Source: Bacteroidota bacterium (lineage in GTDB: Bacteria; Bacteroidota; Bacteroidia; CAIKAF01). Taken from it: DNA of 36,433 bases. The number at the start of each line of letters is the position of its first letter. Position 1 is the first letter of the stretch. This document shows positions 1-36,433 of this stretch, in pieces. The notes under the pieces are model-generated. The model was not told the DNA's origin and made no database searches. It saw only the letters and a list, made by a program, of their open reading frames with translations. The position numbers and the translations under genes were made by a program. Location: assembly GCA_016866335.1 (NCBI GenBank), contig VGMT01000022.1, forward strand, positions 1-36,433, read 5' to 3'.

Positions 1-348
1 AAAAACCGAGCCGCAACAGCCATAGCCCCATATATTCTTGAATGAGTGGCCAAAGCCACAACCACCCCCATTCGTGCATTCCTGGCTAAAAACCGAGCCG
101 CAACAGCCATAGCCCCATATTTTCCTGAATGAGTGGCCAAAGCCAAAGCCACACCCATTCGTGCATTCGTGGCTAAAAACCTACCCGCAAAAACCATAGC
201 CCCATATTTTCCTGAATGGGTGGCCAAAGCCACAACCACCCCCATTCGTGCATTCCTGGCTAAAAACCTACCCGCAAAAACCATAGCCCCATCTTTTCTT
301 GTATGAGTGGCCAAAGCCACAACCACACCCATTCGTGCATTCCTGGCT
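1..348 (+). repeat. Tandem array of four 87-bp units (body type II)
   Basis: Four units with a period of exactly 87 bp: the AAAAACC that opens each unit starts at 1, 88, 175 and 262, and the next copy at 349 breaks off. Each unit ends in ATTCGTGCATTCGTGGCT (or CCTGGCT) and has a body of type AAAAACC(G/T)A...CATAGCCCCATATT...GTGGCCAAAGCCAC. The array may continue left of the window. It lies downstream of the arginine decarboxylase 3' end. It is homologous in layout and body to the array at 9.81-10.16 kb. It is not CRISPR, because the whole unit is conserved. Confidence 0.95.
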
Positions 349-564
349 AAAAAACTAGACGCTGATAGCAACAGACTTCCGGGTTTTTTCAAAATCCCTC
401 TGCAATCCACGATTTTACTAAGAAAAAATTTGGGCTTGGGTATTAAAATCCGGAAGACAGGAAAATCCGACTTCCAGTTTCCATCATTTCGTTTTTTGCT
501 ATGTATTCAGCTCAGAGTCTTATCCTCCGAATACCTCACCTTTCTTCTTACGAACTAGCTCAGG
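349..564. other. Intergenic, no gene seen
   Basis: AT-rich spacer between the repeat array and the end of arginine decarboxylase. The open frame starting at 307 begins inside the repeat and shows no recognisable protein features. A short inverted pair CTTCCGG/CCGGAAG about 70 bp apart is too weak to call a terminator. Confidence 0.6.
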
Positions 565-1962
565 TTAATATCCCAATATTTTAAGCATGCTTTTGTAGCT
601 TTGTTCCTTACTGAACAATTTGGTGGTGTAATCACCATCAGGGCTACGGTCAATAATTACATGCTTTGGTGCTGGAATTAAACAATGCTGTATTCCTCCA
701 TAACCGCCTAAGCTCTCTTGGTAAGCTCCCGTATGGAAGAATCCCAAATACAAGGGCTCGCCTTCTGGCGGCTTAGGCAAAAATACCTGACCAATATGGG
801 CTTCGCTGTTGTAATAATCCAAGCTGTCGCAGGTAAGGCCTCCTAGGTTTACCCTTTGATAGGGAGCCTCCCATTGGTTCACGGCCAACAATATAAATCG
901 CTGCTTTAAGCCCCATGTGTCGGGTAAGGTGGTAATGAAGCTAGAATCAATCATGTACCAAACTTCGGTATCGTTTTGCTGTTTTGTGTTTATCACAGAG
1001 TACAAAGTAGCTCCGCTTTCAGCCACAGTAAACGATCCAAACTCTGTAAAAATATTGGGTTCAGGTACCCCGTTTTCGTTGCAAAAGGATTTGATTTGGG
1101 CAATGATTTCTTGAATCATATACTCATAATCAAATTCAAAACCCAAGCTATTTTTAACAGGAAGTCCACCACCAATGTTCAGCGTATCTAAGCTGGGGCA
1201 TACTTTCTTTAATTCGCAGTACACCTTCAGGCATTTGGCCAGTTCACTCCAATAATATACGTTGTCGCGTATGCCTGTATTGATAAAAAAGTGCAGCATT
1301 TTTAGGCTAAAACGGTTGTCTCCTTTCAAATTCTGTTGGTAGAATGGTACAATGTCTTTGTACCTAATGCCCAAGCGCGAGGTGTAAAACTCAAAATTGG
1401 GTTCTTCTTCTGAGGCAATACGCAAGCCCAGCTGCATCACCTGTTTTCCCCGCAAATGTTCTTTGTAGTAATCAAGCTCCGACATGTTGTCAAGTACAGG
1501 TAGAATATTGCTGAATCCCTTCTCGTGAAAATCCAAAATAAGTTCCTGGTAACCTTCCCGTTTGAAACCATTGCAAACAATGTACTTGTTTTTGTCAATC
1601 AGTTTCCGGTCGTACAACTCACTTACAATATTCATGTCGTAGCTTGACGAGGTTTCCAAGTGAACATCGTTTCGTAGAACCTCTTCAAGCACGAAGGAGA
1701 AATGCGAACTTTTGGTGCAATAGCAGTAAGTATAGCTTCCTTGGTAATCGGCTTTGGCCATTGCCACCTTAAAAAGTATCTTTGCTCTTTGAATTTGCGA
1801 GGAAATTTTAGGCAGATAGGTTATTTTTAGCGGCGTTCCATATTGCTTGATGACTTCCATCAAGGGAATGTCATGAAAGTACAGTTCCCCATCTTCGGTA
1901 CGGAAGCCGTCTTGAGGGAATTCAAATGTCTGGTGAATAAGATCCTCGTATTTGATTTTCAT
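565..1962 (-). CDS. speA: Arginine decarboxylase (fold-III PLP enzyme, short Bacteroidota form)
   Basis: Predicted to decarboxylate arginine to agmatine in the cytoplasm, the first step of polyamine synthesis. The 465-aa product has the alanine-racemase/ornithine-DAP-arginine decarboxylase layout. A PLP lysine is at about K84 in YCYCTKSSHFSF, a glycine-rich phosphate loop is NIGGGLP, and a C-terminal beta domain carries TEFGSFTVAESG and GGYGGIQHCLIPAPKH. It is shorter than E. coli SpeA (about 630-660 aa) and matches the length of Bacteroidota proteins annotated as arginine decarboxylase. I chose the ATG at 1962 (MKIKYEDLIHQ) because the 24 residues added by the longer frame look like non-coding sequence. 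It is transcribed divergently from arginase. Arginine as substrate is family-level inference; another diamino acid is less likely given the neighbours. Confidence 0.85.
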   Translation of the reverse strand: MKIKYEDLIHQTFEFPQDGFRTEDGELYFHDIPLMEVIKQYGTPLKITYLPKISSQIQRAKILFKVAMAKADYQGSYTYCYCTKSSHFSFVLEEVLRNDVHLETSSSYDMNIVSELYDRKLIDKNKYIVCNGFKREGYQELILDFHEKGFSNILPVLDNMSELDYYKEHLRGKQVMQLGLRIASEEEPNFEFYTSRLGIRYKDIVPFYQQNLKGDNRFSLKMLHFFINTGIRDNVYYWSELAKCLKVYCELKKVCPSLDTLNIGGGLPVKNSLGFEFDYEYMIQEIIAQIKSFCNENGVPEPNIFTEFGSFTVAESGATLYSVINTKQQNDTEVWYMIDSSFITTLPDTWGLKQRFILLAVNQWEAPYQRVNLGGLTCDSLDYYNSEAHIGQVFLPKPPEGEPLYLGFFHTGAYQESLGGYGGIQHCLIPAPKHVIIDRSPDGDYTTKLFSKEQSYKSMLKILGY

Positions 1963-2083
1963 TGGAATGCGATTAAAACGAGCAAAGATGAATAAATTAA
2001 TCCGATTCATTTGGATTTGCACTTTATTTAACATCCGAATGAATTCGATTTCAAAATAATTGCTAAACTAAATTAGGCAAGCT
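1963..2083. promoter_or_regulatory. Divergent promoter region, arginine decarboxylase / arginase
   Basis: This 121-bp gap holds both start sites. On the minus strand CATCTTTG (1983-1990) is one mismatch from the Bacteroidota -7 box TAnnTTTG. On the plus strand TAAATTAG (2070-2077) is also one mismatch from it. Neither has a clean TTG 19-20 bp upstream, so both calls are weak. Confidence 0.3.
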
Positions 2084-3082
2084 ATGAAGAACCTTAAGAT
2101 TATTGAAGTTAAATCGGAGCTTGGTGCTGGCACCCGTGGAGCTAGTTTAGGCAGCGAAGCCTTGAAATTGGCCTCGTTAGAGCATGGGGATTCCTTGTTT
2201 GGCAAAATCAAGTCTAGAGAAATTCGCGATTCATCTCGCTTGCTGTTTCGTCATCCACAAAGGGTGCATGCCAAGCGTATTAAAGGGGTGGTCAAGGTTT
2301 TTGAGCGCCTTGCTAAGGCGGTTCAAACCGAAGTTCAACGGGGGCACATTCCTGTTATTTTGTCGGGCGACCACAGCAGCGCAGGTGGGGGAATTACCGG
2401 TTTAAAAGCTGTTTTTCCCAACGAGCGCATCGGGGTTGTGTGGATTGATGCGCATGCCGACCTGCATTCGCCCTACACCACTCCTTCTGGAAATATACAT
2501 GGAATGCCCTTGGCTACAGCATTAGCTATTGATCACCTTGAAATGACCCAGAATCACTTAGACAACGATACCATTCCGCATTGGGAGCGATTGAAAAATG
2601 TGGGGAACATTTGTCCCAAACTACTGCCTCAAGATTTGGTGTTTATTGGTCTTAGAGATTTGGAAACGGCAGAGTCTTCCTACATTCGGCAGCATCAAAT
2701 TTTCAAGATTTCTACTGCTGTACTTCGTCGAAATGGAATCAAAAAGGCAATTGAAAAGGCCTTGGTCCATTTGCAGCATTGTTCAGCCTTGTATGTTAGT
2801 TTTGATGTGGATAGCCTAGATGCCCGTTTGGTTCCAGGAACGGGTACACCTGTAAAAGATGGCCTCACCATCGATGAGGCCAAAAAGGTGTTAACCCAGG
2901 TGCTAAAGGATCCACGGGTTCGTTGCTTTGAATTGACGGAATTGAACCCTTTGCTGGACAGTCAAAACCAGACTGCCTATCGGGTCTTCCCAATTTTTAA
3001 AAAGGCGGTAGAAACCTTGGCCAAAAAACAAAAAAAACAGAAAAGCAAACAGCCCCACATCGGGACAGTTCCAAACCCATGA
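2084..3082 (+). CDS. rocF: Arginase (ureohydrolase family)
   Basis: Predicted Mn2+-dependent hydrolysis of arginine to ornithine and urea. The 332-aa protein carries all the family metal motifs: GDHS (H97), DAHAD (D122, H124, D126) and SFDVDSLD (D241, D243). SGNIHGMPLA after the DAHAD motif is typical of arginase rather than agmatinase. The C-terminus is a lysine-rich tail (KKQKKQKSKQ) beyond the catalytic fold. The gene starts 121 bp from the divergent arginine decarboxylase. Its TGA overlaps the argS ATG in an ATGA, so the two genes are probably translationally coupled. Agmatinase activity cannot be fully excluded from sequence; it would complete a putrescine route with the neighbouring decarboxylase. 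Confidence 0.88.
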   Translation: MKNLKIIEVKSELGAGTRGASLGSEALKLASLEHGDSLFGKIKSREIRDSSRLLFRHPQRVHAKRIKGVVKVFERLAKAVQTEVQRGHIPVILSGDHSSAGGGITGLKAVFPNERIGVVWIDAHADLHSPYTTPSGNIHGMPLATALAIDHLEMTQNHLDNDTIPHWERLKNVGNICPKLLPQDLVFIGLRDLETAESSYIRQHQIFKISTAVLRRNGIKKAIEKALVHLQHCSALYVSFDVDSLDARLVPGTGTPVKDGLTIDEAKKVLTQVLKDPRVRCFELTELNPLLDSQNQTAYRVFPIFKKAVETLAKKQKKQKSKQPHIGTVPNP

Positions 3083-4884
3083 AAGCAATGATTAAAGCCA
3101 TTCAGCAGCAAGCCAATATGGCTCTGCTTCGCTTCACTCAATCCAAGGGATTAAGCCCTGAGAACCTGCCCATGGTTCAGGTGCAAATTCCGCCATCGGA
3201 CATGAACGGGCATTTTACCTTGGTCTTGTTTCCCTTTCTATCGCGATTGCAAACCAAGCCCGAGGAATTGGGCACTTTTTTGGCTTCCGAATTAAAAAGC
3301 AATGGCATACCACTTCAGGCTTCTGAAGTGCTGAAGGGCTTCCTTAATCTGCGCTTAGAGACGGGTTATTGGCTGGGTACACTTGATTCTATGCTGTTAA
3401 AGCCTTTTGGTAAGCGGAATGCCGGCAGCGGCGGAAAAGCCATAGTGATGGAATTCCCCTCACCCAATACGAACAAACCCCTTCACTTAGGGCATCTTAG
3501 AAACATTTTTTTAGGAAGTTCTTTGGCCCTGATTCTAGAGGAAGTGGGTTGCAAGGTAGTTCGCACGAATTTATACAACGACCGGGGCACCAACATCTCT
3601 AAAAGCATGGCTGCCTGGTTGAACAGCACAGATAAAATGACGCCGGAAGGTTCAGGTATCAAAGGCGATCATTTGGTTGGGGCTTATTATGTGCAGTATG
3701 CCGATGCTTTGAAAAAGCAAATACAGGAATTGGTAGATGCAGGAATGGACCCCGAACGTGCAGCCAAAGAATCGGCTTTGGCTCGACAGGTTGAAGCCCT
3801 AACCCTTGCGTGGGAGGCCAACGATGTGGAGGTACGTGGGTTGTGGAAAAAAATGAACGGTTGGTTTTATCAGGGGGCAGAACAAACCTTTGAACGGTTG
3901 GGTGTACGCTTTGACAGGGTGTACAAAGAATCAGAGGTGTACGATTTAGGGCGGCAAACTGTGGCCAAGGGACTGGAGACGGGTGTTTTTTATGAAAAGG
4001 AAGACAGTTCCGTTTGGATTAATCTGGAAGACATAGGCTTAGACCATAAACTGGTGTTGCGCAGCAACGGAACTACAGTGTACATTACCCAAGATTTAGC
4101 GCTTGCCTACCAAAAGGCCAGAGATTTTGGGGCAGAACATTCCATTTATGTAGTCGGGAATGAGCAGGATTACCATTTTAAAGTGTTGTTCGAGATTTTG
4201 CGGAGGTTGGGGCTAGCTCAGCCCGAAGGCTTGTTTCATTTGTCGTACGGCATGGTTGAATTGCCCAGCGGAAAAATGAAAAGCCGAGAAGGTACGGTGG
4301 TAGATGCCGATGATTTGCTGGATGAATTGAAGGGTTTAGCAAGACAAAAGGCTGATGAACAGGGTAGGTTAAACCACCTTGATGCCAAAGAGCAAGAACA
4401 AACCTGGGAAGCCATAGGCCAATCGGCTTTGCGGTATTTTATGCTTCGGGTGGATCCTAAAAAACGCATGGTGTTTAATCCTGAAGAGAGCATCGATTTT
4501 CAGGGCGATACCGGTCCCTTTTTACAGTACATCCATGCGCGTTGTGCATCGTTGATGCGCAATGCCAGTTCCATGGGCTTGAATTCAGGCCCGGTATCTG
4601 GTTTGGGGTATGAACCCGATGATGCCGAGTTGAACCTAATTCGGAAAATGCAGGAATGGGAGGGTGTTTTGGACCAAGCTGCCAGGGAATACAGTCCAGC
4701 GGTGTTGGCGCATTTTGTGTACGAGTTGGCCTCGGCCTACAGCGGTTTTTATCATGGGCATCCGGTATTGGCCGAAACCCAACCCGAAATCTGGCAATTT
4801 CGCTTGTCGTTGACCGCCGCCGTAAAAGGCTGTTTGGCCCGTGGAATTGGTTTGTTGGGGATAGAACCCTTGGAACGAATGTAG
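3079..4884 (+). CDS. argS: Arginyl-tRNA synthetase
   Basis: Charges tRNA-Arg with arginine in the cytoplasm. The 601-aa class I synthetase has an N-terminal Arg-tRNA additional domain. The HIGH motif appears as HLGH at 136-139, inside SPNTNKPLHLGHLRN, which is characteristic of ArgS. The KMSKS loop is the degenerate GKMKSREG (398-405), usual for ArgS. A C-terminal helical DALR anticodon-binding domain includes the FLQYIHARCASLMRN region. Length is close to the E. coli enzyme (577 aa). The start ATG overlaps the arginase stop (ATGA), and the next ATG is only three codons later. It ends in TAG inside the left arm of an inverted repeat shared with the convergent protease gene. Confidence 0.97.
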   Translation: MKAMIKAIQQQANMALLRFTQSKGLSPENLPMVQVQIPPSDMNGHFTLVLFPFLSRLQTKPEELGTFLASELKSNGIPLQASEVLKGFLNLRLETGYWLGTLDSMLLKPFGKRNAGSGGKAIVMEFPSPNTNKPLHLGHLRNIFLGSSLALILEEVGCKVVRTNLYNDRGTNISKSMAAWLNSTDKMTPEGSGIKGDHLVGAYYVQYADALKKQIQELVDAGMDPERAAKESALARQVEALTLAWEANDVEVRGLWKKMNGWFYQGAEQTFERLGVRFDRVYKESEVYDLGRQTVAKGLETGVFYEKEDSSVWINLEDIGLDHKLVLRSNGTTVYITQDLALAYQKARDFGAEHSIYVVGNEQDYHFKVLFEILRRLGLAQPEGLFHLSYGMVELPSGKMKSREGTVVDADDLLDELKGLARQKADEQGRLNHLDAKEQEQTWEAIGQSALRYFMLRVDPKKRMVFNPEESIDFQGDTGPFLQYIHARCASLMRNASSMGLNSGPVSGLGYEPDDAELNLIRKMQEWEGVLDQAAREYSPAVLAHFVYELASAYSGFYHGHPVLAETQPEIWQFRLSLTAAVKGCLARGIGLLGIEPLERM

Positions 4885-4944
4885 AGCCTCAAAATGTTGC
4901 GTTGTGGAGCCACAAAATTTTGTGGCTTTACATTCGGCTCTACA
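4880..4944. terminator. Bidirectional inverted-repeat terminator between convergent genes
   Basis: The inner perfect 20-bp palindrome AGCCACAAAATTTTGTGGCT is at 4908-4927. An outer 9-bp inverted repeat TGTAGAGCC (4880-4888) / GGCTCTACA (4936-4944) encloses it. The TAG stop of argS (4882-4884) and the TAG of the convergent gene (complement of 4940-4942) lie at mirror positions in the two outer arms. There is no long T-run, so termination efficiency is uncertain. Confidence 0.65.
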
Positions 4945-6916
4945 GGCCCCAACGGATGATTTGGGGGTTGCCGGTTTTGGGACTAATCCGCACCAAATAA
5001 AGCCCTTTGGCAAGATGATCTACTTGCATTTTTAGGTGCATGGATTCGTTGCTGTGGAATTGGGCCAATATACGGCCACTTACATCGAGCCATTCAACCC
5101 GTCCTTGGAATGGGGAGTCGAAGCGCAGGTTTGCAGTGTGGGTGGCTGGATTTGGATAAGCTAAAAAGCTTGGGCCAGATTCGGTTTGGGGAATCTGGAA
5201 GTAGGTTTCTAGAATGGTGTCGGAATACAACACAAAATCGCAGTAATCCAATTGAATGATGCAATGGTACTGCCCATCTTGGGTGGGAATGTACACATTT
5301 TGATTGGCTCCTGAAATGGGACCGTTTTGGTCGTACCACTGATACAGGGCATTAGGATATACGGGAAGGTTGTAGGTGTTTGATATTTCTTGTATGCTGG
5401 GGTCGGCAGGTTTGGCCGTTACCTGGGCGTAGATTACATTGGTGATGCTGCAATTTCCGGTGCTGGCCACTACAGTGTAATTGCCTTGCTGGTTTGAGGC
5501 CACGTTGGGAATAAAGAGGGTGTCGGCTTGGGTTCCGCCGGGCACACCGGGCCCATTCCAGCTGTAGGTGGTTCCTGGATTTCCGGCGGTGGTTAAGATG
5601 AGGGTGTCGCCTTGGCATACGGGAGCGTTGGTGCCAATGTTGGGGTTGACTCCGGGTAGGAATCCCAAGCAAGAAGATTGACCGGAACTCACCTCGGTGC
5701 GCAACTTGGCTCCGGGGAAAGGTCCAAAGCCCAAGGCCAGGTTGATGCCCTGATTGGTCAGGTGGCAATAGCTCATAATGGTTCCTTTGCGGGCAATGGC
5801 GGGGCCGGAATAGCAGTTGCCCTCGACCGCATAGCAACTGTCAATGGCTCCACCGGGCCAGCCGCAGTTGTGGGTGTGCGAAGAGCCTACGTTGTGCCCC
5901 GTTTCATGGGCAAACACCATAACGGTCCATGAGTAGGTTGGAACGGTTGAGTAGTTTCCAGCCACGTTGCTGTAGGCGTACGGGCCCGAATTGTAGGTGG
6001 GGTTAAAGCTGGCGCAAAGCACATCGAGCCAGGCAATGCCGCCGTTGCCGTAGTTCCCGGTGGTAACCCAATGGGCTAGGTCGCCGTTGAAGTTGTTTTG
6101 ACGCAGGTTTCCGAAGGCCGTAAGGGCGTTGCTGGAAGAATTGGTGGGTATGTTGTCTGGGCTGGTCCAGATTCGGATTTCAGAGATTTTAATGTTGACC
6201 GACTCGTTGCTGTACAGCAGGGCTACGTTGTTGAAGAATCCAATGAAGAAATTCTGAACGTTGGCGGTATCGGAGCCTTTGTCTTGAAAGGTTTTGTAGC
6301 TGGCTTCCATGGAAATGCCTATTTCGCGGCAGTCGTTCATGGCTCGTGGGTTGCCCATTTCTAAGCCATCGTCGCTGCCAATTCGGTCTTGTTCAGAGGT
6401 ATGGCACTCGAAGGGAGGCGAGGTTTTGAAATCTTTATCGTGGTAGGCCACGTAGGTGGACGACAGGGTACCGTTTGGGTTTTCGAGGGGAGCTATGACC
6501 ACATTTCCACCGGCATAACTGTAAATGACCACCATGTGGGTGTTGAACAAGCTCAGTGAAACTATGCTGTTGCCGGCTTCGGGCATACGGCCCTGAAAAT
6601 GCCGGCCCCGGTCAAAATTCAGAATTTGGCCATCGGCGGTGTGCAGCAGGGCATCGGCGGTGAATAAATTTACTTCGTGCAAAACGGCGGTAAACCAATT
6701 TCCATACCCATCGGGTAGGTCAACGGCTGTGGTTTCAGGGCCATTGCGCAGGGTTTGCATAGCGGCTTGGTCGGCAGTAAACAGACCAAAATGATGTAGG
6801 GCTTGGTGGGCAGGATGCGTGTGGGCAGCTGGGCCGGCAGTCAAAAATGGCTGCAGGTTTTGGGCCTGAGCAACTGGTAAAAGAAGAAGAGAAAACAGAA
6901 GAAAGCGCAAGGTCAT
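4940..6916 (-). CDS. Secreted reprolysin-like (M12B/metzincin) metalloprotease with T9SS sorting domain
   Basis: Predicted zinc endopeptidase exported through Sec and then the type IX system. The 658-aa product opens with a signal peptide (residues 1-18, cleaved before QNLQPF). A prodomain-like region follows, then the metzincin zinc motif HETGHNVGSSH (337-347) and a Met-turn TIMSYC (M381). After it come an Ig-like domain (GDTLILTTAGNPGTTYSWNG) and a C-terminal T9SS type A domain (SFLAYPNPATHTANLRF ... GLYLVRISP). FECHTSE near residue 171 could be a cysteine switch, but that is a guess. It shares an inverted-repeat 3' end with argS. The substrate is unknown. Confidence 0.9.
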   Translation of the reverse strand: MTLRFLLFSLLLLPVAQAQNLQPFLTAGPAAHTHPAHQALHHFGLFTADQAAMQTLRNGPETTAVDLPDGYGNWFTAVLHEVNLFTADALLHTADGQILNFDRGRHFQGRMPEAGNSIVSLSLFNTHMVVIYSYAGGNVVIAPLENPNGTLSSTYVAYHDKDFKTSPPFECHTSEQDRIGSDDGLEMGNPRAMNDCREIGISMEASYKTFQDKGSDTANVQNFFIGFFNNVALLYSNESVNIKISEIRIWTSPDNIPTNSSSNALTAFGNLRQNNFNGDLAHWVTTGNYGNGGIAWLDVLCASFNPTYNSGPYAYSNVAGNYSTVPTYSWTVMVFAHETGHNVGSSHTHNCGWPGGAIDSCYAVEGNCYSGPAIARKGTIMSYCHLTNQGINLALGFGPFPGAKLRTEVSSGQSSCLGFLPGVNPNIGTNAPVCQGDTLILTTAGNPGTTYSWNGPGVPGGTQADTLFIPNVASNQQGNYTVVASTGNCSITNVIYAQVTAKPADPSIQEISNTYNLPVYPNALYQWYDQNGPISGANQNVYIPTQDGQYHCIIQLDYCDFVLYSDTILETYFQIPQTESGPSFLAYPNPATHTANLRFDSPFQGRVEWLDVSGRILAQFHSNESMHLKMQVDHLAKGLYLVRISPKTGNPQIIRWGL

Positions 6917-7006
6917 GGATTCAATTTTGGGTAAATTTAAACTGAAAAATTTGAGGTTTATTTGGAGAATATTTTTTTGTGGGGAATGTAGATGGATTGA
7001 AATTGG

Positions 7007-7753
7007 CTACCGTCGTCGGCCCAAATAAATTAAAATACCAAGACCTAAATCGAGGTGAAGGGTGCCGCCTTGGTCGCTCAGGTTTTGCAGTTCGTCCATG
7101 CCATCAAGTTCAACGGCCGATTTAGAGAATTGGTGAGAGAAATATGTAAGTCCGGCCCCCATGCTGAGGGCGGCATTTAAATCTTCAAAGGGAAAGTACA
7201 GGAGTTTTGCCCAGCCGCTCAGGTACCAGCCTTGGTCTTGAACGGTTCGGTAGAACAGGTTTTTATTGTAATCCATTTGGGCAATGCCGGTGTAGCGAAT
7301 TTCGCTGTAGCCGCCAGAAATGGAGGGCATGAAGGCGACTCCGCTTTTATCGACCCACATGTACGAAATTTTGGGTCCTACTGCCCAGGTATGGCTTACA
7401 ATATCTGAAATACCTGTGTTGTTGGTTCCGGGTGCAATGGGCGGATAAAAAATGTTAAAGGCGGTGTAGCGTCCCTGAAGACCTAAGTAGAATTTTGGGA
7501 ATATGAGTCGTTGGCATGAGAGTTCTGCCTGAACAATGGCATCGAAGGCCCGGGCATTTGCCTCGTTGAGTAGCAGATGAGGGGCCGAAATTTGGGCCTG
7601 CATTAGGTAGGCATACCCGCCCCGTGGCGGAGGTCCGGTCATAAAATAAGAGCGTAGGTCGTCTTCTTGTTCCTCAGATGGGTCGGTAGTTTGAGCCCAT
7701 ACTTGTGCGCCCAGGCCAAAACAAAGCCATACCAAAAACAGACTGCGAAACAT
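7007..7753 (-). CDS. Putative outer-membrane beta-barrel protein, function unknown
   Basis: I do not recognise a named family. The start at 7753 (MFRSLFLVWLCFGLGAQVWAQ) gives a clean signal peptide of about 20 residues; a longer open frame upstream would bury it. The mature part has alternating aromatic/hydrophobic segments with glycines (FYLGLQGRYTAFNIFYPP, VGPKISYMWV, LSMGAGLTYFSHQF) and ends in a strand-like LHLDLGLGILIYLGRRR, as in small porin-fold proteins. It lies 90 bp upstream of the protease gene on the same strand, so co-transcription is possible. Confidence 0.6.
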   Translation of the reverse strand: MFRSLFLVWLCFGLGAQVWAQTTDPSEEQEDDLRSYFMTGPPPRGGYAYLMQAQISAPHLLLNEANARAFDAIVQAELSCQRLIFPKFYLGLQGRYTAFNIFYPPIAPGTNNTGISDIVSHTWAVGPKISYMWVDKSGVAFMPSISGGYSEIRYTGIAQMDYNKNLFYRTVQDQGWYLSGWAKLLYFPFEDLNAALSMGAGLTYFSHQFSKSAVELDGMDELQNLSDQGGTLHLDLGLGILIYLGRRR

Positions 7754-7959
7754 AGGCAAATATACGACCTTGGCCAACACAAACAGGCTTAGGGCCAAAT
7801 TGAACCAGCTGAACGGCTTCGGATTGATGGAATTGGAGGCATGGCTGATGCACATAAAACGAAAGCTGCACAAAATCTATTGCTTTTGAAAGACAAGGTA
7901 TGCCAAGAAATGCTGCGTAGCCTATTGTAGAATGGGTTGGGCAACCATTTTGAGCGGCC
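7754..7959. other. Intergenic spacer upstream of the barrel gene
   Basis: About 206 bp. On the minus strand TATATTTG lies three bases before the chosen ATG and fits the -7 consensus, but no correctly spaced TTG was found; if real it would make a nearly leaderless transcript. No gene seen. Confidence 0.4.
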
Positions 7960-8102
7960 GCGGCAGGGATTGAACAAGGTTGCCCGCAAGGGTGCCGGAG
8001 CTGGGCCCGCGAGGCGCGGAGGCGACTTTAGGAGCCCCCGCAAGCCCGCTGGGCCCGCCTTCCGGCAACCGCGGACAACCTGTGAAAGCCCGGCTGCCGC
8101 CC
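7960..8102 (-). repeat. 143-bp folded interspersed element, copy A
   Basis: Minus strand, starting GGGCGGCAGCCGGGCTTTC and ending TTCAATCCCTGCCGC. It starts 4 bp after the stop codon of the CPBP protease on the same strand. Nested stems: GCGGCAG/CTGCCGC, AGGTTGTCCGC/GCGGGCAACCT, TTGCCGGA/TCCGGCA and apical GCGGGGGC/GCCTCCGC. Related to copies B-E. Confidence 0.92.
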
Positions 8103-8106
8103 AAAT

Positions 8107-9042
8107 TCAAAAACCCTCTTTTTCATCGCTGCTTTCGGTCGATTTCCATAAGCGTTCCCAGTTGCTGGCCCGAAAGGCGATGATGAGGCTGAGGGCCAGC
8201 ACCAGGCTGATGGAACTGCCCAGCAGCAGCATTTTTAAGGGCTCGGGCGGCTGCGAAAGGAAGAGCGCCGGCGTGCGCAGCGAAGAGCCCGGCAGGGTTA
8301 CCAGCAAAGATACGTACCAGTTGTTGGCCAAATGATAGGCCCAGGCCAATTCTAAGCCATCGAACAGCAGTACCAAAGCCCCCATTACCAGCGCTTGGCC
8401 CAGGTAATACAGCAGCATGTAGCCAGGGCCAAATTCGCTGACCTCGGAATTGCCCATGTGAAGCAAGGCGAAAAACAAGGAAGAACCCAGTAAAGCGGGT
8501 AGGGGAGAATTGAAAATGCGGTGTATGCCGCGCATTAAAAAGCCGCGAAAAACCCATTCTTCGAACAGGGTTTGAAAGGGGAAGAGCAGCAAGGCAAAGG
8601 GCAGAAAGCGCAGAAATGCAGAGGTATTGCCCTGCCATTCAATTTGGCCACCGCCGGCCACATACAGGCTGTCGGCCAGGGCAATGATGGCCATCGAAAG
8701 GAGCAAAGCCAAGCCAAAGGCCTTGAATTTAAAGGGGCGGTTGCCGGTGTTTAAGGCCCGGCTGGGTAATCCGCTCCATGGTTTCCAGAGCAGGTTTCCG
8801 GCCAGAATAATGGGCACAAATCCGGCGAACAAGGCCAGCAGCACCGCCTCGGCAGGCAGTTGCTGCAGCAGGTCGGGATTGGCTTGAAGTTGAGTAAAGG
8901 GGATGCCCAGATGCAGACTGAGGGCCCAAATTCCGGCGAATTGAAACAGCAGCATGCTGCCCAGCAGCAGCAGAACCCACATGAACCACCCAGCGACGGG
9001 TATTTTTTGAAATTCGGGCAAGGATAAAAAGGAGTTTTTCAT
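8107..9042 (-). CDS. CPBP-family intramembrane glutamic protease (CAAX/Rce1-like)
   Basis: A multi-pass membrane protein of 311 aa with the three conserved motifs of the CPBP/ABI family: EEWVFRG (E161, E162, R166), a histidine in LLHMGNS (H195) and HLANN (H237, N241). These form the presumed intramembrane active site. There are about seven or eight hydrophobic segments, beginning with WFMWVLLLLGSMLLF. I chose the start at 9042 (MKNSFLSLPEF); the longer frame adds a non-conserved hydrophilic leader. The function could be prenyl-protein-type processing, bacteriocin self-immunity or membrane protein turnover, and the sequence does not decide. The gene is followed within 4 bp by folded element A. 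Confidence 0.85.
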   Translation of the reverse strand: MKNSFLSLPEFQKIPVAGWFMWVLLLLGSMLLFQFAGIWALSLHLGIPFTQLQANPDLLQQLPAEAVLLALFAGFVPIILAGNLLWKPWSGLPSRALNTGNRPFKFKAFGLALLLSMAIIALADSLYVAGGGQIEWQGNTSAFLRFLPFALLLFPFQTLFEEWVFRGFLMRGIHRIFNSPLPALLGSSLFFALLHMGNSEVSEFGPGYMLLYYLGQALVMGALVLLFDGLELAWAYHLANNWYVSLLVTLPGSSLRTPALFLSQPPEPLKMLLLGSSISLVLALSLIIAFRASNWERLWKSTESSDEKEGF

Positions 9043-9169
9043 GGGTGTGGGTGTTCTGTTTTTAAAGGTGCCGGGTTGAATTTTGGTTGTGAAACTCGGC
9101 TGCAATTGCTTATATGATTTTCAGATTTGGTAGCTGTTCGGGTTGAAGTTTGGTTTGATTCATCGGAAT

Positions 9170-9177
9170 CAAATTTA
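9170..9177 (-). promoter_or_regulatory. Possible -7 box upstream of the CPBP gene
   Basis: TAAATTTG on the minus strand matches TAnnTTTG, 128 bp before the ATG, with no TTG at the expected -33. Six bases further on, ATG opens a 17-codon frame (MNQTKLQPEQLPNLKII), which could be a leader peptide or chance. Confidence 0.25.
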
Positions 9178-9231
9178 CGCGTTTTTGCGGGGTTGGTTTT
9201 TTTGAGCGTGTATGCGGCCGGGGGTAGCTTA

Positions 9232-9778
9232 GCGCCGGGAATGCAGGAATGGTATGTTTTGGGGGCGAGATTGGGGTGGTGTTCATAAATGGTGGTTATT
9301 GGAAGTGCGTTAAAAAGGTAGCCACGAATGCACGAATGGTATGTTTTGGGGGCGAGATTGGGGTGGTGTTCATAATTGGTGGTTATTAGAAAGGCGTTAT
9401 CAGGGTAGCCACGAATGCACGAATGGTTTGTTGTGTTGGCTAGATTGGCGGGGTATTCATAATTGGTGGTTATTGGAAATGCGTTAAAAAGGGTAGCCAC
9501 GAATGCACGAATGGTATGTTGTGTTGGCTAGATTGGAGGGGTATTCATAATTGGTGGTTATTGGAAATGCGTTAAAAAGGGTAGCCACGAATGCACGAAT
9601 GGTATGTTTTGGGGGCGAGATTGGGGTGGTGTTCATAAATGGTGGTTATTGGAAGTGCGTTAAAAAGGTAGCCACGAATGCACGAATGGTTTGTTGTGTT
9701 GGCTAGATTGGCGGGGTATTCATAATTGGTGGTTATTGGAAGTGCGTTTTGGGGTAGCCACGAATGCAGAAATGGTAT
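9232..9778 (-). repeat. Tandem array, about six 87-bp units plus a degenerate first unit (body type I)
   Basis: TAGCCACG core starts are at 9319, 9406, 9494, 9582, 9669 and 9755, with a degenerate TAGCTTAGCG start at 9232; spacing is 86-88 bp. On the plus strand each unit reads TAGCCACGAATGCACGAAT followed by a body ending in TGGTGGTTATTGGAA(A/G)TGCG. Two body variants are intermixed: TTTTGGGGGCGAGATTGGGG and TTGTGTTGGCTAGATTGG(A/C)G. It is the reverse complement of the array at 25.6-26.15 kb. Confidence 0.95.
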
Positions 9779-9827
9779 GTTTTGGGGGCTTCCAACATAG
9801 CCACAATCCTTCGTGCATTCGTGGCTA
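9755..9827. repeat. Head-to-head junction of the two arrays (73-bp imperfect inverted pair)
   Basis: The last minus-oriented core (TAGCCACGAATGCA... at 9755) and the first plus-oriented core (...TGCATTCGTGGCTA ending 9827) face each other across about 35 bp; their outer 14 bp are perfect inverted repeats. A related joint, with a more decayed left end, occurs at 21133-21205. Confidence 0.8.
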
Positions 9828-10160
9828 AAAACCTAGGCGCAAATGGCACAGCAGCGTATATTCCAGCATGTGTGGCCACAGCCCCAGCCACATTCATTCG
9901 TGCATTCGTGGCTAAAAACCTAGGCGCAAATTGCACAGCAGCGTATATTCCTGCATGTGTGGCCACAGCCCAGCCACACTCATTCGTGCATTCGTGGCTA
10001 AAAACCTAGGCGCAAATGGCACAGCAGCGTATTTTCCAGCATGCGTGGCCACAACCCCAGCCACAATCCTTCGTGCATTCGTGGCTAAAAACCTAGGCGC
10101 AAAAAGCATAACCCCGTATATTCCAGCATGTGTGGCCACAGCCCCAGCCACAACAGAGTT
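9809..10160 (+). repeat. Tandem array of about four 87-bp units (body type II)
   Basis: The AAAAACC that follows each GGCT core starts at 9827, 9914, 10000 and 10087 (spacing 87, 86, 87). The body is AAAAACCTAGGCGCAAATGG...GTGGCCACAGCCCCAGCCAC, followed by ATTCGTGCATTCGTGGCT. It is homologous to the array at 1-348. It runs to within about 10 bp of the permease stop codon. Confidence 0.95.
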
Positions 10161-10170
10161 TAAATGAGCC

Positions 10171-11562
10171 TTATAACTTTCTCCAAATCAAATAAAACGG
10201 AATGCCCAAGGCCATCAATCCCAATCCAGCGGCCGAGCCCATTGGGTTGTTCCAAACCGACACTGCGACCAAGGCCAGGGAAAAGAGTACGAATAGGGCG
10301 GGCAATACCGGGTAGCCGAGCACCGAAAAGGGCGGTTTTTCACCTGCATTCTGCTTGCGCAGCACAAAAACACCGGCGGCTCCCATACCATAAAATATGA
10401 AAGCGGCAAAAATCAACATGTCGGTGAGCGGGTCAAAACTGCCCGAAAACACCAATACAATAGCCCATGCTCCCTGCAGCATCAGGGCACGAACGGGAGT
10501 TCCTGTACGGGAATTCAGGCGCTCGATACCTTTAAAAAACAAGCCGTCGCGGGCCATGGCAAAGCATACCCGGGGAGCCGTAAGTACAGTGGTATTGGTG
10601 GCGTTGAAGGTCGATACCAAAATCAATAAGGCCACCACCGCCGCGGCGGTTTCTCCGCCCAAGTAACGCATGATGCTGATTCCCGCCACTTCGTTTTGAG
10701 GAATTCCCTGAATTTGCTCGATGGGCATGACCACCAAAAAGGTTAGGTTTAGCAAGAGGTATAAGGCCATTACCAGGCCTACGCCCATAACCAAAGCCCT
10801 TGGTATGGCTCGTTCGGGTTGCTTGATTTCTTCGCCCACAAAGCCCACGTTGTTCCAGCCTTCGTAGGCCCAGAAGGCGGCCATCAATGCCGCAAAGAAC
10901 AGGGCTAAGAAATCGCTTGCTCCGACTTCGGTAGATGGGGCAGCGTTTTGCAGCAATGCCGGATTGGCCATGGGCGAGCTGAGCCCAAACACCGAAATCA
11001 AAACAATGCACAGCACCACGGTGCTACCCATCAGGCTGGTTAAGGTGACTCCCAGTCGGACTCCCAAGGCGTTGATGCCGGTAAGCAGAACGATGAGCCC
11101 CGCGGTGAGCAGTTTTACCGGCAAATCTTTTAAGGGCTGAATGCCAAAGGGTAGGGTGGTTTCGCTCAGGGTTGAATTCCATTCAGGCAGCTGCAGCCAT
11201 TGATGCAGGCTTTGCCCAAACACATAAGCCACTGCGGCGATGGTTGCGGTTTGAATAACGGCCACCGAGGTCCAACCGTACATAAAGGCAAAGGCTTTGC
11301 CATACATGCGTTTGAAGTATTCGTACTGTCCGCCCGATGCGGCGATTTGCGAGGCGACCTCGGCGTTGCACAGGGCTCCAATTAGGGTGATTCCCCCCGC
11401 CAAGGCCCAAGCTAAAATGACCCAGGTAGGACTGCCTAAGCCTTGGCTCATGACGGTGATTTTTTTAAAGGCTCCGGAGCCAATCATGGAACCGAACACC
11501 AAGGCCAAGGCTCCGAAGGTGCCAATGCCTTGAACCAGGTTTGAAGAGGGTTTGTTTTTCAT
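10171..11562 (-). CDS. APC-superfamily amino acid permease
   Basis: Predicted inner-membrane amino acid transporter of 463 aa with about 12 hydrophobic helices. The N-terminal helix 1 has the APC-type GSMIGSGAFKK break, and helix 2 continues into GALCNAEVASQIAASGGQYEYFKRMYGKAFAFMYGW, typical of the LAT/amino acid-polyamine-organocation family. FWAYEGWNNVGFVGEEIKQPERAIPRAL is the usual mid-protein motif. The substrate cannot be set from sequence. Its ATG overlaps the priA TGA (ATGA), so it is the second gene of a priA-permease operon. The 3' end is next to an 87-bp repeat array. Confidence 0.88.
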   Translation of the reverse strand: MKNKPSSNLVQGIGTFGALALVFGSMIGSGAFKKITVMSQGLGSPTWVILAWALAGGITLIGALCNAEVASQIAASGGQYEYFKRMYGKAFAFMYGWTSVAVIQTATIAAVAYVFGQSLHQWLQLPEWNSTLSETTLPFGIQPLKDLPVKLLTAGLIVLLTGINALGVRLGVTLTSLMGSTVVLCIVLISVFGLSSPMANPALLQNAAPSTEVGASDFLALFFAALMAAFWAYEGWNNVGFVGEEIKQPERAIPRALVMGVGLVMALYLLLNLTFLVVMPIEQIQGIPQNEVAGISIMRYLGGETAAAVVALLILVSTFNATNTTVLTAPRVCFAMARDGLFFKGIERLNSRTGTPVRALMLQGAWAIVLVFSGSFDPLTDMLIFAAFIFYGMGAAGVFVLRKQNAGEKPPFSVLGYPVLPALFVLFSLALVAVSVWNNPMGSAAGLGLMALGIPFYLIWRKL

Positions 11563-14042
11563 CCTATGGGATCAACATCAAAATGCAATTCTGGAGAGGA
11601 AGGTATGGATTTTATCCATTCGGCTTCGCGGCGCAGGTAATCCCAAAGCGCTGGTCGGGCCAAATTTTTGGGTATTTTTAAGATGATGCGCAAGTGGTAA
11701 CGGTTGCGCAATTTTTTAGGTCCGGCGGCCTCAGGGCCTAAGACGGTCCAGCCGGGATAGCCTTTTAGATGTTGAGCCACCTGCTGGCATATTTGGTGAA
11801 GGCGCTGTTCGTTGGCATGCCTAAAGTTTAGGTACACCAATCGGGTGTAAGGCGGATAAGCATAGGTTTTTCGCTCTTGCAGTTCACGCTGGTAAAAGCC
11901 CAAGGTGTCGTGGTTCAGCAAGGCCCGAATTACCGGATGCTCCGCCGAATAAGTTTGAATAAGCACTTTTCCCTGCCTTTGACGCCTGCCTGCCCGGCCA
12001 CTTACCTGCTCCAGCAGTTGAAAGGCCCGTTCTTGCGCCCTGAAATCGGGGAAATACAACAATCCGTCGGCATGAATCACCGCCACCAAGTGCATTCGGT
12101 CAAAATCCAAGCCTTTGGTTACCATTTGGGTGCCGGTTAATATGTCGGTTTGACCCTCAGCAAAGCGCTGCAGTATTTCTTTGAAGGCGTTTTTTCGGCG
12201 GGTGGTATCCAAATCAAGCCGGTCTAGCTTGGCGCCCGGCAGCAGCTCGGCCACCCGCTCTTCAATTTTTTCGGTACCAAATCCCATTTCAATCCAACGC
12301 GTGCTTTTGCACGCCGGACATTTGTAGGGTTTGGCAACGGCATACCCACAATAATGGCAGCGCAGTTCTCCGTTGTTTTTATGGAAAGTCAAGGAAATAT
12401 CGCAGTGTTGGCATTGAGGTACATGGCTGCAGTCTAGGCATTTCATGAGCAATGAAAATCCCCTACGGTTTTGAAACAAGATGGCCTGTTGCCTCTCGGC
12501 CAAGCAGCGCTGCAATTCCTGAATTAAGGGGGCCGATATGCTTCGGTCGTCGCCCTTTTCCCATTGAATTTTGCCCATATCTACCACTTCCATTAAGGGC
12601 AATTTTACATCGCCATGCCGAGTCAATAAAGTGGCCAAGGCATACTTTCCGGTTTGGGCATTGACCCATGATTCCAACGAGGGGGTGGCCGAACCCAACA
12701 CGATGGGTATGCCCCGATGCCGAGCAAGCCATAAGGCGGTGTCTCGCCCATGGTACCGCGGAGCCGGATCGGTTTGCTTGTATCCGGGGTCGTGTTCTTC
12801 GTCCACCACAATGAGTCCCAGGTTTTGGTGTGGCAAAAACAAACTAGACCTGGTTCCAACCAGAATGCGCGGATAGGGGTTGGGCCCCATATAGCCCGGC
12901 TGCATGGACCGGTACACCTCCACCCGCTCGGCCTCAGACATATGGGAATGGTACACTCCCACCAAGCCCGAAAACCGCAATGCAATGCGGTCAATCAACT
13001 GGGTGGTCAGGGCAATTTCGGGAACCAAAAAGAGCACATCTTTATCTTGGTTAAGGGTATTTTGAATGCATTCAAAATACACTTCGGTTTTTCCAGAACC
13101 CGTTATACCATACAGCAAGGCAGGTTGTTTTTTTTCGGCAGCCTGCTGCAGGGCGGCCAAGGCTTTTTGCTGTTCTTCGTTCAACACGGCGGGCTTAGCC
13201 TCGGCTCCCTCTTGAGCTTGCAAGCGTCCAATTTCGACCTGTTTTTCCGTCAGCAACCCCTTTTTTATCAGTTCAGCTATGGCCGTCCCAGCTTGGCCTA
13301 CCTTTTCTTGCAAAAAGGACTTGCGAACGGGAATGAATTTTTTGCTGAAGGCCTCGGTCAACTGCAAAAAGACCATCATAACTTCGAGCTGTTTTGGCGC
13401 CCGACTCAGGGTCTCTAAGGCCGCCCTCAAGGCAGTTTCTTCTTTCAATTCAGGGGGGAGCTCTAAAAAGCCGGCCATTTTGGGCTTGAATCGCTCTTCC
13501 ATTTGCAGTTCGACTACCGCCAGCCCTTTGTCCATCAACATTTTCACGGTTGCTGCCGCCGAATTTTGCTGCAAAATCAGGGCCGCTTGCGACATGGAAA
13601 GGCTCTCGGCAATGGTTAGGGCTTCCCACAAAATATATTCTTTGTCGCTGAGTTCCTCGGGATTTGGAAAGGCGCCAGGAATGCGGTGTACCATTTGCCG
13701 CGACTGCGATTTAAGCCCGGGTGGCAGGGCCGCCTGCATCACTTCGCCAGGGGTACATAAATAGTAATCGGCCATCCATTCCCAAAGTTCGAGTTGCGTA
13801 GCATTGACCAGGGGGTCGTCGTCGGGAATGTCGGCGAGCAGCCGTATTTTTTCGAGTGGAAAATCTTCGGGCGGCTCAATTTGACTGTGTAATACCCCGG
13901 TCAGCAGTTTAGATCGTCCAAGGGGAACCACGACGCGGGTCCCGGGCAGCAGTTTTTTGGCAAGCGGCAGAGGTGCTTTATAGGTTAGAAGTCCGGGTAA
14001 AGCCTGAGGCACTACAACCTGAATAAAGACGAACTCGGACAT
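11559..14042 (-). CDS. priA: Primosomal protein N' / replication restart helicase PriA
   Basis: A superfamily 2 DNA helicase that recognises abandoned forks and reloads the replicative helicase. The 827-aa protein has an N-terminal 3'-DNA-binding domain (FVFIQVVVPQALPGLLTY), Walker A GITGSGKT (312-319, K318), the DEEH box (414-417) and GSATPS (450-455). Eight cysteines in four CxxC pairs (535/538, 544/547, 562/565, 575/578) would bind two zinc ions. The C-terminal helicase lobe has TGTQMVTKGLDF and QVSGRAGR. All key residues are present. It is the first gene of an operon with the permease. A TACCTTTG promoter box lies 72 bp upstream. Confidence 0.97.
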   Translation of the reverse strand: MSEFVFIQVVVPQALPGLLTYKAPLPLAKKLLPGTRVVVPLGRSKLLTGVLHSQIEPPEDFPLEKIRLLADIPDDDPLVNATQLELWEWMADYYLCTPGEVMQAALPPGLKSQSRQMVHRIPGAFPNPEELSDKEYILWEALTIAESLSMSQAALILQQNSAAATVKMLMDKGLAVVELQMEERFKPKMAGFLELPPELKEETALRAALETLSRAPKQLEVMMVFLQLTEAFSKKFIPVRKSFLQEKVGQAGTAIAELIKKGLLTEKQVEIGRLQAQEGAEAKPAVLNEEQQKALAALQQAAEKKQPALLYGITGSGKTEVYFECIQNTLNQDKDVLFLVPEIALTTQLIDRIALRFSGLVGVYHSHMSEAERVEVYRSMQPGYMGPNPYPRILVGTRSSLFLPHQNLGLIVVDEEHDPGYKQTDPAPRYHGRDTALWLARHRGIPIVLGSATPSLESWVNAQTGKYALATLLTRHGDVKLPLMEVVDMGKIQWEKGDDRSISAPLIQELQRCLAERQQAILFQNRRGFSLLMKCLDCSHVPQCQHCDISLTFHKNNGELRCHYCGYAVAKPYKCPACKSTRWIEMGFGTEKIEERVAELLPGAKLDRLDLDTTRRKNAFKEILQRFAEGQTDILTGTQMVTKGLDFDRMHLVAVIHADGLLYFPDFRAQERAFQLLEQVSGRAGRRQRQGKVLIQTYSAEHPVIRALLNHDTLGFYQRELQERKTYAYPPYTRLVYLNFRHANEQRLHQICQQVAQHLKGYPGWTVLGPEAAGPKKLRNRYHLRIILKIPKNLARPALWDYLRREAEWIKSIPSSPELHFDVDPIG

Positions 14043-14113
14043 GGTTAAGGTTCAGAATATGAATGTATTAACGGGTAATTGCAAAGGGGATTTCCACAGA
14101 ATTGCAACAAAAT

Positions 14114-14121
14114 CAAAGGTA
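14114..14121 (-). promoter_or_regulatory. priA promoter -7 box
   Basis: TACCTTTG on the minus strand is a perfect match to TAnnTTTG and to the form seen at purL. The -33 position reads TTT rather than TTG. It lies 72 bp upstream of the priA ATG. Confidence 0.5.
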
Positions 14122-14162
14122 CAATGAAATCTGAATTGAATTAAAAAGAAATGAGTGATGCT

Positions 14163-14304
14163 GGCGGCGGACGGGCTTTCACCGGTAGTCCGCGGCGCAA
14201 TGGCGTTGCCCCAGCGGGCTTGCGGTGGCTCCTTAAGTCGCCTCCGCGCCGCGCGGGGCAAGGGCCCTTTCGCCTTGCGGGCAACCTGGTTCAATCCCTG
14301 CCGC
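14163..14304 (+). repeat. 143-bp folded interspersed element, copy B
   Basis: Plus strand, from GGCGGCGGACGGGCTTTCACC to GGTTCAATCCCTGCCGC (142 bp). The apical stem is GCGGTGGC/GCCTCCGC. It lies 120 bp upstream of priA, pointing away from it, and is not directly behind any gene in the window. Confidence 0.9.
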
Positions 14305-14820
14305 GGGCGGCGGGGAGAGAAAGCGGGGTTGGGGAATAGGCACGGCGAATAGAGACGCATCCAAGCCTAAAAGGCTAGATGGACTCCCTTGGGTCGGTCC
14401 GTACTTTTCCATCAAAAATCAGAATCCTTAAAAATGCATTTGCCTAAACCTCTCTACTATTACCACCCCATCTCAAATGCCTTTCCAGAACCCCTACCGT
14501 AAAAGGATGAACCTGCCACTTCATCCAGCCTCATTCCCGAAACTCCCGCCCTCCTCTTCAACAAAGTTGCCTTTGTTAATTTAGAGAGCATTTCTGAGAC
14601 TCCCCGTGGGTCTGCGGCTTGCTTTTCGGCTTACCTTCAACCCACAAACACACTTCACGCCTAAAAGAACCCTAAGTGTTCTTCGCCACCCCAATACGTG
14701 ACGAAGCAAAAAAATTTTCATCGATGAACCACGAAGGTACGAACGGCATTTTCAAGTGTCAAGTCCAACGAGCTATTTTCTTAAAAAAAATGCATGGACC
14801 TTTCAAATCGAAGATAGTGG
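14305..14820. other. Intergenic, no gene seen
   Basis: About 516 bp between element B and the parE stop. It holds a small AGCC-TAAA-AGGCT hairpin near 14367 and CT-rich stretches. The open frame at 14676-14876 overlaps the parE end and has no recognisable features. A decayed sequence is possible but not shown. Confidence 0.5.
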
Positions 14821-16680
14821 TTATGCCAATTGCTTGGCTAGGTCTGTATCCAATTCTACTTTTAAGTTTCGAATAATGAAATCTTGCCGTTCGGGGGTGT
14901 TTTTTCCCATGTAGAATTGCAGCAACTGCTCAATGCTCACCTCTTTCTTCAAAATCACAGGGTCAAGCCGAATGTCTTTACCAATAAACTGCCTGAATTC
15001 GTCGGGGCTAATTTCCCCTAAGCCCTTAAAACGGGTAATTTCGCAGCCTTTTCCCAGCTTTTCTATGGCTGAGCTACGTTCTTTGTCATCGTAGCAATAA
15101 ATGGTTTCTTTCTTATTGCGAACACGAAACAAAGGAGTTTGCAAAATGAACAGGTGCCCCAATTTCACTACTTCAGGGAAAAACTGCAAGAAAAAGGTAA
15201 TCAACAGCAGGCGAATGTGCATTCCGTCCACATCGGCATCGGTGGCAATAACAATGTTGTTGTACCGTAAATCTTCAACATCTTCTTCGATATTTAGGGC
15301 GGCTTGAAGCAGGTTAAATTCTTCGTTTTCGTACACAATTTTTTTGTTCAGCCCATAGCAGTTTAGGGGTTTACCTTTCAGGGAGAATACGCCTTGGGTA
15401 TTTACATCTCGGGCTTTGGTGATGGAGCCCGAGGCCGAATCGCCCTCGGTAATGAATAGGGTTGAATTGAGTCGGTCTTCGTGTTTTGAATTGTAGTGAA
15501 CCCGGCAATCCCTTAATTTTTTGTTGTGCAGCGCGGCCTTTTTTGCTCGTTCGCGGGCAATCTTTTTAATGCCGGCCAGGGCTTTTCTTTCCCGTTCTGA
15601 GGTGAGTATTTTTTCTAAAATAGCCTGGGCGGTATCGGGATTTCGGTGCAAGTAATTGTCGAGTTCCCGTTTTAAAAAATCCATAATAAAGGTGCGAACG
15701 GTAATGCCCTCGGGGGCAATGGTATTCGAGCCCAATTTGGTTTTGGTTTGCGATTCAAAGACGGGTTCCATGACTTTGATGGAGATGGCTGAAATGATCG
15801 AGCTGCGAACATCGGCTGCATCAAAGTCTTTTTTGAAAAATTCTCGGATGGTTTTTACCACCGCCTCGCGGAAGGATGCTTGGTGGGTACCGCCTTGAGG
15901 AGTGTACTGTCCGTTTACAAAACTGTAGTATTCTTCACCGTAGGCATTTCCATGGGTTATGGCCACTTCAATGTCTTCGCCTTTTAAATGAATGATGGGG
16001 TAGAGGATTTCGCCTGAAATCTCGTTGTTCAACAAATCCACCAATCCATTTTCTGAGCGGATGTCTTGACCGTTCAGGTTTAGGGTTAAACCTGTGTTTA
16101 GGTAGGCGTAGTTCCATAGCATTTTTTCTACGTACTGTGGGCGGTACTGGTAATTAGAAAAAATAGAGGCGTCGGGTACAAAGTGCACCACGGTTCCCGA
16201 GCGCTCTTTCACATCGCTTAGGTCTTCTTCTCGCCTTAGGTTTCCTTGTTCAAATTCGGCAATTTTGGATTGTCCATCGCGAATGGATTGAACCCGAAAA
16301 AAGGAAGACAGGGCATTGACGGCTTTAGTACCAATGCCATTCAGACCTACCGATTTTTTAAAGACCTCAGAATCGTACTTAGCTCCGGTATTGGGCTTTG
16401 AAACGCAATCAATTACTTTGCCCAGCGGAATTCCCCGCCCATAATCACGTACGGTAACGGCTCCATCTTGAACCTTAATTTTAATGTTGCGGCCATTCCC
16501 CATTACGTATTCGTCTATGGAATTGTCGATGACCTCTTTAAGGAGAATATAAATGCCGTCGTCTACCGATGAACCATCGCCCAATTTTCCGATGTACATG
16601 CCCGGGCGTAGGCGGATGTGTTCTTTCCAGTCGAGCGAGCGTATGCTGTCTTCTGAATAATTTCCTGATTGCTGAGCCAT
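14821..16680 (-). CDS. parE: DNA topoisomerase IV subunit B (GHKL ATPase/TOPRIM)
   Basis: The ATPase subunit of topoisomerase IV, which unlinks daughter chromosomes with ParC. The 619-aa product has GHKL motifs (E49 and N53 in [17 protein letters not shown] at 81-85, GLNGIGTKA at 112-120). The TOPRIM metal site is TEGDSASG (411-418) plus DADVDG (481-486). [20 protein letters not shown] and [24 protein letters not shown] are the Bacteroidota ParE versions, which separates it from GyrB. I chose [11 protein letters not shown] at 16680; the longer frame reads back through the promoter. parC is not adjacent. It is divergent from ileS with a 106-bp shared gap. Confidence 0.9.
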
Positions 16681-16683
16681 GCC

Positions 16684-16691
16684 CAAAGATA
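16684..16691 (-). promoter_or_regulatory. parE promoter -7 box, near-leaderless
   Basis: TATCTTTG on the minus strand matches TAnnTTTG and ends only three bases before the ATG. If used, the transcript would start at or next to the initiation codon. The -33 position is TCG rather than TTG. Confidence 0.45.
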
Positions 16692-16735
16692 GCGCTTTTT
16701 GACGGATACACGAGCGGCCTAATGCCGGCATTTCC

Positions 16736-16766
16736 TTGCCAAACCCCTTACATTTTGCTACCTTCG
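16736..16766 (+). promoter_or_regulatory. ileS operon promoter
   Basis: TTG (16736-16738), 20-bp spacer, TACCTTCG (16759-16766), one base off TAnnTTTG; about 20 bp before the ATG at 16787. It supports this start over the longer frame beginning at 16736. Confidence 0.6.
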
Positions 16767-16786
16767 GGCTTTTATATTTTGAACAC

Positions 16787-19700
16787 ATGGGCGTACGATT
16801 TAAGGAGCATTCGGGTTTGCATCTGCCAAAGGTTCAAGCTGAGATTCAGGAAAGCTGGGCTCAAGAGCAAACATTTCAGAAATCCCTGAACAAAACGAGA
16901 GGAGATTTCACCTTTTTTGAGGGCCCTCCTTCGGCAAATGGAATGCCAGGCATTCACCATGTTATGGCTCGTGCCATTAAAGATGCCGTTTGCCGCTACA
17001 AAACCATGCAGGGATTTCGGGTGCTGCGCAAGGCCGGCTGGGATACGCATGGACTTCCCGTTGAATTGCAGGTTGAAAAAGAATTGAACCTAACCAAAGA
17101 AGACATCGGAAAAACCATCAGCATTGAAGACTACAACGCCGCCTGCCGAAAAGCGGTGATGCGCTTTACCGGTGAGTGGCAAAAGCTGACCGATGCCATG
17201 GGCTATTGGGTGGATATGCAAGACCCTTACATTACCTACGACCCCAAATACATGGAATCGGTCTGGTGGATTTTGCAGCAATTTTACAAAAAAGGTCTTT
17301 TGTACAAAGGCTACACCATACAACCCTATAGTCCTGCCGCAGGAACCGGACTTTCTTCGCATGAATTGAACCAACCTGGGGCCTACCGAAATGTGAAAGA
17401 CACCACCTTGGTGGCTCAATTTAAGCTGATGCCCGGACAAAGCATTGACGGTATGGAAACGGGCGAATCGGATTTTTGCCTGGCTTGGACAACCACCCCT
17501 TGGACATTGCCTTCCAATACGGCCTTGGCTGTTGGTCCCAACATTCAGTATGTGTTGGTTGAAACCCAAAATCCATATACCCGCGAGGCCATTCGTGTTT
17601 GGTTGGCCGAAGAGCGGTTGGCAAATTACTTTGCCGCTGAAATGGAAAACCAAGAACCGGCTGTAGATCAAAAAAAACCAGCTTGGAAACGAATAGGTCA
17701 GGCAAAAGGTTCGGCATTGGCAGGATTGCGCTACGAACCCCTGTTCAATTATGCCCGCCCCGAGCAGGGTGATGCATACCGGGTTATTCCGGGCGACTTC
17801 GTTACAACGGCCGATGGAACAGGTATGGTGCACATTGCGCCTAGCTTTGGCAGCGACGACTTTAAGGTGGCCGCCCAACATGGAATTGGCAGCCTGACTT
17901 TGGTAGATGAGCAAGGACGCTTTACCCCTGAAGTTACCGATTTCGCTGGAGAGTACGTCAAGGAATCGTATGTGCCAACCGACCTAAAAAAAGACGGGTA
18001 TGAGTCGGTCGATGTGCGCATTGCTGTTTTGCTAAAACAACGCAACCGAGCTTTTAAAATAGAAAAGTACGAACACAGCTATCCCCATTGCTGGAGAACC
18101 GACAAACCCATTTTGTATTTTCCTTTGGATTCCTGGTTTGTCCGCACCACAGCATTAAAAAGCCGCCTGCTTGATTTAAACAAGAGCATACGCTGGAAAC
18201 CCGAATCAACTGGAACAGGGCGGTTCGGAAATTGGCTTGAAAATTTGATCGATTGGAACCTAAGCCGTAGCCGGTTTTGGGGAATCCCATTGCCCATTTG
18301 GCGCAGCGACGATGGGTCTGAGGAAATATGCATCGGTTCGGTAGAGGAACTGAGCCAAGAAATTGAACGTTCCATGCAGGCAGGATGGATGACCGAAAAT
18401 CCGTATGCCCTGCACAACGGAAAGGTGGATTACAGCAAAATCGATTTGCACCGGCCTGTGGTTGACCAAATCGTGTTGGTGTCGCCTAGCGGCAAGCCAA
18501 TGCGCCGAGAATCCGATTTGATTGACGTTTGGTTTGACAGCGGTTCTATGCCTTTCGCCCAGTGGCATTACCCTTTTGAAAACAAAGAGAAAATTGATTC
18601 CGGTCAGGCTTTTCCAGCCGATTTTATTGCCGAAGGGGTGGACCAAACCCGAGGTTGGTTCTTTACCCTGCACGTTATTGCAGCGGGAATCATGGATTCG
18701 GTGGCCTATAAAACCGTTATTTCCAACGGCCTGGTTCAAGATAAAAACGGCATGAAAATGTCCAAACGGCTAGGAAATGCAGTCGATCCATTTCAAGCCA
18801 TCGAGCAGCATGGAGCCGATGCACTGCGTTGGTACATGCTTACCAATGCTTCGCCATGGGACGATTTAAAGTTCAATCCAGCCAGCTTGGACGAAGGGGC
18901 CCGAAGGTTTTTCTCGACCCTGCACAACACCTATTCCTTCTTGGCTTTGTACAGCAATGTAGATGGCTTATCGCCGCGGCTTCCACACCTGCCTGAACAG
19001 CCCTCGGAATTTGACCGCTGGATGCTTTCAAGGCTAGGCAGCTTACATCGGGACGTAACAGCAGCCTACGAAGATTTTGATTTAACTCAAGCAGGTCGGC
19101 TACTGCAAGCCTTTACCGATACAGACTTGTCTAATTGGTATGTGCGCTTGTCGCGCCGAAGGTTTTGGAAAGAAGCCGACGACCAAGACAAACAATCGGC
19201 CTTCTACACCTTGCATTATACCCTATGCTACGTGTCTTTGATGATGGCTCCGGTTGCGCCTTTTTATAGCGACCGCTTGTATCGTGATCTTACGGGGTCT
19301 TCCTCATCGGTGCATTTGGCCAACTGGCCTCAGGAATTGAGCAGATTTCTTAATCCCGACTTGGAATACGCCATGGAGTTGGCTCAAACTACCTGCAGCC
19401 TGATTTTGTCCATTCGAAAATCTGAAAAAATTCGGGTTAGGCAGCCCCTGCAAAGGGTATTGATTCCGGTTTTAGACCAAAGGCAATCTGCCGCTTTAGA
19501 TCGGGTTTCAGACATCATAAAGGCCGAGGTGAATGTGAAATCGCTGGAATTGCATAGTCAGCCTGGCGATTGGATGGTATTGAAGGCAAAGGCAGATTTT
19601 AAAAAACTGGGCCCTCGATTTGGAAAAGACATGAAAGAGGTGGCCTTGGCTGTAGAAAATCTAAGCCAGGCCGATATCCAGAAATTGAACAGCAGCGGAC

Positions 19701-20113
19701 GGTGCAATTTGACCGTTTCGGACGGCAGAACCATCGAGCTGCTTCGGGAGGACCTGGAAATTCGTTCTCAAGATGTGCCCGGATGGCAGGTGGCCACCAA
19801 TGGGCCTTTGACGGTTGCCTTAGATTTGCAGCTGAGCCCTGAGCTGTTGGCCGAGGGCACCGCCCGCGATTTGGTGAACCGCATTCAAAACCTGCGCAAA
19901 GATTCTGGATTGGATGTGGGCGACCGAATTCGCCTAGCAATTTATGGTTCTGAACACGTGCAACATGCGGTTCAGGCTAATAATCACTATATTTGCACCG
20001 AAGTTTTGGCTTTGACGTTGACAACAGGCCCCGAAAACGAGGCCGTTTCAGCTACCGAAGTAGAACTGGAAGGGGATTTGCGTGCATTTATTTATTTGGA
20101 AAAAACTGTTTAA
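16787..20113 (+). CDS. ileS: Isoleucyl-tRNA synthetase, IleRS2-like with GIHH signature
   Basis: Charges tRNA-Ile and edits mischarged valine. The 1108-aa protein is about 170 residues longer than E. coli IleS and of the eukaryote-like (IleRS2) kind. [18 protein letters not shown] places GIHH (55-58) where HIGH normally stands, so the first His and the Gly are exchanged. [10 protein letters not shown] follows. The CP1 editing domain has [19 protein letters not shown] is at 657-661. The C-terminal anticodon-binding region includes [11 protein letters not shown], and a long tail contains [23 protein letters not shown]. It is the first gene of an operon with a dksA-like gene (9-bp gap) and lspA. 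Confidence 0.96.
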
Positions 20114-20122
20114 ATCAACCCT

Positions 20123-20512
20123 ATGTCTGAGTTGAAAGTTCGTTATTCCGACGAAGAACTGGAAGAGTTCCGCGTCTTGATTGAAAACAAATTAGAGCGT
20201 TCTCGTAAGGAATTAAGCTTGCTAAAAGAAGCCTTTGCCCACCGCGATGGAAACACCACCGACGACACCTCGCCCACCTTTAAACTGATGGAAGACGGAG
20301 CTGAAGTGTCTAGCAAAGAAGAAATTGGCCAGTTGGCGGCTCGGCAGCAAAAGTTTATCGCCAATCTTGAAAATGCCTTAATTCGGATTCAGAACAAATC
20401 CTACGGAATTTGCCGGTCCACAGGTCAGTTGATACCCAAAGAGCGCCTTCGCGCCGTACCGCATGCTACGCTGAGCATCGAGGCTAAAAACGCGCCCAAC
20501 CGCCGCGACTAA
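20123..20512 (+). CDS. TraR/DksA-family protein lacking the zinc cysteines
   Basis: A likely RNA polymerase secondary-channel factor by family. The 129-aa product has an N-terminal coiled-coil (SDEELEEFRVLIENKLERSRKELSLLKEAF) with an acidic tip region (TTDDTSP), followed by the C4-finger position YGICRSTGQLIPKERLRAVPHATLSIEAK. Canonical DksA has four cysteines there (CxxC-x17-CxxC); only the first remains, so zinc binding is unlikely. Many Bacteroidota homologues look the same, so this is a lineage feature. It sits between ileS and lspA with gaps of 9 and 3 bp, clearly one operon. Its target genes are unknown. Confidence 0.88.
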   Translation: MSELKVRYSDEELEEFRVLIENKLERSRKELSLLKEAFAHRDGNTTDDTSPTFKLMEDGAEVSSKEEIGQLAARQQKFIANLENALIRIQNKSYGICRSTGQLIPKERLRAVPHATLSIEAKNAPNRRD

Positions 20513-20515
20513 GCC

Positions 20516-21106
20516 ATGAAAAAGACGCTGGGATTGATTGTGGGATTGATTTTGTTTGACCAGCTCATTAAGATATGGGTCAAAACAACTATGCTGATTG
20601 GCGAAGGATTTCCTTTGCTGGGAAACCTGCTCGAAATTTATTTCATCGAAAACAATGGCATGGCCTGGGGAATGGAATTCGGCGGTGAAGCCGGTAAAAT
20701 AGCCCTAACGCTGTTTCGCCTTCTAGCGGTCGGAGGAATCTTCTACCTGCTGTACGATATGCTGAAAAAAGGCCCCATGAATTTAATGTCGGTCGGCTTA
20801 GCCATGGTCTTTGCGGGGGCCGTTGGCAACATCATTGACTCAGTTTTGTATGGTCAGCTGTTCAGCGAAAGCAGCCGCTTTTTTGTAGCAACCGCTTTCC
20901 CAGAAATGGGTTATGCGCCCTGGCTGCAAGGAAAGGTAGTAGATATGTTTTTGTTCAATGTGCGTTGGCCAGAATCCATGGGCGGGCAGCTCATTTTTCC
21001 ACCCATTTGGAACTTCGCCGACGCCTGCATTTCTGTAGGAGTCGGATGCATGTTGGTGTTTTCGTTCTTCAAGAAAAAGGAATCTAGGGCTGTCGGTAAG
21101 GCTTAA
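20516..21106 (+). CDS. lspA: Lipoprotein signal peptidase (signal peptidase II)
   Basis: Inner-membrane aspartic protease that cleaves prolipoprotein signal peptides. At 196 aa it is longer than E. coli LspA (164 aa) because of an insertion between helix 3 and the first catalytic motif (LFSESSRFFVATAFPEMGY, about 115-133), known in Bacteroidota. The conserved stretch FDQLIKIWVK opens helix 1, ENNGMAWG follows, and GNIIDS is at 104-109. The catalytic aspartates are D143 (GKVVDM) and D169 (NFADA). It is the last gene of the ileS operon and starts 3 bp after the previous stop. Confidence 0.96.
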   Translation: MKKTLGLIVGLILFDQLIKIWVKTTMLIGEGFPLLGNLLEIYFIENNGMAWGMEFGGEAGKIALTLFRLLAVGGIFYLLYDMLKKGPMNLMSVGLAMVFAGAVGNIIDSVLYGQLFSESSRFFVATAFPEMGYAPWLQGKVVDMFLFNVRWPESMGGQLIFPPIWNFADACISVGVGCMLVFSFFKKKESRAVGKA

Positions 21107-21132
21107 CGACGTTTTGGTTGTTTTTTAGCTAA

Positions 21133-21276
21133 GATTGCAGGAATGGTATGTTTTTCAGGCTACTAACACAGCCACAATCATTCGTGCATTCGTGGCTAAA
21201 AACCTAGACGCAAATAACGTAAGCCCGGCATGCGCCGCAACAGCCATAGCCACAACCATTCGTGCATTCGTGGCTA
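21133..21276 (+). repeat. Short repeat cluster, one and a half units with head-to-head start
   Basis: It starts with a decayed minus-oriented core (TAGCTAAGATTGCAGGAATGG), then two plus-oriented cores ending near 21200 and 21276, separated by a shortened type II body (AAAAACCTAGACGCAAATAACG). The first 75 bp resemble the array junction at 9755-9827. It fills the gap between lspA and the GxxExxY gene. Confidence 0.85.
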
Positions 21277-21687
21277 ACTACAAAACAATGCGCTTGTAAT
21301 TCATTTTCAATTCTCCAAAGTTCACAATTAACGCCAACCGATTACCTGAAACCTTTAGGTAATTTATAGCCTGAGCTACAAACTCATCTGGTATTGTTTG
21401 AACAGCCTTTACTTCTAAAATTATTTTATCCATCACCACAAAATCAGCATAAAACCTATGGGGCAATATTATCCCCTTGTAATTTACCTCGTATTGCTTT
21501 TCTCGTTCATAGCTTATGTTGGCCTTTTTAAGTTCATATTCAATCGCATCTTTATAAACAATTTCAGGAAAACCCGCCCCCAGGTTATTGTGAACTTCAA
21601 TGCAAATTCCAATAAGCTTAAAACACTCCTCTGTGTAAATTATATCTTTCATTGGCGCCCTTAATTTAGCCACAAATGCAGGAATGG
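21256..21687 (-). mobile_element. Candidate 432-bp cassette: GxxExxY gene between inverted core repeats
   Basis: The left end (21256-21276) contains ATTCGTGCATTCGTGGCTA. The right end (21667-21687), reverse complemented, contains ATTCCTGCATTTGTGGCTA; the 21-bp ends match at 19 positions. Inside is only the GxxExxY gene, whose stop is 1 bp from the left end and whose start is 14 bp from the right end. No target-site duplication was seen. Mobility is inferred from the structure only. Confidence 0.5.
21278..21652 (-). CDS. GxxExxY family protein (PD-(D/E)XK nuclease-like)
   Basis: A 124-aa product with the family-naming motif GFPEIVY (28-34). Further on are YADFVV (D70), ILEVKAV (E80, K82) and a downstream Q94 in FVAQAINYL, a D...ExK...Q pattern matching the PD-(D/E)XK nuclease core. 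The biochemical role of the family is not established. I chose the ATG at 21652 (MKDIIYTEECF); seven extra residues in the longer frame come from repeat sequence. The gene is tightly enclosed by inverted copies of the 19-bp core found in the large arrays. This suggests that gene and repeat belong together. Confidence 0.85.
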   Translation of the reverse strand: MKDIIYTEECFKLIGICIEVHNNLGAGFPEIVYKDAIEYELKKANISYEREKQYEVNYKGIILPHRFYADFVVMDKIILEVKAVQTIPDEFVAQAINYLKVSGNRLALIVNFGELKMNYKRIVL

Positions 21688-21708
21688 TATTTCCTGCTGG
21701 CTAATTGC

Positions 21709-22680
21709 TTATAATTTTAACCAGGAATTCAGGAATGATTTTGCCTTGCCGGCTTTTAACCCCAGCAAAATAGAATACCCAAGACCAAAGCGCTGCACTT
21801 GCGTGTACCGAACAGGTACAGCATTAAAGGCGCGGTTCCGCGCCTCTATGCCCTCCAACATACTACCCTCAAAATCAAAAATTAACCCCATCGACAGGGC
21901 TTTCTTTATGCAGGCATCGTACAGCAAATACTCCGAATTCTGCCTCCGCCCCTCTTCGGTAGAACTCCCCAATATCAAATAGCAGGCCTGCGAATCACAT
22001 ACGCAGGCGGCCGCCGATACCACTCGGCCCTCTTTGTCTTTGGCCTGCAATAAAAATCCCGCCCCCCTCGCTCGAATCGCTTCTACCACCCGTTGTATTG
22101 CCTCATTGGAATAAGGACTCTGAACCTTTTTACGCTCAAACGGCGCCTGCACAATCTGCAGCAAGGCTTCGGTTGATTCTAAATCTTCTATGCGAAGTCC
22201 AAGTTCTTCGGCTTTTCGAATGTTTTTCCTGGCCTGAGCCGAGGGTACATGGTTTTCGGTCGGATAAATTCGAAAGGTGTAGCGCGTCTGTAAGGCATAC
22301 CCATGCCAATAAAAAGGCAGAACATAGTCGGTTTCAGGACTCAGCCTCAACACATGGGCATGGCAGCTGGGCAACCCGCTCAGCAAGGCCTCGATGCCCT
22401 TTTTTTGCATGGAAAGCTGCTGGTGCATATCTGAGGGCTGCCAGTTAACAATCATCAAAGGGAAAAAGGGACTGAGCGGCGGCATTTCAAAGCGGGTCAA
22501 GCCCCATTTTTTTACCTTTCGGTAAGGCAATGCTGCATGTATTTGGTCGTTGGTATTCCACAACTGTACCTCCCAGCCGTTTTCTCCGCAAACGGCATCG
22601 AGCCACCAAGGCTGAGCAAACACCGACAAATCGGTCTGTTCGGCGCAAAAGGTTCTGTACCTATCTTGAGACTTAGACAT
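21709..22680 (-). CDS. FemAB/GNAT-like acyltransferase (BioF2-type), function unknown
   Basis: The 323-aa cytoplasmic protein has two GNAT-like halves, as in FemAB-related proteins. The N-terminal part has FAQPWWLDAVCGENGWEV and ALPYRKVKKWGLTRFEMPPLSPF. The C-terminal part has RKNIRKAEELGLRI, GRVVSAAACVCDSQACYLILGSS, a YLLYDACIKKALSMGLIFDFEGSM helix-strand pair and KAGKAKSFL. The substrate is unknown; peptidoglycan, polysaccharide or an amine are all possible. The last nine codons overlap a sequence 16/20 identical to the TAGCCACGAATGCACGAATG core. Folded element C lies 98 bp upstream. Confidence 0.7.
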   Translation of the reverse strand: MSKSQDRYRTFCAEQTDLSVFAQPWWLDAVCGENGWEVQLWNTNDQIHAALPYRKVKKWGLTRFEMPPLSPFFPLMIVNWQPSDMHQQLSMQKKGIEALLSGLPSCHAHVLRLSPETDYVLPFYWHGYALQTRYTFRIYPTENHVPSAQARKNIRKAEELGLRIEDLESTEALLQIVQAPFERKKVQSPYSNEAIQRVVEAIRARGAGFLLQAKDKEGRVVSAAACVCDSQACYLILGSSTEEGRRQNSEYLLYDACIKKALSMGLIFDFEGSMLEGIEARNRAFNAVPVRYTQVQRFGLGYSILLGLKAGKAKSFLNSWLKL

Positions 22681-22778
22681 CTGGCTGGGGCATTAAATGG
22701 AACTGCCCACAGACGAAGGTAAACAATTGCCCCTTTTTCGAGCCGGCCAAATGGCATTGTCGTGGATTTTCGTTCAAA

Positions 22779-22921
22779 GCGGCAGGGATTGACGAGGCTA
22801 CCCCGCAAGGGTGCCGAAGCCTGGCCCTCTAGGTGCGGAGGCGACTTCAGGAGCCCCCGCAAACCAGCTGGGCCAGACTTTCGGCAACCGCGGAGTAGCC
22901 CGGAAAGCCCGGCAGCCGCCC
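22779..22921 (-). repeat. 143-bp folded interspersed element, copy C
   Basis: Minus strand, from GGGCGGCTGCCGGGCTTTCC to GTCAATCCCTGCCGC. Stem 2 is GGCTAC-TCCGC/GCGGG-GTAGCC, differing from copy A (GGTTGT/GCAACC) by paired changes. It lies in the gap between the divergent FemAB-like and purL genes. Confidence 0.92.
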
Positions 22922-22989
22922 AAAAAAACAATAAAAAACAAGGTGCAATCAAGCTTTTTTTTTACATCATTTTTGCTCTGCCCTTTCAA

Positions 22990-23019
22990 TTGTGCAGTGT
23001 AAGAAATCGGCTACCTTTG
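22990..23019 (+). promoter_or_regulatory. purL promoter
   Basis: TTG (22990-22992), 19-bp spacer, TACCTTTG (23012-23019), a full match to the Bacteroidota consensus, 14 bp before the ATG at 23034. It shows that the alternative GTG start at 22992 is inside the promoter and not used. Confidence 0.8.
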
Positions 23020-23033
23020 TCCAAAGTTTTTGT

Positions 23034-25280
23034 ATGCCTCAATCTGTTCCTTCCGACGGAGCTCCCATGCCCACTGCTGAAACCGCTGTAAAATTGGGCC
23101 TTTTGCCCAGCGAGTTCGACCTTATTGTTCAAGGTTTGGGGCGGCAACCCAATTTTACCGAGCTCTGCGCTTTTTCAGGAATGTGGAGCGAACATTGTTC
23201 CTACAAGAATTCAATTCGTTGGCTGAAAACCCTGCCACGAGAAGGAAAGGGCTTGCTTGCCGAACCTGGAAAGGAAAATGCGGGCCTGGTTGATATTGGA
23301 AATGGACTTGCCTGTGCCTTTAAAATTGAAAGCCACAACCACCCCAGTGCGATTGAACCGTATCAGGGTGCCGCGACCGGTGTGGGTGGCATTAACCGCG
23401 ATATTTTTACCATGGGCGCCAGGCCCATTGCTCAATTGAATGCCCTGTTTTTTGGCGATCCTGCCGAGTCCCGAACCCAATGGCTGGCGAAAGGTGTGGT
23501 GAAGGGCATTGGCGATTACGGCAATGCCTTCGGCGTACCTACCGTGGCAGGTCAAACCTTTTTTCACCCCTCTTTTCACCAAAATCCGCTGGTAAACGCC
23601 ATGTCGGCCGGCATTGTGGCCCACAATAAAGTGATGAGCGCCATTGCTTACGGATCCGGAAATCCCGTATTTATTGTGGGTTCGGCCACCGGTAAAGACG
23701 GCATCCACGGTGCCTCTTTTGCCTCGGCCGAAATGTCGGGCGAAAGCTCAAAACAACTCCCTTCGGTTCAGGTTGGCGACCCTTTTCAAGAAAAACTGCT
23801 GCTGGAAGCCACCTTGGAATTGATTGAGGCAGGTCATGCTATTGGTATTCAAGACATGGGCGCCGCCGGCATTATTTGCAGTACAGCCGAAATGTCAGAA
23901 AAGGGCAGCAGCGGCATGCGCATTCATTTGGACAAAGTCCCAACACGGGGGGGCAACATGCAGCCCTACGAACTGCTGCTGTCTGAATCGCAAGAACGCA
24001 TGCTGGTGGTGGGCAAATTGGGGCATGAAGCCCAGATTCAACGCATTTTTGAAAAATGGGACCTGAACTGCGCCCAAATCGGTGAGGTGATTCCCGAAGA
24101 CCGGCTTGATTTTTATTTTGGCGCCGATGTGGTGGCTCAACTGCCTGCCTCGATGTTGGTGCTGGGCGGCGGAGCCCCTGTGTACGAGCGCGAAATGGCT
24201 CAACCCGCTTATGTTAAAGAAATAAACGAGTTGAATCCGGCCAAACTCCCCATTCCCAAAAACCTAAAAGACCTGGCCGATTGCCTGAGCCGTTCGCCCA
24301 ATTTAAGGCCAAAGCATTGGATTACCCAGCAGTACGATTCCATGATTGGTACTGCGAATTTGACCACACGGAAACCCTCCGATGCTGCCATTGTTTGGGT
24401 AAAAGAAACCGACTCGGCCCTGGCCTTGACCGTTGATGTGAATCCCCTGTACGTGGAAGCCAATCCCGAAAAGGGCGCCATGATGGCCGTGGCCGAAGCC
24501 GCCAGAAACATCGTTTGCTCGGGCGCTCGGCCCATTGCCATTACCAACTGCCTGAATTTTGGAAACCCTTACAATCCCGAGGCCTATTGGCAATTTGTGG
24601 GCGCCATTAAGGGAATGGGCAAGGCCTGCAAAGCACTTGGAACTCCGGTTACCGGAGGCAATGTGAGTTTTTACAACCAATACCGCGAAGGGGAACAGGT
24701 TTTTCCGGTAGCCCCTAGCCCCTCGATCGGTATGCTGGGTTTGCTTGACAACCTTGAAAACCACACCAGCCTCGCTTTTCCCTTGACCCAAGCCAAATTG
24801 CTGTTGGTGGGAATGGTAACTTCCGATTTTTCCTGTTCAGAATACCTGCGCGAATGGCATAAAATTCCCCGTTCGCCGGCGCCCTATTTTAACCTGGATC
24901 AAGAGGTTCAATTGCACAAGGGCATTGCCGCATTGATTGAGCAAGGCTTGGTTCTGTCGGCCCACGACGTGTCGGAAGGCGGCCTGTATCAATGCCTGAA
25001 AGAATCGGCCTTGGCTGGCAAAACAGGCTTTGAAGTGTATTCCGACGACGACATTCGGACCGATGCATTTTGGTTTGGTGAAGGCCAGGGTAGGGTGGTG
25101 GTTTCCATTTTGGAAGAAAACGAAGATGCGGTGGTAGATCTGTTGGCCGAATTGGAGGTCCCTGCCCTTTATTTGGGCGAAACCGGTGGAGAACAGCTTT
25201 CTTTTGACGGGGAAATCTGGCATAGCCTTGAAGATTTGATGCAGTGGGATGCCAGCCATTTGAATCCGTGGTTGGGCTGA
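23034..25280 (+). CDS. purL: Phosphoribosylformylglycinamidine synthase subunit PurL (short type)
   Basis: Fourth step of purine synthesis: FGAR + ATP + ammonia to FGAM. The 748-aa product is the short Bacillus/archaeal-type PurL, which lacks the glutaminase domain of the roughly 1300-aa E. coli enzyme; it should need separate PurS and PurQ, neither in this window. Motifs include FSGMWSEHCSYKNS (catalytic His 54), ESHNHPSAIEPYQGAATGVGG (99-119), GIQDMGAAGIICSTAEMSEK and a second AIRS-like half with TGGNVSFYNQ and SAHDVSEGGLYQCLKES. The start is fixed by the promoter 14 bp upstream. It is followed after 14 bp by folded element D. Confidence 0.96.
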   Translation: MPQSVPSDGAPMPTAETAVKLGLLPSEFDLIVQGLGRQPNFTELCAFSGMWSEHCSYKNSIRWLKTLPREGKGLLAEPGKENAGLVDIGNGLACAFKIESHNHPSAIEPYQGAATGVGGINRDIFTMGARPIAQLNALFFGDPAESRTQWLAKGVVKGIGDYGNAFGVPTVAGQTFFHPSFHQNPLVNAMSAGIVAHNKVMSAIAYGSGNPVFIVGSATGKDGIHGASFASAEMSGESSKQLPSVQVGDPFQEKLLLEATLELIEAGHAIGIQDMGAAGIICSTAEMSEKGSSGMRIHLDKVPTRGGNMQPYELLLSESQERMLVVGKLGHEAQIQRIFEKWDLNCAQIGEVIPEDRLDFYFGADVVAQLPASMLVLGGGAPVYEREMAQPAYVKEINELNPAKLPIPKNLKDLADCLSRSPNLRPKHWITQQYDSMIGTANLTTRKPSDAAIVWVKETDSALALTVDVNPLYVEANPEKGAMMAVAEAARNIVCSGARPIAITNCLNFGNPYNPEAYWQFVGAIKGMGKACKALGTPVTGGNVSFYNQYREGEQVFPVAPSPSIGMLGLLDNLENHTSLAFPLTQAKLLLVGMVTSDFSCSEYLREWHKIPRSPAPYFNLDQEVQLHKGIAALIEQGLVLSAHDVSEGGLYQCLKESALAGKTGFEVYSDDDIRTDAFWFGEGQGRVVVSILEENEDAVVDLLAELEVPALYLGETGGEQLSFDGEIWHSLEDLMQWDASHLNPWLG

Positions 25281-25294
25281 GTTTCGTGGCATTT

Positions 25295-25437
25295 GGGCGG
25301 CAGCCGGGCTTTCCGCACTACTCCGCAGTTGCCGAAAGGCTGGCCCAGCTGCTTTGCGGGGGCTCCTCACGTCGCCTCCGCAGCTAGCGGGCCAGGCTTC
25401 GGCACCTTTGCGGCTAGTTTGCGTCAATCCCTGCCGC
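25295..25437 (+). repeat. 143-bp folded interspersed element, copy D
   Basis: Plus strand, from GGGCGGCAGCCGGGCTTTCC to GCGTCAATCCCTGCCGC, beginning 14 bp after the purL stop on the same strand. The apical stem is GCGGGGGC/GCCTCCGC; stem 3 is TTGCCGAA/TTCGGCA. Confidence 0.92.
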
Positions 25438-25512
25438 ATCACTTGGCCGTTTATGTCGGGTTAAACCAAAATCCCCGCCCTTTCTAAAGGTTATTGTACT
25501 TCGAGCGGCCCA

Positions 25513-25556
25513 GCCCTGACAGGGCGAAATACCCTAGCACAGGGTGCAGCCCTGTG
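25513..25556. repeat. Paired GC-rich hairpins
   Basis: GCCCTG-A-CAGGGC (25513-25525) is followed by CACAGGG/CCCTGTG (25538-25544 / 25550-25556, loop TGCAG). The two can also partly pair with each other. There is no T-run. The function is unknown; the sequence runs directly into the microsatellite. Confidence 0.6.
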
Positions 25557-25592
25557 CATTCATTCATTCATTCATTCATTCATTCATTCATT
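25557..25592 (+). repeat. (CATT)9 tetranucleotide microsatellite
   Basis: Nine CATT copies merge into the first GTTCGTGGCTA core of the adjoining array, so they may have expanded from the CATTCGTGCATTCGTGG core. Intergenic, so no reading-frame switching is implied. Confidence 0.95.
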
Positions 25593-26150
25593 CGTTCGTG
25601 GCTACCCTTTTTAACGCCTTTCTAATAACCACCAATTATGAATACCCCGCCAATCTAGCCAACACAACAAACCATTCCTGCATTCGTGGCTCCCCTTTTT
25701 AACGCCTTTCTAATAACCACCCATTATGAATACCCCGCTAATTTAGCCAACACAACAAACCATTCGTGCATTCGTGGCTACCCTTTTTAACGCCTTTCTA
25801 ATAACCCCCCATTATGAATACCCCGCCAATCTAGCCAACACAACAAACCATTCGTGCATTCGTGGCTACCCTTATTACGCCTTTCTAATAACCACCGATT
25901 ATAAATACCCCGCCAATTTAGCCAACACAACAAACCATTCGTGCATTCGTGGCTACCCTTATAACGCCTTTCTAATAACCACCAATTATGAATACCCCGC
26001 CAATCTAGCCAACACAACAAACCATTCGTGCATTCGTGGCTACCTTTTTAACGCCTTTCTAATAACCACCCATTATGAATACCCCGCCAATCTAGCCAAC
26101 ACAACATACCATTCGTGCATTCGTGGCTACCCTTTTTAACGCCTTTCTAA
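25586..26150 (+). repeat. Tandem array of six 87/88-bp units (body type I)
   Basis: GCT(A) core ends start at 25601, 25689, 25777, 25865, 25952, 26039 and 26126 (spacing 88, 88, 88, 87, 87, 87). The body is CCCTTTTTAACGCCTTTCTAATAACCACC...CCGCCAATCTAGCCAACACAACAAAC. It is the inverse orientation of the array at 9.23-9.78 kb. The last partial unit runs into the T-tract of the next terminator. It sits between convergent purL and the PKD gene. Confidence 0.95.
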
Positions 26151-26180
26151 AAAAAACGCCGGACAACTTGCCCGGCGTTT
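26149..26180 (-). terminator. Intrinsic terminator of the PKD-repeat gene
   Basis: Minus strand: 9-bp stem AAACGCCGG/CCGGCGTTT (26172-26180 pairs with 26154-26162), 9-nt loop, then a run of eight T (26156 down to 26149). It begins 20 bp after the stop codon. Confidence 0.9.
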
Positions 26181-26200
26181 CTCTTTTCATGAAACATGCC

Positions 26201-29200
26201 TTACTTTTTCACCACCCGGAAGTGCTGGCTACCCTCTGGGGTATCTAAACTAACAATGTACATTCCCGCGGGCAGGTTCTGAATGTCATTGCCATTTAAG
26301 CGGAACAACAGTTCTCCCGAAATCGGCTGAGCCGTACGCTGCACCAATACCCTTCCGCTTAGGTCGCGCAGACGCAGTTCGGTTTGCTGACTTAAACCAC
26401 TTAACCCAATGCTCAACTCCGCATCAAAAGGGTTGGGATAAATGCTGGTTTTCCAGTTGCCCTCTTGATCCAATCCACCCGCCACATTCAACTGAACGGG
26501 ATTGCAGGTTGTGCTTGAACAACCATTATCGGTAATGGTCAGGCAAACCGTGTACAAGCCGGGGAAGAAGAACAGCTTTTGTGGATTGATGTCGTAACTA
26601 TAGGTTCCATCGCCAAAATCCCAGAAATAGTTCAAATACGGATCCAACGTGTCGGGCAAGAAATGCACCGTGTTCGTGGTCAATAGCGTTGGGCTAAAGT
26701 TTGAATTGATCAAATCGGTAACCACTACGTTTTGAGTTAGGGTGTCTTTGCAGCCCAAATCGCTGGTCAACATAAGGGTAACCGTATAGTTTCCGGCATT
26801 TGGGAAGAACCAGCTAGGCACCTGCATGGTGCTGCTCATACCATTGCTTGTGTTCCATTGGGTTGAAACAATGCTGCCAGAGCCAATGCTTGAGTTGTTG
26901 GTGATGGGCATGATGGTGCCACGGCAGTGGTCAGGCAAGTTAAAGGCTGCCTGAGGTTTGGGCAAAATGGTGGTACTTCCCGTAAAGACATCGGTACAAC
27001 CATGGTTGGTGCTTACAGTAACACTCCAGTTGTAGTTTCCAAAGTTGCTGTACACATGGTTTGGATTGCTTCCATTGCCTAGGTTGCCATCGCCAAAATC
27101 CCACTGGTAGCCCGAAATTACGGCTCCGTTAATGTTCTGAACCGATGCCGATGAGGTAAAGGGGCTAAACGCTTCTTGGCAAACCGTGTTCACCGAGGCC
27201 GAAGCAATAACCGGATTGGGGTTAACATGGGTGGTTATGGATTGCGAGGTGCTGCAGCCGTTGTTGCTGGTAAAGGTTAGCGTGGTTACATATTGCCCCG
27301 CATTGGCATAGGTGTGGCTAAAGTTGGTTTGTGCCGACTGGTTTCCATCGCCCAAATTCCAGTTGCTGCCGCTAATCACCGATCCGTTGGCCGGCGAAAC
27401 AAAGGCCGATGCCGAGAAGGAACTGCTGTTGCCTGCGCATACATCGCCCACCGACATGCTCGAAATTACAGGGTTGGGATTTACAATCACCTGCCCGTTC
27501 GAAGAGGCACTGCAACCATAGTTCGTGGTCACCGTTAGGTTCACCGTGTAGGTGCCAGGATTGGAATAGGTGAACGATGGATTGCCTTGGGTACTGGTGT
27601 TGCCACCGCCAAAATTCCATTGGTAGGCATTCACTACAGAACCGTTAACCGGTGGAACCGAACTGTTTTGTACAAAGTTGCTGGGCGTACCCTGGCATAC
27701 ATCCGCTGCGGTAATGCTATTGATAACTGGGAATGGGTTCACCAAAACGGTATCGTAAAACACCGCTGGGCAATTCTGATTGGTATTTATGGTGAAGCTC
27801 ACCGGAAATGCCCCGGTTGATCCATAGGTTTTGGTAGGATTCATCGAAGGACTTGTGGTTCCATCACCAAAAGTCCAGAAATAACCGGTAATCTGGGCTC
27901 CATTCACATTCGACAACGAAGAGTTTTGTAAGAATAGGGTTGGGCTTCCAAAACACACATCAGGGAAAGTGGTACTGCTGATTTGCGGTGTTGGATTCAC
28001 AACGGCTGTTCCAAAGGCGGTATCGGTACATCCATGGTTGGTGGTGGCCACCACGTAGGCGTTGTACGTCCCTGGTTGTGCATAATTGTAGGTGGTTTGC
28101 AGTCCGTTGGCATTGCCTCCGTCTCCCGAGGTCCAAACCGTTGAAGAAACAACCGCTCCATTCACGTTGGCCACGCTGGCGGTGGTATTTAACGGAGTGG
28201 CAGCTCCTTGGCAACCGGTGGGAATCGAAACCGAACCCAGCACCGGATTTGGGTGCACCAAGGCATTCAGGGTGGCTGTGTCTTTGCAACCATGGTTGGT
28301 CGATACAATCACCTGGACAGCATAGCTGCCGGGTTGAGCATAGTTGTGGTTGGGCGCCGATTGGCTACTTTGGTTCCCATCACCAAAATCCCAGCTGTAG
28401 GCATTAACCTGAGCTCCGTTCACGTTCGAAACCGATGAGCTTTGATTAAATAGGGTTGCATTCGTATGGCATACCGCCGCACCGGTGGTGCTGGAAATCG
28501 AAGGTTTGGGGTTCACCAAAACGTTGGTTAGCAAGGTGTCGGAACAACCGTGGTTGGTACTCACAATCAAACTCACCGCATAGCTTCCGGTGTTGGCGTA
28601 GGTGTGTGGACTGTTTAAGGTGTTCCCAGTGTTGTTGTCTCCAAAGGTCCAAGCCACCGAACTGATGCTGGCGTTGTTGGTGTTGCCCAACTGAACGTTG
28701 GCATTAAATGGAGTAGGCAATCCCAAGCAAATGTCGGGGGTGCTTGCCGAAGCAATTATGGGGGCCGGGTTAACCGTAACGGTTAAAGGGTTCGAAGGGG
28801 GCGAAATGCATCCATTCACATCGGTTACCGTGGCGGTATAAATACCTTGTACAATCGCCGGTATGGTTTGGCCTGTGTCTCCACTGCTCCAAGTAATTCC
28901 CGACATCAAACTGGCCTGCAAAAAGGTGGTATCGTAAGCACATCCACTCAAAGGATTTAAATTGATGATGGAGGGGGCGCTGGGGCCAGGGAACAAATTC
29001 AAGGTAACTGGAGTTGAAGAATTGCTGGTACATCCGTTTCCATCGGTGTAGGTAGCACTGTAGGTGCCCGGAGTCGAAACGGTAATGGTGGGCGTGGTTG
29101 CGCCTGTACTCCAGGTTATACTCGAGTTTTGGTTGGTGTTTAGGGTAACGGTGGTGCCGGTACACAAAACGGAATTGCCAACATACCCGATTACGGGCGC

Positions 29201-29911
29201 GGCAATGGGGCTAGGGTTTACCGTAACGGGAGTGAAGCATAGGCTTTGACAAGGTGCCGAGAAATTGGAAATGGTAGCGTTAAAGGTGCCACAGCATCCA
29301 TCCGTAGTGTAACCGGTAAAAGAAAAGGTTGACCCAGCTGTTACAGAAATACTGGTAAATCCACTGGCACTTCCCCAAGTTAGCGCGGTGTTTGCTCCAT
29401 TGAGCGTGTATCCAAAATAATCGTAGTTGCAGCAATCGTTGTGCTGAACGCTCCAGTTAAACGACAAGGTTCCCGTAGCCGGAATGGTAATTTGATAGCG
29501 AGTATAAACACCCCCACTTACCCCGTTCGGCCCTGTAAATACAATGCTTGTTGGGGCATTTCCCGTGTTTACGCTGCCGTTCGCGTTTCCAGTTTGATTG
29601 ATCGACCAGTTGTTGGTCGCATAGCAACTGGTAAAGCCACTTACGTTGCTTAATCCACCCGGAGAGGCAGCATAATAGGTAGTTGAGGTTGTAATGGGCG
29701 GGGTGGTGAAACTTGCCGAAGTGCTCAGCGGATTGCCCGTCCCTTGGTTGTTGTTAAACCATTGGTAGCTGGTGCCTCCACTTGCAGTAAGGGTGGTTGT
29801 TTGACCGCAGGTTGGCGAGGTGTTGCCCGTAACGGTCGGACACTGTGCATTCAAGCCACCAAAGGCGAGCGACGCAAAGATTAAACAGAGTTTAGAAGTA
29901 AAAGTGTTCAT
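26201..29911 (-). CDS. Large secreted PKD-repeat protein with T9SS sorting domain
   Basis: A 1236-aa surface or secreted protein, probably adhesin-like or structural; no enzyme motif is visible. The signal peptide is residues 1-22 (MNTFTSKLCLIFASLAFGGLNA). A Cys-rich Ig-like N-terminal region follows (CCNYDYFGYTLNG, TDGCCGTFNATISNF), then two SprB/Ig-like repeats (ITWSTGATTPTITVSTPGTY). About nine PKD or PKD-like domains of roughly 85 aa come next, with the W-x-FGDG core and TNHGC(K/T)D end (YSWDFGDGNQSS, YQWDFGDGNLGN, YFWDFGDGTYSY). The C-terminal T9SS type A domain is WKTSIYPNPFDAELSIGLSG ... LPAGMYIVSLDTP. It has its own terminator. The repeated domains may recombine. The partner is unknown. 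Confidence 0.9.
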   Translation of the reverse strand: MNTFTSKLCLIFASLAFGGLNAQCPTVTGNTSPTCGQTTTLTASGGTSYQWFNNNQGTGNPLSTSASFTTPPITTSTTYYAASPGGLSNVSGFTSCYATNNWSINQTGNANGSVNTGNAPTSIVFTGPNGVSGGVYTRYQITIPATGTLSFNWSVQHNDCCNYDYFGYTLNGANTALTWGSASGFTSISVTAGSTFSFTGYTTDGCCGTFNATISNFSAPCQSLCFTPVTVNPSPIAAPVIGYVGNSVLCTGTTVTLNTNQNSSITWSTGATTPTITVSTPGTYSATYTDGNGCTSNSSTPVTLNLFPGPSAPSIINLNPLSGCAYDTTFLQASLMSGITWSSGDTGQTIPAIVQGIYTATVTDVNGCISPPSNPLTVTVNPAPIIASASTPDICLGLPTPFNANVQLGNTNNASISSVAWTFGDNNTGNTLNSPHTYANTGSYAVSLIVSTNHGCSDTLLTNVLVNPKPSISSTTGAAVCHTNATLFNQSSSVSNVNGAQVNAYSWDFGDGNQSSQSAPNHNYAQPGSYAVQVIVSTNHGCKDTATLNALVHPNPVLGSVSIPTGCQGAATPLNTTASVANVNGAVVSSTVWTSGDGGNANGLQTTYNYAQPGTYNAYVVATTNHGCTDTAFGTAVVNPTPQISSTTFPDVCFGSPTLFLQNSSLSNVNGAQITGYFWTFGDGTTSPSMNPTKTYGSTGAFPVSFTINTNQNCPAVFYDTVLVNPFPVINSITAADVCQGTPSNFVQNSSVPPVNGSVVNAYQWNFGGGNTSTQGNPSFTYSNPGTYTVNLTVTTNYGCSASSNGQVIVNPNPVISSMSVGDVCAGNSSSFSASAFVSPANGSVISGSNWNLGDGNQSAQTNFSHTYANAGQYVTTLTFTSNNGCSTSQSITTHVNPNPVIASASVNTVCQEAFSPFTSSASVQNINGAVISGYQWDFGDGNLGNGSNPNHVYSNFGNYNWSVTVSTNHGCTDVFTGSTTILPKPQAAFNLPDHCRGTIMPITNNSSIGSGSIVSTQWNTSNGMSSTMQVPSWFFPNAGNYTVTLMLTSDLGCKDTLTQNVVVTDLINSNFSPTLLTTNTVHFLPDTLDPYLNYFWDFGDGTYSYDINPQKLFFFPGLYTVCLTITDNGCSSTTCNPVQLNVAGGLDQEGNWKTSIYPNPFDAELSIGLSGLSQQTELRLRDLSGRVLVQRTAQPISGELLFRLNGNDIQNLPAGMYIVSLDTPEGSQHFRVVKK

Positions 29912-30245
29912 AGGCCATAATTCGTTAAGTTAAAGAAAGTAACCTTCTTGTTTTCAGGTTTTTGTGCTTTAAGATAGGCTAAGTTAAAAAAATTTTATAT
30001 TATATTAACAAGAGGGTGTTGTTTGTTTGAATTTCGCTTGAAAATAGGCGTTTTGAGTCCCTTTCCTTTTGTCCGTTTTGATTTCTCGCCTTGAAAAACA
30101 GGCCAACTTTTATTAATTGTTAATAAATCGTACTCATTTTTGGAAAACTGAATTGAATTGTTCTTATCTTAGAACATCAATTCGGAGCAGAGTGGGCCGG
30201 GTTGCTTTTTTGGATTTAAGATGCTGAAGGCCTTTTAATTATTTT
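29912..30245. other. Divergent intergenic region, PKD gene / recQ
   Basis: A 334-bp AT-rich gap with both start sites. On the minus strand TATCTTAA (29969-29976) is a weak -7 candidate 58 bp before the PKD gene. On the plus strand TATCTTAG (30165-30172) is a weak candidate for recQ, with TTG 22 bp upstream. No gene seen. Confidence 0.4.
30155..30183. promoter_or_regulatory. Inverted repeat overlapping a recQ -7-like box
   Basis: Arms GAATTG-TTCT and AGAA-CAT-CAATTC enclose TATCTT; the core is GTTCT-N6-AGAAC. It lies about 65 bp before the recQ ATG and could be an operator or a chance palindrome in AT-rich DNA. Confidence 0.35.
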
Positions 30246-32441
30246 ATGCCGTACGTTGAAAATACTACTGAGATTGAGGACGCTCTAAAGCGCATTTTTG
30301 GATTTGACCGCTTTAAAGGCCAGCAAAAGGCTATTTGCGAAAATGTACTTGCGGGCAAAGATACCTTCGTTATAATGCCGACCGGCGGGGGCAAAAGCCT
30401 TTGCTATCAACTCCCCGCCCTTTTAAGTGAGGGAACCGCCGTTATTGTAAGCCCACTCATTGCCCTGATGAAAAATCAGGTCGACAGCATTCGGGGCTTT
30501 GGCGAACAAGAAGGCGTTGCCCATTTTTTTAATAGCTCCCTAACCAAAGGCGAACGCGAAAAAGTGAAACAAGATATCGTTTCGGGTAAAACCAAAATGC
30601 TTTTCGTGGCCCCAGAATCCCTAACCAAAGAAGAAAATACCCAGTTTCTTCGTTCTATTCAGGTCTCTTTTTTCGCCATAGACGAAGCACATTGCATTTC
30701 TGAATGGGGCCATGATTTTCGCCCAGAATACCGTCGCCTTAGGGCCATCATCGAAGAAATCGACCGGGCTCCCATTATTGCCCTCACCGCCACTGCCACT
30801 CCCAAAGTGCAACAAGACATTCTTAAAAACCTGGGCATGGCCGATGCCACTCTGTTTAAAGATTCCTTTAACCGGCCTAGCCTATATTACGAAATTCGTC
30901 CCAAAGTCGAGGTAAATAAGGAAATCATCCGCTTTATCCGCCAACATCAAGGCAAATCAGGCATCATCTACTGTCAAAACCGTAAGAAGGTGGAAGAACT
31001 TGCCGAACTCCTCCAGCTCAATGGCATCTCTGCCGTTCCCTACCACGCCGGTCTCGACAGCAAAACCCGAAACCTAAACCAAGACCTTTTCCTGCACCAA
31101 GAAGTCGATGTCATTGTGGCTACCATCGCATTTGGCATGGGAATCGATAAACCCGATATTCGTTTCATTATTCACCACGATATTCCTAAAAGCCTAGAAA
31201 GCTATTATCAAGAAACCGGCAGGGCCGGCCGAGATGGCGGCGAAGGAATTTGTGTTGCCTTCTACGACTACAACGATGTCGTTAAACTTGAAAAACTGCT
31301 CTCCGGAAAACCCATCGCCGAACAAGAAATCCATAAACTCCTTCTCCAAGAAGTCGTTTCTTTCGCCGAATCTGGAGCCTGCCGAAGGCAAGCCCTACTG
31401 CATTATTTTGGCGAACATTTTCCTAAAGAGCATTGCAACGAAATGTGCGACAATTGCGCCCACCCAAAAGAAACATTTCCAGCCAAAGATGCCCTTCTTC
31501 TGGTGTTCGATACCCTCCTGGCCATGAAAGGCAAATACAAAATGGCCCAGGTTCTCGATGTAATCCGAGGCCGACATACCAACCACACCGAAACCTACCG
31601 GCATACCGAGTTGGCCCAATTCGGTAAAGGCAAAGACAAACCCGATGCCTTTTGGCTCGCCGTGATGCGCCAAGCCCTGGTTCAAGATTTTCTAAGCAAG
31701 GAAGTCGAACACTACGGAACCCTTTTGCTCAATAAAAAGGCCCTTTCTTTTATCGAAAGCCCTAGCAATATCGATTTTTACAAGGATAGAGATTTCCAAG
31801 CTTCTGATTCCGACGAATCCTCCGGACTAACCGGAAAAGGAGGCTCCGCCCTCGATACCCTGCTGCTTAGCCTGCTAAAAGACCTCCGCAAACAAATTGC
31901 CCGGCAACGCAACCTCCCTCCCTTTGTCATTTTTCAGGATTTTTCCCTCGACGAAATGGCCACCGCTTATCCTATTAATATGGATGAACTAAAACAAATA
32001 AGCGGAGTAGGTGAGGGAAAAGCCATTAAATTTGGAAAACCGTTCGTTGATCTGATTGCCCGACACGTAGAAGAAAACGATATCGATCGCCCTATGGATG
32101 TTGGCTTTAAATCCGTCGCCAATAAATCAGCTATTAAAGTGGCGGTTATTCAATCCATTGATCGAAAAATCCCGCTTGATGTGATAGCCCGAAATAAAGA
32201 TTTGGAATTGGCAGACCTGATTCATGAACTTGAAGGGATTGTGCAAGCTGGAATTCGACTTGACCTCGATTATTACGTGAATAAATTGACAGATAAAGAA
32301 GAGCAAGAAGGGATTTTTGAACTTCTTAGAGAGTCTGAAAATGCAGACGTTCAGGTCCTGATTGATGAATATGGCGATGTATATTCCGAAGATGAACTTC
32401 GCGTCTTGCGTGTGAAGTTTCTCTCTGATATGGGAAATTGA
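30246..32441 (+). CDS. recQ: ATP-dependent DNA helicase RecQ
   Basis: 3'-5' DNA helicase for recombination and fork repair. The 731-aa protein has the motif 0 region FGFDRFKGQQ (18-27), Walker A TGGGKS (K50), DEAHCISEWGHDFRPEY (146-162), ALTATATP and QETGRAGRDGG. The RecQ-C-terminal zinc site is CRRQALLHYFGE ... CNEMCDNC. A winged helix and an HRDC domain follow (LLKDLRKQIARQRNLPPFVIF), with about 130 further residues typical of Bacteroidota RecQ. The length is greater than E. coli RecQ (609 aa). The start ATG at 30246 is the first in frame. Folded element E begins 17 bp after the stop. Confidence 0.97.
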   Translation: MPYVENTTEIEDALKRIFGFDRFKGQQKAICENVLAGKDTFVIMPTGGGKSLCYQLPALLSEGTAVIVSPLIALMKNQVDSIRGFGEQEGVAHFFNSSLTKGEREKVKQDIVSGKTKMLFVAPESLTKEENTQFLRSIQVSFFAIDEAHCISEWGHDFRPEYRRLRAIIEEIDRAPIIALTATATPKVQQDILKNLGMADATLFKDSFNRPSLYYEIRPKVEVNKEIIRFIRQHQGKSGIIYCQNRKKVEELAELLQLNGISAVPYHAGLDSKTRNLNQDLFLHQEVDVIVATIAFGMGIDKPDIRFIIHHDIPKSLESYYQETGRAGRDGGEGICVAFYDYNDVVKLEKLLSGKPIAEQEIHKLLLQEVVSFAESGACRRQALLHYFGEHFPKEHCNEMCDNCAHPKETFPAKDALLLVFDTLLAMKGKYKMAQVLDVIRGRHTNHTETYRHTELAQFGKGKDKPDAFWLAVMRQALVQDFLSKEVEHYGTLLLNKKALSFIESPSNIDFYKDRDFQASDSDESSGLTGKGGSALDTLLLSLLKDLRKQIARQRNLPPFVIFQDFSLDEMATAYPINMDELKQISGVGEGKAIKFGKPFVDLIARHVEENDIDRPMDVGFKSVANKSAIKVAVIQSIDRKIPLDVIARNKDLELADLIHELEGIVQAGIRLDLDYYVNKLTDKEEQEGIFELLRESENADVQVLIDEYGDVYSEDELRVLRVKFLSDMGN

Positions 32442-32458
32442 TTTTTTTAGTTTTTAGG

Positions 32459-32601
32459 TGGCGGTGGCCGGGCTTTCACCCGTAGTCGGCAGGCAAACCT
32501 GCCTGCTGCAGCGGCTTTGCGGTGGCTCCCAAGGTCGCCTCCGCAGCTCGCGCAGCAGCGCAGGTTTTACCCGCCGAGCTACCGGGTTCAATCCCTACCG
32601 C
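32459..32601 (+). repeat. 143-bp folded interspersed element, copy E
   Basis: Plus strand, from TGGCGGTGGCCGGGCTTTCACC to GGGTTCAATCCCTACCGC, 17 bp after the recQ stop on the same strand. The terminal stem is GCGGT/ACCGC where the other copies have GCGGC/GCCGC, a paired change; stem 2 is CGTAG-TCGGC/GCCGAG-CTACCG. Confidence 0.9.
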
Positions 32602-32699
32602 AAACCATTCCCTAACTCGAACCCACCTGCCTTTTCCTGCGCCTCTTTTTTGTATTTTTATTCCTACATCCCCAAGGTTCAATTTAGATTCAACGCATT

Positions 32700-33251
32700 A
32701 TGAAGTCTTTCTTAGCATGTTCTGTTTTTCTTATCATCCTCTTTCATTCCCTAGCCTTAAAGGCCCAAGGTAGCCTACAATTCAACCAAGTCAAACTTAT
32801 TAGCTCGGTCGAAGACACTGTGCCTCCCGGAAAAGTGTGGAAAATAGTTGGATATTATGGTTTTGAGCAATACTACAACGCCTGCATTCAATACAGCGGA
32901 AATTCGAACCTGAGTGGCATCAACCGCCTAGCAAACTGCGGCAGCTATTTCAACGCCACTACTTTATCTTCCGGTAGGTTTAACTACACCGCCGCTGAGC
33001 TGCAAATCAATGGAATTGTTTTGGTGCTCGAAACCACCGGATTTAATGCCATAAGTGCCAATAACCACTGTAACTCCACCAACTGCACTGGAAGCCAATG
33101 GAACTACGGTAACCCTCAGCCTACCTTCAATTTTAACTGTGCCAGTATTGGGCCCAGCGGAAAATTACCCCTGTGGTTTCCAGCTTCCAGCAGAGTAAAA
33201 TCCAATGGCCCAAATACCTTTTTGTCGGTCATTGAATTTAATGTGATTTAA
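32700..33251 (+). CDS. Secreted protein of unknown function
   Basis: I do not recognise a named family. The 183-aa product has a clear signal peptide (residues 1-22, MKSFLACSVFLIILFHSLALKA), then QGSLQFNQVKLISSVEDTVPPGKVWKIVGYY. The SVEDTVPPGKVWKI stretch recurs in small Bacteroidota exported proteins as a strand-rich module, to my memory. There are several cysteines (NACIQ, NCGSY, NHCNSTNC, FNCAS), which could form disulphides. No T9SS tail is present. It lies between recQ and a T9SS cargo on the same strand. Confidence 0.75.
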   Translation: MKSFLACSVFLIILFHSLALKAQGSLQFNQVKLISSVEDTVPPGKVWKIVGYYGFEQYYNACIQYSGNSNLSGINRLANCGSYFNATTLSSGRFNYTAAELQINGIVLVLETTGFNAISANNHCNSTNCTGSQWNYGNPQPTFNFNCASIGPSGKLPLWFPASSRVKSNGPNTFLSVIEFNVI

Positions 33252-33381
33252 TCGCGTTTTAAGCCTTGGCCCCCAAATTACTAGCATTTTTTCGTTCATT
33301 TTGGTGCTTGGCTTTGCTTCCTTGCGAACCTCTTTTTATGGAATGTCTATTATTTAATACGGCCATTCGATTTGAAATAGT

Positions 33382-33389
33382 TAATTTTG
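33382..33389 (+). promoter_or_regulatory. Candidate -7 box of the T9SS cargo gene
   Basis: TAATTTTG matches TAnnTTTG, 21 bp before the ATG at 33411; no TTG is at the expected distance. It argues against the alternative TTG start at 33387, which lies inside the box. Confidence 0.4.
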
Positions 33390-33410
33390 AACACAATACA
33401 ATTTCCTACC

Positions 33411-36080
33411 ATGAAAAACCTATTCTTTTCCCTGCTTTGCTCAGCTGTGTTGCTTCCCCTTGGGTTGCTTCGGGCTCAAACCGATCCAGTTCCTCAAACT
33501 TTACCGTATTCCGAAGATTTCAATTCGATGGTAGCGCCCACGTATCCCGTTGGCTGGATAGGTTGGGCACAAGCAGTTCAAACCGGTTCTTTTCAAACAG
33601 CTCCACCCACCGGCGATAAAATTCTTGCCTCAGGCACAGCGGCTAGCACAGGGAACAACGTCTATGATTTTTCACAAAAAATGGGCATTTTGAACAGTGC
33701 AACCACAAACCATGGTATAGCTACAGCTTTGGTTACTTCGGGATTGGCCAACATCACCATCAGTTACGATGCAATGACCATTCGAGATGCCAACGCAAGA
33801 ACCAACGTATTCGCCCTTCAGTACCGGGTCGGAAATAGTGGGAATTTTACCGACGTCCCAGGTAGCCAATACCACAACAATCTAACCCCTCAAACCACCG
33901 GAACGGCAGGTGTGAACATCCAAAACAGAACCCTGATCCTGCCCCCTGTATGCAACAACCAGGCCTTTATTCAACTCCGCTTTATTTCCAAAGATTCGGC
34001 CGGAACGGGGGCCAGACCTTCCTTTGCTATCGATAATTTCCAAGCTTCGGGCAACGTCAATGTGGGTGAACCTGTCGGAATTTCTTTGTCGATTGATACC
34101 GCGTTTGAAAGTTCTCAAACTCAAGTAACCATTACAGCAACCACAGCCAATCCCCTGGCCAGCCAAGAAACCCTTATTCTAAGTTTATCAGGGATTGGAG
34201 TTACCGCAGCCGATGCCATTTGGACTCCCAGCATTACCATTGCAGGTGGTCAATCCACCGGATCAACCATCTTGACCATTAACGACGATGATTTGAACGA
34301 GGAAACCGAAGCGATGGTAGTTGGCATTGCAGGTCTGTCATCGGGTTTGGCTTTAGGTACTCCCAGTTCAGATACCATAATGGTGATTGACAACGATTTT
34401 CAAATCTCCCTCAATGCATTGAATCAGCCCTTTGGCATTGAAACTTTTGACTCATTAAGCAACGCAGGGAATGCCAACAACCGCTTTCCACGTGGTATTT
34501 ATGTTCGTGAAATGGGCAGCGCTGCCGACCAATTGTATGGAGCCCAAAACGGAAGTTCTTTGACCGGAAATGCCTACAGCCTTGGTACTACGGGTAGTTT
34601 AGAACGGAGCTTTGGTGGATTAACCACCGGCAGCGTTTCGACCATTTATGTAGGTGCCCGTTTTCAGAACAATACAGGGCAACCGTTCAATGCACTTAAA
34701 GTTAGCTATACGGGTGAGCAGTGGCGTTGCGGTGGCAACGGCTTGGGCGACACCCTTTTCTTTCAGGTTAGTACCAACGCCGATTCCTTGCACACAGGAA
34801 CATGGACCACATTCCCTGCTTTGAACTTTGTTTCTACCTACATCGATACGGTGGCCGTAGTATTGGACGGCAACCTGCCTCCCAACTTCACACTCAAATC
34901 TGATACGGCAGCCAACCTAGGCATTATTCAGCCCGGCCAAACGGTTTGGATTCGCTGGCGCGACATAAACGTAGCGGGAAGCGACGATGCCTTGGGTATT
35001 GACGACATGTCGGTCGAACCTCTGGTTGTGGGTTGTTTGCCCGCCACCGCTACCGACTTGGTTTTGGTTCCAAACTCTGGAACGGGTAGTATTTCTTCTT
35101 TAACCTCTGGTTCCATTACTACCTCGGCCGACGGAGTTCAGATAATGCAATTCCATCTTCGGGATGGTGGAGCATCGGGCGATTTTGACAACCTTCCAAC
35201 CCAATTGTTGAAAATGGGCTTATCAAAAGGAAACGGCCACACAGCAGGCAATTTCAATCAGGTTTTTAGCGCCGCAGCATTGTTCTCTGGCAATACAAAA
35301 CTTGCTGATGCTGTTGTTTCTACCGATTCTTTGGTTTTTGATCTGCTGAATGCCTCGGCTGCCGACAACGATTCCTTGGAATTAGCCCTACGGGTTTCCC
35401 TACATAGCAACGGGCAGATTGTTGACCAATCTCAAATTCACATTTCCTTTAACACCAACAACATGGTTTTGGGTAATTTGTGTTCTTCATCTCAATGGAC
35501 AGGCGGCAGCGCTGGAAGTTCGGATGCCAACTCCAATTTAATTGATGTGGTAGCAACCCAGCTGGTTTTTTCCAACATTGGTCTACCCCTTGCTACCAAT
35601 ACCAATTTCACGGCTACGGTTTGCGCCAAAGACATGCATGGAAATGCCGACCTTGATTCTCGCGATGTAACATTTAGCAAATTCCAAGGAACAGGCACCT
35701 TGAGCAGCCAAAGCGGTTTGGGGCCCATTGCCTCGGTTAGCGCCTGCGTAAGCCGCAACGACCTACGCTACGATGTTGCTGAAACCATGGTGCTTCGGGC
35801 CAGCGATAATCAGGGCTTGACCGTTGATACCAGTTTGGTTTTTCCTAATTCAACTATTTTAAATCAAGAGGGTAAACCCATTGGCCTGTACCCTAATCCT
35901 GTGCTAAAAGGAACCTCGGCACAGCTATTGAAGTCAATAGGAAATTGGACCCTGCTTGACCTAACTGGCCGTGTTTTGATGCGGGGCTCGGGCGTTCAAA
36001 TTGAAACCAGCGCCTTGCATCCTGGCTTGTACCTTCTTGTAAATACCCAGGGTCAAAGCCTTCGACTTTCGGTGCATTGA
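33411..36080 (+). CDS. Secreted Calx-beta-like protein with T9SS sorting domain
   Basis: An 889-aa exported protein with no enzyme motif that I recognise. The signal peptide is about residues 1-22 (MKNLFFSLLCSAVLLPLGLLRA). The N-terminal module LPYSEDFNSMVAPTYPVGW is typical of Bacteroidota cargo preceding lamin-tail or choice-of-anchor domains. A Calx-beta-like domain follows (VGISLSIDTAFESSQTQVTITATT ... LILSLSGIGVTAADAIWTPSITIAGGQSTGSTILTINDDDLNEETE), with a calcium-binding-like acidic DDD. A second beta-sandwich starts at FGIETFDSLSN. The end is a T9SS type A domain (GLYPNPVLKGTSAQ ... LHPGLYLLVNTQGQS). A strong terminator follows. It could be an adhesin or a matrix protein. Confidence 0.85.
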   Translation: MKNLFFSLLCSAVLLPLGLLRAQTDPVPQTLPYSEDFNSMVAPTYPVGWIGWAQAVQTGSFQTAPPTGDKILASGTAASTGNNVYDFSQKMGILNSATTNHGIATALVTSGLANITISYDAMTIRDANARTNVFALQYRVGNSGNFTDVPGSQYHNNLTPQTTGTAGVNIQNRTLILPPVCNNQAFIQLRFISKDSAGTGARPSFAIDNFQASGNVNVGEPVGISLSIDTAFESSQTQVTITATTANPLASQETLILSLSGIGVTAADAIWTPSITIAGGQSTGSTILTINDDDLNEETEAMVVGIAGLSSGLALGTPSSDTIMVIDNDFQISLNALNQPFGIETFDSLSNAGNANNRFPRGIYVREMGSAADQLYGAQNGSSLTGNAYSLGTTGSLERSFGGLTTGSVSTIYVGARFQNNTGQPFNALKVSYTGEQWRCGGNGLGDTLFFQVSTNADSLHTGTWTTFPALNFVSTYIDTVAVVLDGNLPPNFTLKSDTAANLGIIQPGQTVWIRWRDINVAGSDDALGIDDMSVEPLVVGCLPATATDLVLVPNSGTGSISSLTSGSITTSADGVQIMQFHLRDGGASGDFDNLPTQLLKMGLSKGNGHTAGNFNQVFSAAALFSGNTKLADAVVSTDSLVFDLLNASAADNDSLELALRVSLHSNGQIVDQSQIHISFNTNNMVLGNLCSSSQWTGGSAGSSDANSNLIDVVATQLVFSNIGLPLATNTNFTATVCAKDMHGNADLDSRDVTFSKFQGTGTLSSQSGLGPIASVSACVSRNDLRYDVAETMVLRASDNQGLTVDTSLVFPNSTILNQEGKPIGLYPNPVLKGTSAQLLKSIGNWTLLDLTGRVLMRGSGVQIETSALHPGLYLLVNTQGQSLRLSVH

Positions 36081-36096
36081 TTGTTAATCTTAATAT

Positions 36097-36133
36097 AAAC
36101 GGCGGAGAAGGGTTCTTTTCCGCCGTTTTTTTT
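36097..36133 (+). terminator. Intrinsic terminator
   Basis: Stem AAACGGCGGA (36097-36106) / TCCGCCGTTT (36119-36128), 12-nt loop, followed by an eight-base T-run (36126-36133). It starts 16 bp after the T9SS cargo stop. Confidence 0.93.
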
Positions 36134-36433
36134 GCCTTTCCCTCTGCAATAATATATGCCTTTTGATTTTTGTTTACACTTAGTTTCAAAATGGGAGTAG
36201 TTTGTGGGCAGTCCATTCAAAATTGACATTTAATATAAAAGTTTTAATTCAAAAATTCTTAATTCAAAAATTCTGAATTCGAAAACTCGTTTTTTATATA
36301 ATTTTTCACTAGTGTCCGATAAAAATACAAATCTATCATTTTTCAGTCTGAAAGCCTTGATTTTACTGCTGTGAAAGGCTTGATTTCAAAAGTAAGCCCC
36401 CCTATTTATGAACTGTTAAATTTCAGTTGAAGT
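36134..36433. other. AT-rich right edge, possible insertion-sequence end
   Basis: No gene seen. 36245-36289 holds about three 15-bp units of TAATTCAAAAATTCT. CACTAGTGTCCGATAAAAA (36307-36325) resembles, from memory, terminal inverted repeats of Bacteroidota IS4-type elements; if so, the element extends beyond the window. No second copy lies in the window to prove it. Confidence 0.3.

Follow-up and report, generated by a model that had tools for sequence, protein, structure and literature searches.

The window analyzed here, a 36,433-nucleotide stretch of DNA from a Bacteroidota bacterium, contains a GxxExxY gene at positions 21278–21652 of the minus strand (ATG at 21652, stop codon TAG at 21278–21280). 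The gene encodes a 124-amino acid Cas4/RecB-like PD-(D/E)XK nuclease in which the family invariants are intact, and its neighbors are lspA and one gene without an NCBIfam match. The first-pass annotation placed the gene between 21-bp inverted cores that match at 19 of 21 positions, with gaps of 14 bp on the start side and 1 bp on the stop side. Both the cores, located at 21256–21276 (CCATTCGTGCATTCGTGGCTA) and 21667–21687 (TAGCCACAAATGCAGGAATGG), and the gaps were found as described, and when placements in the window were drawn at random, a comparably good inverted repeat at the same geometry occurred in only 2 of 3000. The core copy 3′ of the gene (CATTCGTGCATTCGTGGCT, minus strand) lies within an imperfect palindrome at 21246–21279, and the copy 5′ of the gene (AGCCACAAATGCAGGAATG, plus strand, two mismatches to the core) is part of a hairpin at 21664–21708 (−11.1 kcal/mol, z −3.8). 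Past the 3′ end of the gene, a second intact core (21179–21197, minus strand) is located in a hairpin at 21125–21200 (z −4.6); this stretch is a fragment with homology to the center of a core array (9755–9915). Past the 5′ end there is a degenerate core with four mismatches (21719–21737, plus strand). The two flanks of the gene fold separately as hairpins (z −2.3 to −4.6).

The same core is the building block of arrays of 87-bp units elsewhere in the window. One array, at 9239–10153, contains plus-strand cores followed by minus-strand cores in a convergent arrangement, another (25595–26150) contains minus-strand cores, and a third, at the edge of the window (1–353, minus strand), has mostly degenerate cores. 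The same 19-bp core is present in every array of the window, which bears out the earlier statement that array core and flanking core are the same. Open frames run over 121–153 codons across 9239–9789 and 25595–26150; they are likely spurious, as 87 is divisible by three and the arrays can for this reason be read as open frames. In the whole 2.45-Mb genome the core has 161 copies with up to two mismatches, and the reversed control has none. Among the neighboring copies listed, 60 pairs are on the same strand at a distance of ∼87 bp, 11 are convergent and 2 are divergent, one of the divergent pairs being that around the GxxExxY gene itself.

These arrangements change the description of the locus in two respects. 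The ends of the gene-bearing piece are not bare 21-bp sequences; each flank is instead a longer fragment of a core array, with the left flank 80% identical to the array center at 9755–9915 over 161 bp, and the right flank 81–83% identical to array units over ∼42 bp. The 432-bp piece is also not a standard cassette, since its cores face opposite to those of most GxxExxY elements and belong to the flanking hairpin units. This inside-out order is common to just 3 of ∼114 other GxxExxY loci. The window copy is thus an atypical member of its family, with a minority core orientation and with arrays that are tandem expansions, and the window by itself would not have revealed the rule described below. 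The local 87-bp arrays would correspond to a tandemly expanded convergent arm pair, with the window gene located between fragments of them, and this divergent copy may represent a remnant or the outcome of a rearrangement.

The protein encoded in the window matches the TIGR04256 GxxExxY model with 127.7 bits (cut-off 35) and the PF13366 PDDEXK_3 model with 117.9 bits (cut-off 22). Residues D70, E80 and K82 and the GxxExxY residues (E30 and Y33 among the family invariants) are unchanged across 62 aligned proteins, including that of the window. The predicted model (pLDDT 92.7) has a PD-(D/E)XK fold, and its nearest solved fold is that of the Cas4 protein SSO0001 (Foldseek E 1e-4, VIA-align Z 10.0); the structures that follow, with Z of 7–8, are mostly other PD-(D/E)XK nucleases. 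No solved structure was matched by sequence, and weak sequence matches to Cas4 models were obtained (E 1.6e-5). GxxExxY is a Cas4/RecB-like PD-(D/E)XK nuclease with an intact D...ExK active site. It differs from Cas4 in its size (∼120 amino acids) and in the absence of the four conserved iron-sulfur cysteines, with no more than one cysteine nearly invariant among the aligned proteins. In the window, it is accompanied by an inverted repeat pair and not by cas1/cas2, and no CRISPR adaptation genes are located beside it. No HUH/Y1 transposase domain is present either, as PDDEXK_3/GxxExxY is the sole match and the model is of the PD-(D/E)XK type. Assignment to an anti-phage defense family was rejected, because PADLOC gave just weak Cas4 and PDC-M36A matches, and so was assignment to a phage family, with no PHROGs match for the two proteins scanned. 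The dN/dS values of close gene pairs (0.01–0.10) reveal purifying selection in the relatives and indicate that the enzyme is maintained; the window protein itself forms a long branch in the protein tree.

The genome of the window has a single GxxExxY gene. The congeners G005, G004 and G002 have neither the gene nor the cores at the orthologous site, which lies between lspA and the gene that follows it; in G005 (C57:26500–30700), a glycine-rich coding sequence takes the place of the GxxExxY region. A dispersed repeat of ∼122 bp, located at 22779–22900 in the window, has ∼40 or more matches each in G000, G005, G004 and G002 (80–98% identity), and G004 and G002 also have it at their lspA sites. 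Elsewhere in its genome G005 has ∼85 window-type cores and no GxxExxY gene (the cores in G000 and G005 were counted with a pattern in which the second half-site was shortened, and the matches listed are window-type cores). The earlier proposal that the 87-bp arrays may be products of the GxxExxY protein is therefore not supported. In G001 and G003, the gene is found at another location, beside a different, CCACAGATT-like tandem repeat family. There, the orthologous GxxExxY gene is located next to an infB-like gene and has long, degenerate arrays of CCACAGATT-like half-sites on its flanks, repeated in tandem and in same-direction order.

The relationship between gene and repeats was analyzed in a sample of 30 loci from Bacteroidota genomes and 80 loci from an all-prokaryote collection. 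For each locus, the 200 bp upstream of the gene were compared with the 200 bp downstream, with no motif assumed, and the best inverted match was taken as the score, with a threshold of at least 12. Of 112 GxxExxY loci, which come from several phyla, 67 reached this score (60%, which may overstate the rate among diverged members, since the sampled loci are high-scoring members of the family). The corresponding values were 3.1% for 224 neighboring ORFs and 7% for mismatched locus pairs. The flanks of GxxExxY genes are thus enriched for inverted genome-specific cores, as the first-pass annotation had anticipated. Nearly all of the repeats obtained in this way consist of CRCRRA[G/T] half-sites in runs with 8–11 bp spacing, and the motif that emerged without prior assumptions is (TTAA)CCRCRRA[G/T], repeated as tandem half-sites. 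Within 100 bp of the gene the half-sites are polarized, with 196 versus 54 on the plus strand upstream and 206 versus 65 on the minus strand downstream. Merely 6 of ∼114 loci have no half-sites on either side, and half-site repeats are also present at loci from Planctomycetes, Acidobacteria, Verrucomicrobia and Treponema. The type of core tracks the protein tree (43 changes versus 63 when shuffled), which may reflect shared descent rather than recognition. A plasmid search found seven weakly similar GxxExxY genes.

Genes of the TIGR02436 family (S23/four-helix bundle) were used for comparison. They are also small and multi-copy, and several of 30 loci have their own inverted tandem short repeats. 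They encode a different protein family, their half-sites are different ones, for instance TAGTATT, CTAAGAT and TTAGCTATTAGC, and GxxExxY-type cores are absent. Half-sites of the GxxExxY type numbered 10 per 6 kb of flank at TIGR02436 genes versus 163 at GxxExxY genes. The explanation that small multi-copy genes generally have repeat-rich flanks was rejected on this basis, as TIGR02436 genes carry other repeats and lack these. Examples of the inverted tandem repeats within 200 bp of TIGR02436 genes (loci L151–L180) are TAGTATTGAGACAATAGTATT, AAGATNCTAAG and AGCTTTTAGCTGTTGGCTATTAG. TIGR02436 genes and their repeats may constitute a second gene–repeat pairing.

At the level of whole genomes, 152 of the 296 Bacteroidota genomes sampled have the GxxExxY gene, often in multiple copies. 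In the 152 gene-positive genomes, the paired half-site CRCRRAGNNNCRCRRAG has 1334 copies versus 131 for the reversed control, a tenfold excess; in the 144 gene-negative genomes there are 244 copies versus 247 for the control. A net excess of at least 8 was observed in 47 of 152 genomes with the gene and in 0 of 144 without it (P = 4e-16), and when gene presence was shuffled within taxonomic families the observed value was reached in 0 of 5000 permutations. No excess of the CRCRRAGNNNCRCRRAG pattern, the sole pattern used in this test, was found in 74 of the 152 gene-positive genomes, in which the core perhaps differs. Of 247 motif copies in five genomes, just 15 were located 300 bp or less from a listed GxxExxY gene; most copies are thus gene-less, and the excess does not come from the gene flanks themselves. 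When these five genomes were read copy by copy, flanking half-sites were found at most, not all, GxxExxY copies, and paralogues within one genome carried different core types. A chance origin of the association is rejected by the genome control of 0, the locus controls, the genome test and the random placements. The refuting case named in the first-pass annotation, that GxxExxY genes elsewhere show no association with such repeats, clearly fails in view of the flanking repeats and the genome-level dependence.

These data also bear on the possibility that another transposase or recombination moves the arms and that the nuclease gene is a frequent cargo. The G005 cores that occur without the gene are consistent with this explanation, as are the mutually unrelated interiors of the gene-less elements described below. 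It is opposed by the confinement of the motif excess to GxxExxY-positive genomes, by the different repeats of TIGR02436, which imply that the cargo is not interchangeable, and by the lack of any other gene between the arms among the G297 elements that were read. We regard a passenger role for the nuclease as distinctly improbable.

The organization of the repeats is most apparent in genome G297, in which the arm CRCRGAGAACNNGAGNRCRCRGAG has 51 copies (control 0). Forty-two of the 51 arms make 21 convergent pairs, which are 92–176 bp long save one of 480 bp, and this longer pair encloses a GxxExxY gene that encodes 128 amino acids. The other pairs, about 20 in number, are gene-less hairpins with the same ∼38-bp arm. 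The idea that gene-less repeats are relatives of gene-bearing units is thus upheld, both by the shared arm in G297 and by the location of most motif copies more than 300 bp from a listed gene. The gene-less interiors are mostly unrelated to one another and to the gene-bearing element, and in this respect the gene-less elements are unlike simple deletion derivatives. The arms co-vary within an element (22.0 versus 20.7 of 24 positions; 0 of 20000 permutations). Empty sites in relatives, which had been suggested as a check, were found: two gene-less elements and the gene-bearing element of G297 are absent at syntenic places in the congener G301. The gap differences between the two genomes match the element lengths, and at the ∼75% identity of these empty sites exact junctions are not placeable. 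No target-site duplication was detected at 20 G297 elements, for which the empty sites are at the species level (flank match mean 1.0 versus 0.6 for random pairs).

Two further explanations were considered. In the first, the inverted repeats would be intrinsic terminators or RNA-stabilizing hairpins that are unlinked to the protein. The hairpins do lie between or behind genes and their outer flanks are T-rich and A-rich, but such repeats are missing at neighboring genes, the motif depends on the presence of GxxExxY, and Rfam gives no match. We consider this explanation very improbable. A known RNA element was likewise rejected, as Rfam at the gathering score gave no match in the window or in L134, L135, L137 and L193. 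In the second, the repeats would be binding or processing sites of a nuclease useful to the host (in repair, in the maintenance of mRNA 3′ ends or of the chromosome, or in defense-like self marking); their spread would be ordinary, and the enzyme would do no more than act on them. Such a function would fit the very strong purifying selection, the Cas4/RecB-like fold, the high stability of the long G297 hairpins (z −12 to −14) and the terminator-like position of gene-less elements directly behind the stop codons of neighboring genes in two aligned sites. It is harder to reconcile with the variable presence of genes and elements between congeners, with the several paralogues that have different core types in one genome, and with the enclosure of the gene itself by an arm pair. 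A host function of this kind is in our estimation unlikely, albeit less so than a passenger role.

We favor the explanation that GxxExxY is a dedicated nuclease partner of short genome-specific repeats, which acts on its cognate arm and cuts it, with the unit then copied to new sites, and we consider this probable. Several findings weigh against it: the window-type cores of G005 occur without the gene, 74 gene-positive genomes lack an excess of the pattern used, no target-site duplication was detected, the gene-less interiors do not look like simple deletion derivatives, and the window cores have the minority orientation. The partnership of nuclease and repeats rests on their association, its specificity and its dependence at the genome level. 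Binding, cleavage and copying by GxxExxY are at one remove from these observations; we infer cutting and copying from the type of fold, from the conservation of an intact active site and from the pattern of presence and absence. The unit consists of the nuclease gene between inverted arms, each arm comprising two to four CRCRRA[G/T] half-sites placed 8–11 bp apart and usually starting with TTAACC. Gene-less pairs of the same arm, which form long intergenic hairpins, would be non-autonomous copies. The stand-alone Cas4/RecB-type enzyme would recognize the cognate arm either in duplex form or as a hairpin, extruded or single-stranded, and would cut at the recognized arm, and repair would copy the cut unit into new intergenic sites. 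A broader proposal, that GxxExxY proteins are the mobilizing enzymes of an independently evolved class of repeats, in which a stand-alone Cas4-like nuclease cuts its own inverted half-site arms and spreads them along with their gene-less hairpins, without a transposase or integrase, in Bacteroidota and at least several other phyla, is more tentative, and we rate it somewhat below even.

The closest parallel is provided by the RAYT/REP/REPIN systems, in which transposase genes are flanked by inverted repeats, hairpin doublets show compensatory changes, the segments between repeats are not related to one another, and the abundance of the repeats goes with that of the gene (PMC2817692, PMC3116915). 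As in RAYT/REP/REPIN/BIME systems, a single small gene is flanked by inverted genome-specific repeats, and the gene-less, mostly intergenic hairpin doublets with co-varying arms (the 21 convergent G297 pairs) resemble REPINs. Inter-repeat segments without homology, array expansions and an abundance tied to the gene are further similarities to RAYT/REP. However, RAYT is an HUH/Y1 single-strand transposase of the IS200/IS605 group, whereas GxxExxY is a PD-(D/E)XK nuclease; as an enzyme of an unrelated superfamily, GxxExxY is not a RAYT, and its mode of action would resemble that of a RAYT provided that the inferred steps are correct. The repeats also differ: a single REP forms an imperfect palindrome, whereas most GxxExxY arms consist of direct half-sites in tandem, for which the opposite arm is the sole pairing partner. 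Consensus arms have this tandem direct form, yet each flank of the window gene folds alone. MITEs are similar in that short gene-less elements share terminal inverted repeats with a gene-bearing copy of the same genome and in that empty sites occur in relatives, but here there is no DDE transposase, no target-site duplication was found and the interiors are not deletion derivatives.

In the open-access literature, to which the search was confined (subscription papers and preprints were outside its scope), GxxExxY receives passing mentions only, and no earlier report of its association with repeats was found. A gene located between its own inverted repeat, together with scattered gene-less copies, suggests a self-spreading repeat system with an enzyme not previously tied to one. 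The cognate DNA partner makes a family of unknown function testable with a defined substrate. If the nuclease spreads the arms, a REP/RAYT-like system would have arisen from an unrelated enzyme, and many short intergenic repeats of environmental bacteria (CCACAGAG-, CCGCAAAG-, CCACGGAG- and related types) would be explained.

The interiors of some G297 gene-less elements have features of their own. In element L184 (C2:200098–200227), the arms enclose an apparent complete bidirectional intrinsic terminator, AAATAGCTGGTGACCAAAGTAGTCACCAGCTATTTTT. In L136, L138 and L188, the enclosed sequence includes TTAGCATTTAGCTATTAGC-like stretches similar to the repeats found next to TIGR02436 genes, an arrangement suggestive of one repeat family nested within the other.
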